A stretch of DNA of 64,000 nucleotides from positions 62,001-126,000 of the forward strand of contig JACREZ010000045.1 of the NCBI GenBank assembly GCA_016212665.1, in the 5' to 3' direction. This document shows, in pieces, positions 1 through 64,000 of the stretch. A program made the translations under genes and the position numbers. Source of the stretch: Ignavibacteriota bacterium (GTDB taxonomy: Bacteria > Bacteroidota > Ignavibacteria > UBA10030 > SZUA-254). The first letter of the stretch is position 1. Every line of letters starts with the position of its first letter. The notes beneath the pieces are model-generated. The model did not search any database and had not been told where the DNA came from. It saw only the letters and a program-made list of their open reading frames with translations.

Positions 1-67
1 TGCTAATCATGCTTCCACCGCCACCATCACCGGAAGGCGCCATTGCAAATAAATCAAATGTGTTCAA
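1..67 (-). CDS. yajC: Preprotein translocase subunit YajC, N-terminus only (cut by window edge)
   Basis: A minus-strand frame opens with TTG at 67-65, preceded by a GGAGAA ribosome binding site at about 71-76, and runs off the window. The visible protein begins (M)NTFDLFAMAPSGDGGGGSM. A short leader with a Met-Ala-Pro and glycine-rich stretch before the single membrane helix is typical of YajC in Bacteroidota and relatives. YajC associates with SecDF at the inner membrane. It follows tgt in the same direction with a 19-bp gap, and tgt-yajC is a very common gene order. The call rests on leader and context, because the membrane helix lies outside the window. Confidence 0.7.
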   Translation of the reverse strand, partial: MNTFDLFAMAPSGDGGGGSMIS

Positions 68-86
68 ATGTTCTCCAAATAAATTG

Positions 87-1226
<1,140 letters not shown>

Positions 1227-1257
1227 TTAACCAAACCCCGTTCAAATTCCAAAGCAC

Positions 1258-1665
1258 TCAATTCGCCACAAGTTTCTTATGGCGTCTCTTCATGAAAAAG
1301 TAAGAAATTCCAACAGCCACAATCGCGCCAATTGCATCGGCAAGCATATCGTATTTATCCAAATGTCTTCCGGGAACGAAACTCTGATGAACTTCATCTG
1401 CAACGCCGTAACTGATTGTGAGCAAGGAAGATAATACAACTCGCTTCCACGTTTTCATCGGTTCTTGTTTGTTTGATTCAAAAGCACGAAAGACCAAAAC
1501 TCCGAGAACGAAAAAGATTCCGATATGCAACAACTTGTCAACGGAAATCAACTCCAACTTTGGCAACCGAACTGATGGAATTGAGGATGCTATAAAAATA
1601 ATGATTGCCCAGACGAACGCCGGAAAACGATAGCGAAAAAAGTGTGAACGAATGAAACCGCTCAG
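1258..1665 (-). CDS. VanZ-like family membrane protein
   Basis: This is a small membrane protein of the VanZ-like family, whose function is mostly unknown. The first ATG/TTG-type start (TTG at 1566) would remove the first membrane helix. The same frame continues upstream without a stop and encodes FRYRFPAFVWAIIIFIASS, the expected first helix, followed by IPSVRLP. The family motif HIGIFFVLGVL and the helix-3 segment YGVADEVHQSFVPGR follow. The upstream region has no ATG. The best candidates are CTG at 1665-1663, which overlaps the nnrDE stop as CTGA and suggests translational coupling, or ATT at 1653-1651. The family call is firm and the exact start is not. Confidence 0.8.
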   Translation of the reverse strand: MSGFIRSHFFRYRFPAFVWAIIIFIASSIPSVRLPKLELISVDKLLHIGIFFVLGVLVFRAFESNKQEPMKTWKRVVLSSLLTISYGVADEVHQSFVPGRHLDKYDMLADAIGAIVAVGISYFFMKRRHKKLVAN

Positions 1666-3272
1666 TGTAACCCCAACTCAACATGCCGAATCGCTTCCGG
1701 TACAAAGGTTTTAATATCTGTTGCCAACAGACTTTTCTCACCATACTTCACTTTTGCAAGGTCTCCCGCTTTTCCATGGAGAAACACGCCGCACCAAGCC
1801 GCTTCATCGGAGGTCATTCCTTGTCCCCACAATCCGGCAATAAGTCCTGCCAACACATCGCCTGAACCCGCCGTCGCCATTCCCGGATTTCCGGTTGAGT
1901 TGATAAATACTTTTCCTTCATGTGTTGCAGTCACTGTCGGTGCGCCTTTGAGGACCAACGTTACTTTGAATTCCTTCGCAACCCTTCGTGCAATTTCAAT
2001 CCGATTCTTCTCTATCTCTTCTGAAGAAAGTTTGATGATTCGGCTTAATTCTCCTGTGTGCGGTGTAAGAATGACTTCTTTTGTTTTTCGTTTCTTCAAA
2101 CATGAAGGATTTTCCGCAATCGCATTCAATCCATCGGCATCAATCAGCATCGGTTTGGTTGATGTTGAAACAAGATGCTGAATCAGTTGTTGTGTTTCCT
2201 GATTTCTCGAAAGCCCGGGACCTAACACCAACATGTCAGCCCACTGAAGAAGCTTTTCAATCTCAGGAAGCGATGATTGGCTTAAACTTCCTTCGTCGGT
2301 TGAATCCAACGGTTCAGTCATAACCTCAGTCAGTTTCTTTGCGAGAATTGAATAAACCGATTTTGGAGTTCCAAGAACAACTGCTCCTGCTCCCACTTTC
2401 ATTGCAGATTCGGAAACCATTGCCGCCGCGCCTGTTAACCCGACTGAACCGGCTAACACGAGTATCTTTCCAACGCTATGTTTATGAACATTGAAAGAAC
2501 GAACCGGTAGTGTTGCCTGAACATCTTTTTGCTCAATGATGTAGGTTTGAAATTTTCCAACGATGGGTAAATCGGTAGGAACACCAATATCCACCACTTC
2601 TAAATGTCCGCCGTAACTTCTTCCTTGATTAAGAGTTAACCCAATCTTCTTGAGCGCCATTGTTACGGTTATATCGGCTTTGAAAGCAACTCCTTCTGCA
2701 ACTCCGTTGTCTGCATTCACTCCTGATGGAATATCAATGCTTACTCTTTTTGCCGGAAGTTCATTCGCCCATTCAACTAATGATTTATACTTCCCGTTTA
2801 ACTCACCTTTGAATCCCGTACCAAAGAGTGCATCAACAATAATGTCGGGTGGTTGGAGCATTTTCATTTTTTTCAAAGAAGAAAATTGAACGACCCCTGA
2901 CCGGGATTTATGGGATTCTCTTGATTTCCTTGATTCGGTTGATTCGCTTGATTTACTTAAAAGTGATTTTAGGATGTTGAAGTTTGTGAGCGGGTCGCCT
3001 TTCAGTTCATTCGGCTTGCATGTAAGAATTACTTCCACTTTTGAACCATGAATCAACAGGTGCCGGGCAACGACGAATCCATCTCCTCCATTATTTCCTT
3101 TCCCGCAGAGAATGTAAACAAGTTTGACGGACAAATCACCAAATTGCTCGTTCATCTTTTGGACAACACCCTTTCCGGCGTTCTCCATCAAGAGCAAACT
3201 TGGGATGTTCAGCCTGTTAATGGCATAGCCATCAAACGAACGCATTTCATCTGAGGTAACGGCACGTTCCAT
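1662..3272 (-). CDS. nnrDE: Bifunctional NAD(P)HX epimerase / ADP-dependent NAD(P)HX dehydratase
   Basis: This enzyme repairs hydrated NADH and NADPH. The N-terminal YjeF_N epimerase domain (about 1-240) has GNNGGDGFVVARHL and DALFGTGFKGE. The C-terminal dehydratase, of ribokinase-like fold (about 260-536), has LIDADGLNAI, LTPHTGELSR and NPGMATAGSGDVLAGLIAG with the catalytic Asp. At 536 residues it is normal for the fusion. Residues 107-126 (Ser/Arg/Glu-rich, SESTESRKSRES) are an oddity: they are encoded by a short-period DNA repeat at 2901-2960 and look like an insertion between two secondary-structure elements of the epimerase domain. The ATG at 3272 lies 1 bp after the nuoN stop. Confidence 0.95.
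   Translation of the reverse strand: MERAVTSDEMRSFDGYAINRLNIPSLLLMENAGKGVVQKMNEQFGDLSVKLVYILCGKGNNGGDGFVVARHLLIHGSKVEVILTCKPNELKGDPLTNFNILKSLLSKSSESTESRKSRESHKSRSGVVQFSSLKKMKMLQPPDIIVDALFGTGFKGELNGKYKSLVEWANELPAKRVSIDIPSGVNADNGVAEGVAFKADITVTMALKKIGLTLNQGRSYGGHLEVVDIGVPTDLPIVGKFQTYIIEQKDVQATLPVRSFNVHKHSVGKILVLAGSVGLTGAAAMVSESAMKVGAGAVVLGTPKSVYSILAKKLTEVMTEPLDSTDEGSLSQSSLPEIEKLLQWADMLVLGPGLSRNQETQQLIQHLVSTSTKPMLIDADGLNAIAENPSCLKKRKTKEVILTPHTGELSRIIKLSSEEIEKNRIEIARRVAKEFKVTLVLKGAPTVTATHEGKVFINSTGNPGMATAGSGDVLAGLIAGLWGQGMTSDEAAWCGVFLHGKAGDLAKVKYGEKSLLATDIKTFVPEAIRHVELGLH
2901..2960. repeat. Short-period (about 9 bp) repeat inside nnrDE
   Basis: Degenerate units of the type TTGATTCGG / TTGATTTCC recur about every 9 bp within the coding sequence and encode a Ser/Arg/Glu-rich loop. 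The frame is kept open. Confidence 0.7.
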
Positions 3273-3273
3273 G

Positions 3274-4695
3274 TCAGAACACGTTGGTAATCGTGTTCAA
3301 TAACGTTGAGGGAAAGATTCCTAATTCAAAAATCATGAAGGCAACAATCGAAAGCATTGCTAAACTCAAGCCGGAAATCCGAGCGGGCGCTTCCATCCCA
3401 CCTTCTTTGAAATACATCATCACGACAATTCGGAGGTAGTAATATGCTCCGATTGCGCTTGTGAGAACTCCGAGAATTGCAAGCCATGTTAGGTCTGCGT
3501 TCACTGCGGCGGCAAAGACGTAATACTTTCCGAGAAATCCGGCAAACGGGGGTAGTCCCGATAGTGCGAACATGAAGACTGCCATCAATGCGGCAAGAAA
3601 TGGTTTCTTGTTTGCAACTCCCGCGTAATCATCAATCGTAAGATTCTTTTCACTCTTTTTTTCAAATAAAGAGATGATGCCGAACGCACCGAGATTCATA
3701 AACGTATAAGCGGCGAGGTAAAACACGACTCCGGTTTTTCCTAATGCGTTTGAGGCGGCAAGTCCGGCAAGCATATATCCTGCATGAGCGACGCTTGAGT
3801 ACGCTAACATTCTTTTAATGTTTGATTGAGAAATCGCAACGATATTTCCGAGAACCATTGAAGCCGCGGCGATAACAGACAAAGCAAGTTTGAAATTCTC
3901 CCCGCCAAACGCCTGATGTGCAAACACGAGGAGGAACGCTGAAAACGCCGCCGCTTTCGCCCCCGTTGACATAAATCCCGAAACGACCGTCGGTGAACCT
4001 TCATACACATCGGGAACCCACATGTGAAACGGAACTGCCGCGACTTTGAACGCGAAGCCAATCATCAATAAACCGAGTCCGGCAAGAAAAATCTTTTGAG
4101 ACATCAAAAGAGAAGCATTTTGAACAATGGTAAAGAGATTCATTGTTCCTGCGCTTCCATAAATGAGTGCGATTCCGTAGAGAATAAATCCGGTTGCAAA
4201 CGCGCCGAGAAGGAAATACTTCATCGCCGATTCATTTGATTTCTGATTCTGACGTAAAAACCCTGCAAGAACATAAAGGCAAATTGACATCAATTCTATT
4301 CCAAGGAAGAGAACGATAAGGTCATTTGCCGCCGCCATCAACATCATACCAAGAACAGCAAACAGGATGAGCAGATAAAACTCACCGAGTCGTTTGTAGG
4401 TCTTTTGTAGATAATCTCTTGATAAAATAATTGTAAACAGCGCTGCAAAGATAAAGAGAACGGCAAAGAGACTTCCGAACCCTCCGACTGAAATCATTCC
4501 GTTAAATGCCACACCACGCCAACTGAGTGTGAAGACCGAAACAGCGCCGCTGACGAGCAAGCCAAGTGTGCTTACCCAAAAACTAATTTTTTCATTATCT
4601 TTGAGGAGCGATTCAATAAGAAGAACAAGAAGCGAGAGAATGGTAACTGATAAAACAGGTAAAATTGATGTGAGTCCGTTGTCCGCAATGTGCAT
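3274..4695 (-). CDS. nuoN: NADH-quinone oxidoreductase subunit N
   Basis: This is an antiporter-like membrane subunit of respiratory complex I. The 473 residues carry about 14 hydrophobic segments, with the family signatures LFLGIELMSICLYVLAGF (conserved Glu) and FKVAAVPFHMWVPDVYEGSP (conserved Lys and the HxW-PDVYEG motif), plus SNIKRMLAYSSVAHAGYML. The ATG at 4695 is used. The gene is first in a minus-strand run nuoN-nnrDE-vanZ-tgt-yajC, and the neighbour upstream is transcribed the other way. The rest of the nuo operon is therefore not adjacent upstream, whereas nuoN usually closes a nuo operon right after nuoM. Confidence 0.96.
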   Translation of the reverse strand: MHIADNGLTSILPVLSVTILSLLVLLIESLLKDNEKISFWVSTLGLLVSGAVSVFTLSWRGVAFNGMISVGGFGSLFAVLFIFAALFTIILSRDYLQKTYKRLGEFYLLILFAVLGMMLMAAANDLIVLFLGIELMSICLYVLAGFLRQNQKSNESAMKYFLLGAFATGFILYGIALIYGSAGTMNLFTIVQNASLLMSQKIFLAGLGLLMIGFAFKVAAVPFHMWVPDVYEGSPTVVSGFMSTGAKAAAFSAFLLVFAHQAFGGENFKLALSVIAAASMVLGNIVAISQSNIKRMLAYSSVAHAGYMLAGLAASNALGKTGVVFYLAAYTFMNLGAFGIISLFEKKSEKNLTIDDYAGVANKKPFLAALMAVFMFALSGLPPFAGFLGKYYVFAAAVNADLTWLAILGVLTSAIGAYYYLRIVVMMYFKEGGMEAPARISGLSLAMLSIVAFMIFELGIFPSTLLNTITNVF

Positions 4696-4793
4696 TTCAA
4701 ATTCAGTGAAATTTCGATTTCTTGGTTATTTTGGCTGAAAAGGTAGGAAAATCTTAGGTAAGAAACAAAGATAATTTTTTCTCGTTCACCCTA

Positions 4794-4822
4794 TTGACTT
4801 TGATTGAGAAATCTCTTATACT
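4794..4822 (+). promoter_or_regulatory. Sigma-70-like promoter candidate
   Basis: TTGACT (4794-4799) and TATACT (4817-4822) are separated by exactly 17 bp. The element points into the plus-strand gene at 4903 and leaves a leader of about 75 nt. It was found by eye; it fits the classical consensus rather than the Bacteroides TAnnTTTG type. Confidence 0.55.
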
Positions 4823-4902
4823 TGCACCGCTCGAAACTCTAATACTGTATATGAGGTTTGAACACCAACATATCGAATCATCCATTTATTAAATAGAAAA
4901 TT

Positions 4903-5481
4903 ATGTCGCTTGTAAATAACGAAGCCAAAAAACTGATTGACGAATATATTGAAGAACTTCCCGATTTCTCACGGGAGATTTGCATTAAACTCCGCGAACT
5001 TATCCACGCAACAGACCCGGATATTGTTGAAGATTGGAAATGGGGACCGAACTTCAATAAGCAGGGAATGATTTGCGGGTTCAGCGCTTTCCGTGAACAT
5101 GTTACGTTCACATTCTTTGAAGGCGCTTCGATGAAAGACCCGAAGAAACTCTTCACCGATGGTCAATCGAACGCGCACAACCGCGGAATAAAGTACAGAA
5201 CTGTTTCCGAGATTGATGAGAAAACAGTCATCAAGTATATTCAGGAAGCGGTTGCTATCAATGCTCAGGGAATAAAGAAGATTGAAAGAACAATCATCAT
5301 CCCGGATGATTTCAAACAGGCAATGAAAATTGCTCACGTGTTGGATAAGTTTGAATCCTCAAACTATACTAACAGAAAAGAATATGTGAATTGGATTGAA
5401 AGTGCAAAGAAACTTGAGACACGGGAATCACGTATTCAAAAGGCAGTTGATAAAATTGCACAAGGAATTAAATTCAGTTAA
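4903..5481 (+). CDS. DUF1801/YdeI-like protein
   Basis: The protein has 192 residues. The N-terminal DUF1801 domain (about 8-115) shows the pattern LRELIHATDPDIVEDWKWGP followed by CGFSAFREHVTFTFFEGA. The C-terminal part (about 120-190) has the YdeI-type helical segment with IIIPDDFKQAMK and YTNRKEYVNWIESAK. The family is soluble, widespread and of unproven function, and proteins of this type are annotated as iron- or stress-related only on weak grounds. A likely promoter lies at 4794-4822. The VOC gene follows 31 bp downstream in the same direction and ends at a strong terminator, so the two probably form one transcript. Confidence 0.85.
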   Translation: MSLVNNEAKKLIDEYIEELPDFSREICIKLRELIHATDPDIVEDWKWGPNFNKQGMICGFSAFREHVTFTFFEGASMKDPKKLFTDGQSNAHNRGIKYRTVSEIDEKTVIKYIQEAVAINAQGIKKIERTIIIPDDFKQAMKIAHVLDKFESSNYTNRKEYVNWIESAKKLETRESRIQKAVDKIAQGIKFS

Positions 5482-5512
5482 CAAATCCTCAAACACTTAA
5501 CAGAAAGAAACA

Positions 5513-5881
5513 ATGAAAAACTACATCAATTGGTTTGAAATTCCAGTAGCGGATTTCGAACGCGCAAAACTGTTCTACGAAACAATCTTCGGCTTCAAGT
5601 TAGAAGCAATGGAAATGATGGGAACGAACATGGCATTCTTCCCCGCCGAACCCGGCGCCGCAAGTGGTTCGCTCTGTAAAGGAGAAAACTATAAACCGAG
5701 TATGGATGGAACACTCGTCTATCTCAATGGCAATCCTGACTTATCGGCAGTGTTGAACAAAGTCGAAGGCGCGGGCGGAAAAGTTATTCTTCCCAAAACC
5801 CAGATTACTCCTGAAATTGGTCACATGGCAATGTTCATTGATTGCGAAGGAAACAAAATCGCCCTTCACTCAAACGGTTAA
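5513..5881 (+). CDS. VOC-family (glyoxalase/bleomycin-resistance fold) protein
   Basis: This 122-residue single-VOC-unit protein begins NWFEIPVADFERAKLFYETIFGF, which is the beta-alpha-beta start of the fold, and ends GHMAMFIDCEGNKIALHS. The family uses a divalent metal or is a non-catalytic binding protein; the substrate cannot be read from sequence. It follows the DUF1801 gene after 31 bp, with an AGAAAG ribosome binding site, and is closed by the terminator at 5890-5920. The pairing with DUF1801 is common in small detoxification-type clusters (inference). Confidence 0.88.
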   Translation: MKNYINWFEIPVADFERAKLFYETIFGFKLEAMEMMGTNMAFFPAEPGAASGSLCKGENYKPSMDGTLVYLNGNPDLSAVLNKVEGAGGKVILPKTQITPEIGHMAMFIDCEGNKIALHSNG

Positions 5882-5889
5882 TTGAAGAT

Positions 5890-5920
5890 GAGTCCGATAT
5901 AACATCGGACTCTTTTTTTT
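5890..5920 (+). terminator. Rho-independent terminator
   Basis: A perfect 9-bp stem (GAGTCCGAT / ATCGGACTC, 5890-5898 and 5904-5912) with a 5-nt loop is followed by eight T (5913-5920). It ends the DUF1801-VOC transcript. The next start codon directly abuts the T run. Confidence 0.93.
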
Positions 5921-6526
5921 ATGCAACGCATTCCCCGCATTCATCTTGCATTTCTTTCTATTTTCTTTCTTACTCTGATTTGGTCGGCAATCAATCCGAA
6001 AGAGTATTTCACGTGGTTGTTAGAAGTCTTTCCTGCGTTGATTGGTATTGCAATTCTCATTTACACCTACAATCGCTTCCGATTCACAAATCTTACCTAT
6101 ACACTCATTCTTCTTCATTCGATGATACTTTTTGTCGGCGGACATTACACCTACGCTGAAGTTCCGTTGTTTGATTGGCTTCGCGATCTGTTTCATCAAA
6201 CAAGAAACAACTACGACAAGGTTGGTCACTTCGCACAGGGATTTGTTCCTGCAATCATCGCACGGGAATTGTTTATTGGATTGAATGTCGTTGTGAAAAA
6301 GGGTTGGCTCTTCTTCCTCGTTACATCAGTCTGTCTTGCAATTAGTGCAGTGTATGAATTTATCGAGTGGCTCGCTGCGCTCCTCACCGGCGAAGCGGCT
6401 GATGCGTTCCTCGGTACGCAGGGATATATTTGGGATACTCAATCGGATATGCTGTATGCTTTTGTTGGAGCGATTGTTGCTCAGTTATTACTCAGTGGAA
6501 CGCACAACAAACTTATCAACAAATAA
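5921..6526 (+). CDS. DUF2238 (YjdF-like) inner-membrane protein
   Basis: The 201-residue multi-span protein has family hallmarks: LLHSMILFVGGHYTYAEVP, DRVGHF-like NNYDKVGHFAQGFVPAI, AVYEFIEWLAALLTGEAADA and GTQGYIWDTQSDMLYAFVGA. Conserved acidic and histidine residues within membrane segments are typical. Function is unknown. The ATG at 5921 follows the terminator T tract with no spacer, so there is no visible ribosome binding site. The gene is either read by rare readthrough, leaderless, or started from a non-canonical codon inside the first helix. Confidence 0.85.
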   Translation: MQRIPRIHLAFLSIFFLTLIWSAINPKEYFTWLLEVFPALIGIAILIYTYNRFRFTNLTYTLILLHSMILFVGGHYTYAEVPLFDWLRDLFHQTRNNYDKVGHFAQGFVPAIIARELFIGLNVVVKKGWLFFLVTSVCLAISAVYEFIEWLAALLTGEAADAFLGTQGYIWDTQSDMLYAFVGAIVAQLLLSGTHNKLINK

Positions 6527-6574
6527 CCATTGAAAGTGATTTGCAATTTTCATTGAATTCCCTTACAATCATCT

Positions 6575-6832
6575 GTGCCTGAGATAAGTCGTTTTTTAGG
6601 AATTGTTATTGCAATCTATTACCGCGAACATGGGAAGCCACATTTTCATGCAGAATACGGTGACTACAGAATCACTGTCGAAATTGAAACAGGAACTGTC
6701 AACGGATATTTTCCACCAAGAGCATTACGACATGTTCTCGAATGGTGTGAATTACACAAACAAGAACTTTTAGACGATTGGAATTTAGCAATACAAAGAA
6801 AACCACTTAAGAAAATTACTCCTTTAGAATAA
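6575..6832 (+). CDS. DUF4160 family protein
   Basis: The 85 residues start with GTG at 6575. The family pattern ISRFLGIVIAIYYREHGKPH and FHAEYGDYRITVEIETG is clear, followed by a basic C-terminal helix. DUF4160 genes are nearly always followed by a DUF2442 gene, as here with 2 bp between stop and start. The pair is often listed near toxin-antitoxin loci, and a RelE-type pair lies 240 bp downstream. The molecular role is unknown. Confidence 0.9.
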   Translation: MPEISRFLGIVIAIYYREHGKPHFHAEYGDYRITVEIETGTVNGYFPPRALRHVLEWCELHKQELLDDWNLAIQRKPLKKITPLE

Positions 6833-6834
6833 AT

Positions 6835-7089
6835 ATGATACCACAAGTTTTACATGCAAAGTATCTTAAAGACTATACAATTTGGATACAGTTCAAAGAT
6901 GGAACGGAAGGTGAAATAGATTTACGTGATGAATTGTGGGGTGAAATGTTTGAACCCTTACTCAACATAGAAGAATTCAAAAAATTTCGTGTTGACCCTG
7001 AACTTGGAACTATAGTTTGGGATAATGGCGCAGACCTTGCACCCGAATTCCTTTACGATAATGTAAATGTTCCATCAGAAGTTTTTTAA
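6835..7089 (+). CDS. DUF2442 family protein
   Basis: The 84 residues contain the DUF2442 core: LKDYTIWIQFKDGTEGEIDL, LRDELWGEMFEPL, then a FRVDPELGTIVWDNGADLAP segment. It is translated 2 bp after the DUF4160 stop, so the genes are coupled. The family has a small beta-rich fold related to NE0471 and no proven biochemical role. The spacer that follows (7090-7327) holds no convincing gene. Confidence 0.92.
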   Translation: MIPQVLHAKYLKDYTIWIQFKDGTEGEIDLRDELWGEMFEPLLNIEEFKKFRVDPELGTIVWDNGADLAPEFLYDNVNVPSEVF

Positions 7090-7327
7090 AGAAATTATAC
7101 ATCACAATTTTATTCCTTGTTTGAATCAACGTAGAATGAATAACCTTTTGTCTCATACTAAATTGCATCTACACAGAAAATGCAGTATGTTCATTCAGAC
7201 AAAATCAATACACAAAAACAAGAGAAATAGACCCGGTCGAATTGCAACGAGAGCAACGCCATGAGTGGAAAAACCGAATTACTCGACAGTAATATTCTTT
7301 TCAATAATTTCAAGGAGAGTAATCTTA

Positions 7328-7567
7328 ATGAGTAGTACAGAATTAAAACATTATATTCACCATCAGGTGGAAACAACTGAAGACGAGGAACTATTATCGT
7401 ACATTAAATCCCTCCTCGACGTTCCTACGCAAAATATCCATCCCGAGTTAATTCTTACAGCAAAACAGTTAGCAAGAATTGATGAAGCAAAAGAACAGCT
7501 TGCCACAGGAAAATCCTATTCAGAAGAAGAAGCGAATTTGGTTGTCCAGCAATGGCTCGAAAAGTAA
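7328..7567 (+). CDS. Antitoxin of a RelE/ParE-type pair
   Basis: The protein has 79 residues. The ATG at 7328 has an AAGGAGAG ribosome binding site at 7313-7320; a longer open frame upstream lacks one. The C-terminal half (QLARIDEAKEQLATGKSYS) is the short helical and extended toxin-binding tail typical of addiction-module proteins encoded before a ParE/RelE toxin. It overlaps the toxin gene by 16 bp, which indicates coupled translation. A DNA-binding motif is not obvious. The functional call rests on position, size and tail. Confidence 0.75.
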   Translation: MSSTELKHYIHHQVETTEDEELLSYIKSLLDVPTQNIHPELILTAKQLARIDEAKEQLATGKSYSEEEANLVVQQWLEK

Positions 7568-7845
7568 TTTGGTCTTCGAATGCATTAGATGACCGGCTGA
7601 ACATTCTTGAGTATTGGTCAACGAGACTTGGTAATAAACTGTATAGTCAAAAATTAGATAAAGAATTTATTGCCCTTTGTCGTTTTCTTTCTCAATTTCC
7701 ATTTATGGGAAGACGATTTCGAGATGAAAATGAACGGTGCTTTGTAAAAGGAAATTATCTTATCGTGTATCAAGTAAGCGATAATGGTATTGAGATTTTA
7801 CATGTTTGGGACACGAGAAGAAATCCTGAAGAGTTAATACTCTAA
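7552..7845 (+). CDS. RelE/ParE-family toxin
   Basis: The 97 residues have the family outline: VIWSSNALDDRLNILEYW at the N-terminus (helix pair), FPFMGRRFRDENERCFVKGNY in the centre, and a C-terminal beta hairpin LIVYQVSDNGIEILHVWDTR with the conserved terminal Arg. Toxins of this fold cleave mRNA on the ribosome or poison gyrase; the sequence does not decide which. It overlaps its antitoxin gene by 16 bp. Confidence 0.85.
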   Translation: MARKVIWSSNALDDRLNILEYWSTRLGNKLYSQKLDKEFIALCRFLSQFPFMGRRFRDENERCFVKGNYLIVYQVSDNGIEILHVWDTRRNPEELIL

Positions 7846-7953
7846 CAATAGTTCGGGATTTCGAACCCATCATCTCGTTTGCTTATTCTCCTCCCTTCCA
7901 CTATCTTTTTTCGTTTTCATACACAATCTTACATTATCTCTGAAAGGTCTTTT

Positions 7954-8016
7954 ATGAAAAAGACAACGCTTGTTATTTTATCATCATTTTTTCTACTCAC
8001 AGTGATTCAGAATTAA
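7954..8016 (+). pseudogene. Orphan secretion leader (20 codons), remnant of a deleted exported-protein gene
   Basis: ATG at 7954, with GAAAGG a few bases upstream, encodes MKKTTLVILSSFFLLTVIQN and then stops. This is a textbook signal peptide (two Lys, hydrophobic core) with no mature part. Directly after it (8036-8095) comes a dispersed-type repeat. The simplest reading is that a gene for an exported protein was cut off behind its leader. It could also be a tiny membrane peptide. Confidence 0.5.
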
Positions 8017-8035
8017 ACATTATGAGTTACTGTGG

Positions 8036-8095
8036 TACTTCCTATCTGTGAACATCCGCGGCTTTTTCCGTAAGTATCCGTGGTGAATTTCTATC
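8036..8095. repeat. Degenerate dispersed repeat (CCGCGG / CCGTGGTGAAT words)
   Basis: ATCCGCGG and ATCCGTGGTGAAT recur about 26 bp apart in the spacer before trmO. The wording resembles repeat fragments scattered over many unrelated bacterial genomes (recalled, not searched). Confidence 0.45.
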
Positions 8096-8099
8096 ACAT

Positions 8100-8894
8100 A
8101 TGAATCTCATCCTCAAACCCATCGGCATCATCCACACGCCGTACAAAGATAAATTCCTGACTCCGCGACAACCGGGAATGGATGAACAACAGGTCGAAGG
8201 TATCATCGAACTCTTTCCTCACCAAAACTTTGAGCAGGCGCTTGAAGACCTTTCCGGCTTTGAACGGATTTGGATTCTCTATTGGTTTCACAAGAACGAA
8301 GATTGGAAACCGAAAGTGCTTCCACCAAGGAGCGGGAAGAAAAAGCGGGGAGTCTTCTCCACTCGCTCTCCGCATCGTCCTAATCCAGTCGGACTTTCTC
8401 TCTGCACATTGTTAGAAATAAACGGACTCACACTCCGCGTTGCCAATCCTGACTTGCTTGATGGAACTCCCATCCTCGACATCAAACCGTACATTCCATA
8501 CGCTGATGCCTTTCCTAATTCCCGTGCAGGTTGGCTCGATGAAGTATCGAAGAAAATAATTGATTATCAAGTAAAATGTAGTTCTCTTGTCAAAGCACAA
8601 GCAGATTGGCTCGAATCGAACTACAACATTTCCTTACTTCCTCAAGCGAGTAAAACACTTTCGCTCGATCCTCTCCCTCATTCGTTTCGTCGGACAAAGC
8701 AACGTGCGGACGGAACTTTAGTTCTTGCAATAAAATCATGGAGAGTTTGCTACACAGTGAATGAGAATATCGTCACCATCGAAAGAATTGAAAGCGGATA
8801 TTCTCTATCGAAACTCATTCAATCAAAGAAAGAGAAAACACCGTTGCATGATGAACAGGCGCATCGGGCATTTCATAAATTGGTGAGTGGATAA
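8100..8894 (+). CDS. trmO: tRNA (N6-threonylcarbamoyladenosine-37-N6)-methyltransferase TrmO
   Basis: The product methylates t6A37 of tRNA-Thr using S-adenosylmethionine. The UPF0066 barrel (about 1-140) shows IGIIHTPYKDKFLTPRQPG, LEDLSGFERIWILYWFH, FSTRSPHRPNPVGLSLC and DGTPILDIKPYIPYAD. A C-terminal domain (about 145-264) resembling that of E. coli TrmO follows and contains LDPLPHSFRRTKQRADGT. At 264 residues it is slightly longer than the E. coli enzyme. No partner gene is adjacent. Confidence 0.93.
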   Translation: MNLILKPIGIIHTPYKDKFLTPRQPGMDEQQVEGIIELFPHQNFEQALEDLSGFERIWILYWFHKNEDWKPKVLPPRSGKKKRGVFSTRSPHRPNPVGLSLCTLLEINGLTLRVANPDLLDGTPILDIKPYIPYADAFPNSRAGWLDEVSKKIIDYQVKCSSLVKAQADWLESNYNISLLPQASKTLSLDPLPHSFRRTKQRADGTLVLAIKSWRVCYTVNENIVTIERIESGYSLSKLIQSKKEKTPLHDEQAHRAFHKLVSG

Positions 8895-8980
8895 TTGGTG
8901 AGTGGTTAGTGGTTAGTTGTTAGTTGTCATTAGTCATTCGTCATTGGGAACTCGACTCCACAACTCCAATACTCCAAATA
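8895..8980. repeat. STRR-like heptanucleotide array followed by octanucleotide array
   Basis: From about 8895 to 8947 the sequence parses into 7-bp units: TTAGTGG, TTAGTTG, TTAGTTG, TCATTAG, TCATTCG, TCATTGG. From 8955 to 8978 it parses into 8-bp units ACTCCACA, ACTCCAAT, ACTCCAAA. No gene is present in this spacer. The 15-mer at 8933-8947 recurs inverted inside a coding region at 34655-34669. Confidence 0.85.
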
Positions 8981-9032
8981 CCGTTATTTCTTAATCCTAA
9001 ATCAAAATTCAGAAAATAGTGCGTGGTTAATC

Positions 9033-10202
9033 TTAGAAATTCAAATCCCCCGGCTCGCCGTTCAGGATTCTTCCTTTGATGATTTGGTCTTTGATACGTT
9101 TCGAATATTCAATCCGATGATTTTCCCCTTCATTTGTCTTTGGATGTTGAATTCCGGTTGACATTCGAAATTGATAATCTCTGAATACCTGTACAATATT
9201 TTTTTTCAATTCTTCATTCCGATAACGTTTTGAAGCGGCAATAACTCCCTTCTTCCAGTTATCATTGTATTCAATCGGAACATCCTCTTCCGCATCATCA
9301 AGAATCATGACAGCATCTTCATACTGTTCATCAAGATATTCTTTCTCGTCTTCCTTGATGTAGTGAAACAGATAATCCTGAAACTCCGGCTTTTCAAATT
9401 TTTTGATAAATGCTCTCAGGAACTCATTCGAGTACGGAACAGGATGATAAGGAACATACGGAGTTGGTTCTTTATATGTACCGTTCTCGATTGCGATTCT
9501 CTTCTGTTCCTCAAAATAGAGATGCCGGTAAAACTCTTCTTTCTTTCCCCTGATATCCGGAAGCGACAGAAACGAACTTGTTCCGCGTCTCATATCATAG
9601 AAGTCGTACCAATCGGGGTACGTGCTTCCTTCCTCATCGTTCTCAAGTTCGTCCTTGAATTGGTCGTAGTCCTGCCATTCTGCATAATCGTCAAACTCAT
9701 TCCCCTCATCTATCGTCTCTAAAAACTGAAGGTATAAATCCATATCCTCTTCTGAAACAGGTTCGAGAAAGGGGACGCGTTCAATTTCAAATTCCAGGAT
9801 GTCAAAATCTGCACTGATTTCTATTCCTTCCAGTGTTATCTGGTCTGCCCGCCATTGACATTGTAAGTTAAATAATTTCTTTTGTTGTATTGACCAAAAA
9901 CAATCGTATGCTTCATCATAAAATCTGCTTGCGCTTCTTTCTCTGAAGTCTTTATGTTTCCGACCCCAGAATACGTACATAGATTTTCTGTGTGCATACG
10001 TTTCCAGAAAACTCTTTATGCTCGTTTCATGATATTCTTTCAAATACTCTTGCACCTGCTGGTTTGCTTTTAACTCTTCGAGATATTGTGCTTCGAGTTT
10101 CTTTATATCAAGTTTATCCGATATTTCATCTTTGAGATGTTTCGGCAACGCTCCGACTGTTGTATCATCGTACTTGCCCGGCTCTTTATTTTCCTGTTGC
10201 AT
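9033..10202 (-). CDS. Acidic orphan protein of unknown function
   Basis: The 389 residues start at ATG 10202 and I do not recognise the family. The protein is strongly acidic, with several Asp/Glu/Tyr-rich stretches (DEGNEFDDYAEWQDYDQFKD at about 165-185, DDAEEDVPIEYND near 305). It is rich in Trp, Phe and Tyr and has no signal peptide or membrane segment, so it should be cytosolic and mostly helical. The middle repeats the theme of acidic residues plus aromatics, and the C-terminus is basic. It stands alone, flanked on both sides by STRR-like repeats. Base composition is like its neighbours, so there is no clear sign of recent transfer. Confidence 0.75.
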   Translation of the reverse strand: MQQENKEPGKYDDTTVGALPKHLKDEISDKLDIKKLEAQYLEELKANQQVQEYLKEYHETSIKSFLETYAHRKSMYVFWGRKHKDFRERSASRFYDEAYDCFWSIQQKKLFNLQCQWRADQITLEGIEISADFDILEFEIERVPFLEPVSEEDMDLYLQFLETIDEGNEFDDYAEWQDYDQFKDELENDEEGSTYPDWYDFYDMRRGTSSFLSLPDIRGKKEEFYRHLYFEEQKRIAIENGTYKEPTPYVPYHPVPYSNEFLRAFIKKFEKPEFQDYLFHYIKEDEKEYLDEQYEDAVMILDDAEEDVPIEYNDNWKKGVIAASKRYRNEELKKNIVQVFRDYQFRMSTGIQHPKTNEGENHRIEYSKRIKDQIIKGRILNGEPGDLNF

Positions 10203-10569
10203 GTCTATCTTCTATGTTATTGATGAATGTGCAAAGATACGCACCACGTTGTAAAGATGCAACTCAGTTTTTCGTGAGTAGTTAATTGGTGATTCGTGAG
10301 TGGTGAGTGGTTAATTGATTATTTGTTACTCGTTACTGGTAATCCTTGATGCGAAATATTTTAGTTAAAAATATATTTTTCTTTTTGGGGTGTCTTGTTC
10401 CCACTACGATACTATTTCAATTCAAATATCAAACGTCATGGATTTGTTTCGGCTTTAGGTTTATAACTTTTAGAACAGAGAAGCTTGACGTACCGGTGAA
10501 ACCCATCCCCCGAACCCTTCCCTTGTACCAATGGAAGGGGAGTTCTTGTTGATACGAATTTTTGTTATG
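10203..10569. other. Spacer with an STRR-like array and no recognisable gene
   Basis: From 10274 to 10343 the sequence parses mostly into 7-bp units (GTGAGTA, GTTAATT, GGTGATT, CGTGAGT, GGTGAGT, GGTTAAT). The rest (10344-10569) holds a T-rich stretch and short open frames without ribosome binding sites or family resemblance. Confidence 0.6.
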
Positions 10570-10905
10570 TCGAAGTCGTTTTCGTTTGCCTTGAAGTCAT
10601 TTTCGCTCGCCTTGAAGTCATTTTCGGTTGCCTTGAAGTCGTTTTCGCTCGCCTTGAAGTCGTTTTCGGTTGCCTTGAAGTCGTTTTCGCTTGCCTTGAA
10701 GTCGTTTTCGGTTGCCTTGAAGTCATTTTCGCTCGCCTTGAAGTCATTTTCGGTTGCCTTGAAGTCGTTTTCGCTTGCCTTGAAGTCGTTTTCGCTCGCC
10801 TTGAAGTCGTTTTCGCTCGCCTTGAAGTCGTTTTCGCTTGCCTTGAAGTCGTTTTCGCTTGCCTTGAAGTCGTTTTTGGTCGTATCAAAGTCGGTTTTTG
10901 TGATG
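10570..10905. repeat. 21-bp tandem repeat, 15 copies plus one degenerate
   Basis: The unit is TTGAAGTCGTTTTCGCTCGCC with variants at a few positions (CTC/GTT/CTT, TCG/TCA). Copies run in register from 10570 to 10884, and 10885-10905 is degenerate. In the first two thirds, two variants alternate (Leu/Val in one frame), a 42-bp higher-order period. Because 21 is a multiple of three, long open frames exist on both strands (heptads KSFSLAL on plus, KTTSRQA on minus). No spacers, so it is not a CRISPR array. Confidence 0.95.
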
Positions 10906-11117
10906 ATTATGGTGTTTTTGATAGAATTTGAATGTTTTGGTTAGCAGATTACGAATTGGACTCTTTGTTTTGCAATATTTTTACGAGGGCTTCGACAGTA
11001 TCAATTTTAGACAACCATTTATTACATGTAGTACGTATTATTTTCATGAAAAATATTTTTGAACTTAAGAAATTTTTATTACGTTTACCAACAGAAGGCT
11101 ATGCATTACCTCCTATT

Positions 11118-11185
11118 CGTCATGCCGAACTTGTTTCGGCATCTAAACAAGCGTTGATAGACCCTGAAACAAGTTCAGGGTGACG
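11118..11185. repeat. Palindromic dispersed element (CGTCATGCCGAAC ... AGGGTGACG)
   Basis: The element contains GCCGAACTTGTTTCGGC and CCTGAAACAAGTTCAGG, each a small inverted repeat, with outer ends CGTCA and TGACG. A related unit stands at 31043-31098. Its translation gives the RHAELVSAS peptide often seen in spurious gene predictions. The surrounding spacer 10906-11257 shows no gene. Confidence 0.8.
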
Positions 11186-11257
11186 GAGTAGTAGGGTTTT
11201 GCAAAGCCCTCTAACAGTTAGTTCATTATTCATTAATAAAACACGTGGGGTTTACCT

Positions 11258-11938
11258 ATGGATAAAATATTAATTAACAAAATCTCGATGTACCAAGCGG
11301 TCATCTCAATTTTGCTCGCCAACATTGCGAAGACTGTCAGCATCAAACCGTTTGCGAGTGCAATTCAACTTCTCACCGAATTGGTGACTTCCATTTCCGG
11401 GAAAAGCAGTGAGATTAACTCCGTCGTTGCCGGAAAGGCTCCTGTAAAAAATGCAATGGAGACTTCTCTCATTGAAACAACTCTTTCCATCGCCGCGGCG
11501 ATTTATTCGTATGCAGATGATGTGGGAAATATCGAACTCAAATCAAAGTCGAAACTCAGCAAGTCTGTCTTGAATAAAGTTCGCGATCAGGATTTGATAT
11601 TGAAGGTAAAAAGTATTCGAGACCTTGCGCTTGAACACCAAGCGGCTCTTGTTGATTACGATGTTCCCGCCGAAGACATTACCGCATTTGAGCAATTGGT
11701 TGATGCGTATAGTTCGGCAAAGACTGCTATCGTAACAGGAATAAGTCAGCGGACGGGTGCGAGAAAAACTCAGGCGCAGATTATTAAGGAGACCGATGCT
11801 TTGCTGAAAGAGAAAATTGATAAGTATATGCTTCGGTTGAAGAAGAATCATTCGCAGTTCTATGAGGAGTATAAAGCGGCGCGGATTATTCGTGACCTTG
11901 GGGGAGAGATTAAAAAAGAAGAAGCGCCGAAAGCGTGA
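11258..11938 (+). CDS. All-helical orphan protein
   Basis: The 226 residues start at ATG 11258. I do not recognise the family. The sequence is predicted helical throughout, with an N-terminal amphipathic region (MDKILINKISMYQAVISILL) and a charged C-terminus (KIDKYMLRLKKNHSQFYEEY) ending in a Lys/Glu/Ala tail. No signal peptide is convincing, and there are no catalytic motifs. Helical proteins of this size followed by FnIII-type domains occur in this phylum (recollection), and an FnIII remnant lies 380 bp downstream (12318-12419), so this gene and the remnant may once have belonged to paralogous or fused genes. Confidence 0.75.
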   Translation: MDKILINKISMYQAVISILLANIAKTVSIKPFASAIQLLTELVTSISGKSSEINSVVAGKAPVKNAMETSLIETTLSIAAAIYSYADDVGNIELKSKSKLSKSVLNKVRDQDLILKVKSIRDLALEHQAALVDYDVPAEDITAFEQLVDAYSSAKTAIVTGISQRTGARKTQAQIIKETDALLKEKIDKYMLRLKKNHSQFYEEYKAARIIRDLGGEIKKEEAPKA

Positions 11939-11941
11939 AAA

Positions 11942-12036
11942 GATTTCGGATTTCGGATTTCGGACTTCGGATTTCGGACTTCGGATTGCGGATTGCGGAT
12001 TTCGGACTTCGGACTTCGGATTGCGGATTGCGGATT
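11942..12036. repeat. Heptanucleotide array GGATTTC / GGACTTC / GGATTGC, about 13 units
   Basis: Directly behind the stop codon at 11938, 7-bp units of three interchanging types run in register. A related five-unit array lies inside the M24 peptidase gene (21042-21076). Confidence 0.93.
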
Positions 12037-12150
12037 AATTTCTGTTTAAGGACTCAGTAAAACGGATTTATTTTTTTTATTGAAGACCGTTGGAACGAGA
12101 ACAAAAAATATTTTCCTGAGGTATGCATAAGACGCAGGTCTTTGTCGTTC

Positions 12151-12189
12151 GTAGGATGGTTCCTCAGGTTTCTGGTATAGCCATCCTAC
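12151..12189. repeat. Inverted repeat GTAGGATGG ... CCATCCTAC
   Basis: Perfect 9-bp arms (12151-12159 and 12181-12189) flank a 21-nt loop in the geneless stretch 11939-12510. Confidence 0.6.
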
Positions 12190-12283
12190 TATATATCCTC
12201 CCCTTTCTTCCATCTCATCGAAAGGGTCAATCTGTCGCCCTCGCAGATCAGAACAAAGACAGGGGGCAAGTTTAATTTTTCGT

Positions 12284-12308
12284 GGAGTAGGTCTTTCGAC
12301 CTGACTCC
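12284..12308. repeat. Inverted repeat GGAGTAGGTC ... GACCTGACTCC
   Basis: The arms pair with one bulge around a TTTC loop. It lies immediately upstream of the FnIII remnant and may mark the breakpoint. Confidence 0.6.
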
Positions 12309-12317
12309 GATATAATT

Positions 12318-12419
12318 ACAGGATTAACAAGCGGAACAAAATACTACTTCCGCGTCACCGCCATCGGACCGAAAGGCGATAGCGGACCGTGCGATGCGGT
12401 GGTGAAGTACGCGCCGTAA
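12318..12419 (+). pseudogene. C-terminal remnant of a fibronectin type III domain
   Basis: The frame reads TGLTSGTKYYFRVTAIGPKG, continues SGPCDAVVKYAP and stops at 12417-12419. GLTSGTKYYFRVTA is the classical F-G strand region of FnIII domains. In frame upstream there is a stop at 12288-12290 and a palindromic element (12284-12308), so the rest of the gene is missing. A terminator-like hairpin follows 20 bp behind the stop, as expected for a true gene end. Confidence 0.7.
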
Positions 12420-12439
12420 CAGGTGAAGAACAATGAATG

Positions 12440-12470
12440 ATGCCGCCGGAGTGAGAATATCCGGCGGCAT
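12440..12470 (+). terminator. Terminator-like hairpin behind the FnIII remnant
   Basis: An 11-bp GC-rich stem, ATGCCGCCGGA / TCCGGCGGCAT, with a 9-nt loop is followed by the AT-rich TTAATTAAATTACATTTT. The tail is not a pure T run, so efficiency is uncertain. Confidence 0.65.
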
Positions 12471-12510
12471 TAATTAAATTACATTTTAATATTATCGAAA
12501 GAGAAAAAAT

Positions 12511-13023
12511 ATGAAACTTACATTAACCGAAAGATTGATTCTTGCAAATCAGTATTTAATCCTTGAAGCACTTTATCCACAAGAAGCTGATTACTATATT
12601 AAAGCTCGTGAAGCGATTGAATATGGATACGAATTGGAATATGATAATTTATCTGAAAACCTTAATAAAGGTAATAACGTGATGACCAAAGAGGAATGTC
12701 TTGAAGTGATTGATATTCTAACCATGTTTGATACATTGAAAATTTCATTTGAAAGATTATCTGATAAATCAGGGATTGAACAATCACAAATTGAATTTTT
12801 GGGATTCGACGGGAATAATGAAATTAAACAAATGGCATATGCTCAATATTTTTGCACAGGTACTATTCCAAGGTTCACGAATCTTAATCGCGGAGATAAT
12901 TTTAATAGCCACATGCCTACACTTTCAAGATACCGAGCTATGTTAATAGAATGGAAGAAGTTACCACGAGATCGGAACTTAACAAAGGACGAAATTCTGA
13001 AAATTACTTCTGTATATAATTAG
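12511..13023 (+). CDS. YfbU family protein
   Basis: The 170 residues match the outline of E. coli YfbU: LTLTERLILANQYLILEALY at the N-terminus, EECLEVIDILTMFDTLKISF in the middle, IEFLGFDGNNEIKQMAYAQY, and the C-terminal SRYRAMLIEWKKLPRDRNLT followed by an EIL motif. YfbU is a soluble, poorly understood protein (the E. coli gene has been linked to toxicity on overexpression). The ribosome binding site AAAGAG lies 7 bp before the ATG. The gene is markedly more AT-rich than its surroundings and sits in a repeat-rich accessory stretch, which suggests transfer. Confidence 0.85.
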   Translation: MKLTLTERLILANQYLILEALYPQEADYYIKAREAIEYGYELEYDNLSENLNKGNNVMTKEECLEVIDILTMFDTLKISFERLSDKSGIEQSQIEFLGFDGNNEIKQMAYAQYFCTGTIPRFTNLNRGDNFNSHMPTLSRYRAMLIEWKKLPRDRNLTKDEILKITSVYN

Positions 13024-13047
13024 ATCTTTAGTATCACCGTCCATGCC

Positions 13048-13848
13048 ATGACACAAATAAGCAGGTCACGGAATGGGTCTGTGACCTCCATGTTATTATG
13101 TGCAATTTGGAACGCTCATATGAGTCTTTACCGATATCTTAACGACGGGCGCAATTCTCTCACGAGAGAGAAACTAGCCAACTATCGCTTCTTCTATGAA
13201 GTCAAAGTTGCTGCTGTAAAGGGTGGCTCCGACATTCAGATTTCACTACCCGAAATCGACAAAGAAGGATACGATGTTGTCTTGGACGATGGTGACGAAG
13301 TTCGTTTACTGCAATTGAAAACAGCGATGTCTGAATCCACTACATCACAGTGGGACATTCAGAAGCAGCTCCTTCGTCCTGATAAATTCTACGCAGAAAA
13401 GTTAGGCTTTGAACTGAGTTCAGAAGGTGTTGGACTTATGGGCGGCGTTGTCCTAATCAGCATCGGGATGAACAATACCAAAGACGCAATCACAACTTTT
13501 CATTACTCCTACTGCGACATATTCACGTTAAAGGCATTTGAGTTTGGCTTCTTCTCATATACGAGCCCAGCAAGCAATACCGCAGTGAAAACACTTATCA
13601 GCTCGCTAACACGAGGTCGTCGCCACCAGATGGTAACTTTGACGAGAAGTGCATTCATTAAAGTCGATACCATTGACAATCTTCTCGCGATAGCAAATCT
13701 GAATGCGGGATCAAACAATCAATGGCGAATTGCGTTTGATAACTTTTTGTTCAATCGAAGCGAGAAGCACTTTAGAGAGCAGGTTTTGGAATATCTGTGT
13801 CCTCTCGTCAACGATAAGCGAATCAGGTTTTCCTCTATGGTGTCGTGA
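13048..13848 (+). CDS. Putative PD-(D/E)XK nuclease-like protein
   Basis: The protein has 266 residues. The stretch KLANYRFFYEVKVAAVKGGS, then GYDVVLDDGDEVRLLQLKTA, fits a restriction-endonuclease core: Glu on the first helix, Asp before a strand turn, and Q-x-K (LQLK). It recalls DUF4297-type nuclease domains of defence proteins, but only that domain is present. No membrane or signal segments are seen. The start is unsure: ATG at 13048 lacks a ribosome binding site, and ATG 13090 or 13120 would also keep the core. It follows yfbU by 24 bp. A stand-alone nuclease, or the surviving part of a defence gene, are both possible. Confidence 0.55.
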   Translation: MTQISRSRNGSVTSMLLCAIWNAHMSLYRYLNDGRNSLTREKLANYRFFYEVKVAAVKGGSDIQISLPEIDKEGYDVVLDDGDEVRLLQLKTAMSESTTSQWDIQKQLLRPDKFYAEKLGFELSSEGVGLMGGVVLISIGMNNTKDAITTFHYSYCDIFTLKAFEFGFFSYTSPASNTAVKTLISSLTRGRRHQMVTLTRSAFIKVDTIDNLLAIANLNAGSNNQWRIAFDNFLFNRSEKHFREQVLEYLCPLVNDKRIRFSSMVS

Positions 13849-14304
13849 GTTCCTTCCCGACACATAACGTAGCCGCTCCTGCATCCAACTAACCATGAAA
13901 AGAAATATCATTCAACACATACGTGGCGTATGCGCCAGATCAACAGTTCCCAAGCGTTGCCATCGGTGTACAATTCACAAAGCATACAGGCAAAGAGTGT
14001 GAACAAGAAAAGATGAAGAAGAAAATCCTAACCCCATGCTTCAGCATGGAGAATGGGTTCACGCTCTTATGTTCGGCTTCAGCCATGAACGTTCACGGTG
14101 AAGCCGATACGTTTTATTTCGTCTCCCCCTACGCTAAAGCGTAGGGTTAATACCGTATGGCTGGGAGGGAGTTAAACACCCCGACCAACAACAACGGGGT
14201 CGGCAGTACAACTGCCTCGCAGAATAACGAGCGTGCAGAAATACAGTTGCAACCAATCCCATGAACCATCCGTACTACTGGGAGATTCAAACTTAAAGGT
14301 AGCA
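13849..14304. other. Spacer with several hairpins and no recognisable gene
   Basis: Perfect short hairpins occur at 14034-14049 (CCATGCT TC AGCATGG) and 14127-14146 (CCCTACGC TAAA GCGTAGGG), with GGCTTCAGCC nearby. They look like related palindromic units. The open frames across this stretch read through these repeats and have no ribosome binding sites. Confidence 0.6.
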
Positions 14305-14967
14305 ATGAAAAGCATAATACAATTCGGAGAAACGGTAGAGGGATATTCCATCCCGGTGTTAAATGAGCGGGAGATACGGGCGGCGGCGGGAATCCTGTTC
14401 TTATTTATGTTCATCTCGATTCTTGTTGTCATGTTCAAAGGGGATTTTTACCTGCTCAAATATGCCGTGACAATATTCCTAACCGATATTCTCATTCGTG
14501 TTTTTGTGAATCCGAAATATTCCCCCTCCCTCATCATCGGGCGATTGATTGTACGAAATCAAACACCCGAATATGTCGGCGCTCAGCAAAAGAAGTTCGC
14601 TTGGTATTTCGGCGTGTTTCTGGGAACGCTGATGTTCGTTTTTCTTGTGCTGGTAAATTCGTACAGCCCTATAACAGGACTTAGTTGTTTCATCTGCCTG
14701 ATATTTTTATTCTTTGAAACGGCATTCGGTATCTGCCTTGGGTGCAAAGTCTATTCATTGGTGTATAAAGAAAAAGCGCAATACTGCCCCGGCGAAGTCT
14801 GCGATGTGAAATCACGTCAGGAGATTCAAAAAACTTCCGGCGTTCAATTCCTCATCGTTCTCGGATTTGCTGCGTTCATTTTCCTCACGGTCCATCTGTT
14901 TAACGATTCGTTCGCCAAGCAACCGTACGACTTGTTCGGTCTGTTTGAGACAGAACAACCTCACTAA
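14305..14967 (+). CDS. DUF4395 membrane protein
   Basis: The protein has 220 residues from ATG 14305 (AAAGGT ribosome binding site at 14295-14300); an in-frame ATG at 14233 would add an unlikely polar tail. The family core is visible: FGETVEGYSIPVLNEREIRA, then four to five membrane helices, RVFVNPKYSPSLIIGRLIVR and FETAFGICLGCKVYSLVY with two cysteines, and a further CPGEVCD. DUF4395 proteins often occur with thioredoxin/rhodanese-type genes, but no such partner is adjacent here. Function is unknown. Confidence 0.85.
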   Translation: MKSIIQFGETVEGYSIPVLNEREIRAAAGILFLFMFISILVVMFKGDFYLLKYAVTIFLTDILIRVFVNPKYSPSLIIGRLIVRNQTPEYVGAQQKKFAWYFGVFLGTLMFVFLVLVNSYSPITGLSCFICLIFLFFETAFGICLGCKVYSLVYKEKAQYCPGEVCDVKSRQEIQKTSGVQFLIVLGFAAFIFLTVHLFNDSFAKQPYDLFGLFETEQPH

Positions 14968-15004
14968 CAATTTCATTCATTCAACATTCTCTCTGCAAAC
15001 AAGA

Positions 15005-15163
15005 TGGAGTATTGGAGTGTTGGAGTGATGGAGTTCTGGAGTTCTGGAGTTTTGGAGTAATGGAGTTTTGGAGTGATGGAGTTTGGGAGTGATGGAGTTT
15101 GGGAGTTATGGAGTTTGGGAGTGATGGAGTTTTGGAGTGATGGAGTTTTGGAGTGATGGAGTA
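15005..15163. repeat. Octanucleotide array TGGAGTNN, about 19 units
   Basis: TGGAGT recurs every 8 (sometimes 7 or 9) bp over about 160 bp, with variable last two bases. No gene lies between 14968 and 15296. Shorter inverted relatives (ACTCCANN) stand at 8955-8978 and 60893-60925. Confidence 0.93.
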
Positions 15164-15296
15164 TTATGGTTTTTGAGTAATTCTTTACTCCACACTCAAT
15201 GTACTACGGTAAACTGAAAGTAATCCGAAATCGAAAATCCGCTCTACGAACCGTAGGTAATCCGAATTCAGATTACTCCTTCACTCCACCAATCTT

Positions 15297-16424
15297 CTAA
15301 GTGATTTTCTTCCTGAACCGGAGTACACTCAGCGTCAGAATCGAAACACCGAACGCAAGGAGAGCCAATGTTTCGGGAAGCAACTCACTGAATGTATTTC
15401 CTTTCAGTAGCACACCCCGAATAATCGTGATGTAATATCTCAGCGGAATGATGTAGGTGATGTATTGAATAACTTCCGGCATGTTTTCAATCGGGAAGGC
15501 AAAGCCGGAAAGATAAATAAACGGCAGGAAGATGAAGAACTGCGCCGTCATCATCGCCTGCTGTTGGTTGCGGGAGATTGTGGAGACGAACAAACCGAGT
15601 CCGAGTGTTGTCAGAATAAAGAGCGCGCTCAATCCATACAGAAGCAACAAACTTCCCCGCATCGGGATTTCAAACCAGAAGCGCGCAACAGTCAGCACAA
15701 TTGAAACATCCGCCAATCCGATGATGACAAACGGAAGCAGTTTTCCCAGAATCAATTGGTACGGTTTGATGGGCGTGACGAGTAATTGTTCGAGCGTCCC
15801 GGATTCTTTTTCTTTCACAACGCCGATGGAAGTGAGTGTCATGGTGACAATCATCAGCACCATTGCGACAACTCCCGGCACCATAAAGTTCTTGCTCTTC
15901 AATTCCGCATTGTACCAAACACGAACTTGCGGAGAAAAACTTACCGGCTTCAATCCGACATTCGTTCGTTCCAGCATTTGCGACATGATACTGCGTGAAT
16001 ACTTCCCGATAATCTGAGATGCGTATCCAAGACTAACATTCACAGAGTTAGCATCGCTCCCGTCTGCAATGAGTTGAACCGGAACTGTTCGGCGTGCAAG
16101 AATGTCGTTCCCGAATGTCGGCGGAATAACGAGCACTAACCAGACTGAACCATCATCAATCACTTCATCAATTTGTTTGAATGAATTCACCTCCTGCTGA
16201 ATCACAAAGTATCCTGAGTTAGTGAACTTCGAAACGAACTCCCTGCTATGATACGATTTATCAAGGTCATAGACAGCAATCGGTATTTCCCGGATGTCTG
16301 TCGTCGCGGCGTATCCGAGCAGAATCAACTGCAGAAGCGGCGCCATGAACGAAAGCGCAAGCATCCGTTTATCGCGGCGGAGTTGCCAGAACTCTTTCCG
16401 GATGATATGAAGTATCGTTCTCAT
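15297..16424 (-). CDS. ABC-2 type exporter permease (YbhR/YbhS-like), second subunit
   Basis: The protein has 375 residues from ATG 16424, which overlaps the preceding permease stop as ATGA; a longer frame upstream is only a shadow of that gene. Layout: one N-terminal helix (MAPLLQLILLGYA), a large extracytoplasmic domain of about 150 residues, then five helices with the motif GVVKEKESGTLEQLLVTPI, characteristic of ABC-2 permeases. It is the last gene of the five-gene MFP-ATPase-ATPase-permease-permease operon (20387-15297), which resembles ybhGFSR of E. coli and should export drugs or other amphiphiles. Confidence 0.92.
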   Translation of the reverse strand: MRTILHIIRKEFWQLRRDKRMLALSFMAPLLQLILLGYAATTDIREIPIAVYDLDKSYHSREFVSKFTNSGYFVIQQEVNSFKQIDEVIDDGSVWLVLVIPPTFGNDILARRTVPVQLIADGSDANSVNVSLGYASQIIGKYSRSIMSQMLERTNVGLKPVSFSPQVRVWYNAELKSKNFMVPGVVAMVLMIVTMTLTSIGVVKEKESGTLEQLLVTPIKPYQLILGKLLPFVIIGLADVSIVLTVARFWFEIPMRGSLLLLYGLSALFILTTLGLGLFVSTISRNQQQAMMTAQFFIFLPFIYLSGFAFPIENMPEVIQYITYIIPLRYYITIIRGVLLKGNTFSELLPETLALLAFGVSILTLSVLRFRKKIT

Positions 16425-17554
16425 ACCGGTTTGCTTTTCAAGAGTTTGACTGCACTCAGTGTGAGCGTGAACAGCGCAAAGAGAAAAAGAAATACATATT
16501 GCTCCCAATACACAAACGGACTTGTTCCTTTCAACATGACGCCGCGTGCAACGACGAGAAAATATTTTGTCGGCACCAACGCAGAAACCCATTGCAGAAA
16601 GAGGGGCATACTCCGGATGGGAAATATGAATCCTGACAACATGAAGGTCGGCAGAAGAGAGGAAAAGACCGAAATCATGAACGCCACTTGCTGATTCGGC
16701 GAAACAGCCGAAACTAATAACCCCTGACCGAGCGCGCAAAAAAGAAACAACATTATCCCGACATAAAGCCATACAATGCTTCCGCGGATTTCAACATCGA
16801 ACAAAAGATAACCAATGACGAGGATGATAGCCGAGCCGATAAGAGAAACAAGAAAATACGGAATTGTTTTCCCGATGATAATTTCGCTTGTGAGCATCGG
16901 CGAGACGGTGAGTTGCTCCATCGTTCCTTTTTCTTTTTCGCGAACGACCGAAAGTGATGTCGAAATCACAGCAGAAAGCATAAGCACCATCGCTATCAAG
17001 CCGGGAAGCAAGAACTTTGAACTCGATAACTCCGGGTTGAACCAGATTCGTGGACGCAAATCAATCGGAGCGGAGAACTTTTGCCCGACTCTCGTCATCA
17101 TGCTTGTTGTGATTTTTGCAGAGTACATTTCCGCAATCGCATTCACGTATCCAAGGACGGTCGTAGCAGTATTTGCGTTGGAACCATCAACGAGTATCTG
17201 CAATTGAATTGCTCTTCCTGCAAACAATTCTTCCGAAAAGTTCGGTGGAATGACCATCGCAACAAGCGCATCGCCTGTGTTGAGTAAGGTGTTTACTTCA
17301 GAATAATTTTCCACGTACCGCTTCACATGGAAATATTCTGAAGTCGTAAAACTCTGAATGAAGTTTCTGCTTTCGGAACTTTTGTCCTGGTCAAACACAA
17401 CAACGCTGATATGTTTGACATCGAAGTTGAGCGCGTAGCCAATCAAGACAATCAGTAACGCGGGAATCACCAACAGCACTCCGAGCGAACGTTTATCGCG
17501 GAGAATTTGCCTGAACTCCTTTTTGATGATGGGTTTGATACGACTGTACTTCAA
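16421..17554 (-). CDS. ABC-2 type exporter permease (YbhS/YbhR-like), first subunit
   Basis: This 377-residue paralogue of the next gene has the N-terminal signature IKKEFRQILRDKRSLGVLLV, a helix LIVLIGYALNF, a periplasmic domain with IDLRPRIWFNPELSS, and five C-terminal helices after SVVREKEKGTMEQLTVSPM. Two such permeases should form the heterodimeric channel of the exporter. It overlaps the ATPase gene upstream by 4 bp and the second permease downstream by 4 bp, so all are translationally coupled. Confidence 0.93.
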   Translation of the reverse strand: MKYSRIKPIIKKEFRQILRDKRSLGVLLVIPALLIVLIGYALNFDVKHISVVVFDQDKSSESRNFIQSFTTSEYFHVKRYVENYSEVNTLLNTGDALVAMVIPPNFSEELFAGRAIQLQILVDGSNANTATTVLGYVNAIAEMYSAKITTSMMTRVGQKFSAPIDLRPRIWFNPELSSSKFLLPGLIAMVLMLSAVISTSLSVVREKEKGTMEQLTVSPMLTSEIIIGKTIPYFLVSLIGSAIILVIGYLLFDVEIRGSIVWLYVGIMLFLFCALGQGLLVSAVSPNQQVAFMISVFSSLLPTFMLSGFIFPIRSMPLFLQWVSALVPTKYFLVVARGVMLKGTSPFVYWEQYVFLFLFALFTLTLSAVKLLKSKPV

Positions 17555-18486
17555 GATGAACGTTCCTTGTTGCTCTCTTCAATCAAATGAAGGAACACAT
17601 CTTCGAGCGACGGAGTAATTTTCTCCATCCGTCTCAATTCAATTTGATTTGCATCGAGTGTTGATTGAATCCGTTTCGTGTCTGATTCGTTGGGAATTCC
17701 GACATGAAGATATGTTCCGAAGAGAGATGTTTTCAGCACCCACGATTCATTTTGTAACACCTCCATCGCACGAACGACATCGCTTGTGTGAACTTCGTAC
17801 ATCGGATACGTGATATGGGAAGTTTTCAATTCCTTCGGACTTCCCTGTGCGATGAGTTTTCCCGCATTGATGAGAATGATGTCGTTGCAATACTCGGCTT
17901 CGTCGAGATAGTGCGTCGTTACCAGAACCGTAATACCCTGCTCGGAAAGTTGTCGAATCAATTCCCAGAAGTTTCTTCGTGAAATCGGGTCAACGCCGCT
18001 TGTCGGCTCATCAAGAAAAACAATAGGCGGCTCATGCAAGATTGAACAGCCCAGAGCAAGTCGTTGCTTCCATCCGCCTGAAAGTGTTTTCGTCAAACTC
18101 TTTTCTCGTCCTTTCAAGCCCGCCATTTCAATTACCCAATCTCCCCGCTCTTTTATTTTCCCGTTTGATAAGCCATACACTCCTCCGTAAAATTGAATAT
18201 TTTCTTCTACCGTCAAATCTTCGTACAGGGAAAATCGTTGTGACATGTACCCGATGTTTTGCTTCACCGAATCGGATTGCATTTTGATGTCATAACCTCC
18301 GACCTTTGCTGTACCGGAAGTTGGTTCGAGAATTCCGCACAACATTCTGATTGTCGTGGATTTTCCCGCGCCGTTCGCACCGAGAAATCCGAAGATTTCT
18401 CCTTTGTTCACTTCAAAGTTGATTGCATCAACTGCGGTGAATGAACCGAAACGCTTTGTTAAATTTTCTACTTCGATTGTTGTCAT
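17551..18486 (-). CDS. ABC exporter ATPase, second subunit
   Basis: The protein has 311 residues from ATG 18486; an upstream start (18504) would translate a spacer repeat. It has Walker A GANGAGKST, signature LSGGWKQRLALG, Walker B IVFLDEPTSGVDP and switch His in TTHYLDEA. A C-terminal extension of about 80 residues is typical of drug-exporter ATPases (DrrA/CcmA type). In E. coli YbhF two such ATPase domains are fused; here they are separate genes. Confidence 0.94.
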   Translation of the reverse strand: MTTIEVENLTKRFGSFTAVDAINFEVNKGEIFGFLGANGAGKSTTIRMLCGILEPTSGTAKVGGYDIKMQSDSVKQNIGYMSQRFSLYEDLTVEENIQFYGGVYGLSNGKIKERGDWVIEMAGLKGREKSLTKTLSGGWKQRLALGCSILHEPPIVFLDEPTSGVDPISRRNFWELIRQLSEQGITVLVTTHYLDEAEYCNDIILINAGKLIAQGSPKELKTSHITYPMYEVHTSDVVRAMEVLQNESWVLKTSLFGTYLHVGIPNESDTKRIQSTLDANQIELRRMEKITPSLEDVFLHLIEESNKERSS

Positions 18487-18512
18487 AAACCACGAAGGGC
18501 ACAAAGAACACT
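18487..18512. repeat. Nonanucleotide-type repeat forming the whole spacer between two ATPase genes
   Basis: Read on the minus strand the spacer is TTAGTGTTC TTTGTGCCC TTCGTGGTT, three 9-bp units with a shared TT-GTG core. A similar unit set stands at 25895-25930. Confidence 0.6.
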
Positions 18513-19437
18513 AAGATATTTCATTGGTTTTGGAAAGCAATGAGATGAAGACATTCTCCAACGAAGGAGTAATTGTCCGGGAATCTGTGACTTCGAGCCC
18601 TGCATCAAAAAGCGTTTGTTGAATGATCGAAAGTCTCGTCGTGCTATCATCTACGACAATGTTGAGACGGTCTCCAAAGGTTTGAACACTTTGAACGGAC
18701 GGTAAATCTTTCAGAACGTTCGATGCAGTTCGAATATCATTACAAACAATTTCAAGCACCTCGCCCTGCATCAACTGCTTGATGTTCTGCGGCGTATCAA
18801 CAACCATCACGTTCCCTTCGTGCATCAGAGCGACACGACTGCATCGCTCCGCCTCATCAAGATACGGCGTACTCATAACAATCGTGATGTTTTGTTTGAG
18901 AAGACTCGAGAGAATTTTCCAGAAGTCGCGTCGGGAAACCGGGTCAACGCCCGTCGTCGGTTCATCGAGAAATATTATTTTGGGCTGATGAATGAGTGTA
19001 CAGGCAAGGGCGAGTTTCTGTTTCATTCCGCCGGAAAGATGCTCAGCAAGTCGTTTGCGAAACGGAGTGAGGCGGGTAAATTCAAGCAACTCCTCTCTTC
19101 TCGGTTTGTAATTTTCCACTTCATGGATTTCAGCAAAGAACTCGATGTTCTCATCAATGGATAAATCTCCATACAAGGTAAATCGTTGAGAAAGATACCC
19201 GATTTGAATTTTGATGTGCTTGATTTCTTTGGTGAGGTCATGTCCGAGAATGGTTGCCGTCCCGCTTGTTGGAGGAAGAATTCCACACAACATTCTGAAT
19301 GTAGTGGTCTTCCCTGCCCCGTCCGGTCCCACAATTCCGAACATTTCTCCCTGACGAACCGAGAAATTAATTCCATTGACCGCAACCACCTCTCCAAAAT
19401 TTTTGGTCAGGTTCTCTATCTCAAGAACATTTTCCAA
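18511..19437 (-). CDS. ABC exporter ATPase, first subunit
   Basis: The protein has 308 residues with Walker A GPDGAGKTT, signature LSGGMKQKLALA, Walker B IIFLDEPTTGVDPVSRRDFW and an unusual switch region MSTPYLDEAERC, where the common His of TTHYLDEA is Pro. If the usual H-loop His is truly absent, this subunit may have a degenerate ATP site and pair with the intact second ATPase, as in other asymmetric ABC transporters (inference). It is preceded by the MFP gene with a 26-bp repeat-containing spacer. Confidence 0.93.
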   Translation of the reverse strand: MENVLEIENLTKNFGEVVAVNGINFSVRQGEMFGIVGPDGAGKTTTFRMLCGILPPTSGTATILGHDLTKEIKHIKIQIGYLSQRFTLYGDLSIDENIEFFAEIHEVENYKPRREELLEFTRLTPFRKRLAEHLSGGMKQKLALACTLIHQPKIIFLDEPTTGVDPVSRRDFWKILSSLLKQNITIVMSTPYLDEAERCSRVALMHEGNVMVVDTPQNIKQLMQGEVLEIVCNDIRTASNVLKDLPSVQSVQTFGDRLNIVVDDSTTRLSIIQQTLFDAGLEVTDSRTITPSLENVFISLLSKTNEIS

Positions 19438-19440
19438 ACT

Positions 19441-19470
19441 TGTAACTTTTCACTTTTAACTTTTCACTCA
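19441..19470. repeat. Heptanucleotide array ACTTTTC / ACTTTTA
   Basis: Three to four 7-bp units (ACTTTTC, ACTTTTA, ACTTTTC, ACTCAAG) run across the MFP stop region and the spacer to the ATPase start. Confidence 0.75.
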
Positions 19471-20387
19471 AGCGTAGCATCCGCAGGCATTCCCGGCTTC
19501 AACGTCAATTCAGGATTCGGGATTTCAATTTTCACTCCAAAAACAAGTTTCGTTCTGTCATCTTTCGTTTGAATATTTTTCGGTGTGAACTCGGCAATGG
19601 GAGAAATGTAAGTGACCGTCCCATCGAACGATTTATTCTCGAATGCATCAATCTGCACTTTTGCTGACTGTCCGATTTTTACGTTCGCAAGTTCGACTTC
19701 TGTTACATAAATCATCAAATGAACGTTCTCAAGTTGAGCAAGCCGGAACAACGCCCCACCGGGAGATATATTTTCTCCTTCCTGCATAATTTTCTGTGTG
19801 ATGATTCCATCACATGGAGAAACAATCGTCGCATCTGATATTTTCTTTTTGATTGCGTCAACTGCGGCGCGGGCTTGGTCACGACGTGCCATTGCTGTTT
19901 CAATTTCTTCCGAGCGAGCGCCACGTTTTAGTTTCTCATACGTTTGTTCGGCAACAACAAGCCGCATCTTCACATCATCGAACTGTTTTTGTGTCGCGCT
20001 TTTCTGCTTGAACAAATCTTCAACACGTGTGTAATCGCTTTTTGCATTTTGGAGATTCGCTTCTGCTTGAAGTAAATCTTCCTGCCTCGCCCCTTTGACA
20101 ATCAAACGATATTGCGCTTCTGCCGCAAGCGCGTTTGCTTCCGCTTGACGTAATTCAATATCAGCAAATTCATGATTGATGAACGCGAGCGTATCTCCTG
20201 CTTTGATGTTTGTGCCTTCATCAACAAGCAATCGCTTAATCTCTCCTGCAGCCTTTGCACTGATTGTTACCTGCGTTGCTTCAATAGTACCGGAGGCGGA
20301 AATTGATTTCGATTCTTCGGTTGAACAACCAACTAAGTACAAAGTACAGAGTACAAAGTACAAAGTACAAAAGTACGCTTGCTTCAT
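19464..20387 (-). CDS. HlyD-family periplasmic adaptor lipoprotein of the ABC exporter
   Basis: The protein has 307 residues from ATG 20387 (TTG 20393 is an alternative). The leader MKQAYFCTLYFVLCTLYLVG ends in the lipobox L-V-G-C, so it should be a lipoprotein. Then comes the barrel-sandwich half-motif (ATQVTISAKAAGEIKRLLVD), a long coiled-coil hairpin (about 80-180), and the second half DATIVSPCDGIITQKIMQEG. It resembles YbhG. The leader is encoded by a 7-bp tandem repeat (20334-20376), so changes in unit number would break the frame. The gene starts 7 bp after the peptidase stop. Confidence 0.92.
   Translation of the reverse strand: MKQAYFCTLYFVLCTLYLVGCSTEESKSISASGTIEATQVTISAKAAGEIKRLLVDEGTNIKAGDTLAFINHEFADIELRQAEANALAAEAQYRLIVKGARQEDLLQAEANLQNAKSDYTRVEDLFKQKSATQKQFDDVKMRLVVAEQTYEKLKRGARSEEIETAMARRDQARAAVDAIKKKISDATIVSPCDGIITQKIMQEGENISPGGALFRLAQLENVHLMIYVTEVELANVKIGQSAKVQIDAFENKSFDGTVTYISPIAEFTPKNIQTKDDRTKLVFGVKIEIPNPELTLKPGMPADATLE
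20334..20376. repeat. Heptanucleotide array AAAGTAC, six units, inside the MFP leader
   Basis: Units read TAAGTAC, AAAGTAC, AGAGTAC, AAAGTAC, AAAGTAC and AAAAGTAC (one extra A). On the coding strand this is TTTGTAC repeated and gives the heptapeptide theme CTLYFVL. Confidence 0.9.
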
Positions 20388-20394
20388 TATCAAC

Positions 20395-21612
20395 TCACTT
20401 CAATATTGCAACAACTTCCCGCTGTCTTGGTTCACCCGGCACAATCACTTTTTTATCTTTTGAAATATAGACATTGATTTCACTCCTGATTCCGAAATCG
20501 CCCATGAAGTAAATTCCCGGCTCGATGGAAAAGGAAGTTTCGGGAATAATCGTTCGTTCATCTTTCGTTTCGAGATTATCCATGTTCGCACCGCTTCCGT
20601 GCAAATCTTCTGTGATGGAGTGTCCCGTACGATGAATGAAGAATTCACCGTATCCATGTTTGACAATATGATTTCTCGATGCATCATCAACATCGCAGCC
20701 ACGCACCTGTTTCCCTTCAGCAAACGATTTTGTAAGAAAATCAACCGCCGCATCCCGCGCATCTCTCACGATGTTGAATATCTTCGTGTATTTCTCCGGC
20801 ACTTCCTTTCCGAGAAAACCAACCCACGTAATGTCATTGTACGTTGAGCCCGGTTTATTTTTTTTCGCCCATAAATCAATGAGGACAAAATCTCCTTCGT
20901 GCAATTCCGAATGGACATCCTTCGTTGGTTCGTAGTGTGGATTGCCGCTGTTCGCATTCACTGAACAATTCGGCGCTTCCATCGTTGTTAATCCGTTTGC
21001 TGTGAATTGTTGAACCATGAACTGCTGAACATCAAACTCCGTGATTTTGGATTTCGGATTTTGGATTTCGGATTTCATAAAGGCAAATGTTTTGTCAACA
21101 ATTCCTCTCATGATGTTGGCAGTTTCAAGATTGTCCTGATATGCTTCTTCGCTCCAACGAGATTCAAACCACTGCGTCAGGTTCATGGAAGAGACAACAT
21201 TCACTCCTGTTCGCTTGACCATCTCGATTGTTCCAGCATCAACTTTTGAGATGTATGGAATTGCATTGTTGGGTGAATACTCCATCGCTACGGTTTTCAT
21301 TCCGGCAAGGATATTTTTCAGTCCCTCTTCAAGCGATTGCCAACTGAGAAAAATTGTTTTCTCCCCAGGGCAATGGTCAATGTTCCATCGCTCGATACTA
21401 TGAACAAGTTTCTGTGGCTCGCCTTGAGCAGGAATCAAATAGAAAAATCTTCTCGTGTTGAGAATGTGTTTGGGATATTCAAGGATGCGCTGAGCATATT
21501 CATTCCGTTTCCAGAAATCATAGAAGAGCCAACCGTCAATGTTTTGTTCCTGTAAAGCCTGTTGGATTTTTTTGACTTTGTCAATCATTGGTTGAGAGGG
21601 TGTAGTTTGCAT
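20395..21612 (-). CDS. M24-family metallopeptidase (Xaa-Pro aminopeptidase-like)
   Basis: The 405 residues begin at ATG 21612. The N-terminal creatinase-like domain (about 1-150) is followed by the pita-bread catalytic domain. The dinuclear metal ligands are present: D246 (LIDLWAK), D260 (TYNDITW), H331 (HRTGHSI), E364 (FSIEPGIY) and E379 (RSEINVY). This points to an active aminopeptidase for Xaa-Pro or related dipeptides. Residues about 180-191 (KSEIQNPKSKI) are encoded by a 7-bp tandem DNA repeat and look like an insertion in a surface loop at the start of the catalytic domain. The exporter operon follows 7 bp after the stop. Confidence 0.93.
   Translation of the reverse strand: MQTTPSQPMIDKVKKIQQALQEQNIDGWLFYDFWKRNEYAQRILEYPKHILNTRRFFYLIPAQGEPQKLVHSIERWNIDHCPGEKTIFLSWQSLEEGLKNILAGMKTVAMEYSPNNAIPYISKVDAGTIEMVKRTGVNVVSSMNLTQWFESRWSEEAYQDNLETANIMRGIVDKTFAFMKSEIQNPKSKITEFDVQQFMVQQFTANGLTTMEAPNCSVNANSGNPHYEPTKDVHSELHEGDFVLIDLWAKKNKPGSTYNDITWVGFLGKEVPEKYTKIFNIVRDARDAAVDFLTKSFAEGKQVRGCDVDDASRNHIVKHGYGEFFIHRTGHSITEDLHGSGANMDNLETKDERTIIPETSFSIEPGIYFMGDFGIRSEINVYISKDKKVIVPGEPRQREVVAILK
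21042..21076. repeat. Heptanucleotide array GGATTTT / GGATTTC inside the peptidase gene
   Basis: Five 7-bp units in register (35 bp) encode an inserted hydrophilic loop. Confidence 0.88.
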
Positions 21613-21656
21613 AGTTAAAAGTTCAAAGTTAAAAATATCCCGCTAAGCGGGATGGC
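21613..21656. repeat. Heptanucleotide AGTTAAA array and hairpins in a spacer
   Basis: Three 7-bp units (AGTTAAA, AGTTCAA, AGTTAAA) just before the peptidase start are followed by two hairpins, ATCCCGCTAAGCGGGAT and GCGCAAAATGCGC. Confidence 0.7.
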
Positions 21657-21682
21657 GCAAAATGCGCTCAATAAATTAAAAT

Positions 21683-22159
21683 TTATTTCTTCCGTTGGAA
21701 GATTGCAATGATAAGCGAAGCGACCAAAGCAGTTCCTATTGTTCCAACAAAGCCCATCACTGCCTGCATGAGAGAGGTTTGCATGGGAGCCATTGCTTGC
21801 ATAGCTGTCGTCACTGCTTCCTCAGATAGTCCTTCACCTCTGAGCATTTCAGAATATGCGGCGTTCAAATCATTGAAATAATTTGGAAACACAACTGAAG
21901 TGAAAATCATTGATGAAACGAAAATGATGATTCCGCCATAGACAGAAATAAGTAAAGCGTTCACTACTTGACCGCCGTATGTTTTTGTTGAGGCGGTTTC
22001 TTTTAATGCAAAATAGAGAAGTATAATTTCGATAATGATGACTGCATAAAACATGTTCATCATAACCGGGTCAATGTACCAGCCCGTGAATCCCATGACA
22101 TATGTCCACGCACTGCACAGTAGTCCTAAGATTAGTCCGTATTTTAATGTTGTATTCAT
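21683..22159 (-). CDS. DUF4199 membrane protein
   Basis: The 158 residues have four membrane helices. The pattern LKYGLILGLLCSAWTYVMG, a central helix pair with VNALLISVYGGIIIFVSSMI, and the extracytoplasmic segment FNDLNAAYSEMLRGEGLSEE preceding a last helix and the tail FQRKK fits DUF4199, a family typical of Bacteroidota. Function is unknown. STRR-like arrays flank it on both sides (21613-21633 and 22160-22250). Confidence 0.88.
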   Translation of the reverse strand: MNTTLKYGLILGLLCSAWTYVMGFTGWYIDPVMMNMFYAVIIIEIILLYFALKETASTKTYGGQVVNALLISVYGGIIIFVSSMIFTSVVFPNYFNDLNAAYSEMLRGEGLSEEAVTTAMQAMAPMQTSLMQAVMGFVGTIGTALVASLIIAIFQRKK

Positions 22160-22255
22160 AGTGTGTTGTTAGTTTTTTGTTTTTAGTTTTAGTTAGAAGT
22201 CATTAGTAATGTAAAAGAATATTTAACTTTGTACTCTACGCTCTACGCTCAGAAC
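22160..22255. repeat. Heptanucleotide-like spacer repeats
   Basis: The segments GTTAGTT/TTTAGTT (22165-22205) and ACTCTAC, GCTCTAC, GCTCAGA (22229-22249) parse into 7-bp units. No gene is seen. Confidence 0.55.
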
Positions 22256-23734
22256 TCACTGCTTGTGTTTCGCACTTATCGCCACGCCACCGACGCCGAT
22301 GAGAAGCATGATGATTGCCTGAACCATTGTTTTGTACGCAATCGTCGCTCCACCAAATACAGACTTGTAGAAAAACCAAATCGAAAGCAAAATCAAAACT
22401 GAATAAATTCCGAGCATAATACTTCTTGCTTTCCGGTTTGTTTCGGGTGTATCGGCGGAGAAAAATTTGTTGTATAAAAACAATCCGACCGTTGCAAGAA
22501 TACCGAGTCCGGCAAAAATCATCCAGAACAATCTGATGTCACCTTCAACTCCGGTTTGTCCTACTAATGGTTTCAGCATCGCTTCATACATTACGCCGCC
22601 GAGATTTGAACCGACGAGACTTCCAATCACGCCGTACAAAAACGCGTAGCCCATGTACACGGCGACTTTATCTTTCGGCGCTACAAGTCCGATGTAACTG
22701 TAATATTTCGGATGGGCTGTCATTTCACCAATGGAAAAAACTACGATACCGAGAATGAAAATCCATACGTTCGTTGCAAACGCAAGGCAGACAAATCCAA
22801 TCACCCCAATAACAATACCGCTCGTCATCGTAAGAACGGCGTTGGTGTTTTTAACAATCTTACTGACAAAGACCTGTAAGAGAATGATTGTTCCCGCATT
22901 TGTAATCGTAACAAATTCAGCATCAAAGGTGAATGGAATATGAAGCGTAGCAAATAAATTGTTCACGGGAGTAGCGTCAACAAAATCGCGCAGGAACCAT
23001 AACACCGAACCAAAATTTTGGAAGTACAAAATCCAAAATCCCGAATAGACAAAAATCATCAGCATGAAACGGGCATCGCCAAGCACCATTGCCGCGCCGC
23101 GCATTACTTCTTTGATTGTTTTCGTGCTTGCAGGTTTCGGCGGGTCTTTGTACATGAACAACGTCGGAATCAACATTAGCGCACAATAAGCCGCGGAAGC
23201 AACGAAAACATAACTCCACGAAAACCCTTTCAGGTAACTGACGAGCAACGGTGCGAGAAATGCACCCATGTTAATCATCCAGTAATACACACCAAAACCG
23301 AATCCGGAATTTTTCTCGTTCGTCGTGCGCGCAATCGTTCCACTGATAATTGGTTTAAATAATCCCGCGCCGGTCGCCATCACTAATAAACTGATAAATA
23401 CGGTTCCGTACGCACTCATTTGTCCCGTCAGGAAATAACCAACTGCTAAGAACGAAAATGCAACGGTTAACATTCGCCTGTAACCATAGCGGTCGGCAAG
23501 CGCACCACCGAGAATCGGGACGATGTACGTCAGTGCGTAAATCAGACTTTGTAAAAAGCCAACCGACTCCTCGCTGAAGCCCAATCCGCCTTTTACCACT
23601 TCGTCAGTCAGATACACTGCAAGAACCGAATTCATTCCGTAATACGCGCCGCGCTCGAACAGTTCCATGACATTTGCTACCCAAAAAACCTTGGGAAACG
23701 TACCTAATAAACCTTGTTTTGGTGTTTCACTCAT
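22256..23734 (-). CDS. POT/PTR-family proton-coupled oligopeptide transporter
   Basis: The 492 residues have about 14 membrane helices. The ExxER motif that couples protons is present in VMELFERGAYYGMNSVLAVY, followed by the MFS loop GGALADRYGYRRML and the PTR2 signature region GAGLFKPIISGTIAR and GFGVYYWMINMGAF. It should import di- and tripeptides across the inner membrane, though family members in this phylum may have other substrates. It stands alone between the terminator at 23768-23810 and repeat spacers. Confidence 0.92.
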   Translation of the reverse strand: MSETPKQGLLGTFPKVFWVANVMELFERGAYYGMNSVLAVYLTDEVVKGGLGFSEESVGFLQSLIYALTYIVPILGGALADRYGYRRMLTVAFSFLAVGYFLTGQMSAYGTVFISLLVMATGAGLFKPIISGTIARTTNEKNSGFGFGVYYWMINMGAFLAPLLVSYLKGFSWSYVFVASAAYCALMLIPTLFMYKDPPKPASTKTIKEVMRGAAMVLGDARFMLMIFVYSGFWILYFQNFGSVLWFLRDFVDATPVNNLFATLHIPFTFDAEFVTITNAGTIILLQVFVSKIVKNTNAVLTMTSGIVIGVIGFVCLAFATNVWIFILGIVVFSIGEMTAHPKYYSYIGLVAPKDKVAVYMGYAFLYGVIGSLVGSNLGGVMYEAMLKPLVGQTGVEGDIRLFWMIFAGLGILATVGLFLYNKFFSADTPETNRKARSIMLGIYSVLILLSIWFFYKSVFGGATIAYKTMVQAIIMLLIGVGGVAISAKHKQ

Positions 23735-23767
23735 TAATAATCCTTTTTTTGATTGGCTTGAATGTAC

Positions 23768-23810
23768 AAAAAAAAAGTCACCTCAGGAAGATTTTTTGAC
23801 CTGAAGTGAC
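23768..23810 (-). terminator. Rho-independent terminator of the lemA-TPM operon
   Basis: On the minus strand an 11-bp stem GTCACTTCAGG / CCTGAGGTGAC (23810-23800 and 23787-23777, one G-T pair) is followed by nine T (23776-23768). Its other strand ends in TTTTT as well, so it may work both ways. Confidence 0.88.
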
Positions 23811-23822
23811 ACTTTTTCTCTT

Positions 23823-23903
23823 GTCATTCCTGCGAAGGCAGGAATCCAAGAAACAGTTCATTCGTAGGACTAATGATTGGATACCTGCTTGCGCAGGTAT
23901 GAC
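23823..23903. repeat. Palindromic dispersed element GTCATTCCTGCG ... CGCAGGTATGAC
   Basis: The outer ends are GTCAT and ATGAC. The left half has the hairpin ATTCCTGCGAAGGCAGGAAT, the right half ACCTGCTTGCGCAGGT. It ends 3 bp before the stop codon of the TPM gene at 23907. This element type is widespread in bacterial genomes. Confidence 0.85.
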
Positions 23904-23906
23904 ACA

Positions 23907-24371
23907 CTAATTTAATTCTACTTGATTCGACAACTCGTTCGTATCATCTGTTTTGCGAGGATAATGTTGCGCAAGTGTTTTTCCGATTGATTGCACTGCC
24001 TGAGAAATTCCTTCAACATATTTTCCCACTTTGAAATTTTCTGAGACTGTTTGAGCAACCGAATCCCATAAACTATCTGCTTTCAGATGAATTCCTTCAT
24101 CCGCGAGAATGTAGAATTGGTGTTCTTCAAAAAGGAAGAACAGCAACACTCCGCTTCGGTCTTTTGTTAGATTCATCTTCAAGCGATAAAATTCTTTCAA
24201 TGCTAATTCCTGCAATGAATTTTTCCGTTCCGTCCATCCGCGCTTAGCACGAATGCTCACCCGAATTTCTCCTGATGTAAACCTCTCCTGTTCCGAAATT
24301 ACTTTTGCAATCTCATCGAGGTCTTGCTGAGTAAAATATTTTTTCAATAATTCTTTATACGTTCCAAACAT
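23907..24371 (-). CDS. TPM-domain protein (no membrane anchor)
   Basis: The 154 residues form one TPM (TLP18.3/Psb32/MOLO-1) domain: QDLDEIAKVISEQERFTSGE, IRVSIRAKRGW, a central GVLLFFLFEEHQFYILADEG and the C-terminal helix VEGISQAVQSIGKTLAQHYP. There is no signal peptide or hydrophobic helix, unlike the larger TPM gene upstream, from which it is separated by 3 bp. The trio LemA-TPM-TPM is a recurrent operon in Bacteroidota; its role is unknown but envelope-related. Confidence 0.9.
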   Translation of the reverse strand: MFGTYKELLKKYFTQQDLDEIAKVISEQERFTSGEIRVSIRAKRGWTERKNSLQELALKEFYRLKMNLTKDRSGVLLFFLFEEHQFYILADEGIHLKADSLWDSVAQTVSENFKVGKYVEGISQAVQSIGKTLAQHYPRKTDDTNELSNQVELN

Positions 24372-24374
24372 ACT

Positions 24375-25196
24375 TCACCAACTTCCGCTCGCGCCGCCGC
24401 CGCCGAAACTTCCACCACCGCCAGAAAATCCACCGCCACCACTCCATCCTCCTCCGCCAAAACTACTGCCGGAGAATCCACCGCCGCTTCCGAATCCCCC
24501 AAGAAAAAGTCCCGGGTAACGACTGAAGCCGCGTGGTCCGACAGTGAATCCGCCGCCCCCTCTTCGATTCCCAAAGAATCCGAAAAAGAGCGCCGCCATA
24601 ACAATTGCAAAAACGATGAAGCCGATTGATTTACCTTTACGCGATGATGGTTCATCACCTTTGAACTCGCCTTGCGTTGCCTGCATAATGGCAGTAACAC
24701 CTTCACGAATTCCATCGTAGTAATCTCCTTCTCGAAATCTTGTTCGAATGATGTTGCGATTGATTTGGTCACTGATTGCATCAGTCAGCGCGCCTTCAAG
24801 TCCGTAGCCAACTTCGATACGAAGTTTCCGGTCGTTCTTCGCGATGAAAAGAAAAACACCGTTATCTCTCCCCTTCTTTCCCAACTTGTTCTTCTCTGCA
24901 ATCGCAAGCGAATATTCTTCGAGACTTTCCCCTTCAAGCGAGTTAATCATCAACACAACAATTTGGTTTGATGTCTTTTGTTCAAACTCTTGAAGTTGAG
25001 ATTCAAGTTCCCGCACTTCCGATTCCGACAACGTTCCTGTTTGGTCAGTTACACGATGTCGGAGCGTCGGAATCTCTTGTGCATGAAGTGAAATGACGAC
25101 AAACAGAAGGAAGATGCTGACAATAAGAATTTGATGAACGTTCTTATTCAATATTAACTCTGCGCTCTTTGCGTCTCTGCGGTTAAATCTATTCAA
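24375..25196 (-). CDS. TPM-domain (YgcG-like) exported membrane protein with Gly/Ser tail
   Basis: The protein has 273 residues from TTG 25196, whose TTGA overlaps the lemA stop. The signal or anchor HQILIVSIFLLFVVISLHAQ is followed by the TPM domain (about 45-170: RHRVTDQTGTLSESEVRELE, GRDNGVFLFIAKNDRKLRIE), a membrane helix at about 195-215, and a C-terminal tail of Gly/Ser repeats ending GGASGSW. The first 16 codons (NRRDAKSAE) are encoded by a dispersed 9-bp-type repeat. TTG at 25151 gives a cleaner start with a normal leader, so the true N-terminus is in doubt. Confidence 0.88.
   Translation of the reverse strand: MNRFNRRDAKSAELILNKNVHQILIVSIFLLFVVISLHAQEIPTLRHRVTDQTGTLSESEVRELESQLQEFEQKTSNQIVVLMINSLEGESLEEYSLAIAEKNKLGKKGRDNGVFLFIAKNDRKLRIEVGYGLEGALTDAISDQINRNIIRTRFREGDYYDGIREGVTAIMQATQGEFKGDEPSSRKGKSIGFIVFAIVMAALFFGFFGNRRGGGGFTVGPRGFSRYPGLFLGGFGSGGGFSGSSFGGGGWSGGGGFSGGGGSFGGGGASGSW
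25153..25190. repeat. Dispersed repeat of CTCTGCG / CTTTGCG / CTCTGCGG type at a gene start
   Basis: Units of about 9 bp with a TGCG core read across the first codons of the TPM gene. Confidence 0.65.
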
Positions 25197-25801
25197 TTGA
25201 ACTCAACTTTGGGAGCTCTCTCCGCACCGGCTTCCGATTTGAAATACTGCTTCTGACCAAATCCGAACATTCCCGCTAACATTGATGCCGGAAATGTTCT
25301 GATGCGTGTGTTGTACTGCTGAACAACTTCATTGAATCGTTTTCGCTCGACTGCAATCCGGTTCTCTGTTCCTTCGAGTTGTGATTGCAATTGCAAGAAG
25401 TTTTCGTTTGCTTTCAGGACGGGATAATTCTCAGCGACAGCAAGTAAGCGCGACAAAGCGGAACTTAATCCTGATTGTGCCTCCTGAAATTTCTGAAAGA
25501 GCGCAGGGTCGTTCACCACTTCAGCAGTTGCCTGAATACTTCCGACTCGCGCACGTGCATTTGCCACTTGCTCAAACACTTCCTTTTCGTGTTCAGCGTA
25601 CCCCTTCACCGTGTTGACAAGATTCGGAATCAGGTCTAATCTCCGTTGATATTGATTTTCCACCTGACTCCATGCACCATTGATTCCTTCATCCATTTTC
25701 ACTATGGAATTGTAAACGCCCATTCCCCACAAAAATAGTCCGAGAACGAGGACAAAGAAAAAGCCGACAATTGAAAGTATGATTATTGTTGTTTTATTCA
25801 T
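25193..25801 (-). CDS. LemA family protein
   Basis: The 202 residues have an N-terminal anchor helix (IIILSIVGFFFVLVLGLFLW) followed by the LemA domain: VKMDEGINGAWSQVENQYQR, RLDLIPNLVNTVKGYAEHE, LSRLLAVAENYPVLKANENF and RIAVERKRFNEVVQQYN. The extended N-out topology and coiled-coil body are typical. It heads the lemA-TPM-TPM operon, with AAGGAA as ribosome binding site 8 bp before the ATG. Confidence 0.95.
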   Translation of the reverse strand: MNKTTIIILSIVGFFFVLVLGLFLWGMGVYNSIVKMDEGINGAWSQVENQYQRRLDLIPNLVNTVKGYAEHEKEVFEQVANARARVGSIQATAEVVNDPALFQKFQEAQSGLSSALSRLLAVAENYPVLKANENFLQLQSQLEGTENRIAVERKRFNEVVQQYNTRIRTFPASMLAGMFGFGQKQYFKSEAGAERAPKVEFN

Positions 25802-26012
25802 GATATGATAGTTTCCTTAAAATGTTAAGTAAGTTTACGCTAATATACTCAAATCAGTTTCAATCAAAGTGGTATTTATAAATCCAGAGTATACTAACCA
25901 CAAAGACCACGAAGAAATTAGCACAAAGTACAGCAAGCAATAAATTCCTCTGAGTTCTTTATGAATAACTTGGTGCCATTCGTGTTTAAATAATTTTTAC
26001 CACGCCTCTATT

Positions 26013-26318
26013 TCAAACCGGAACCTCAATACCATGTTGCATAATATCAGAAAGAAAGCCACTTCGGTCCGATGTTCCTATAAACAGGATCGGTTCGATT
26101 CGTTCATCAACTTGTCTTCTCAATTTCCATAGCAATGGAGTATAAGTAAAGTAATCTCCCTGCACTTCCTTTACTATAATTGCCACATCAATATCACTAT
26201 GTTGTTGAGCAACTCCGTTGACGTAGGAGCCAAATAAAAATACTCGCTCAAGTTCAAAATGTTCTTTGAGCAATGTGATATACTTTTTAATGATATTTAT
26301 AACTTCGTTTTTATCCAT
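26013..26318 (-). CDS. MNT-type minimal nucleotidyltransferase (antitoxin-like)
   Basis: The 101 residues carry the motif GS-x10-D-x-D: G30, S31, D42 and D44 in FLFGSYVNGVAQQHSDIDVA. This is the active site of the polymerase-beta-like MNT fold, which in HEPN-MNT pairs AMPylates and silences the HEPN toxin. Its start lies inside the HEPN gene with a 22-bp overlap. Confidence 0.92.
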   Translation of the reverse strand: MDKNEVINIIKKYITLLKEHFELERVFLFGSYVNGVAQQHSDIDVAIIVKEVQGDYFTYTPLLWKLRRQVDERIEPILFIGTSDRSGFLSDIMQHGIEVPV

Positions 26319-26689
26319 TGTTGCAGCGTTTTCGTTTTTTCAATGAGTTCATGACACTTTTCTTCAGATAAACTCTTCAATACTTTTTCTTTGTGTGAAG
26401 GATAACGGGCTTCGATATTAAGCGGCTCTAAGACATCAAGAAACGAACGTTGTTCTTCGCTTAGAAGTTCAACCAGATTTGATTTCCGTGAAAGATATGC
26501 AAGACTATGAGTGTAAGGAGCTATATCCGTATTTCTTGAATTGTAGTACGCCTTCATTATTTTCTCAATTGCCTGATGACACATGAACCCAACATACAAA
26601 TATCGCTTACTCGATAGCATAGCACGGGCTGTCTCCAAATCGTAATCTGATAACTCTACCCAATATTGAACTTTGTCTATCATTACCAC
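26297..26689 (-). CDS. HEPN-domain protein (toxin-like partner of MNT)
   Basis: The 130 residues are all helical. HEPN landmarks are WVELSDYDLETARAMLSSKR, GFMCHQAIEKIMKAYYNSRN, THSLAYL and IEARYPSH. The strict R-x4-6-H RNase motif is only approximate (ARYPSH), so catalysis is not certain; this subfamily is the common short HEPN found with MNT genes. Order HEPN then MNT with overlap is standard. Confidence 0.88.
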   Translation of the reverse strand: MVMIDKVQYWVELSDYDLETARAMLSSKRYLYVGFMCHQAIEKIMKAYYNSRNTDIAPYTHSLAYLSRKSNLVELLSEEQRSFLDVLEPLNIEARYPSHKEKVLKSLSEEKCHELIEKTKTLQQWIKTKL

Positions 26690-26781
26690 AGTTGTCTGTT
26701 ATTATCAGGTTGCAAATCGTCCATATTCATCGAAAGTATAGAATAAAATCCTATGTCTTCCAAATCTTGGATTGAATCTAT

Positions 26782-27768
26782 TTACCAATTCTCCTTCTCA
26801 AACCGAAATCCCTGACTCTGAGCGATGTATTCTATATCTCCCATCAAGAGAGGATTTCCGCACGTCAGAATTAAAGTGTCGCCCTGATTCATCCGGTCTA
26901 AAATATTTTCCTTTGAGATGCGCTGTGGTAGTTTCGGTTTCACAACCATGTTCAACAATCGCTCGGCTTTTGAAACATTATCGCCGTTTTCTCTTGCTGT
27001 TTGATACTCTTGTTCTTCTTTGAGAGGCATGCCAAAGAGAAAGCGGAGAATGTTATTTGCCCGACCAGTCCCTAATGTCGGCTCGGAATAATCTCGTTCA
27101 ATCGGGCGACTGACAGTTGGAACGTACAACAAATCAATTCGCTTCGCCGCTTCGATTGCTTGTAACTCGGTGTGATAGCCAAGTTCTTGTGTTGTCCTGT
27201 TTGTGTGAAACAAAGTAAATCTCGTTGAGTGATGAATTCCCCGATGTTCTTCATAATGCAATTGCTTCAGCATCGAAACAAATGGCGCAAGTCCGGTTCC
27301 GGTTCCAACCATCACAATGTTTTTAAATCCTTGACGTAATTTATCGAGTGTGAACTCGCCGTTAATCTTGTTCACAAACTGCAACTTATCATCCACATCT
27401 TTTTCGATTTGAAAAAACGATTCGGTCAAGCGTCCGTAACGACCGGGTTCCATCATTTCAAGCGCAATGTAAAACTCCAAATATCCGTATTGCTTTGTTT
27501 CGTACGGCGAAGAAGCAAGCGAATACGAATGTGTCACGGTTCCTTTTTTCGGATTTCCATTCTCATCAAGTTCATAGACGTACGATTTTCTTCCGAGGTC
27601 ATCAAGAACTCTTTTCGTCAGCCGGCAATTGTCCCGACTCAGTGCGATGTATTGTCCCGATTTATAATCAGGAAATTCGCTCCCACCTTCCGGAACGATT
27701 CTGAAGATTGAAAGAATCGGAGAGAGAGATTTTTGATAAATGACTTTCGCTGTCTTACGTTCTGCCAT
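26782..27768 (-). CDS. Ferredoxin/flavodoxin-NADP+ reductase
   Basis: The 328 residues have the FAD-binding barrel (about 1-150: SGQYIALS, THSYSLASSPYE) and the NADP-binding domain with VMVGTGTGLAPFVSMLKQL and LILTCGNPLLMGDIEYIAQS. It ends with FRFEKENW, where the terminal aromatic stacks on FAD in plant/bacterial-type reductases. An insert of about 30 residues (VLDDLGRKSYVYELDENGNP) lies in the FAD domain and is characteristic of a larger subfamily. It exchanges electrons between NADPH and ferredoxin or flavodoxin. The SDR genes upstream may share its transcript. Confidence 0.88.
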   Translation of the reverse strand: MAERKTAKVIYQKSLSPILSIFRIVPEGGSEFPDYKSGQYIALSRDNCRLTKRVLDDLGRKSYVYELDENGNPKKGTVTHSYSLASSPYETKQYGYLEFYIALEMMEPGRYGRLTESFFQIEKDVDDKLQFVNKINGEFTLDKLRQGFKNIVMVGTGTGLAPFVSMLKQLHYEEHRGIHHSTRFTLFHTNRTTQELGYHTELQAIEAAKRIDLLYVPTVSRPIERDYSEPTLGTGRANNILRFLFGMPLKEEQEYQTARENGDNVSKAERLLNMVVKPKLPQRISKENILDRMNQGDTLILTCGNPLLMGDIEYIAQSQGFRFEKENW

Positions 27769-27773
27769 GGGCT

Positions 27774-27815
27774 GGTGAGTTGTGAGTGGTTAGTAGTGAT
27801 TGGGATTTATGATTC
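27774..27815. repeat. Heptanucleotide-like spacer repeat (GTGAGTT / GTTAGTA)
   Basis: Four 7-bp units (GTGAGTT, GTGAGTG, GTTAGTA, GTGATTG) fill the gap between the reductase start and the SDR stop. Confidence 0.65.
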
Positions 27816-27821
27816 AACCAT

Positions 27822-28532
27822 TTACCAGTTAGGATTGGTTGGTCGTACATCAATCTCGCTGACCATGACATGCCGCGGCATCTTCAAAGCATCAACAACG
27901 ACTTGTGCAATATCTTCTGCTTTCGGGACTCTGCTTGTATCTTTGTCTTTGGTTGATTCTGGATGAAATTCCGTATCAACCGAACCGGGACAAATTGTTA
28001 TGACACGAATATTATGTTCGCGGACGTCAAGCATCAAACATCGAGCGAAACCAATCATAGCCCACTTTGTTGCGGCATAACCCGCGCCGCCTTTGAACGC
28101 ATTTCTCCCTGCAAGCGATGCGATGTTGATGATTTCACCTGACTTTTGTTCTTTCATGTATGGAAGAACCGCCTTTGTACAGAGAAACGTTCCACGCATG
28201 TTCGTCCCCCACATCTTGTCGAAGTCAGAAACATTCAAATCAGCAACGGAGGCAAACGTACCGATTCCCGCGTTGTTGACGAGAATATCAATCCGTCCGA
28301 ATTGTTTGAACGCTGAATCAACCAATCGCTGAACATCTTCTTCAACCGAAACATCGCATCTGATTGCAAGTGATTCTCTTCCAAGTTGTTCAATCTCTCT
28401 TGCAACCTTATCAATGTCTGCTTGAGAACGAGAAGCCACGACAACATCCGCTCCTTGCTTTGCAAGCGCAAGTGCGATTGCTTTGCCGATTCCTTTTCCG
28501 GCTCCGGTTACGATTGCGATTTGATTATTCAT
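27822..28532 (-). CDS. Short-chain dehydrogenase/reductase (first of two)
   Basis: The 236 residues form a classical SDR: cofactor motif TGAGKGIG, NNAG, catalytic Ser (NIASLAG) and Y-x3-K in GYAATKWAM. An Arg/Ser pair after strand 2 (VVASRSQ) favours NADP(H). It ends SEIDVRPTNPNW, a tail similar to that of the second SDR. It lies downstream of folE, PTPS and the second SDR on the same strand. A pterin-reductase role is possible by context; general SDR chemistry is certain, the substrate is not. Confidence 0.9.
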   Translation of the reverse strand: MNNQIAIVTGAGKGIGKAIALALAKQGADVVVASRSQADIDKVAREIEQLGRESLAIRCDVSVEEDVQRLVDSAFKQFGRIDILVNNAGIGTFASVADLNVSDFDKMWGTNMRGTFLCTKAVLPYMKEQKSGEIINIASLAGRNAFKGGAGYAATKWAMIGFARCLMLDVREHNIRVITICPGSVDTEFHPESTKDKDTSRVPKAEDIAQVVVDALKMPRHVMVSEIDVRPTNPNW

Positions 28533-28642
28533 GATTTAGGATTTATGATTTATAATTGTTGATTTAAGTAAACGATGTGCGATATGAGATATGCGATATT
28601 GTAGAAAATCAAAAATCATAAACTCAAATCTCATATCTCATA
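28533..28642. repeat. Heptanucleotide arrays GATTTAT and GATATGA, partly inverted
   Basis: Units GATTTAG, GATTTAT, GATTTAT (28535-28560) and GCGATAT, GAGATAT, GCGATAT (28575-28597), then the complementary CTCATAT, CTCATAT (28626-28640). The last two sets can pair to form a hairpin in the spacer. Confidence 0.75.
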
Positions 28643-29380
28643 TCAATCGTTCAAGTCCCCGAGTATTGGTCTTAATACTATATCCTCAGCAACAACACTT
28701 TCCGGCATTCGATACGCGGCGAGAATTGCTTCAGCAACATCGTGCGGCTTCATCATTCGCTCTCCGTATTTTTGCCGGAGTTTAGGATGCCACATTTCTG
28801 TTTCCGTTGCGCCGGGAATAATATTAATGACTTTGATATTGTGCTCACGAACTTCTTCTCTCAGCACTTTGGCGAAGCCGTACAATCCTTCTTTCGCCGC
28901 TGTGTATGCACCGGAACCTTTGAATGTTTTAATCGCAACCGACGAAAGGATATTGATAATCCAACCGCTCTTCCTTTTTATCATTCCCGGGAGAACAACT
29001 TTTGTACAGACAATCGGTCCTTCGAGATTGATGTCAAGAATATCGTCAATCATCTCAAGCGATTCATCGGCTACATTCTTGAACGAAGTAATTCCGGCAT
29101 TGTTGATGAGAACATCAATCCGTCCGAACTTCTTTTCGATTTTCTTCGCGGTGGATACAATTTGTTCAGTCTCGGAAATATCGCAGGGAAAGATATTTGC
29201 CCGTCCGCCCAACCGTCTAATCTCTCTTTCGACAAGAAACAGTTTCGATTTCGTTCTCGAAGATAAGCAGACTTCGCATCCAATCGAAGCGAACTGTTTG
29301 GCAATTTCCTTCCCGATGCCACGCGAAGCTCCCATCACCCAAACAACAGGACGAGTAATTAGACTTGTTCCTTTTTTCAT
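28643..29380 (-). CDS. SDR-family reductase, sepiapterin-reductase-like candidate
   Basis: The protein has 245 residues from ATG 29380; an in-frame ATG at 29404 would translate a spacer repeat. Motifs are GASRGIG, SSRTKSK (NADP preference), NNAGITS, catalytic Ser in NILSSVA and Y-x3-K in YTAAKEG. The C-terminus AEDIVLRPILGDLND closely resembles what I recall of the Chlorobium tepidum sepiapterin reductase ending. It lies 32 bp behind folE in the run Prx-PTPS-folE-SDR-SDR, which matches a tetrahydrobiopterin pathway. The assignment is by resemblance from memory plus context. Confidence 0.75.
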   Translation of the reverse strand: MKKGTSLITRPVVWVMGASRGIGKEIAKQFASIGCEVCLSSRTKSKLFLVEREIRRLGGRANIFPCDISETEQIVSTAKKIEKKFGRIDVLINNAGITSFKNVADESLEMIDDILDINLEGPIVCTKVVLPGMIKRKSGWIINILSSVAIKTFKGSGAYTAAKEGLYGFAKVLREEVREHNIKVINIIPGATETEMWHPKLRQKYGERMMKPHDVAEAILAAYRMPESVVAEDIVLRPILGDLND

Positions 29381-29412
29381 AAATCCGAAATTGGCAATCC
29401 GCAATTCGAAAT
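29381..29412. repeat. Heptanucleotide-like spacer (GGATTGC / CGGATTT type)
   Basis: Minus-strand words CGAATTGCGGATTGCC and TTTCGGATTT occupy the folE-SDR spacer, and an upstream start of the SDR would translate them. Confidence 0.55.
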
Positions 29413-30000
29413 TTAAATAAGTTTCGTTCCGACCAGATGAAGAAACTCGGAACGAGTACGTTCATCATCACGGAAAGAACCGAGCATGGCGCTTGTGGTT
29501 GCAACGGAGTGTTGCTTCTCGACGCCGCGCATCATCATGCACAAATGTTTCGCTTCAATCACAACGCCGACGCCATCCGGTTCAAGCGCATCGAACAATG
29601 TCTCTGCTATTTGCTGAGTCATCCGCTCCTGCACCTGCAACCGCCGACTGAAAATTTCTACAATCCGCGGTATCTTGCTCAAGCCGACAATCTTTCCGTT
29701 CGGAATGTAGGCGATGTGCGCTTTCCCGTAAAACGGAAGCAAATGATGCTCGCACATGCTGAAGAAATCAATGTCCTTCACAATCACCATCTCGTCATAT
29801 TTCTCTTTGAAGATGGCTTTGTTGAGAACTGCGCGAACATCTTCGTTGTATCCTTTTGTGAGGAACTGCCACGCCTTTGCAAACCGATGAGGAGTTCTGA
29901 GCAGACCTTCCCGCTCAGAATCCTCACCGATGAGATTCAGCAATTGTTCAACCGTTGATTCGAGTTGTTCGGTTTGCGTCTGTTTCTTCTTCACGTTCAA
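29413..30000 (-). CDS. folE: GTP cyclohydrolase I
   Basis: The 195 residues form the homodecameric zinc enzyme that turns GTP into 7,8-dihydroneopterin triphosphate. Zinc ligands are C83 and H86 in [10 protein letters not shown] and C154 in CMMMRGVEK. The [20 protein letters not shown] and MTQQIAETL segments are typical. It overlaps the PTPS stop by 4 bp, so the two enzymes are made together. That coupling, with the eukaryote-like PTPS and SDRs downstream, suggests biopterin rather than folate or queuosine synthesis. Confidence 0.97.
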
Positions 30001-30401
30001 CCCCGATACTCCGCGTAGTTGTTTGGCGTTTCATAGACTTTGAGCGAGTATAATTTTCCGATAGGAATTTTCGGTGCGAGAATATTCCAAAACACAACGG
30101 CAATATTTTCAGCAGTTGGGATAATCCCTTGCAAAAAGTCCACATCTATGTTGAGATGCCTGTGGTCAACCTTGTCGGTAATTTCCTTTTTGATGATGTC
30201 GGAAAGAATCTTCAAATCGAGAATCATCCCGGTCTCAGGGTCAGGTTCGCCCACGACAGTAACTTCGAGTTCGTAGTTGTGTCCGTGACCGTTTGCATAC
30301 GCACACTTGCCGTAAATCTGCAAGTTCTTTTCATCGCTGAACCTGGGATTGAACAGACGGTGCGACGCGCAAAAATATTCTTTACGTGTAAGATAGACCA
30401 T
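29997..30401 (-). CDS. 6-pyruvoyl-tetrahydropterin synthase (PTPS), eukaryote-like
   Basis: The 134 residues have zinc ligands H14 (CASHRLF), H39 and H41, and the catalytic cysteine C33 in [11 protein letters not shown]. The C-x3-NGHGHNY spacing, together with [34 protein letters not shown] and [15 protein letters not shown], matches animal PTPS and differs from E. coli QueD (C-x4-HGHS type). It therefore probably converts dihydroneopterin triphosphate to 6-pyruvoyltetrahydropterin. Its gene overlaps folE by 4 bp and the peroxiredoxin upstream by 1 bp. Confidence 0.9.
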
Positions 30402-31006
30402 TACTTCTTCAACGTATCATAGACTTTACCGACGAGGTCAGCGCCGGGAGTGAGAGTTTTATCTCCCTCTTCCCATTTTGCCGGACATGCTTCACCCGGA
30501 TGCGCGGCAACATAGACATGCGCTTTCATTTTTCTCACCAACTCTTCAGCGTTGCGACCGACATTATCAAAACTTACTTCCGAACCGACGAGTCGTCCTT
30601 CGGGAGAGATGATAAATGTTCCGCGCATCGCCAAGCCGCTTGGCTCTTCATACACACCGAACATGCGTGAGAGTTTCCCGGTCGGGTCTGCGCCCATCAG
30701 GTACTTCACGTTCTTCAACATCCCTTCCGATTGATGCCAGCCGAGATGTGTGTATTTCGTATCCGTGCTGACGGAGATTACTTCAACGCCAAGTTTTTTC
30801 AACTCAGCATGTTTCGCTCCGAGGTCGGCTAATTCGGTCGGGCAGACAAACGTAAAGTCTGCCGGATAGAAAAAGAGAATTGTCCATTTCTTTTTCTTCA
30901 AAATATTTTTCAGTTTGATTTCGACGAATCCGTGTTCGGTCGGGTCAAATGCGTCAATAGTAAAATCGGGAACTACGTCCCCGACATGAATATGAGTTTC
31001 AGTCAT
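30401..31006 (-). CDS. Typical 2-Cys peroxiredoxin (AhpC/Prx1 type)
   Basis: The 201 residues have peroxidatic C55 in FYPADFTFVCPTELA and resolving C174 in HPGEACPAKWEEG, the arrangement of typical 2-Cys peroxiredoxins. SVSTDTKYTHLGWHQ and RGTFIISPEGRL fit AhpC. It reduces hydrogen peroxide and organic peroxides using thioredoxin or AhpF. It shares a 1-bp overlap with PTPS, so peroxide defence and pterin synthesis are on one message. The ribosome binding site AAAAGGAAAA lies before the ATG. Confidence 0.95.
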   Translation of the reverse strand: MTETHIHVGDVVPDFTIDAFDPTEHGFVEIKLKNILKKKKWTILFFYPADFTFVCPTELADLGAKHAELKKLGVEVISVSTDTKYTHLGWHQSEGMLKNVKYLMGADPTGKLSRMFGVYEEPSGLAMRGTFIISPEGRLVGSEVSFDNVGRNAEELVRKMKAHVYVAAHPGEACPAKWEEGDKTLTPGADLVGKVYDTLKK

Positions 31007-31042
31007 TTCGTTTTCCTTTTATATTTGATTGATAAAAAATAC

Positions 31043-31098
31043 AACGTTCAGGGACTATCGCACGATAGTTAGATGCTGAAACAAGTTCAGCATGACGT
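31043..31098. repeat. Palindromic dispersed element (AACGTTCAG ... CAGCATGACGT)
   Basis: It holds ACTATCGCACGATAGT (hairpin) and GCTGAAACAAGTTCAGC (hairpin) with the end CATGACG. It is related to the unit at 11118-11185 and separates bcp from the AhpC-type gene. Confidence 0.75.
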
Positions 31099-31107
31099 GT
31101 AATTTTG

Positions 31108-31563
31108 TCAGAGTAACTCTAAAACTTCTTCTGTATGATTTGCAACTTTCACGTTTTCAAAGATGTGAGCAATCTTTCCTTTTTCATCAATGATGAATGT
31201 CGTTCGCACGATACCCATATATTTCTTTCCCATGAACGATTTCTGTTGCCAAACATCGTATGCGTTGATGACTTCTTTGTTCTCATCACTTAGCAAGGTG
31301 AACGGCAGTTCGTATTTCTCGGCAAACTTCGCGTGCGACTTCACTGAGTCTGCGCTCATGCCGACAATCTCCGCTCCTTTTGATTTCACACGCGCAAGAT
31401 TATCCCGAAATGAACACGATTCCTTCGTACATCCGGGCGTATCATCTTTCGGATAAAAATACAGAACGAGTTTCTTCCCCTTGAAATCTTTCAGGGAGAC
31501 GATGTTGCCGTGAGCATCGGGCAAAGAAAAATCGGGGGCTTTATCTCCAATCTTTAATTTCAC
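31108..31563 (-). CDS. bcp: Thioredoxin-dependent peroxiredoxin Bcp (PrxQ)
   Basis: The 151 residues have peroxidatic C45 and resolving C50 in [17 protein letters not shown], the PrxQ pattern with five residues between them. [12 protein letters not shown] opens and [16 protein letters not shown] closes the fold. It is monomeric in relatives. Its ATG lies only 6 bp behind the stop of a TIR-domain gene, so the TIR pair and bcp should be co-transcribed from the peroxiredoxin gene at 32904. Confidence 0.95.
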
Positions 31564-31569
31564 GAAATG

Positions 31570-31986
31570 TTATGCTGCTATCAATGATTTATTGGGCTGA
31601 AAATAACGATCAAAAGATTGTGGACCTTTTATTTCATTGAATGTTATCATTTTATATTCATTCAAGTCAAAGGGTAGTCTGTTGATAATTTCTTTTTTCG
31701 TGATAATAGGAATAATGTGTTTATCAAGAACCCAAGCAGCACCTAGTTCTTGAAGTAGCCATTCAGAGGAGAGCGAATTCGGACTTAGCAACACGATAAA
31801 GAAATCACAAATATTTAGTTCATTTTTTAATCGGGTTCTCCAATCTTCACCTGCGCTTAACATTTCAGATGAAAATAGTTCTACATCAAATCGTTGTTGT
31901 AAAATTTGTTTAAGAAAACCCGCTTCCGATTTATCATTCGAGCTATAACTTAAAAATATCTTGAGTCTATGTTTTCTTTTATTCAT
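31570..31986 (-). CDS. TIR-domain protein, second of a pair
   Basis: The 138 residues are nearly a bare TIR domain: LKIFLSYSSNDKSEAGFLKQ (strand A and helix A), FSSEMLSAGEDWRTRLKNEL (BB loop), CDFFIVLLSPNSLSSEWLLQ with E80 as candidate catalytic Glu of the W-x3-E motif, and IIPIITKKE. There is no extra sensor domain and no membrane helix. Its ATG overlaps the upstream TIR gene stop as ATGA. Bacterial TIR proteins with this Glu usually consume or cyclise NAD+. The AT-rich gene contrasts with the flanking peroxiredoxin genes and suggests acquisition. Confidence 0.9.
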   Translation of the reverse strand: MNKRKHRLKIFLSYSSNDKSEAGFLKQILQQRFDVELFSSEMLSAGEDWRTRLKNELNICDFFIVLLSPNSLSSEWLLQELGAAWVLDKHIIPIITKKEIINRLPFDLNEYKMITFNEIKGPQSFDRYFQPNKSLIAA

Positions 31987-32414
31987 TTCCTATTACCTTT
32001 ATGTTTTCTTAGTCGTAAGATAAGTTCTTTCAAGTAGTTATCAAAGTCATTTAATTCTATTGCTTTATTTTGAGCGATAACATCTGGCATTTCTTCTGGG
32101 GTAATTTTATCTATAATTGGAACAATTACCTTGTTACCAAACCACGCTCCGCCTAATTCGATGAGTACCCAAGGTCTGTCAATCGAATTTTTTGTCAGAA
32201 GTATTAAGAACTCATCACACGAACGGAGGTTTTCTTTGATGGTGTCATTGATAGATTCTCCTCCAGCAATGTCACGCTCATCCAAAAATGTTCGAGCGTA
32301 ATATTTCGACACCTTCTCCTCAATTAGCCGAGACATCTGACGCGCAATCCATCTGTCCTTTGTAGAATGACTAATAAATATAGTGTAACTCTTATTCCTA
32401 TTTCGACGGGGCAT
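31983..32414 (-). CDS. TIR-domain protein, first of a pair
   Basis: The 143 residues are a bare TIR domain with a basic tail: SYTIFISHSTKDRWIARQMS, LDERDIAGGESINDTIKENL, CDEFLILLTKNSIDRPWVLI with E86 as candidate catalytic Glu (WVLIE), and KVIVPIIDKITPEE. It is distinctly different from its partner, so the pair may be a heteromer rather than a recent duplication. It begins 19 bp behind the peroxiredoxin stop (32434) and overlaps the second TIR gene by 4 bp. NADase activity is inferred from the family only. Confidence 0.9.
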   Translation of the reverse strand: MPRRNRNKSYTIFISHSTKDRWIARQMSRLIEEKVSKYYARTFLDERDIAGGESINDTIKENLRSCDEFLILLTKNSIDRPWVLIELGGAWFGNKVIVPIIDKITPEEMPDVIAQNKAIELNDFDNYLKELILRLRKHKGNRK

Positions 32415-32433
32415 TACAATTTTATTGTAAAAA

Positions 32434-32904
32434 TTAGAATGATGTTAATGCGTTGTTCACTTCTTCGTATGGCGGTTCGTTGCCCGGCGAGTCGGAAATC
32501 CAAGCGTACTTTACCACGCCATTTGCATCAAGCACAAACACAGCGCGCTTCGATGCCGAGTAGCCTTTCAGTCCTGCAAAATCATCATGCACACCTGCAT
32601 ATTGTTTGATGGTTTCGCGTGACCAATCGCTGAGCATCGGGAAGGTTAATTTGTTAGCGTCGGCGAATGCTTTGTTTGCAAACGGGGAATCAACGCTGAT
32701 ACCGACAACCTGTGCATTGAGTGTGGAAAGATTTGCGGCGGCATCGCGGAAGGTGCACATTTCTTTTGTGCAAACGCCGGTGAATGCGCCGGGTAAAAAT
32801 GCGAGAACGGTTTTCTTTCCGAGAAATTCCGAGAGTGAACGTTCTTTTCTGTCTGTGTCAACGAGTGTAAAATTGGGGGCTGTGTTTCCAACTGAAAGAG
32901 CCAT
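32434..32904 (-). CDS. Peroxiredoxin (Prx5/AhpE-like)
   Basis: The protein has 156 residues from ATG 32904 (AAAAGGAAC ribosome binding site); a longer frame to 32976 is not needed. Peroxidatic C45 and a second Cys at C50 lie in LPGAFTGVCTKEMC. VGNTAPNFTLVDTD, VVGISVDSPFANKAF, MLSDWSRE and RAVFVLDANGVVKYAW fit atypical or 1-Cys thiol peroxidases. It heads the run Prx5-TIR-TIR-bcp. Confidence 0.93.
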   Translation of the reverse strand: MALSVGNTAPNFTLVDTDRKERSLSEFLGKKTVLAFLPGAFTGVCTKEMCTFRDAAANLSTLNAQVVGISVDSPFANKAFADANKLTFPMLSDWSRETIKQYAGVHDDFAGLKGYSASKRAVFVLDANGVVKYAWISDSPGNEPPYEEVNNALTSF

Positions 32905-33015
32905 TTGTGTTCCTTTTGATATTGTTTGAAATGATTTCGATTGAATTGAGTTGCAAAAGTAATTTTTGCGGTACAAAATTAGGAAAAGCCCGCCTCAAAT
33001 CCAAAAGGGGAAATT

Positions 33016-34704
33016 TTAAAAATCTACACGGAGAGCAATGCCAAAATCGCGGTCAAGCGTGGAGAGATTGTTTGAAAAATCATTTCGTTTGATGAACTGA
33101 TATCGTGCATCAAAAAATACCTCGTTTACAATTTCGTAGGTGATGAACGCCTGACCAACGTAAGTGTTGATGCGATTGCCAGCCAGAAATTCCTGCTCTT
33201 GCGGGTCCGTATCTCGATGTGGAATAAGAAAGTTTCCACCGACATTTTGAATCAAGATTTCATGTGAATCGAAAACATTTTCGCCTTCTCTCTGCATTTC
33301 GAATCGAAGTGATGTTGAGAGGCGATGCGTCGGTTGATAATCAAACTTGAAGAACCAACTATCGGAGTTCGGTCCGATGTGGTGGCTCATAATTCTGCCG
33401 AGACTTCCATAGTCATTATCTCTGGAACGATTGTGAGAGAAGATGTATGGCTCGGCACGTGTGTATTCGATGGCGAGTGAAGTATTGTCAACATTGAATG
33501 GGTCAACAACCATTGCTCCGAGTTGATAGGCAAATTTATTTTGCACGGAACTTGTTCCCCACTTCGGAAAATTAATATCGTCGAAAACTATTGATGCATG
33601 AATCTCCGTATTGTTAATGAAGTGAGTTTTCGCATCGAATGACCAAAGCACGTTGTCTCGTTCTTCCCGTGAACGCTGTGCTGATTCAATAAATGTTACA
33701 GGATTCAAGTACGCAAGGTCAGGAGAACGATTACTGTAAATAACCATCTCCTGAAAACCAAGTGCAAGTTTGGATGAGAAAGCAAACTCGAAACGGTGCG
33801 CACCGAAATATTTATCTGCAAGTACCGGTTCAGAAAAAGTATTATCATAGCGATGAAAGGTCGTCATAGTCTTCTGTCCCATCAACCATGCATGAAGAAA
33901 TGTATATTTGAATGATTTGTACTCAATATCCGCACGAATGAAATCGTATAATCGTACATTATCGGAAAGAATCATCTTATCGCCGTAGCCGTTGCCCCAC
34001 AACAATCGCTCACGTCCAATTTGCGCTGAGACTATTCCGCTCGCGTATCGAGCGTAGCCTTCGACAAAGTCAAAGTTCTGTGCATCGGTAATTCCCAGTG
34101 TATATGCCTGACTGATTTGTTTGTCCCTTCTCAAGACATCACGGCTTCCCCAGAACTGTGCATTCGTTACTTGAAGATAGAAGCCGAGTTTGTCATAGAT
34201 TGTTCCACGAACTCTTCCACCAAATTGGAGAAACTCCGAGTGTTGCTTTCCGAGTGCATCCCCTTCACTTCGCAGTGCATCGAATGTTAGCAATCCATCA
34301 ACAAAGAGATTAACAACAGAATCGTTGTAAGAGTACAAATACTTTTCGGCTTCGTTGAACCTTTCTCCCTCAATCCACTGCACGCCGTTTGTATCAATCA
34401 ATGAATACGACTTATCAAAACTTTGAGAAATATCGAACTGAAATTCAGTAATAAAATCCTCCAGTTGCAATCTCTCAGTTTCCGTGAGATAAGATTGCTT
34501 ATCAATTAATTGTTGAAGGAAGATTGCCACTTGATTTCGAGATAGTGGTAAAATTGCATCACGATACTTTTCGATTACACCCTTCACTTCCATCCGCTTC
34601 AAAAAATAATAGACAGGATTACTCACCGGAACATTCTCCACCTGCGCATCAACACCAATGACGAATGACAAATAACAAATGACAATAAATAAATATTTCT
34701 TCAC
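33016..34704 (-). CDS. Wzi-like capsule assembly outer-membrane protein
   Basis: The protein has 562 residues from GTG 34704; the frame further upstream overlaps the DUF2279 gene. The signal peptide MKKYLFIVICYLSFVIGVDA is encoded by a 7-bp tandem repeat. The mature part has the Wzi opening (PVSNPVYYFLKRMEVKGVIE), a helical bundle, then many alternating beta strands ending in Phe (IALRVDF), typical of an outer-membrane barrel; the segment RVRGTIYDKLGFYLQVTNAQ is characteristic. It probably binds surface polysaccharide; UDP-sugar genes lie just upstream. Confidence 0.85.
   Translation of the reverse strand: MKKYLFIVICYLSFVIGVDAQVENVPVSNPVYYFLKRMEVKGVIEKYRDAILPLSRNQVAIFLQQLIDKQSYLTETERLQLEDFITEFQFDISQSFDKSYSLIDTNGVQWIEGERFNEAEKYLYSYNDSVVNLFVDGLLTFDALRSEGDALGKQHSEFLQFGGRVRGTIYDKLGFYLQVTNAQFWGSRDVLRRDKQISQAYTLGITDAQNFDFVEGYARYASGIVSAQIGRERLLWGNGYGDKMILSDNVRLYDFIRADIEYKSFKYTFLHAWLMGQKTMTTFHRYDNTFSEPVLADKYFGAHRFEFAFSSKLALGFQEMVIYSNRSPDLAYLNPVTFIESAQRSREERDNVLWSFDAKTHFINNTEIHASIVFDDINFPKWGTSSVQNKFAYQLGAMVVDPFNVDNTSLAIEYTRAEPYIFSHNRSRDNDYGSLGRIMSHHIGPNSDSWFFKFDYQPTHRLSTSLRFEMQREGENVFDSHEILIQNVGGNFLIPHRDTDPQEQEFLAGNRINTYVGQAFITYEIVNEVFFDARYQFIKRNDFSNNLSTLDRDFGIALRVDF
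34657..34690. repeat. Heptanucleotide array AATGACA, four units, inside the Wzi leader
   Basis: Units AATGACG, AATGACA, AATAACA, AATGACA are followed by ATAAATA. The coding strand TGTCATT encodes the hydrophobic leader. The adjoining 15-mer at 34655-34669 is the exact inverse of 8933-8947. Confidence 0.92.
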
Positions 34705-34712
34705 AGCTATTC

Positions 34713-35732
34713 TTAGAAGTAAAGTCCGTACCAAATCGCAGAAGGAGAAATGCGTACCGCCGGCATCGGTAAATGGAAATAGTTCAACGATTCGCTGAGT
34801 GTTTTCATCCACGGAACATCTTGCGGTAATATTTTCGTCATGTCAACATCGAGTGCGAGAAACCAAACCGGATACGGTTCGTTCGTCGTGCCGACAATAT
34901 CTCGTGCGCCGTAGCCAACAGCAAGACAAAGAAACTCAGGCATAATATTTTTTATCGGTTCAGGTGTGATTGTTTTGAAATGCGTCGTCAGCCAGAATGT
35001 TTGTCCTTCGTAATCATCCATGAGGAGATGTTGTTGACCTTGAAAACCTGTTCCGCCGGGACGATTGAGTAGATCAGACGGAAGATAACTGAATTTCAAA
35101 TCGAAATTATCGAGCACCGGAACATGATGTTGAGCGAGGGGCCAGGCGGCTCCGGCAACATCCATTGCAAAATCTACGCGGTCAAATCCCCACGTGGAAA
35201 ATCCATCTTCAACTTCAAGAAATGTTTGGAACAACAAACTTCCACCCGCTCCGTACCAGAGCGATTGCTCTTCATCCACATTCGACCATTGCAACGATTG
35301 AGAGATAACATACGTCAACGCGGATGCGCCATGAAAATGTCCAATCTTATCCACGCCAAGACTGTATGATAAATCTTCCTGAAAATGAAACGAGGTTCGG
35401 TTATCCTTCCACCAACCATTTTGTTGGTAAATGTGAATCGCGGTCATTGAACCAACTAATGCGCCACTGACGAGAGAAAGGCGAGTGTAGTTGATTTCTT
35501 CGTTTACTGTATCAGTAAGTTTGTCGGTTAACAAAATAGATGTATTTGTAATAGCAGACGGAACAGATTCTTCATCCCGCTCTACGAGCCGTAGGCTAAA
35601 GCGGGATTCGTTCGGAATGACGCTGGTGTTGTTTATGGAAAAATGTTTTTCACGTTGGGCTAAACATGGTGAAGTGACAAACCAAGAACTACAAACCACA
35701 AACCACAAACCACAAACCATCAACCGAATCAT
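34713..35732 (-). CDS. DUF2279 (YfiM-like) exported protein
   Basis: The protein has 339 residues from ATG 35732 (GTG 35738 is an alternative). The leader MIRLMVCGLWFVVCSSWFV is encoded by a 7-bp repeat. Next comes a 19-residue stretch (V-I-P-N-E-S-R-F to E-E-S) encoded by a palindromic element at 35565-35621. The DUF2279 domain follows: QNGWWKDNRTSFHFQEDLSY, GVDKIGHFHGASALTYV and GFDRVDFAMDVAGAAWPLAQ. The product is probably a periplasmic or outer-membrane-associated protein of unknown role. It lies between the UDP-xylose synthase and Wzi-like genes. Confidence 0.85.
   Translation of the reverse strand: MIRLMVCGLWFVVCSSWFVTSPCLAQREKHFSINNTSVIPNESRFSLRLVERDEESVPSAITNTSILLTDKLTDTVNEEINYTRLSLVSGALVGSMTAIHIYQQNGWWKDNRTSFHFQEDLSYSLGVDKIGHFHGASALTYVISQSLQWSNVDEEQSLWYGAGGSLLFQTFLEVEDGFSTWGFDRVDFAMDVAGAAWPLAQHHVPVLDNFDLKFSYLPSDLLNRPGGTGFQGQQHLLMDDYEGQTFWLTTHFKTITPEPIKNIMPEFLCLAVGYGARDIVGTTNEPYPVWFLALDVDMTKILPQDVPWMKTLSESLNYFHLPMPAVRISPSAIWYGLYF
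35565..35621. repeat. In-frame palindromic dispersed element inside the DUF2279 gene
   Basis: It is 57 bp (19 codons). On the minus strand it begins GTCATTCCGAACGAATCCCG and ends GCGGGATGAAGAATCT, pairing CCCGC with GCGGG. Elements with this wording are normally intergenic (compare 38030-38098 and 15232-15265). Confidence 0.85.
35678..35719. repeat. Heptanucleotide array CAAACCA, six units, inside the DUF2279 leader
   Basis: Four perfect units (35692-35719) follow one perfect and one diverged unit, all in register. The coding strand TGGTTTG gives the Trp/Phe/Val/Cys-rich leader. Confidence 0.92.
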
Positions 35733-35743
35733 AAACACTTAGT

Positions 35744-36697
35744 TCAAGACGTATGAAGTTTTTCTCTGAAATACTCCAGAGTTTTCTTCAATCCCTCCGC
35801 GCGAGGCACTTTCGGTTCCCATCGGAGAATCTCTTTCGCTTTGGTAATATCCGGCTGACGGACTTTCGGGTCATCTTCCGGCAGTTCTTTAAAAATGATT
35901 TTGCTTGAACTGTTTGCAAGTTGAATGATTTCCTCAGCGAGTTGAATCATAGGGATTTCATCCGGGTTGCCGATGTTCACCGGCTCAATAACATCAGACA
36001 TGAGCAGGCGAAAAATTCCATCAATCAAATCATCAACGTAACAAACGCTTCGCGTCTGGCTTCCATCTCCGAACACAGTGACCGGTTCGTTGCATAGAGC
36101 TTGCGACATGAACGCGGGAATAGCACGCCCATCTTCAACTCTCATTCTTGTTCCGTAGGTGTTGAAGATGCGAACGATACGAGTGTCAACGCCGTGGTAG
36201 CGATGATATGCCATCGTGATTGCTTCGGCAAATCGTTTTGCTTCATCGTACACACCGCGCACGCCGATGGGATTAACATTTCCCCAATACGATTCTGCCT
36301 GTGGATGAATGAGCGGGTCGCCGTACACTTCGGATGTTGATGCAAGAAGGAACGTTGCGTTCTTTGCTTTTGCCAAACCGAGCGCTTTGTGTGTGCCGAG
36401 CGAACCGACTTTCAGAGTTTGAATCGGGAGTTTCAAATAATCAATCGGGCTTGCGGGCGAAGCGAAATGAAGAACGTTATGTACTTCTCCTTCGATGAAG
36501 ATGTAATTCGTTACATCGTGTTTCACAAAGCGGAAACGTTCGTTGCCAAAGAGATGTGCAATGTTTGCCGAATCTCCCGTAATCAAATTATCAATGCAAA
36601 TGACATGATGACCTTCGGCAAGTAATCTATCGCACAAGTGCGAGCCGAGGAAACCGGCTCCCCCCGTTACAACACTGACCGTATGATTGTTCTTCAT
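35744..36697 (-). CDS. uxs: UDP-glucuronate decarboxylase (UDP-xylose synthase)
   Basis: The 317 residues are an extended [19 protein letters not shown], catalytic T121-S122-E123 (STSEVYGDP) and Y150-x3-K154 (YDEAKRFAE). [20 protein letters not shown] and [17 protein letters not shown] are signatures of UXS. It turns UDP-glucuronate into UDP-xylose. Its 5' end overlaps the UDP-glucose dehydrogenase stop by 4 bp, so the two consecutive enzymes are coupled. It supplies sugar nucleotides to surface polysaccharide. Confidence 0.95.
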
Positions 36698-38004
36698 CGT
36701 TTATTATTTCGCCCGACACTGAAATACTTGAATCCCATTTCATTCAAGATTGCCGGGTCGTAAATGTTTCGACCATCGAAAATGACGTGGTGTTTCATCA
36801 GCGATTTCATCCGTTGGAAATCGGGACGTCGAAATTCATTCCATTCTGTGACAATCACGAGAGCATCAACACCGTCAAGCGCGTCATAATTATTCTTGAA
36901 AAACTTGACCGATTTACCAAGCAACTGTTTTGCAGTTTCAATTGCAATCGGGTCGTGAGCGTGAACAGCTGCGCCATGCTTTACCAATTCATTAATGACT
37001 GCAACGGATGGCGCTTCACGCATATCGTCCGTGTTTGGTTTGAAGGCAAGTCCCCAAACGGCGATCTTCTTTCGCTTGAGGTTGCCCTTAAAATGTTTGA
37101 TGATTTTCGCGGCGAATCGTTTGCGTTGATTTTTATTGACTTCCTGAACTTCCTTCAGAATTTTAAAATCATATTTGTAATCGGTGGATGTTTTTACAAG
37201 TGCAGAAACATCTTTCGGGAAACATGAACCGCCATAACCAACACCTGCAAACAAGAACTGAGAGCCGACGCGGGGGTCTGTTCCGATTCCTTTGCGAACA
37301 AAATCAACATCCGCGCCGACTTTCTCACAGAGATTGGCAATCTCGTTCATGAAGGAAATCTTCGTGGCAAGAAATGAGTTTGCCGCGTACTTCGTCATCT
37401 CAGCGCTTCGTTCATCCATGATGATGATGGGATTGCCTGTGCGAACAAATGGCGCAAACAAATCCTGCATTATTTTAATCGCCCTTTGACTTCGCGAGCC
37501 AATGACAATTCTATCCGGCTTCATGAAATCGTTCACTGCACTTCCTTCTTTGAGAAACTCCGGATTGGAAACAACATCAAACTCGTGGTCTGTCTGCTGA
37601 CTGATTACTTCACGAACTTTATCAGCAGTTCCGACGGGGACAGTGCTTTTATCAACAATTACTTTGTAACCGTTGATATTCTTCCCGATTTCTTTTGCGG
37701 CATCAAGAACATGTCTCAGGTCAGCTGAGCCATCTTCCGATTGCGGAGTCGGGAGCGCAAGAAAAATTACTTCCGAGTGTTTCACTCCTTCAGCGATGCT
37801 TGTAGTAAACTTCAATCGTTTCTCAACGACATTCTTTTTCAAATATTCTTCGAGACCAAGTTCGAAGATTGTACTTTTTCCCTGGCGAAGCGTGCGAACT
37901 TTTTTGATGTCTATATCAACACAAAGAACGTCATTGCCACTTTCGGCTAAGCACGTTCCGACAACCAGTCCGACATATCCTGTTCCGATTACACTGATTT
38001 TCAT
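36694..38004 (-). CDS. ugd: UDP-glucose 6-dehydrogenase
   Basis: The 436 residues have the N-terminal NAD-binding motif [15 protein letters not shown], the catalytic C261 in [11 protein letters not shown]205 in [10 protein letters not shown], and the C-terminal UDP-binding part [20 protein letters not shown]. It oxidises UDP-glucose to UDP-glucuronate, the substrate of the next enzyme. Normal length; ATG 38004. Confidence 0.97.
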
Positions 38005-38029
38005 TTTCTTTTCAGATTAAATATTACGA

Positions 38030-38098
38030 CGTTATGCTGAATTTATTTCGGCTCTATAAATCACAAGAGAATAGATTCCGACATTCGTCGGAATGACG
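38030..38098. repeat. Palindromic dispersed element CGTTATGCTGAA ... TCGGAATGACG
   Basis: The right half contains ATTCCGACATTCGTCGGAAT, a strong hairpin. It lies in the spacer between the DegT aminotransferase and ugd. Confidence 0.75.
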
Positions 38099-38120
38099 TT
38101 GTGAGTTTGTTTCTTAAATA

Positions 38121-39227
38121 TTATTTATTGAAAAATTCTTTTACTTTTGTTGCCACAATTTCGACCTGTTCATCCGTCATCTCTGCATAAAGGGGCAGAG
38201 AGATACATTCATCGGCGGCTGATTCTGTTTGTGGGAAATCTCCTCGCTTGTATTTCATGAATGAGTACGCCTTCTGTTCATGCAATCCGCGTGAGTAATG
38301 AAGCGCCGTTGCGATTTCATGTTCTGCCAAAAATTTTTGTAACGCGTCCCTTTTCTTTGTTCGAATGACAAACAGATGATAAACATGATACGCGTTTGGA
38401 GATTCAAACGGAAGAATAATATCACCGACATTTTGTAAGAATGTTCGATAAAGTGAAGCAATTTCTCTTCTTCGCTCTGTCCATTTCTGTAAATAGTTCA
38501 ACTTCACACCAAGTACCGCACCCTGAATTCCATCCATGCGATAATTGTGACCAATCATTTCATGATTGTATTTGCTCACCTGTCCGTGGTCACGCATCTG
38601 TTTCATATTCAATGCAAGCACATCATCGTTCGTGGTGATAGCACCCGCTTCTCCGAACGCGCCTAAGTTCTTCACAGGATAAAAACTGAAACATGCTGCA
38701 TTACCAAACTCGCCGACAAACTTTCCGTCATACGTTGCAAGGTGTGCCTGCGCCGCATCTTCAATGACATTCAGATTATGTTTCTTCGCAATCTCCATGA
38801 TTGCGTTCATATCTGCCGCTTGTCCATACAAATGAACAGGAAGGATTGCCTTTGTTTTCGGAGTGATTGCCTTTTCGAGCGCAGTGACATTCATTGTATA
38901 TGTTTTCGGTTCGATGTCAACAAAAACCGGCGTTGCACCCAGCAAAGAAATTGCTTCAGCGGTAGCAATGAATGTATAAGGCACTGTTATCACTTCATCG
39001 CCGGAGTCGATTCCGTTCGCCCACAATGCGAGGTGGAGGGCATCTGTTCCTGAACCGACCGCAATGCAATGTTTTACGTTGTGTGCTTTTGCAAATGCAG
39101 TTTCAAAATCAGAAACTGCTTTGCCAAGAATGAATTGGGAATTATCAATCACAGAACGAATGGCAGAATCGAGTTCCGTTCTGATGAGTTTGTGTTGGGC
39201 TTGTAAATCAACTAAGGGAATTTTCAT
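38121..39227 (-). CDS. DegT/DnrJ/EryC1/StrS-family sugar aminotransferase
   Basis: The 368 residues use PLP. The PLP lysine is K186 in CFSFYPVKNLGAFGEAG, and D157 (IEDAAQAH) binds the pyridine nitrogen. VGSGTDALHLAL and PVHLYGQAADM are standard. The family transaminates nucleotide-linked ketosugars; the sugar is not evident. It is the first gene of the surface-sugar run DegT-ugd-uxs-DUF2279-Wzi. Confidence 0.94.
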   Translation of the reverse strand: MKIPLVDLQAQHKLIRTELDSAIRSVIDNSQFILGKAVSDFETAFAKAHNVKHCIAVGSGTDALHLALWANGIDSGDEVITVPYTFIATAEAISLLGATPVFVDIEPKTYTMNVTALEKAITPKTKAILPVHLYGQAADMNAIMEIAKKHNLNVIEDAAQAHLATYDGKFVGEFGNAACFSFYPVKNLGAFGEAGAITTNDDVLALNMKQMRDHGQVSKYNHEMIGHNYRMDGIQGAVLGVKLNYLQKWTERRREIASLYRTFLQNVGDIILPFESPNAYHVYHLFVIRTKKRDALQKFLAEHEIATALHYSRGLHEQKAYSFMKYKRGDFPQTESAADECISLPLYAEMTDEQVEIVATKVKEFFNK

Positions 39228-39258
39228 AGATTGTCAATATAGAAATGCCTCCACTATG

Positions 39259-39345
39259 CGGAGAGGGAGAGATTCGAACTCTCGATAGCCTTACGACTAC
39301 ACTAGTTTTCGAGACTAGCGCCTTCAACCACTCGGCCACCTCTCC
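39259..39345 (-). tRNA. tRNA-Ser(CGA)
   Basis: The gene is 87 nt. The acceptor stem GGAGAGG/CCTCTCC, D-arm GCCGAGTGGTTGAAGGC, anticodon stem CTAGT/ACTAG with loop CTCGAAA (anticodon CGA, reads UCG), a long class II variable arm, and T-arm GAGAG-TTCGAAT-CTCTC all pair. Discriminator G; the CCA end is not encoded. Confidence 0.97.
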
Positions 39346-39450
39346 AATCAATTAAAAAATGCAAAAGTAAAAATGGGTCATTTGATGAAATGCCTTGCCA
39401 ATTTACCAAAAGACCTTCATAAAACCAAAAGAGACGGCTTCACTGAACAA

Positions 39451-41646
39451 TCAAGCATAAATCTTCAATTCCTGTCCAACGAAAATTTTATTGTCTTTCA
39501 AGTTGTTCCATTCCTGCAAGTCGCGAACGGAAACACCGAATAAGGCGGCGATGCTGTTCAGCGTATCCCCTTTCTTGACAACATAAATCTTCGCTTGCGT
39601 TTTTGTCGTGTCCGGCGATTGTGCAAGATTTTTCTTGGCTGAACTCATCGGTCGCGTTTCGGGTGTGTAGATTTCTAACTTCTGTCCTACAATAATTTTG
39701 TTCGACCGTAATCCGTTCCATTGTCGAATATCTTTGACAGAGACTCCATACTTTGTCGCAATCGCTCCCAGGTTGTCCCCCTCTGCAATTGTAATTGACG
39801 TCCAATCTTTCCCCGTCTTCACAGCAGAAACATTTTTTGATTTTTCTGCAAGAAGCGTTTTCTGTTCCTCTTCCGTTGCTGATTCTACTTTGGAATAGTT
39901 GTCAACTTTTTCTTTCGGCACCCACACATCAAGTTGTTCATCAATATGAAGAGTTTTTCCATACGCGAAATCATTCCACACTCGCAAATCGCTGACACGG
40001 ACATCGTACAACTCTGCAATCCTTCCGAGTGTGTCACCTTTCTTCACTCGATATTGTAACTTTGATTTCCCTTCAGTGTTCTTTCCCGTGTTGGATTTCT
40101 TCGGTCGTGCGGCTTTGCTCAATTGTTTCTCAACATCCTCATTCGAAACGATTGATGCACTACCGCGCATCGGCGGAACAGGGACAATCAACTCCTGACC
40201 AATCGAAAGTTTTTTCTTCGGCGGGATTTTGTTTGCCTCAGCAATCATTGAGGAAGTGATTCCGTATCGCTTCGCAATTCGTGCAAGCGTTTCACCCCGT
40301 TTTACTTTATGAATATGCCATGAGCGTTTCTGACTCTCAGGAATTTGGTCATAATTCTTCATGAACGTACCTGCTGTTCCTGAAGGAATTCTCAACGTAT
40401 AATCGGTCACTCCGGGAGGCGTACACCACTTTAACAACTCAGGATTCAATTCTCGAATAACAGTCGCATCCGCTTCGGCACATTGTGCAAGTGTATTTAA
40501 ATCAATCGAGCCCGAAATATTGACAACATCATAACTGAGAGAGTCCATCAAGGGAACATCAAACCCGAACGAAAGAGGGTCAAGTGCAATCGTTGTAGCT
40601 GCGATGTATTGTGGAACGTAATTTCTTGTTTCCCGCGGCAAGTGCGGGCGCATCTTCCAAAAATCTTTCGAACCGCTTCGTTTAATTGCCCGCGTTACTC
40701 TCCCCGCGCCGGAATTGTATGCGGCAAGAGCAAGATACCAATCTCCAAAGTCAGTATATAAATCTTTCAGATGTTTTGCGGCGGCACGAGTTGCTTTTTC
40801 GTAGTCGCGCCGTTCATCGTACCACGAGTTTCCTTTCAATCCGTACAACTTGCCTGTCCCCTTAATAAATTGCCAGATGCCAACTGCCTTCGCCCATGAG
40901 CGCGCTGTCGGATTCAATCCGCTTTCGACCATTGAAAGGTGAACAAGTTCTTCCGGCACGCCTTCTTCTGCAAAAATCTTTTTCATCATAGGAAAGTATT
41001 TTCCCGAACGACTCAACCATTTTTCATAATGTTTCTTCGCACGAGTTTGAAAATATTGAATATACTCCTCAACGTGACCGTTGATAACTAACGGAATGGT
41101 GGTTGTGGTGATAAGTCCTTTCGTAATATCTTTTTCAGGACTTTCATTTTCCTCGGCAAGTTGATTCAGTTTCTCCCGCAAAGCAAAGACAGACGTTTCA
41201 CCTCCAAGTACATCAATTTCAGCAATGTACTTTTCGTAGTCTTCGATAACCGAACGACTTAAATCGGTAAACTCCTGATTGCTTTCAATGTTCGGAAAGA
41301 ACGATAATTCATTCAGGATGGCAATCGCATACTCAAACTCATCGGCAGAACGTTGCGTGTCTCCTAATTCGCCTGATTCGAGCGCGTTCATATAATGCTC
41401 TCGAGCGCGCTCCAGCAGTTGAATGGTCGCCGCTTCCGTGTTCGAATCATTCGTTGTATAGAATGGCGAAACGGTTGCCGCTATCATTTCCCTTTTTGAT
41501 AACGTATCGGCAATAACAAAAGGAAGTGGCTCTTCCTTCTGTGGTGTTGTTTTGGCTTCTGAACGCTTAACCTGCTCAGTTGAGCACCCCGCGAGGAGAA
41601 GCATGAAGATTGCCAAACAAAGAACTGATATTTTTCGTTGTTTCAT
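39451..41646 (-). CDS. MltD-like lytic transglycosylase with four LysM domains
   Basis: The protein has 731 residues from ATG 41646 (ATG 41652 also possible). The lipoprotein leader ends LLLAGCS. A helical N-terminal region precedes the SLT domain: [20 protein letters not shown] (catalytic Glu), [17 protein letters not shown] and [13 protein letters not shown]. Four LysM modules follow, starting [47 protein letters not shown] and [16 protein letters not shown]. It cleaves peptidoglycan to anhydromuropeptides at the outer membrane. It stands alone next to tRNA-Ser. Confidence 0.95.
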
Positions 41647-41739
41647 CGGCATCTCAATTTTTAGACTGAAAAATATAGCACTTAGTTGACTTAAAGTCAA
41701 GCGAAATCTGAGAAAAGTGAACTTTTTCTTTTTTTGGAT

Positions 41740-43248
41740 TTATAACAGGTATGTAATACGTAATTGATGAAACCGCCCACCATCACTTTGCGTCGAAGCG
41801 GAGGACGATGTTCCACCGGAACCCGTTGAGCCGCTTTCATCTCTTGTATCATTGCCGTTCCGAATAATTCTTAGCGGAATAAATTGATTCACGGAGTATT
41901 GTATCTCCATGTCAAACAATTTCCCTTTCACTCCAGCCGAAAGAATTGAAACATCGAGTTGTTGGATTGCAAGTTCCCGTTCCTGCAACGCGCGAACGCC
42001 ATACGACAGAAAGCGTGACTCCCATGAACGAATTTTCAACGCAGGAAACATAATTAATCCTGATACTCCGACACCTGCTTGTATGTTATCAAAGAAAGGG
42101 AACAAACTACTGACATGAAATTTCCAAAACTTTAATGAACCTATTCCTTCAAAATTCTCCCGAAGTCCTAAGGGCATATCGAACACACTGAGGAAGGGCC
42201 AACTATCAAGCGAACCGTTCAATGTACCGGAAAGCATTCGCCAATGAATATCTGCTTCGAACATTCCTTGTTCCGAAAATTGATAGCGCGCTCCAAGTCG
42301 GAATGCGCTGCTTGGAAAATTGAATGTTGAAAAATTGCCGTACTGTTTATTTCGCGAAAGGAACCTCCCGCTTCCTTCAATTTCATCTTGCTCATAGGAA
42401 GTCATTCCAAGCCATTTTTCTGAAAGAGGAATGAATGTGAACAGTGACCAATTCGTTACGCGACCCTGAGGAATAAATTTCGTTTCCCATTCCCTGCTTG
42501 CATCAGGAACAGAAACAATGTTGGCATGTTTTCCTGACAAAATAAATGTTCCAAGAGGATAATCAAACGTAAGCGATGCCTCGTTTTTTTGCATTTGATA
42601 ATCTAACGGTAACACACCATTAATATCGGTAACATTCAGCCAGAGTGATTGAGAGGAGGAAACACTCCCCGCATTTAGATGGAACCGTATTTCGGGAGAC
42701 ACTTGCACTGAAATTGTGCTTTCATAATTCCGTAGGAGTTGTGGATTAGCAAAGGATTGTCCGACCATCGCACTAAATTGAAACGTATTACTTAATCGCA
42801 TCGCATAGCTGAAGGAAACGCGGTTGTTCGTTCCATCATAATTTCCGCCTTCGGTGGGAGATTGATACATCTTTGCAACAGAACGTTGTGAAATCACTTG
42901 TACTCCGATAATTGGTTGAAAAGAATTTTTCGCAAGCGGAATTTGCAACTCTCCGCTTTTTGAATAATTTTCAATCAGTGTTTCCGTTCCGTCGGAATGA
43001 GTTTCGCGATAAACGTTATTGAACCGGTATTCGAATTGTACCGTCGGTGAAGCCAACACCTGAGGAAAAAACGACTTTTCTTGAGAGGGTAAAACAAAAG
43101 GATAATCACCCAACATTCTGTATCTACTATCCCCCGTAACAAACAACTCAAGAATATCCTGGCTGAATGTTGAATGAGAAAAAAACAATATGATAGTGGC
43201 GATGAGCCTCCAATAGAGGCTCATCCGGAGTTTGCCACTAATATTCAT
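41740..43248 (-). CDS. Outer-membrane-like beta-rich orphan
   Basis: The protein has 502 residues from ATG 43248. The signal peptide MSLYWRLIATIILFFSHSTF (from residue 9 on) ends SQ. The mature protein is rich in alternating hydrophobic strands with Tyr, Phe and Trp and ends ...QLRITYLL, suggesting a barrel. A Ser/Gly-rich tail loop (SGSTGSGGTSSSASTQ) lies just before the last strand. I do not recognise a named family. It follows a lipoprotein gene after 4 bp, so the two probably work together at the outer membrane. A perfect inverted repeat lies within its leader codons (43201-43225). Confidence 0.75.
   Translation of the reverse strand: MNISGKLRMSLYWRLIATIILFFSHSTFSQDILELFVTGDSRYRMLGDYPFVLPSQEKSFFPQVLASPTVQFEYRFNNVYRETHSDGTETLIENYSKSGELQIPLAKNSFQPIIGVQVISQRSVAKMYQSPTEGGNYDGTNNRVSFSYAMRLSNTFQFSAMVGQSFANPQLLRNYESTISVQVSPEIRFHLNAGSVSSSQSLWLNVTDINGVLPLDYQMQKNEASLTFDYPLGTFILSGKHANIVSVPDASREWETKFIPQGRVTNWSLFTFIPLSEKWLGMTSYEQDEIEGSGRFLSRNKQYGNFSTFNFPSSAFRLGARYQFSEQGMFEADIHWRMLSGTLNGSLDSWPFLSVFDMPLGLRENFEGIGSLKFWKFHVSSLFPFFDNIQAGVGVSGLIMFPALKIRSWESRFLSYGVRALQERELAIQQLDVSILSAGVKGKLFDMEIQYSVNQFIPLRIIRNGNDTRDESGSTGSGGTSSSASTQSDGGRFHQLRITYLL
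43201..43225. repeat. Perfect inverted repeat GATGAGCCTC-caata-GAGGCTCATC in a leader region
   Basis: The 10-bp arms with a 5-nt loop cover the second possible start codon (ATG 43224) of the orphan gene, so the mRNA can fold over it. Confidence 0.8.
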
Positions 43249-43252
43249 TTGT

Positions 43253-44584
43253 TCAATTTCCGACAACTACGCTCTGTTGCCAGTCTGAAGATGTAACGCC
43301 GAAAGTTTGTTTCAACGAAGCGTCTGTCATGCCTGGCAAAAAGCCATTAAACGTAGCATCAGGGAAAATCCAGTTGCTGAATGAATTTGCCTGCCATGTA
43401 AGAACTGCATAGTATTTCCCAGAACTTGCTTGTGTACTTACCGTGTACGTTGGTAATTTCATTTTCAAATTACTGATAGCATTATCAAAGAAGTTCATAA
43501 AGTTCACAGTAAGATATTCTTTAGAATTGTTATCATCAAAATCTCCGTAGAGAGAAATAGGACCGCTTAAATATTTTTCGAGTGTATCCAATCCCGCATA
43601 GAGTTGCATTAAATTTGCCTCATCTTCAGGTCGGTATCTGATAGGATCTATTCCCGGATGCGAAGTCTCATTTTTCAAATAGAGTATTCCGCTCTGAATA
43701 CTATTCGTACAACCAATAAAATTGGAACGAGTATCTTTCATTCTTTGTGCACCATTCGTCCGTAATGATAAAAACGAGGAACTCTGTTGCCACGCCTGAC
43801 TTACTGTCGTCTGACTTGTTGCGTCATAATCAACATTATATGCTACTGCAAAAGATGCCTCAGAGTTTATCATCTGCACGATAGAAAGCAGTAAATAAAT
43901 TTCTGTTAAATCAATTCGAATTGAATCGGAAATGTTACCACCAAGTTGTGCCGGAGTAATGTAGAATGCAAAATTAGGATTTTGCGTTACACGTTGTAGA
44001 TGAATAATGGCATCAGACAAAACAGGAAGTAATTTTGTTTCAATCAGGTTTTGATAATAACTTGGTGGGTGAGGAGTATCCGTTCCAAAAAGTTTTTTAT
44101 TCGGTAACAGAAAGTTTTCAGGTTTTACTAAATCCATCATCGCCTTCTGAACCTGAAGTTTCAACCGGTTGCCCTGTTGAAAATAATCTGATTCTGATGA
44201 AAAGAGATTGGATAAATTATTTTTAGTAAATGGCGTAATGGGAGCGTTAGATGAATTTAACAGTGAATAAAAATTCGGGTCAGCAAATACTGTAACGACG
44301 CCTGTTAGAGCGACTCCGAAATGCGCGTGAGTATTATTCGGGTCGTGCGTTAATGCTTCACGATAGAGTGCATTAGCGGCGGACATATTTAATGCCGCCG
44401 TATCCCGTCCGCCTGAATTAATAAGTAATGCCAAGCGTGGAACCATGATTTGATTTCCCTGATTCACTCGTTCTTGAGCTTTCGCCGGATCAGGTTCGGC
44501 GGAAGTAGAGTCATCGGATTTATCGCATCCGATAATAAATAAAAGAACAAAAGAAATGATTAAACCAGAAATGAATTGTTTCAT
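43253..44584 (-). CDS. Lipoprotein of unknown function, TPR-like N-terminal part
   Basis: The 443 residues start MKQFISGLIISFVLLFIIGC, a lipoprotein leader with Cys at 20. The segment LNMSAANALYREALTHDPNN and HAHFGVALTGVVTVFADP reads as a TPR-like helix pair. The rest is helical with no catalytic motif that I can name. It precedes an outer-membrane-like orphan by 4 bp (stop 43253, start 43248). Probably an envelope protein pair specific to this lineage. Confidence 0.75.
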   Translation of the reverse strand: MKQFISGLIISFVLLFIIGCDKSDDSTSAEPDPAKAQERVNQGNQIMVPRLALLINSGGRDTAALNMSAANALYREALTHDPNNTHAHFGVALTGVVTVFADPNFYSLLNSSNAPITPFTKNNLSNLFSSESDYFQQGNRLKLQVQKAMMDLVKPENFLLPNKKLFGTDTPHPPSYYQNLIETKLLPVLSDAIIHLQRVTQNPNFAFYITPAQLGGNISDSIRIDLTEIYLLLSIVQMINSEASFAVAYNVDYDATSQTTVSQAWQQSSSFLSLRTNGAQRMKDTRSNFIGCTNSIQSGILYLKNETSHPGIDPIRYRPEDEANLMQLYAGLDTLEKYLSGPISLYGDFDDNNSKEYLTVNFMNFFDNAISNLKMKLPTYTVSTQASSGKYYAVLTWQANSFSNWIFPDATFNGFLPGMTDASLKQTFGVTSSDWQQSVVVGN

Positions 44585-44704
44585 ATTTATACCATTATTA
44601 TTATTTAATCAATATTTCGATACCATAGTAACGAAATATTTTTTGATTTGCCAATCATATCATCACAATAATTGATTCCATCGCGGACAGAGTCCATCCA
44701 ATCA

Positions 44705-46264
44705 TCAAAGCGGAATATTCCCGTGCTTCTTCTTCGGATTACTATCAACCTTCGAATCCAAAATCTGAAAAGCGCGAATCAATTTCGGGCGGGTTTCGCT
44801 CGGCTCAATAACATCATCCACATAACCGCGAGCGGCGGCAATGTACGGACTTGCAAATTTCTGCCTGTATTCCTCCACTTTTTCGTTGAGCGCTTTTTCT
44901 TTGTCATCCGCTTTTTCAATCTCTTTTTTGAAAATGATTTCGACCGCGCCTTTCGGTCCCATCACTGCTATTTCAGCCGAAGGCCATGCGAAATTGAAAT
45001 CACCACGAATGTGTTTCGAATTCATCACGTCATACGCGCCACCGTATGCCTTGCGAGTAATGACTGTTACTTTCGGAACAGTTGCCTCGCTGAACGCATA
45101 AAGAAGTTTCGCTCCATGTTTGATGATACCACGCCATTCCTGGTCGGTTCCGGGAAGAAATCCGGGAACATCTTCAAACACAAGCAATGGAATATTGAAC
45201 GCATCACAAAAGCGAACGAACCGCGCACCTTTGATTGAGGAATCAATATCAAGCACACCTGCAAGCACCGATGGTTGGTTGGCAATAATCCCGACCGAAC
45301 GTCCTCCAAGCCGCGCAAATCCAACAAGAATATTTGCAGCGTAGAGTTCATGCACTTCAAAGAAATCTCCATCATCAACAATGAGTTTGATGACATCCTT
45401 CATGTCGTACGGCTTGTTTGGATTTTCAGGGACGAGCGTGTTCAATCGTTCATCTCTCCTGTTTGCATCATCGTTTGATTGAACAAACGGGGCTTCATCC
45501 ATATTGTTTGATGGAATAAAACTGAAAAGTTTCCGAACTCCCTGAAGACATTCTATTTCATTTTCACATGCAAAGTGTGCAACACCGGATTTTGTTGCAT
45601 GAGTAAGTGCGCCGCCCAAATCTTCAAACGAAACGTCTTCATGTGTCACGGTCTTAACAACATTCGGTCCCGTAACGAACATGTAACTTGTATTTTTCAC
45701 CATGAAAATGAAATCGGTGATTGCAGGAGAATATACCGCTCCGCCCGCGCACGGTCCCATCACAGCAGAGATTTGAGGAATGACTCCGGAGACAAGCGTG
45801 TTGCGTAAGAAAATATCTGCATATCCTCCGAGACTGACAACTCCTTCCTGAATTCTCGCTCCGCCGGAATCGTTCAAACCAATCACCGGCGCACCTACTT
45901 TCAGCGCCATGTCCATGATTTTGCAAATCTTCTCAGCGTGCGCCTCGGAGAGCGAACCGCCAAACACAGTAAAATCCTGACTGAACACAAAAACAAGCCG
46001 TCCGTCAATCGTTCCCGTTCCGGTAACAACTCCATCGCCTAAATATTGTTCCTTCTCCAACCCAAAATCTCTGCAACGATGCTCGACAAGTGCATCAATC
46101 TCTTCGAAACTTCCATCGTCGAGAAGAATGTCAAGCCGTTCACGTGCTGTAAGTTTTCCTTTTTTGTGTTGCGCTTCAATGCGCGCTTCGCCGCCGCCAA
46201 GTTGCGCTTGTTGTTTCAGTTCTTGGAGTTGTCGGAGTTTTGGGGAAATGAAGGATTCAGCCAT
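44705..46264 (-). CDS. Acyl-CoA carboxylase beta (carboxyltransferase) subunit, PccB/MmdA-like
   Basis: The 519 residues have two crotonase-fold halves: [52 protein letters not shown], then [35 protein letters not shown] and [20 protein letters not shown]. This matches propionyl-CoA carboxylase beta subunits and methylmalonyl-CoA decarboxylase alpha. No biotin carboxylase or biotin carrier gene is adjacent, so partner and substrate are open. It ends in a short basic tail. Confidence 0.93.
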
Positions 46265-46273
46265 GGAAAAGAA

Positions 46274-46666
46274 TTATTGAACAAGTTTTACATGCGGATA
46301 GTTGAAAATCTTTTTATCAGAAGTTAAGATTGGAATATCCAATAAGCGCGAAGTAGCAACTATAATTTGGTCTGCAGGGTCTCGATGAAAATTCCCTGGA
46401 AGTCGAGTTGATTCGATTGCAATTTGCGGATTCAAATCAATAAGTGTAATTCCCGGATACCGTAAGGCTATATCAATCCATTCCTCAATCGGTTTTTTGA
46501 ACATTATTTTTTTACGTTCTATGAGTTTCGCAACCTCCCAGATTGAAAAAACACTTACGCCCAATCCACCTTTTTCGTTTTTAAAAATTATCTCGATTTG
46601 GCGATTTGAGAGCCGTGAATCTTTTTGTACCCACCAAACCCAAATGTGAGTATCAAGGAGTATCAC
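46274..46666 (-). CDS. PIN-domain toxin (VapC-like)
   Basis: The protein has 130 residues from GTG 46666, which overlaps the antitoxin stop as GTGA; the in-frame TTG at 46681 is less likely. PIN acidic residues: D5 (LLDTHIW), E44 (SIWEVAKL), D96/D99 (HRDPADQIIVATS) and D117 (LTSDKKI). The DPADQIIVAT pattern marks the PIN subfamily common in Bacteroidota. Such toxins cleave RNA. Confidence 0.92.
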   Translation of the reverse strand: MILLDTHIWVWWVQKDSRLSNRQIEIIFKNEKGGLGVSVFSIWEVAKLIERKKIMFKKPIEEWIDIALRYPGITLIDLNPQIAIESTRLPGNFHRDPADQIIVATSRLLDIPILTSDKKIFNYPHVKLVQ

Positions 46667-46878
46667 TGTAGTGCTTCCCAATCTTCTGCTGCAACTGGCT
46701 CAAATGGATCATTGTATTCGTAAGGAGTACCCTGTAAAGGGTATTTACTTTTCGACTCTGCAGTAATTTGCTTCGGAAGCACAATCACTTCTACTACTTC
46801 TCCTTTCGGAAAAGGCAACGCTTTTAATTCCAACGTTCCGTCTTGAGAAATTGCTGCTGTCGTATGATATGCATTCAT
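46663..46878 (-). CDS. Antitoxin partner of the PIN toxin
   Basis: The 71 residues start MNAYHTTAAISQDGTLELKA and continue LPFPKGEVVEVIVLPKQ, an AbrB-like or DUF-type swapped hairpin used for DNA binding, with a C-terminal tail (DPFEPVAAEDWEALQ) for toxin binding. It overlaps the toxin gene by 4 bp and precedes it, the usual order. The family name is not certain. Confidence 0.82.
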   Translation of the reverse strand: MNAYHTTAAISQDGTLELKALPFPKGEVVEVIVLPKQITAESKSKYPLQGTPYEYNDPFEPVAAEDWEALQ

Positions 46879-46934
46879 AGATTGTTCCTGATAATCTGTT
46901 CTAATCTAACTGAATGAATGGAAATACTCAAATC

Positions 46935-48575
46935 CTATTCCCCAATCAATCGTTCCCACATCTCCTTCCAGTTCCGTTTTTTCTTTTTATCGTCTGGCGA
47001 TGGAGGAAGATTTTCCGGTCCGGCTTGATATGTTTCTTGTCTGAAGTTCGACCGTTTTCTTGGTGGCTGGTTGAAGTCTCTCCTGGGCGTATTTCTGTCT
47101 CTTGGAGAATATCCTTCACGTTTGTATCGTCCATCGTTGCTTTTGCCCGATGAACTGCTTGATTGTTGTTTGTAATACCTATTGGAGGAGGATGGTTCTT
47201 CTCTTTTTCCAAACCAGATTTTACTTTCCTTCGGTCTAGTTTCTGTTCGCGGTTCTCTTCTGAAATCTTTCTGCGAAGGTTTCCTGCCATCACGTTGAGA
47301 CGCGTTTCGTTCCTTGCTTCCGGATTCCCTCCGTTTATATTCTTTGTCAGGTTTTTGATGCGGGCGTTTGGGCTCTCTTCTTTTATCCTGTCGGGGTTCC
47401 GGTCGTTGTCTCTTTTGAGCAGACGGTTGTTGCGTTTTTGGTTGAGCAACTTCCTGAACTTGTTGAGGAATTTCCAAACCATCTATTCGTTTCAGCGTAA
47501 TACTACCACTGTAAGTGAATAAAATCTGTTTGAAAAATTTCTTCTCTTCATCTGTCGCAACAAATGAAACCGCTTCACCTTTCTTCCCTGCCCGCGCCGT
47601 TCTTCCTACACGATGCGTGTACGATTCAACATCGCGTGGTATTTCAAAATTATAGACATGGGTAATGTCTTCGATGTGAAGCCCGCGCGCGGCAACATCG
47701 GTCGCAATAAGAATATTGATTTTTTTGTTCCGGAAATCGGCAGTGACTTTCTCTCTCTGAGGCTGAGACATATCGCCATGTAAACATTTTGCATTCACAC
47801 CTTGCGATGAAAGTTTCTTGGCAAGTTTTGCCGTGATGTGTTTCCTGTTGCAAAACACTAACGCCAAATCTCGTTCCTGTTTGAGCAACTGAACCAACAG
47901 GGGAATTTTTTGTTCCTGCGTTATCTGATAATACGTTTGCTGAAGAAACTCCGGCTTCACTTTCGATTCAAGTGTTACATACACCGGGTTATCCAAATAC
48001 TTCTGGCTAAGTTGTGCAATCTCTTTTGAAACGGTTGCACTGAACAAAAGCGTCTGCTTTTTCTCCGGAATATGTTTCAGAATCCGTTCGATATCTTTGA
48101 TGAAACCCATATCCAACATCCGGTCTGCTTCATCAAGCACAAGATATTTAATGACTTCAAGGTTCACCGCATTTCTTCCGAGTAAATCAATCAATCGCCC
48201 CGGCGTAGCCACGATAATGTTGACCTTCTTCATCTTTTTTGTTTGATTGCTTATCGAAACGCCTCCGTACACTGTGGCTACACTCAGGTGTTTGCCGTCC
48301 GAGTATTTGATAAACTCTCCCGCGACCTGTACACACAATTCTCTTGTCGGTACAAGAATGAGTGCAGTTAAACCATCACTCTTTTTTGTATCCTCGATGA
48401 TGGGTATTGCAAAACTCAACGTTTTCCCCGAGCCCGTCTCCGATTGCGCAAGCACATCCCTGCCTTGTACGATTGCGGGAATAATTTCTTTCTGGATGGT
48501 TGTCGGTTCGACAATTCCATGTTTTTCCAACAACGATAACATCGGCTTGCTGATTTCTACTGAATCTATTTTCAT
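46935..48575 (-). CDS. DEAD-box ATP-dependent RNA helicase (RhlE-like) with basic tail
   Basis: The protein has 546 residues. Motif I is [10 protein letters not shown] (43-52), motif [15 protein letters not shown], motif III LLFSAT, and [15 protein letters not shown]. The tail from about 375 on is disordered and rich in Arg, Lys, Gln, Ser and Pro ([20 protein letters not shown]), probably an RNA-binding extension. ATG 48575 overlaps the SulP stop by 4 bp, an unusual pairing of a transporter and a helicase. Confidence 0.95.
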
Positions 48576-50281
48576 TTATTTTTTTCTCTTTCTACTGTCG
48601 GCACAAACGGCGCCGTGCGTCCTTCCTTTGGTAAACCTATTATTTCCCTTGCATGATTTAAGGCATCATCAATATTTCCGAAGAGACTCTTCTCTCCGAC
48701 CTCCCGTAACATTCCTGATTGTTCAAGTGCAAACAACGGTTGCGCATGAATATCGGCAATTAAAAAGACAATTCCTTGTTTTTTACATGTGTCATAAACT
48801 TTCTTCAATACATTCATTCCTGTTGAATCAATTGCAGGAACATTTCGCATTCGGATGATGCGAACTTTTGGTTTGTTTTCAAGAATCGTCATCGCTTCTT
48901 CAAACTTATATGCCGCTCCAAAAAAGAACGGTCCGTTGATTTCATATACTTCCACTCCTTCAGGAACGATACGCTTATCGAGCGCATTCGGGTCGTCCTT
49001 CTCTTCTTCGTCAATAAATTCCCGTGTGACAACTCCCACGTTTGAAACCATCGCCATTCGTCGCATGAATAAAAACGCAGACAGAACTAAACCGACCTCA
49101 ATCGCAACCGTCAAGTCAAAAATTACGGTCAATCCGAATGTTGTCAGTAAAACAATAACATCGCTTCTCGGACTTTTCAGCAACGATTTGAATGAACGCC
49201 ACTCGCTCATGTTGTATGAAACTACAACAAGCACTGCCGCGAGACTCGCAAGCGGAATCAACTTCGCCCACTGTCCGAAGAATAACATTATCAACAACAA
49301 GACAACGGCATGAACCATTCCCGCTACAGGAGTGCGCCCACCGTTTTTAATGTTCGTTGCTGTCCGGGCAATTGCGCCTGTTGCCGGAATTCCACCAAAC
49401 AATGGTGTCACGATGTTGGCAATTCCCTGTGCAATCAATTCCATGTTCGAGCGATGCTTTCCTCCAATCATACCGTCGGCGACAACGGCGCTCAGGAGCG
49501 ATTCAATCCCGGCAAGTAACGCAATAGTTGTTGCGGGTTGAATTAAGTTCTTCAATGTCGAAAATGATACTGAAGGAATTTCCGGCGCGGGCAACATCGA
49601 AGGAATCTCTCCAAACCTACTTTCAATCGTTTCAACAGGAAGTTGAAACAAATGAACTGCAACGGTTGAAAGCACAAGCGCAACTAACGAACCCGGAATT
49701 TTGTGAACAACCTTCTGCCAATACATGATGATGAGAACTGAACCGAGCGCAATTACCAATGAATAATAATTGACGTTGGAAAAATTCTGAGCAAACGCAA
49801 TCCACTTTTCGATGAAGTCTGCCGGAACCGGACCCATTTGCAAACCGAAAAAATCTTTCACTTGCGATGAAAAGATGATTAACGCAATTCCACTCGTGAA
49901 CCCGACGACAACAGGATGAGGAATAAACTTAATCGCTGAACCAAATTTTGCAATTCCCATAATGACGAGAATAATTCCCGCCATCATTGAAGCTATGATG
50001 AGTCCGTTCACTCCGTACGATTGGACAATTCCATACACGATAACAACAAACGCGCCCGTTGGTCCGCCAATCTGTACACGACTTCCACCTAAGGCGGAAA
50101 TCAAAAATCCCGCGATAATTGCAGTGAACAATCCCTTCTCAGGAGATACTCCCGATGCAATGGCGAATGCAATCGCCAACGGCAAGGCAACAATTCCGAC
50201 AATTACTCCGGCAGTAAGGTCGGCTGTAAATTGTTGGGCTGTGTAATGTTTAAGAGTAGTTAAGAGTTTTGGTTTGAACAT
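48572..50281 (-). CDS. SulP-family anion transporter with STAS domain
   Basis: The 569 residues start with [20 protein letters not shown] and have about 12 helices with family signatures [20 protein letters not shown] and [22 protein letters not shown]-terminal STAS domain (about 440-555, [19 protein letters not shown]) follows. It moves sulfate, bicarbonate or dicarboxylates; the substrate is not readable. It overlaps the helicase gene by 4 bp. Confidence 0.95.
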
Positions 50282-50342
50282 TCCTTGTTAAAGATAGTAG
50301 CGCAGAGCAGTGAATAAATTCTCAACTCTGAATTCAATCCGC

Positions 50343-50918
50343 TTATTTCGATGCTGATTTCTTCTTTGAAACTTTGTAAAACGCCTTTGGTTCCTCTACC
50401 ACAAATCCAATTCGTCGTTTAGGCGGGTCGGGTGGTGCCATAAGTTTTTTCATCGCCTGAAATACAATTTGAAATTGGGAATCATATTTATTTTCTAATT
50501 CCTCTAACTTTCGTGCTAAATCTTTATGTGTACTTAAAATTTCCCGCAATCTCACAAAAGCACGCATGATTTCAATATTCACCAAGATTGCTCTTTCACT
50601 GTTCAATACAGATGAAAGCATTGCAACTCCTTGTTCTGTGAATACATATGGGAGGTATTTTCTGTGAGTACCTCGTCCTGTCTTTAAGGTCGCAAATTGC
50701 GACCTTAAAGATTCATACTCATCCCCCGTAAGTTGAAACATAAAATCATCAGGAAACCTCCTTCGATTTCTACTCACTTGTTCATTGAGACGTTTCGTCG
50801 GAACTCCATACAACTCAGCAAGATGCGAATCAAGCATGACTTTCAGCCCACGTATCCACAATATTCTTCGCTCCACTATTTCAGGAACTATTACCTCAGA
50901 TTTTGTTGATTTTTCCAT
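50343..50918 (-). CDS. ORF6N-domain DNA-binding protein
   Basis: The 191 residues have the ORF6N domain (about 15-105): RRILWIRGLKVMLDSHLAEL, YGVPTKRLNEQVSRNRRRFP, DDFMFQLTGDEYESLRSQ and YLPYVFTEQGVAMLSSVLNS, followed by a helical coiled segment (DLARKLEELENKYD). The family comes from phage and mobile elements and is found as single chromosomal genes in Bacteroidota. A perfect 14-bp inverted repeat lies inside the gene (50682-50710). It starts 18 bp after mnmA ends. Confidence 0.93.
   Translation of the reverse strand: MEKSTKSEVIVPEIVERRILWIRGLKVMLDSHLAELYGVPTKRLNEQVSRNRRRFPDDFMFQLTGDEYESLRSQFATLKTGRGTHRKYLPYVFTEQGVAMLSSVLNSERAILVNIEIMRAFVRLREILSTHKDLARKLEELENKYDSQFQIVFQAMKKLMAPPDPPKRRIGFVVEEPKAFYKVSKKKSASK
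50682..50710. repeat. Perfect palindrome CTTTAAGGTCGCAA-a-TTGCGACCTTAAAG inside the ORF6N gene
   Basis: The two 14-bp arms are separated by one base, centre 50696. It encodes SLRSQFATLK in the DNA-binding domain. Confidence 0.97.
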
Positions 50919-50935
50919 TTTGTAATCTCCAAATT

Positions 50936-52051
50936 TTATTTGATTACTTTCTCAATCACTCCGCCCCCTAACAATCTTTCTCCATCATACAACACTACAG
51001 ATTGCCCGGGAGTAATCGCTCGTTTTGGCACATCAAACACTACACGAATCTTTCCATCTGCTTCAGGATATACCGTAGCGGGAGTTGCGACATCTTTGTA
51101 ACGAACCGATGCTTTAATGTTCATCGGTTCATTCAGTGATTCAATCGAAATGAAATTTACATCATTGGCAATAAGTTCTCTACGGAGTAAATCGTCCTTT
51201 CGCCCGATAGTAATTGTGTTTGATTGTGCATCAATATCAGTGACGAATACGCGTTCGCCATACGCTCCAAGTCCGCTACGCTGACCAATCGTGTAATAAG
51301 GAAATCCCCGGTGTTTCCCTACTTCTTTTCCATCGAAGACAATCGCACCACCATCAACTTGCGAATCAATATCAGGCACACGTTCTTTGATAAAACGACG
51401 GTAATCATTATCAGCCACAAAACAGATTTCAAAACTTTCATCTTTGTTGGCAGTTTTTAAACCATACTTTACTGCAAGTTCACGGACTTCCGGCTTCGTC
51501 AATTCACCAATCGGGAAAATCGTTTTACTCAATGCTTCCTGTGTCAATCCCCATAGCGCGTATGTCTGGTCTTTGTTTGAATCAAACGGACGGGAAATAT
51601 TGTATCGCATTGTTTTTTCATCAAACCAAACACGGGCATAATGTCCTGTAGCAATACAACTTGCACCGAGCGATTCTGCTTTGGTAATCAGTTCGCCCCA
51701 CTTAATTTTTCGATTACAAATGATGCACGGATTTGGAGTTCGTCCCTGTAAATATTCATCTACAAAATTATCAATGACATCTCTACCGAATTGTTTTGTA
51801 AAATCAACAACGTAGTGTGGAATCCCCAATTTCACGGCTACGATGCGTGCATCATTGAACGCATCAAGCCCGCAACAACTTGTCTCGTTGCCGATGTTTC
51901 CTCCGACCTCATCAAAATTGTAGGTTTTCATCGTTATTCCGATGACATTGTATCCTTTTTCAAGCATCAATGCCGCCGCTACCGAGGAATCCACTCCTCC
52001 GCTCATTCCCACAACAACTGTTTTGTTCTTCTTTACTTCAATCATCACCAA
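50936..52051 (-). CDS. mnmA: tRNA-specific 2-thiouridylase MnmA
   Basis: The 371 residues include the PP-loop GMSGGVDSSVAAALML, catalytic C112 in NPCIICNRKIKWGEL, second Cys C210 in FEICFV, and DSNKDQTYALWGLTQ. It thiolates U34 of tRNA-Lys, -Glu and -Gln using sulfur relayed from cysteine desulfurase. ATG 52051 or the third codon ATG may be used. It is transcribed with ORF6N downstream. Confidence 0.97.
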   Translation of the reverse strand: MVMIEVKKNKTVVVGMSGGVDSSVAAALMLEKGYNVIGITMKTYNFDEVGGNIGNETSCCGLDAFNDARIVAVKLGIPHYVVDFTKQFGRDVIDNFVDEYLQGRTPNPCIICNRKIKWGELITKAESLGASCIATGHYARVWFDEKTMRYNISRPFDSNKDQTYALWGLTQEALSKTIFPIGELTKPEVRELAVKYGLKTANKDESFEICFVADNDYRRFIKERVPDIDSQVDGGAIVFDGKEVGKHRGFPYYTIGQRSGLGAYGERVFVTDIDAQSNTITIGRKDDLLRRELIANDVNFISIESLNEPMNIKASVRYKDVATPATVYPEADGKIRVVFDVPKRAITPGQSVVLYDGERLLGGGVIEKVIK

Positions 52052-52184
52052 ATATAAAATACAAAAAGATGAGACCCTGACAAAGAGTACCAGATTTCAG
52101 AACGATGTTAAACTACAAATTACTTGAGAGAGCATTGCGCACCACAATAAAAACAGTTAGAAAGAAGTCTGAGTTGTTTGAAAC

Positions 52185-52871
52185 TTATTTGCTGTTCCCT
52201 TCATTTGATATTACGAGAACAAATTCACCTTTCAATGTATGTGTTTCAAAATACCTGATTACTTCATCAATATTCCCGCGAACTGTTTCCTCAAATTTTT
52301 TCGTTAACTCGCGACTGACACAGACACGTCGGTTGCCTAACACTGCTTTAATATCACGTAAGGTTCTCAACAACCGATACGGAGATTCATACAAAACAAT
52401 CGTTTCGTTTTCCTGTTTGAGTTGTTCAAGTAACGTCTTTCTTCCTTTCTTCACCGGAAGAAATCCTTCATAAATAAAATGTTGAATCGGAAAGCCGCTT
52501 GTGATGAGCGCAGGAAGAACTGCCGATGCGCCCGGTATTGCTTCAATGTGAATTTCCGCTTCAATTGCTGATTTAATAAGACGATATGCCGGGTCGGAAA
52601 TTCCCGGAGTTCCTGCATCTGAAACCACCGCGATGGTTCTTCCTTCTTTCAATTTGGCGACGAGTTCAGGAACGCGTCTCTCTTCGTTGTAACTGTAATA
52701 ACTGATGAGCGGTTTGTGAATGTCGTAATGGTCGAGGAGGATTTTGGTTTTGCGTGTGTCTTCTGCAGCGATGAAGTCAACAGAGGAAAGAATTTTTATT
52801 GCACGAAGAGAAATGTCTTCAAGGTTTCCGATTGGTGTGCTGACGATGTAGAGAATTCCGCTCACCTTCAC
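52185..52871 (-). CDS. rsmI: 16S rRNA (cytidine-1402-2'-O)-methyltransferase RsmI
   Basis: The 228 residues form the tetrapyrrole-methylase fold: LYIVSTPIGNLEDISLRAIK, FIAAEDTRKTKILLDHYDI, VVSDAGTPGISDPAYRL, IPGASAVLPALITSGFP, and FYEGFLP-like YEGFLPVKKGRK. It is shorter than E. coli RsmI (286) because the C-terminal extension is missing, as usual in Bacteroidota. It lies downstream of nadE, with a repeat element between. Confidence 0.96.
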   Translation of the reverse strand: MKVSGILYIVSTPIGNLEDISLRAIKILSSVDFIAAEDTRKTKILLDHYDIHKPLISYYSYNEERRVPELVAKLKEGRTIAVVSDAGTPGISDPAYRLIKSAIEAEIHIEAIPGASAVLPALITSGFPIQHFIYEGFLPVKKGRKTLLEQLKQENETIVLYESPYRLLRTLRDIKAVLGNRRVCVSRELTKKFEETVRGNIDEVIRYFETHTLKGEFVLVISNEGNSK

Positions 52872-52882
52872 CCTCTCAACAC

Positions 52883-53012
52883 TCTATCATTCTGAATCCC
52901 CAATTCCTGCCCGTCCGGCAGGCGGGTATCGGGGTGAAGAATCTCATTGGTTGAATAAAGGACACAACCACAAAAAAGGGGATTCCTCACTTCGTTCGGA
53001 TTGACATTGAAG
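52883..53012. repeat. Dispersed palindromic element between nadE and rsmI
   Basis: It contains CTGCCCGTCCGGCAGGCGGG (hairpin) and the paired words ATTCTGAATCCCC and GGGGATTCCTC. The wording GAACGAAGTGAGGAATCCCC (minus strand) is of the GTCATTCC element type. No gene is present. Confidence 0.7.
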
Positions 53013-53855
53013 TTAGATTCCCCAATCCCTCGCATATCGGAAATCAACATTGATAGTACGATTGGAAATCTTTGCTACAACGGGCGGTCGTCGTTTGAAT
53101 TCATTCCGTTGAATTAATCGTTTTACTTTTTCGATGAAATATTTCTCGAAACCAAGTTCGAGCAATTCCTCATCACTACGTCGCTCATCAACCAAATGAT
53201 AGAGCAATTCATCAACTTGCTTGTACGAGAAACCTAACTCACCTTCGTCGGTTTGTCCTTCCCACAAATCCGCCGATGGTTTTTTGTCAATGATTTGTTG
53301 AGGAACTCCGATTGCTTTTGCAAGTTGCCAGATTTGAGTTTTGTACAAATCACCAATCGGATTAATTGCACACGCAGTATCGCCGAACAATGTTCCGTAC
53401 CCGAGAAGAGTTTCTGTTTTATTGCTTGTCCCGATGACAAGCGCGTTCTCCCGTGCAGAAATATCGTACAACACAATCATCCTCTGGCGCGCCATGAGAT
53501 TTCCTTTTCGTACGTTGTCGCTTTCAGGATACTTCTGCAGATACGCTTCAACCATCGGAGTGATCTCAACAATTTCAGAAGGAATGGCAAGTTGATGAAC
53601 CAATGTTTGTGCATCATCAACACTTGCCTTACTGCTGGTTCGATAAGGCATCAGAACAGCCCGGACATTTTCCTTGCCAAGCGCTTCTGTTGCAAGTGTC
53701 ATCACGACTGCGGAATCAACTCCGCCCGATAGACCGACTACTCCTTTCGTAAATCCTGCGTTGTGTATTTCATCTTTTATAAAATCAACTAACAACTTCC
53801 GCACAAGCGAAGTGTCGAGTTCGAGACCGAGATTATGTTTGTTCACTGTTTCCAT
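53013..53855 (-). CDS. nadE: NH3-dependent NAD+ synthetase
   Basis: The 280 residues include the P-loop GLSGGVDSAVV (41-51), AVLMPYRTSSKASVDDAQTL, NKTETLLGYGTLFGDTACAI (Mg and NaAD site), PSADLWEGQTDEGELGFSY and the C-terminal INVDFRYARDWGI. There is no glutaminase domain, so free ammonia is the nitrogen donor. It finishes NAD+ synthesis. Confidence 0.97.
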   Translation of the reverse strand: METVNKHNLGLELDTSLVRKLLVDFIKDEIHNAGFTKGVVGLSGGVDSAVVMTLATEALGKENVRAVLMPYRTSSKASVDDAQTLVHQLAIPSEIVEITPMVEAYLQKYPESDNVRKGNLMARQRMIVLYDISARENALVIGTSNKTETLLGYGTLFGDTACAINPIGDLYKTQIWQLAKAIGVPQQIIDKKPSADLWEGQTDEGELGFSYKQVDELLYHLVDERRSDEELLELGFEKYFIEKVKRLIQRNEFKRRPPVVAKISNRTINVDFRYARDWGI

Positions 53856-53965
53856 TTCAAATAATGATAAGGAAAAGTGAGTAGGAAAACAATCATTGAT
53901 TTTTGAAGAGCAGGGATATTGCCTATTAATCGAATATCAATTATCTTACACACAATCAATGAACA

Positions 53966-54211
53966 ATGAGAAATACAATGATAGCAGAAATCAAACTTAC
54001 AACAATCGGGACAACGCAAACAGTAACATTACCCGAAGAATTTCATATCAACGATGATGAAGTCTATCTCAGCAAAATAGACGACGTGATTATGCTTGTT
54101 CCTCGAAACAAAAAAACGGCTACACTCTTGAACAGCCTCAATAATTTCACAGATGACTTTATGAATACACGTGAACAGCCGCCACTCCAAACGAGGGAAC
54201 CGCTTGAATGA
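53966..54211 (+). CDS. VapB-like antitoxin (AbrB/SpoVT fold)
   Basis: The 81 residues (ATG 53966, or 53978) read IAEIKLTTIGTTQTVTLPEE and EFHINDDEVYLSKIDDVIML, the swapped-hairpin fold, then a toxin-binding tail ending QTREPLE. It overlaps the vapC gene by 4 bp (ATGA). Confidence 0.9.
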   Translation: MRNTMIAEIKLTTIGTTQTVTLPEEFHINDDEVYLSKIDDVIMLVPRNKKTATLLNSLNNFTDDFMNTREQPPLQTREPLE

Positions 54212-54615
54212 AATACATACTCGATACCAACACATGCATCTATATCATCAAGAAGAAACCGAAAGAGGTACTTGAGAGATTATCCCGAGTTAATGTTCAC
54301 GATATTGGAATTTCCTCTATCACGCTGAGCGAATTGGAATATGGTGTCGAGAAAAGTTCAAACCCCCAGCGAAATCGGATTACACTTTTTGAATTCATAT
54401 CAGGGTTCGAAATTTTCCGTTATGATGAATCTGCGGCACGAGAATACGGCATAGTACGAGCAGCATTAGAAAAAAGAGGCACGCCCATAGGCTCTATGGA
54501 TATGCTCATTGCGGCTCATGCAAAAGCGTTGCAAGTTATTCTTGTAACAAACAACGTTCGAGAATTTAGTAGAGTACATGGGTTGATGATTGAGAACTGG
54601 GTTGATAATGCCTAG
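54208..54615 (+). CDS. VapC-like PIN-domain ribonuclease toxin
   Basis: The 135 residues have PIN acids D6 (MKYILDTNTCIY), E42 (TLSELEYGVEKS) and D98 (GSMDMLIAAHA). The fourth position is TNNVREF, where Asn replaces the usual Asp, as in many VapC of this branch. It should cleave tRNA or rRNA when free. It is coupled to its antitoxin by ATGA. Confidence 0.95.
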   Translation: MKYILDTNTCIYIIKKKPKEVLERLSRVNVHDIGISSITLSELEYGVEKSSNPQRNRITLFEFISGFEIFRYDESAAREYGIVRAALEKRGTPIGSMDMLIAAHAKALQVILVTNNVREFSRVHGLMIENWVDNA

Positions 54616-54720
54616 TGTCAAATGCTGTTGAAACATTTCTTGTTTTTTGTTTGATTGTTAGGAATGATTTTGTACAGTACGGCATCTCTATTCAAATAAA
54701 AAATGATTAACTAAATAGCC

Positions 54721-54939
54721 ATGCGACATTATCGTATTGTTATAGAAAAGGCTGAGAACAATTTTTCTGCTTACTCCCCTGACTTGCCGGGATGTGTAGC
54801 AACAGGTACAACAAGAGAAGAAACGGAAAAGAATATGCATGAAGCAATACAACTGCACATAGAAGGAATGATGGAAGATAATTTGCAATTCCTGAATCTC
54901 AATCATTTGCGGAGTTTGTTGCAGTTTAATCCACAATAA
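54721..54939 (+). CDS. HicB-like protein without HicA partner
   Basis: The 72 residues have the HicB fold YRIVIEKAENNFSAYSPDLP, GCVATGTTREETEKNMHEAI and QLHIEGMMEDN. HicB normally pairs with a HicA RNase, and neither side shows a HicA-like frame. The tail lacks an added HTH or RHH domain. It may be a stand-alone regulator or survivor of a lost pair. Confidence 0.88.
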   Translation: MRHYRIVIEKAENNFSAYSPDLPGCVATGTTREETEKNMHEAIQLHIEGMMEDNLQFLNLNHLRSLLQFNPQ

Positions 54940-55105
54940 TTTTCAAATACTTCTTTTTTTCTTTGATAGTTATGGAATGAGTTTGTACACTGCGGAAACA
55001 AACCAATGTTTACATAAAATAAACAATTGTAATTGAGTATGACCATTAATCATGCATAATTGATAACCGGATAATATTCATAAATCCACTCGAAAGGAAA
55101 CAAGA

Positions 55106-55261
55106 ATGAAACTGCACATGCTTGGCTTCATGCGGCTGTTGGGCTTACTGGGAACTCTCGGCTCCACACTCGACTCGCCGGCGCTCTACGGACTGTACGC
55201 TTTATTCGCTCTCTTCGGATTGTTTGGTTACAAGGAAAAAAACGGCAGCGATTTACAATAA
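55106..55261 (+). CDS. Small membrane protein (51 aa) of unknown function
   Basis: The ATG at 55106 follows GAAAGGA at a good distance. The protein MKLHMLGFMRLLGLLGTLGS ends with FGYKEKNGSDLQ. Two Gly/Leu/Phe-rich helices (about 6-20 and 27-41) are joined by DSPALYGLY, then a polar tail. The pattern of small residues in both helices suggests a helical hairpin. I do not recognise the family. It lies just before the 21-bp repeat at 55390. Confidence 0.7.
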   Translation: MKLHMLGFMRLLGLLGTLGSTLDSPALYGLYALFALFGLFGYKEKNGSDLQ

Positions 55262-55351
55262 TAAAACAGATCCGGCAAGAAGAATATGTAATACAATACA
55301 ATGCCTCCACATTCTGTAATACAATCAAAAAGTGTTGAAAACAAGCAAATT

Positions 55352-55580
55352 TCCACCTCTGAGGTAGACTCGCTCTCCCAAAAGGTGTGTTATCTTACCT
55401 TTGAGGTCGGGTATCCTTCCTTTGAGGTCGGGTATCCTTCCTTTGAGGTCGGGTATCCTTCCTTTGAGGTCGGGTATCCTTCCTTTGAGGTCGGGTATCC
55501 TTCCTTTGAGGCCGGTTATCTTTCCTTTGAAGTGAATTTAAACTCCCTCGAAGTGCGTTGTCCAACTTTTTTTGGAAAAA
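55352..55580. repeat. 21-bp tandem repeat TTTGAGGTCGGGTATCCTTCC with degenerate flanks
   Basis: About five to six nearly identical units (about 55400-55520) stand between diverged units. On the plus strand the frame 55301-55624 reads heptads FEVGYPS, on the minus strand KDTRPQR. It shares TTGARGTCG with the 21-bp repeat at 10570, but in another reading frame. Whether any strand is translated is not clear. Confidence 0.9.
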
Positions 55581-55727
55581 AAATGTCGAAAGCATCCCCT
55601 CGGGATAAACGCTGTCCAAGTTAAGTTTGCGACAAGACTGTGTATATCAACCGGAATTGGGTGGATGGACGTATGTTGGACTGTGTACTTACAATAGTTA
55701 TGTGCTATGCAACGCTGAGAAGTCTAA

Positions 55728-56915
55728 ATGAAGAAGAAAACGAAAGAACTTGAACGCCTCTATTTTACCACCCTCTTGGATGTTGCCAAGCCTCGATCAC
55801 CAGAGAGACCAGAGGATAGAGCTTCACGGCTTTCCCGACTCCAAACAGTAACGGGACAATTGGCTGAAGCACTGTTGTTTTCAGACCAACTTGTTTTAAA
55901 CGTCAATGGCATCAATCTTGAGTTGCCATTGTTAATCGAGTTGTTTGGATTCAAAACTATTTGTACGCTCCTTGAAAATGATGTGATACACTTCGCCTTC
56001 TGTCCGGGTGTTGTGAGTTATCTGACTGCCGACAAAGTTCGCTCACTCGGATTCTCATCACCCCCCGGTATGCATCGGCTTCTGGGTGTTGGTGTAGCTT
56101 GGTCAGATCCATTTGAAAGCGCAGAACTTGCTCTTAGAGAGCAGACAAATCTTAAACGAGATGACCGACGCTTGTTGTCCCGTCTCGTCTCCAGAAACAG
56201 TAAGGTCTTACCCGGTGACAAGATTTTTCATGAGGGTGTCCGGCTTGCAAATGCCGACATAAGATCGGAATTGGGTAAGCAACTTGGCTTTGCACAGGAT
56301 GATATTCCGGAGCGTGGTGATTTCATAGGTAACAAAGAAATCAACTTTCGAGACCTCACTCACTTCAATATGCTCTATCTCTCTATGGTAATGAGCAAAT
56401 GTACCGACACGGTTTCTAAAGAACTTGCATATCGTGTCCTCCAAAACAGAGTTGTTGTCGAGCCACGTTTCAAGCATCAAGTCAAAATTATTGACAACAT
56501 CCTTCAATTCGAGGATGTGCCGGACGTTCAGGAACTCGTTTCTTCGGGACGCTTAGGCCTTAAAAGTGTGCTTGAAATTCGAGACTCAAAGCACCTCCAG
56601 GAATTCCGACAGTGGCTCAAAACGCTTCCATCTAAAGAAGGTGAAATTGAAGTCCTAAGGGCTTATTGTCGTGCTGTTGAAGACAAACTGTCGAACAAAA
56701 CTCTTTACAAGCTTTTGAAACTTGGTGTCTTCACCGCAACCGGCACAGCGATCGGATCAATGATTGGACCTGCCGGAACTGTTCTCGGAGGCATAACTGG
56801 GATAGCAACTGACTTTGCACTGGGTTTTACGGACACATTCTTTGTTGACCAACTCGTCGATGGTTGGAACCCAAAGATCTTCATTGAAAAGGAAATCAAA
56901 TCAAGGCTACAGTGA
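55728..56915 (+). CDS. Orphan protein with a C-terminal glycine-rich hydrophobic hairpin
   Basis: The 395 residues are from ATG 55728 and I recognise no family. The N-terminal 300 residues are soluble, helical and mixed charge. Near the C-terminus (about 335-375) lies a glycine-zipper-like stretch (TATGTAIGSMIGPAGTVLGG, then ITGIATDFALGF), which could insert into a membrane as in some toxins and effectors. It ends with a basic helix (FIEKEIKSRLQ). It is isolated in an accessory stretch with toxin-antitoxin genes, a small membrane protein and a 21-bp repeat. A defence or toxin role is possible but unproven. Confidence 0.75.
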   Translation: MKKKTKELERLYFTTLLDVAKPRSPERPEDRASRLSRLQTVTGQLAEALLFSDQLVLNVNGINLELPLLIELFGFKTICTLLENDVIHFAFCPGVVSYLTADKVRSLGFSSPPGMHRLLGVGVAWSDPFESAELALREQTNLKRDDRRLLSRLVSRNSKVLPGDKIFHEGVRLANADIRSELGKQLGFAQDDIPERGDFIGNKEINFRDLTHFNMLYLSMVMSKCTDTVSKELAYRVLQNRVVVEPRFKHQVKIIDNILQFEDVPDVQELVSSGRLGLKSVLEIRDSKHLQEFRQWLKTLPSKEGEIEVLRAYCRAVEDKLSNKTLYKLLKLGVFTATGTAIGSMIGPAGTVLGGITGIATDFALGFTDTFFVDQLVDGWNPKIFIEKEIKSRLQ

Positions 56916-57013
56916 ACTTGTTATCTCGCTCCCACGCTCTCAGACACCCATGAAAAGTTTTGTAGTCAATCATCTCCAATATTCATCTTGGACTTTGTTT
57001 AGGATTATCCCCC

Positions 57014-59953
57014 TTGGTTATTAAAAAATTGTTCCTCCTTTCCATAGCGATGTTCCTCTCAACATCGCTTCAAGCCCAAGTCCTCCCCTTCCAATCCTTC
57101 ACCATTCAAGACGGACTTCCTTCAAACCAGGTTGGCGTGTTGTTTCAGGATTCACGTGGCTATCTTTGGATCGGCACAAGCGAAGGCATAAGTCTGTTTG
57201 ATGGAACAACGTTCACGAATTATTCTGTGAATGAAGGATTAGCATTTAACACGATGAACAAAATTATTGAAAGCAAGTCATCGCCGGGGACAATACTTGT
57301 TGCCACTAACGGAGGAGGTATCAGTAAATGGAAAAATGGAAAATTTCAAACAATCAAACTTGGAGAAAGCCAACGGGCAAATAGTGTCAACTCCGTGTAT
57401 GAAGATAGCAAAGGAAAAATCTGGTGTTCGTCCGATTCTGCATTACTCTGCTATGACAACGTCGAATTCGCTTCCATCACTTCCGGTATTCCGGAACATA
57501 GTTTTGGAAATATCATCGAATTGGAGAACGGGCAACTTTGGGTTTCGGGCGAAGATACGATGTTCCTCATTTCTCCTGCATGTGAAATTCTACAAAAAGT
57601 TGTTTTATCCCTTCCGGACGAATCGTTCATCAGATGCGTTGCAACCGATGACAACAATCTTTGGGTAGCCGCAACCGATGGAAGTTTTTTTGAAATCAAA
57701 AATAATCAAATCACGTGTCGAAGGAATTTCGGCTTAGGTCCCATTCAATTTATTCTTGTTGATGAAGAACAATATCTCTGGCTCGGAGCAGCTCAATGTC
57801 TTTTAAAAATTCGGAGAGATGAACTGCAAACAGGAGTCCCGATACTTTACACAAAAGAACAGGGTTTACCTGAAAATTTTATGACTGCGGCTCTCAGAGA
57901 CAATGAAAACGAACTGTGGTTCGGAACGTACAGTAAAGGGATTACACGAATCGTTGACCGCTCGATATCGTTCTTTCCGTTGCACGGCATCGAACTAATT
58001 TCTAACAACCAGACTGCAGCAGTTGATTCGTTTAATCATTTGTGGGTCGTTGCTAAGAAAGGAATCTGGGAGTTCCGATTTAACAATCAGCAAATTTGGC
58101 AAAGCACGTTTCATCCATTTTCAAATACAAGCGATTCCCGTTATCTCACTTCAGTTCTTATTGATAAACACAACCAACTCTGGGTTACATTTTCTAACGG
58201 AGATATTGAATGGTATTCAATCAATTATTCAAATCAAACCAAAGTATCTTTACGCTTAATGAATTCACTTTCTGCCGGAGGGATTTTTCCAAGCGCAATT
58301 CCGCTTGCAACACTCATTGACAAGCAAGGATTGCTTTGGTGCAGTTATCATCATCTCGGCGTAGCAGTCATCGAACCGGGAACAAATCAACTGAAAAAAA
58401 TATTTACTCCGCAGGACGGACTTCCGAATAATTCCATCCGTGCATTATTGGAAGACAGCAAGGGAAATGTTTGGCTGGGAGATTACAGTTCGGGGCTTGG
58501 AGTTATTCCTTCCTCACTGTTTGAACATGACTCAATAAAAACATTTACCACCAATAACGGTCTTCCTGATAATTTTATCAGGACAATTTATGATGATGAC
58601 TTCGGCAATATTTGGATTGGAACACGTTTTGGAGGAATAGGAATTCTGAAATACAATCAATCCAACAAAACAATTTCTGTCAAAAAAATAATTACATCGA
58701 AAGACCGATTGCTGAGCAATGCAGTTTGGGGATTTGCCCAAAACGAACCGAATCGAATTTGGTTCGGAACACATTCAGGAATGCAATTCATGTCGTTAGA
58801 TAATTCTCCTTCCATCGGTTCGTACGGCGATTTGGTGGGAAGTCAGATTTACGGATGTGGTTTTACGCGCAACTCGTATCTTTGGGCTGTTAAACAAGAA
58901 GGAATATTTTTCTATGACGGAACAAAAGAAATCCTTGACACAACCCGTTACCCCGTTCAACTGAAACAACTTATCATCAACGGAACAAAACAACTCCCAC
59001 AAAGCAACTTAGAGTTATCGTACAATCAAAACAATATTTCATTTGAATATGTTAGTGTAAGTTTAAAGCACGGACAAACGATGCGTTACAGTTACCGATT
59101 GCTTGGCGTTGAAGATTCATGGCATCAACCGACTTCCCAACGGGAAGTAACATACGCAAACCTGAAACCGGGCTTTTATCAATTTCAAACAAAAGCCATG
59201 ACAAGCAGTGGAGTTGAAAGCGAAGTGACCATCCTTTGTACACTTAGCATCATCCCTCCATTCTGGCAACGATGGTGGTTTATCGTTTTGATTTTTGTCG
59301 CGACAGTTTCACTTCTTTATTTGATGTATAAGTACCGCGTCTCTCGTTTGCTTGAGATCGAACGATTGCGTGTTCGCATCGCGAGCGATTTGCATGATGA
59401 TGTCGGTTCAACACTGACGAAAATTTCCGTGCATTCCGAACTCATTCAATCAATTGATGATAAGGAGGAAATGAATATTTCGCTGAGAAAAATCGGTGAG
59501 ATGAGCCGCGAACTCGTTACAACGATGAGCGACATCGTTTGGTCAATTGATGCGCGCAATGAAACAATCGGTAATCTTCTTGACCGGATGGAAGAGTTTG
59601 CACACTCTGTTCTATCTCCAAAAGAAATCTTTCTGGATTTTCAAACACATGGATTACCCATAACTAAAAAACTCTCTGTGGATGTACGACAGAACATTTA
59701 CTTCATCTTCAAAGAAGCAGTGAATAATATTGTGAAGTATTCTGAAGCAACATCTGTTTCAATCAAACTAATGAATAATGAAAGTGTATTTATCATGACG
59801 ATTGAAGATAACGGAAAAGGATTGGAAGGAAAACGAAGCGGAACCGGTCACGGGTTGAGAAATATGCGGATGAGAGCGGAACGAATTCAGGGAACGATTG
59901 AAATTCATTCGGGACATGGAACGAAGGTAACTCTGAAGACTTATAGTTTATGA
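57014..59953 (+). CDS. Sensor histidine kinase with periplasmic two-component propeller
   Basis: The protein has 979 residues from TTG 57014. The signal peptide ends LQAQ, followed by two seven-bladed-type propellers of Reg_prop repeats (about 25-640: QDGLPSNQVGVLFQDSRGYL, WIGT repeats), a Y_Y_Y domain (about 655-740), one membrane helix (WFIVLIFVATVSLLYLMY), HisKA_3 dimerisation with phospho-acceptor H794 in SDLHDDVGSTLTK, and a HATPase domain (DNGKGLEGKRSGTGHGLRNM). It senses an extracellular ligand and phosphorylates the response regulator encoded next. Confidence 0.95.
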   Translation: MVIKKLFLLSIAMFLSTSLQAQVLPFQSFTIQDGLPSNQVGVLFQDSRGYLWIGTSEGISLFDGTTFTNYSVNEGLAFNTMNKIIESKSSPGTILVATNGGGISKWKNGKFQTIKLGESQRANSVNSVYEDSKGKIWCSSDSALLCYDNVEFASITSGIPEHSFGNIIELENGQLWVSGEDTMFLISPACEILQKVVLSLPDESFIRCVATDDNNLWVAATDGSFFEIKNNQITCRRNFGLGPIQFILVDEEQYLWLGAAQCLLKIRRDELQTGVPILYTKEQGLPENFMTAALRDNENELWFGTYSKGITRIVDRSISFFPLHGIELISNNQTAAVDSFNHLWVVAKKGIWEFRFNNQQIWQSTFHPFSNTSDSRYLTSVLIDKHNQLWVTFSNGDIEWYSINYSNQTKVSLRLMNSLSAGGIFPSAIPLATLIDKQGLLWCSYHHLGVAVIEPGTNQLKKIFTPQDGLPNNSIRALLEDSKGNVWLGDYSSGLGVIPSSLFEHDSIKTFTTNNGLPDNFIRTIYDDDFGNIWIGTRFGGIGILKYNQSNKTISVKKIITSKDRLLSNAVWGFAQNEPNRIWFGTHSGMQFMSLDNSPSIGSYGDLVGSQIYGCGFTRNSYLWAVKQEGIFFYDGTKEILDTTRYPVQLKQLIINGTKQLPQSNLELSYNQNNISFEYVSVSLKHGQTMRYSYRLLGVEDSWHQPTSQREVTYANLKPGFYQFQTKAMTSSGVESEVTILCTLSIIPPFWQRWWFIVLIFVATVSLLYLMYKYRVSRLLEIERLRVRIASDLHDDVGSTLTKISVHSELIQSIDDKEEMNISLRKIGEMSRELVTTMSDIVWSIDARNETIGNLLDRMEEFAHSVLSPKEIFLDFQTHGLPITKKLSVDVRQNIYFIFKEAVNNIVKYSEATSVSIKLMNNESVFIMTIEDNGKGLEGKRSGTGHGLRNMRMRAERIQGTIEIHSGHGTKVTLKTYSL

Positions 59954-59978
59954 TTTTAATTCCGAACCATATGCATTT

Positions 59979-60086
59979 GTCATTGCGAGGACTCCGATTT
60001 ATCGGAGGACGAAGCAATCCCGCCCATTGTATCAACAACAAAACGCTGAGATTGCTTCACCCCGCTGAAGCGGGATTCGCAATGAC
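59979..60086. repeat. Palindromic dispersed element GTCATTGCGAGG ... CGCAATGAC
   Basis: The outer ends are exact inverses (GTCATTGCGA / TCGCAATGAC with one offset), and GAAGCAATC and GATTGCTTC form inner arms. This is a widely scattered bacterial repeat type (recalled). It separates the kinase and response regulator genes. Confidence 0.9.
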
Positions 60087-60143
60087 ATTTTGGTTTACTA
60101 CTACATGCAGCATGAACCCACATCTTTATGGGGTGTTTTCTTG

Positions 60144-60827
60144 ATGGAAAAATCTTTATCATACTACGTGATTTCAGTTGCCATTGTAGAAGACGAAGAA
60201 GAAATCCGGTTGGGAATCCAGCGATTTCTGAATCGTCAAAAAGATTTCCTGTGTGAAGTTGCAGTAGAATCGGTTGAAGATTTTTTGCCGCACCTGAATG
60301 ACGAATCTTTGCCGGATGTTATTCTGATGGACATTGGTTTGCCGGGAATGTCGGGAATTGATGGAATTAAGATGATAAAAGAAAAGCATCCGGAAATCAA
60401 CATCATCATGCTGACGGTCTATAACGACCCGCATCGTATATTCGATTCGCTGTGTGCGGGCGCTTCCGGCTATTTGTTAAAGAACACTCCGTTTGAACAA
60501 ATCAAAGAAGCAATCAAGGAAGTGTATGATGGCGGCGCGCCGATGTCTAAACAGATTGCGCGGAAGGTAATTGATTTCTTTACGCCGGGAAGAACGCCGA
60601 ACGAATTTCTCGCTCAACCATCTCCACAGAAAACAGAATCTCCTCTCACCGATAAAGAAAAGCAAGTCGTTGTCGGTTTAGTTGATGGTTTAAGTTACAA
60701 AATGATTGCCGACCGGATGAATATCTCCATCGAAACGATACGCTTTCATATCAAGAATGTGTATGAGAAACTTCATGTACACTCGAAGGGAGAGGTTATT
60801 GCAAAGTCCCTTCGTGGAGAAATTTGA
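60144..60827 (+). CDS. NarL/FixJ-family response regulator
   Basis: The protein has 227 residues from ATG 60144; an in-frame ATG at 60090 lies on the repeat side. Receiver domain: acidic pair in AIVEDEEEI, phospho-acceptor D63 in VILMDIGLPGMSG, and K in YLLKNTP. The C-terminal LuxR-type HTH reads LTDKEKQVVVGLVDGLSYKM and ISIETIRFHIKNVYEKL. It is the likely partner of the kinase at 57014, whose HisKA_3 type matches NarL-type regulators. Confidence 0.94.
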   Translation: MEKSLSYYVISVAIVEDEEEIRLGIQRFLNRQKDFLCEVAVESVEDFLPHLNDESLPDVILMDIGLPGMSGIDGIKMIKEKHPEINIIMLTVYNDPHRIFDSLCAGASGYLLKNTPFEQIKEAIKEVYDGGAPMSKQIARKVIDFFTPGRTPNEFLAQPSPQKTESPLTDKEKQVVVGLVDGLSYKMIADRMNISIETIRFHIKNVYEKLHVHSKGEVIAKSLRGEI

Positions 60828-61089
60828 TTTCTGATTTCCGTCAGCGGAGGTGCGAGGGCGCAGGGTGCAAGGGAGAATAAATATTAGCAATCCAATACTC
60901 CACCACTCCAACACTCCAATTTTCCCGTTCTCCCTCGCTCCAGCTCCTCCGCGCTCTACCGATTCCAAGTAACTGAAAAAATCTCAAAAAAGAGAAACCT
61001 ACATGTTTATGGGGTTGATTCGCGCTTGATTTTTTCTTTCCTTGTATTGAGTTTTACTCATTTTTCTATTTCATTTAAGGATTCGATAC
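60828..61089. other. Spacer with octanucleotide array, no gene seen
   Basis: ACTCCACC, ACTCCAAC and ACTCCAAT run in 8-bp steps at 60898-60921, the inverse of the TGGAGTNN array at 15005-15163. The rest is T-rich leader of the next gene. Confidence 0.65.
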
Positions 61090-63105
61090 ATGAAACGTGT
61101 TATTCTTTTTCAAATAATCTTTTTCGCTCTCGCTTCGTTCTTTGCATTGGGGCAAATACCAAAACGGATTTCGTATCAAGGTGTGCTTACAACCGCAGGC
61201 GGTGCGCCCGCGACCGATGGCAGTTATGAAATACTTTTTAATCTGTATGATGTGCAAAGTGGCGGCACTGCAATATTTACAGAAACACATTTGACTGTAG
61301 CAGTTGCGCGCGGAACATTCAAAGCAATACTTGGTTCTGTAACAACAATGAATCTTCCCTTCGACAGAACGTATTATTTGGAAATGACCGTGAACGCCGG
61401 TCCGGGAATTTCATCACCGATAACATTTCCCCGTTCAGAGTTTACAAGTTCTCCCTATTCTCTTCGCGCTGATACTTCCCTCTATGCAACACAAGCATCT
61501 CCGACAGGAACAGCAGGCGGAGATTTAACAGGTTCCTATCCGAATCCGACAATTGCAAACTCTGCGATTACATTATCGAAGATTAATACAAGCGGCGCGG
61601 CTTCCGGTCAAGCGTTGATGTTCAACGGCTCGAATGCCGTCTGGAGTACACCGTCAAGTTCCGGAGGTGGAAGTTTTACACTCCCGTTTGCTGATACAGT
61701 CGCGGCAGATACATTTGCATTTATGATAATGAATACCGGACCAGGTTTCAATTCTGCCTTCGTCTCTACAAATACAGAAGGATATTTACCTGCCGTATTT
61801 GGAAAAACGTATGGACATGGCGTCGCAATTCAAGGACAAAACGACGGAGACGGCGATGGTGTTACAGGCGTTGCCACAGGTTTAACTGGAAGCGGTGGAG
61901 CGTTCAGTAACGATAATTCAAACAACAACAGTCCTGCGTTGCGGGTTTCTACATTAGGAACCGGCGAAGCAATCAACGCGTATAATTTCGGAGCGGGTGA
62001 TGTCATCAAAGCACAAGCAAATGCATCAAGTACAGGAAGTGCTCTCCATGCTGTTCATTTGAATGTCGGTTCTGCAGGATTTTTTGAAAACTCTTATGTC
62101 AATAACACCGCATCGACACTTCGAGTGGAAACAAATGGAACGGGCGCTACTGTTTATGGATTACAAACCGGTGCAGGACACGGCGGCTGGTTTGAAATTA
62201 GCAACGCGTCAAATACGTATCCATCCTTGTTCACACGAACGAATGGCTCAGGGAATTCATTCTTCAGTTATCACAACGGTACTGCAAGCGCGGGAAAGTT
62301 TGCCGTTGATAATCCAAGCAACACAAATCCTGCAATCGAAATCTCAACAACAGGAAGCGGATTGGTTGGATTGTTTAGTGGAGTTTCACAAGGTGTAAAC
62401 ATCAACACAAACAGCACCATCAATTCACCTCAGTTAGTGTTGATGGAAAATGAATCGGATTATTCCCGATTGAACTTTCAACATAAAAACACAACGAACT
62501 ACTGGACGATTGCCGGACTTCCCAACGCTGCAAGCAAAGATGCCCGGCTGAATTTCTATTACAGCCCAACCGGTGATTTTATGACGATTACAGGTGAAGG
62601 GAATGTCGGAATCGGAACAGGAAATCCAACATCAAAACTCGACGTCGAAGGAAAAGTCGAAATGAATGTTCTCCAAATCAACGGCGGAAGCGACCTTGCT
62701 GAACCGTTTGAAGTCACTGAACTCGAAAACGAAATCGAAGCAGGAACATTGATGGTTATTGATGAACAACATCCGGGGAATCTTAAAGTTAGTTCAGAAG
62801 CATACGATAGCCGCGTGGCGGGAATTGTTAGCGGCGCGGGTGGAATCAATCCCGGAATCACGCTTCAGCAAGATGGAATGATAAACGGAAAAACAATGGT
62901 TGCAATCGCGGGGCGCGTGTATTGTAAAGTTGATGCGTCTGGTGGAGAAATCAAACCGGGAGATTTATTAACAACTTCAAACATTCCCGGCTACGCGATG
63001 AAGGCAACTGATAAAGAACGAACGCAAGGGGCTATCATCGGGAAAGCGATGTCTCCATTGAAAGATGGAAAAGGATTGGTACTTGTTCTTGTGAATCTCC
63101 AATAA
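61090..63105 (+). CDS. Secreted repeat-type surface protein
   Basis: The 671 residues start with the signal peptide MKRVILFQIIFFALASFFAL. The N-terminal domain IPKRISYQGVLTTAGGAPAT, DGSYEILFNLYDVQSGGTAI and RGTFKAILGS is a recurrent Bacteroidota opening. The middle (about 200-470) repeats Gly/Asn/Thr-rich strands with the theme TxGxG, like a tail-fibre beta-helix. The C-terminal segment NVGIGTGNPTSKLDVEGKVE is followed by a long conserved end with GRVYCKVDASGGEIKPGDLL. The role is probably surface display; it sits 19 bp before another secreted protein gene. Confidence 0.85.
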   Translation: MKRVILFQIIFFALASFFALGQIPKRISYQGVLTTAGGAPATDGSYEILFNLYDVQSGGTAIFTETHLTVAVARGTFKAILGSVTTMNLPFDRTYYLEMTVNAGPGISSPITFPRSEFTSSPYSLRADTSLYATQASPTGTAGGDLTGSYPNPTIANSAITLSKINTSGAASGQALMFNGSNAVWSTPSSSGGGSFTLPFADTVAADTFAFMIMNTGPGFNSAFVSTNTEGYLPAVFGKTYGHGVAIQGQNDGDGDGVTGVATGLTGSGGAFSNDNSNNNSPALRVSTLGTGEAINAYNFGAGDVIKAQANASSTGSALHAVHLNVGSAGFFENSYVNNTASTLRVETNGTGATVYGLQTGAGHGGWFEISNASNTYPSLFTRTNGSGNSFFSYHNGTASAGKFAVDNPSNTNPAIEISTTGSGLVGLFSGVSQGVNINTNSTINSPQLVLMENESDYSRLNFQHKNTTNYWTIAGLPNAASKDARLNFYYSPTGDFMTITGEGNVGIGTGNPTSKLDVEGKVEMNVLQINGGSDLAEPFEVTELENEIEAGTLMVIDEQHPGNLKVSSEAYDSRVAGIVSGAGGINPGITLQQDGMINGKTMVAIAGRVYCKVDASGGEIKPGDLLTTSNIPGYAMKATDKERTQGAIIGKAMSPLKDGKGLVLVLVNLQ

Positions 63106-63124
63106 GAAAGCGAGCGGTAACCAA

Positions 63125-64000
63125 ATGAACAGAATAGTAACTACTCTGCTTCTGCTTGCGTTTGCTTTTTCCTTTTTGAATGATGGCTTCGCGCAACAAT
63201 CTCCTTTCGTCCCAAAACCTGGCGATGAAAAGAATGAAGCGGAATTTGAAAAATCGGATGGCGAATATGCTCAGAAGCGGATGGAATTCAGGTACAAGAT
63301 GCGTGCGAACGAGAACGGCGTTGTTCCGTTCGGCGCGTTGCTTCGTGCAAAAAGAATGACTGATGAATTGCGTGCTTTACCGAATCAACCGCTACCGATG
63401 GATGCAGGCATCTGGAATTGGGAATGGCTTGGTCCCGGTAATATCGGTGGAAGAATCAGGTCGATTGTTTTCCATCCATCCAATCCAAATACAATCTGGA
63501 TTGGTAGCGTTTCCGGCGGAATCTGGAGAACAGATTACGGCGGCTCCGCATGGTATCCTGTTGATGACTTCATGGCAAATCTCGCCGTTACATCAATCGT
63601 TATTGACCCGACGAATTCGAACATCATGTATGCGGCGACCGGTGAAGGATTTGGAAACATTGATGCAGTACAAGGTGCCGGTATTTTCAAAAGTACAAAC
63701 GGCGGAATTAACTGGGAACAATTGCAATGCACGAATTCCGATTCGTTCTACAATGTGAATCGCCTCGCACATCATCCGACAATTTCAGGGTTGCTGTATT
63801 GTGTTACAGCAAAGCCGGGCGGTGGTGGTGAAATCCGACGGACAACTGATGGAGGAATAACATGGCCCATGCTTACAACTACGAGCGGCAGAGCTACCGA
63901 TGTGAAGATTCACCCTCAATTCCCAAACAGAATATTTGTTGGAACAAGAAGCGGATTATATTCTTCACATGATGGAGGAGCTGATTGGTTTTTACAAACA
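63125..64000 (+). CDS. Secreted sortilin/BNR-propeller protein, 5' part (cut by window end)
   Basis: ATG 63125 opens a frame with no stop before 64000 (292 codons seen). The signal peptide MNRIVTTLLLLAFAFSFLND ends GFAQ. Propeller blades follow: WLGPGNIGGRIRSIVFHPSN, IWIGSVSGGIWRT, YAATGEGFGNIDAV, GAGIFKSTNGGINWEQL, IRRTTDGGITWPML and GLYSSHDGGADW, the Asp-box signature. Proteins of this kind are exported and often carry sorting C-termini (not visible). Confidence 0.9.
   Translation, partial: MNRIVTTLLLLAFAFSFLNDGFAQQSPFVPKPGDEKNEAEFEKSDGEYAQKRMEFRYKMRANENGVVPFGALLRAKRMTDELRALPNQPLPMDAGIWNWEWLGPGNIGGRIRSIVFHPSNPNTIWIGSVSGGIWRTDYGGSAWYPVDDFMANLAVTSIVIDPTNSNIMYAATGEGFGNIDAVQGAGIFKSTNGGINWEQLQCTNSDSFYNVNRLAHHPTISGLLYCVTAKPGGGGEIRRTTDGGITWPMLTTTSGRATDVKIHPQFPNRIFVGTRSGLYSSHDGGADWFLQT

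Follow-up and report, generated by a model that had tools for sequence, protein, structure and literature searches.

Heptanucleotide repeat arrays as a probable source of signal peptides and sorting-domain strands in an Ignavibacteriota bacterium

Heptanucleotide repeats are known from cyanobacteria, in which they are termed STRR, and the Rickettsia palindromic elements are coding insertions of small palindromic repeats. Further coding insertions of the latter kind, as portrayed in the available excerpts of the two studies, are palindromic amphipathic repeats (PMC2996958) and MITEs (PMC10969869). Bacterial heptanucleotide repeats are among the long SSRs of Mrazek 2007, as summarised in PMC4679880, and additional examples include TAACTGA arrays in the Beggiatoaceae (PMC4679880) and G-rich heptamers in Xanthomonas and Nostoc (PMC4692102). 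The phrase "signal peptide" does not occur in PMC4679880 or PMC4692102, and a literature search, outside which most subscription papers lay, found no report of heptamer arrays as signal peptides or type IX domains.

The window analyzed here, a stretch of 64,000 nucleotides from an Ignavibacteriota genome, encodes on its minus strand a Wzi-like capsule assembly protein (33016..34704; PF14052, capsule assembly protein Wzi, E = 1.3e-12, above the cut-off). Its sequence predicts a signal peptide, MKKYLFIVICYLSFVIGVDA (34645..34704), with a GTG start at 34704 and a mature protein beginning with Q. The hydrophobic core of this leader, IVICYLSFVI, is encoded by a 7-bp array of ATTTGTC/ATTCGTC units (34657..34685, minus strand) that is detected both by TRF (period 7, unit AATGACA) and by the lag-7 scan (score 13). 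Read on the minus strand the array is TTGTCATTTGTTATTTGTCATTCGTCATT, in which 19 of 22 lag-7 positions match, so that the 7-bp units reported in the preliminary description are confirmed in an imperfect form. Arrays akin to this one, with units TGGTTAG and GTCATTA in T-sense, were found by TRF in the non-coding spacer 3' of trmO (8881..8945, plus strand), but these contain TAG stops. The inverse copy previously pointed out between leader and spacer is exact, positions 8933-8947 being the reverse complement of the 15 bases at 34655-34669. However, this match proves nothing alone, because the window contains 10 such 15-base inverted exact pairs and eight first-order Markov simulations yield 0 to 11; the lone match was therefore rejected as repeat evidence. 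Across the 3.9-Mb genome, TTTGTCATTTGTCA with at most one mismatch has 70 matches compared with 6 for its reversed control, and the family resemblance of the Wzi leader array to repeats elsewhere in the genome is real.

Two further leaders in the window are encoded by arrays, both on the minus strand. Directly upstream of the Wzi-like gene lies a DUF2279 gene (34713..35738; PF10043, E = 1.2e-9), whose predicted signal peptide, MIRLMVCGLWFVVCSSWFVTSPCLA followed by Q (35658..35732), has a core formed by an array of TGGTTTG units (35687..35719; TRF, 25 of 26 lag-7 matches). The second belongs to an HlyD-type lipoprotein of the membrane-fusion protein family (19464..20387; PF16576, E = 5.7e-27), in which TTTGTAC units (20335..20371; TRF, 28 of 30 lag-7 matches) encode the core FCTLYFVLCTLYL of the leader MKQAYFCTLYFVLCTLYLVG, followed by C. 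A positive start, a hydrophobic core and a cleavage or lipobox site are present in all three leaders, which are thus predicted Sec export signals and probably function in export. Additionally, the lag-7 scan detected an A-sense array of AAATCCG units inside a 397-aa protein (21043..21076, minus strand), where it encodes the hydrophilic stretch SEIQNPKSKI.

The wider occurrence of such arrays was assessed in a discovery set of 40 stretches (796 kb) plus the window and in a hold-out of 20 further stretches (400 kb), together 1.26 Mb of the 3.9-Mb genome; all assemblies are drafts, and genes and leaders were called by a simple home-made rule rather than by SignalP. In 860 kb there are 131-132 arrays at lag 7 and about 2-9 at lags 5, 6, 9, 10, 11 and 13, while lag 8 is mildly raised (26-27 arrays versus about 5; for example at 15005-15162 of the window). 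Non-coding DNA holds 123 of the 179 lag-7 arrays in the 1.26-Mb sample. The 179 arrays comprise 88 different units; therefore, what stays constant is the period, not the sequence. Exact three-copy TTTGTCA is present in only two of 296 genomes of the phylum, indicating that this unit is lineage-bound. With tandem 7-bp repeats well above other periods, in many copies and chiefly intergenic, the arrays qualify as heptanucleotide repeats, and we presume that they resemble the STRR of cyanobacteria. Longer periodicities also occur in the window, namely a GATTTCG-unit array with a 35-bp higher-order repeat (11942-12036) and 21-bp tandem repeats of 14.5 (10572-10876) and 6.7 copies (55391-55530), the 21-bp unit being a multiple of both 7 and 3.

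Within coding DNA the arrays are concentrated in export signals. Their density in the 1.26-Mb sample is 0.65 per kb in signal peptides, 0.63 in non-coding DNA and 0.024 in other coding DNA, a roughly 27-fold difference between the two coding categories, and the first 30 codons of non-secreted genes have 0.095 per kb. The counts behind these values are small (11 arrays in 248 called signal peptides) and partly circular, in that the hydrophobic reading of an array helps to create its own leader call, a concern that the unrelated leaders of orthologues lessen but do not remove. The difference from other coding DNA is nevertheless significant in the discovery set with the Wzi array excluded (p = 2.6e-7) and in the hold-out (p = 4.7e-4), and it is stable to the caller threshold and to non-ATG starts. 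Overlap of arrays with leaders exceeds chance, with nine observed versus 1.8 expected in the discovery set (0 of 5000 random placements) and three versus 0.8 in the hold-out (222 of 5000; uniform-placement p = 0.044), one of these three being A-sense and doubtful. Pfam assigns several of the genes with array leaders to families typical of exported proteins (S9 and M28 peptidases, GH57, HlyD). T-sense orientation characterizes 10 of the 11 signal-peptide arrays compared with 6 of the 29 arrays located in other parts of genes (p = 8.5e-5). Earlier it had been proposed that the T-rich strand reads as hydrophobic residues in any frame; the hydrophobic reading holds, but extending it to all frames does not, since freedom from stops in every frame of the T-rich strand is found in just 36 of the 123 non-coding arrays, versus 8 of the 11 signal-peptide arrays (Fisher p = 0.006). 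Separately, A-sense AAATGAC arrays reach the starts of several genes (L011:8670, L023:5051, L023:11384, L037:13174 and L039:3991), where they seem to supply the ATG and give N-termini such as MTND or MTK.

Leader DNA is T-rich, and might be simple enough to seem 7-periodic by chance. The self-match of signal-peptide DNA is indeed slightly raised at all lags, and one case (L031:2896) is poly-T-like. However, 11 control lags pooled give three signal-peptide arrays and none in type IX sorting domains, compared with 11 and 16, respectively, at lag 7. For the whole set of arrays this explanation, which we consider extremely improbable, is refuted by the control lags; single weak cases may be due to chance.

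Comparison with relatives separates the three leaders of the window. Among the relatives examined, Wzi homologues keep the Q-x-EN mature start and have leaders of unrelated sequence, and the Wzi leader array was seen in none of them; in a few distant homologues (L075 and L078) another, GATTTTA-like heptamer opens the leader or lies immediately 5' of it. At the DUF2279 loci examined, including that of the same-genus genome G001, leaders are present and no array was found upstream of the conserved part. Two of the three window arrays thus have no counterpart in any relative examined, and in both cases orthologues without the array have a leader in the same place that does not share its DNA. In another same-genus genome, G002, the leader of the HlyD orthologue (80% identity) is just as long and contains a decayed TTTGTAC array (23 of 41 lag-7 matches; 0 of 10,000 shuffles), and the array was absent from the more distant HlyD orthologues examined. 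Because of this decayed counterpart, the HlyD array appears to predate the split from G002 and to be purer here. In G022 and G009, 3.4 and 3.7 kb of signal-peptide DNA, respectively, contained no array; these samples are under-powered but not supportive.

The reading that we favor, with a probability of about 0.75, is that an indifferent 7-bp repeat process supplies arrays, that hydrophobic T-rich frames are tolerated, and that some are then kept as export signals. Such a process would generate many arrays from many starting words, most of them in non-coding DNA. Since 7 leaves a remainder of 1 on division by 3, an array within a gene is read through all three frames, and its peptide is set by strand and unit alone; by calculation, T-rich strands tend to give hydrophobic heptapeptides and A-rich strands hydrophilic ones. 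Beyond a start, positive end and hydrophobic core, a Sec leader has no particular sequence requirement, so that a T-sense array that is free of stops in the frame used, lying at the 5' end of a gene for an exported protein, might be tolerated as if it were non-coding and might replace the leader or become one. Arrays would be kept as export signals because these require hydrophobicity rather than sequence. The equality of array density in leaders and in non-coding DNA argues for tolerance followed by retention and not for targeting. The first beta strand of the type IX sorting domain would accept arrays likewise, and arrays might later decay by point mutation or be re-homogenized, as one orthologue pair suggests. 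The 7-bp step would most simply be replication slippage, an idea from the literature that includes a 7-nt polymerase (Mrazek 2007, as related in PMC4679880). In the samples, the earlier proposal that a repeat had been taken over as a hydrophobic leader is supported, both by the excess of arrays in leaders and by the unrelated leader DNA of relatives.

Arrays are also found in frame inside conserved enzymes, often as a T-sense followed by an A-sense array. From their N-terminal sequences, we take the genes concerned to include ValS and others that are IleS-like, GatB-like and TsaD-like; in-frame arrays of this sort lie at L035:6832-6901 (ValS), L021:7685-7765, L093:18271-18446, L041:4516-4550 and L023:15855-15881. 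At the ValS loop the heptamers differ between this genome, G002 (about 90% identical) and G003, and the other relatives examined have no array there.

Arrays at the starts of genes for surface proteins could instead be kept for phase variation, in which the gain or loss of one 7-bp unit shifts the frame of the leader and switches the protein off or on. A change of one unit in either direction would cut all three window proteins short, within 15-37 codons, and two of their arrays are nearly perfect; in addition, phase variation through heptanucleotide repeats is known for HMW1A of Haemophilus influenzae, as reported in PMC8262952. However, the Wzi array is imperfect, and at the one locus that can be compared, HlyD, leader length is the same here and in G002 even though the array has decayed in the latter. 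The density of arrays is equal in non-coding DNA, and they also lie inside genes that do not act as switches, namely the ValS, IleS-like and TsaD-like ones. Selection for switching is therefore very unlikely.

Among the NPFNP-type C-terminal domains in the sample, 14 of 38 genes have an array with a score of 10 or more, and type IX domains as a whole reach 1.43 arrays per kb over the 1.26-Mb sample. With TIGR04183, which has a cut-off of 23 bits, four of the tails that carry arrays reach 33.9-46.1 bits. The arrays lie mostly 9-12 residues after NYPNPFNP and derive from at least four units, ATTTCGG (NFGFRI), CAGTTAT (VISYQL), CAATTAT (IINYQLSI) and TTGTCAT (LSFVIGQS), so that different units occupy one register (L010:10513, L011:6565, L015:15237, L044:8097, L085, L087, L094 and L097, among others); the strand that bears them is probably the first beta strand of the domain. 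In the hold-out, the density in type IX domains exceeds both that of other coding DNA (p = 1.8e-11) and that of non-coding DNA (p = 0.008). Because of the latter excess, more than tolerance may act here, for example selection or the spreading of tails that carry arrays. When two domains share a unit, their similarity is often higher within the array (0.94-1.00) than in its flanks (0.67-0.77), while in the L015/L044 pair the flanks are similar (0.76) and the units differ (0.53 inside). Some members of the ATTTCGG group may be related by descent, and the 16 type IX arrays are therefore not to be counted as 16 independent events. In the first relatives sampled, none of 17 type IX domains has an array (p = 0.003), the samples from G022 and G009 being small.

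A second genome, G016, from another family of the order, was picked for its many TTTGTCA matches. Its arrays number 0.865 per kb in signal peptides, 0.496 in non-coding DNA and 0.027 in other coding DNA (p = 5e-5), and one type IX domain has an array by the score rule and a second by eye. The leader of one Wzi homologue in G016 arises from a GTCATTG array; in comparison with the Wzi gene of the same-genus genome G021 (54% protein identity), the flanking DNA aligns on both sides and the leader does not. Inverted heptamer arrays span the start codon and encode the n-region and core of the leader at L239:12184, where the true start is uncertain, and at L247:11000, L252:18630 and L257:4372. Three of these leaders are inverted array pairs forming strong hairpins, in which the first, A-sense arm supplies the ATG and an n-region of the form M(T/S)N(D/N)K and the second, T-sense arm supplies the hydrophobic core; the hairpin makes up most of the leader in a Wzi homologue and in a probable lipoprotein. 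The pattern at the hairpin center has 16 matches in G016, which correspond to fewer sites as it is palindromic, and none in the reversed control.

The energies of these three hairpins lie far below those of shuffled sequences (-30.6 versus -15.2, -29.1 versus -17.2 and -24.0 versus -13.5 kcal/mol), as would be expected if arrays were DNA or RNA signals near gene starts, acting in translation control or as hairpins, with the encoded leader a by-product. This reading is nonetheless unlikely. Signal-peptide arrays are nearly all in T-sense and are enriched for freedom from stops, properties that an untranslated signal does not need, and the type IX arrays sit at the 3' ends of genes. The 88 different units leave no common site for such a signal, which likewise counts against it. 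In a more far-reaching form of the favored reading, the arrays, including inverted pairs, would be spreading, ready-made export-signal modules, and repeat DNA would keep providing the lineage with fresh sorting signals for the N- and C-termini of proteins; this we regard as tentative and somewhat doubtful.

If retention of tolerated arrays is the correct reading, it provides a concrete route to new signal peptides and sorting domains, in which a mutational process supplies hydrophobic and largely frame-indifferent coding material, and export signals would be the coding places loose enough to take up repeat-derived material. The origin and turnover of signal peptides would thereby become measurable in natural genomes. 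Judging by the type IX result, one strand in the C-terminal sorting domain may accept arrays as readily as an N-terminal leader does. It also follows as a warning that start-site calls and leader predictions in array-rich genomes hinge on repeat DNA.

Heptamer arrays in bacteria were already known, and their apparent use as export signals, as judged from sequence, is the part that seems new in the light of the literature search. The arrays share with bacterial heptanucleotide SSRs a period of 7, a mostly intergenic location, few copies per array and a scattering over the genome, and the TAACTGA of Beggiatoaceae is complementary to the CAGTTAT units of this genome. Unlike those SSRs, the present arrays comprise 88 units with a common period, leaders are as array-dense as spacers, and type IX domains are denser. 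With palindromic coding repeats they have in common in-frame repeat DNA in conserved genes, often as inverted pairs (here in the ValS, IleS-like and TsaD-like genes). In contrast to those repeats, as far as the available excerpts of their descriptions extend, the arrays have no fixed element sequence or ends and are periodic, with a unit that differs between lineages at one site. Similar to phase-variable tracts of the Haemophilus type, the arrays have a unit that is not a multiple of 3 and lie near the starts of exported proteins; they differ from such tracts in that some are imperfect, one has an orthologue of the same length, and they bear no sign of selection for switching.
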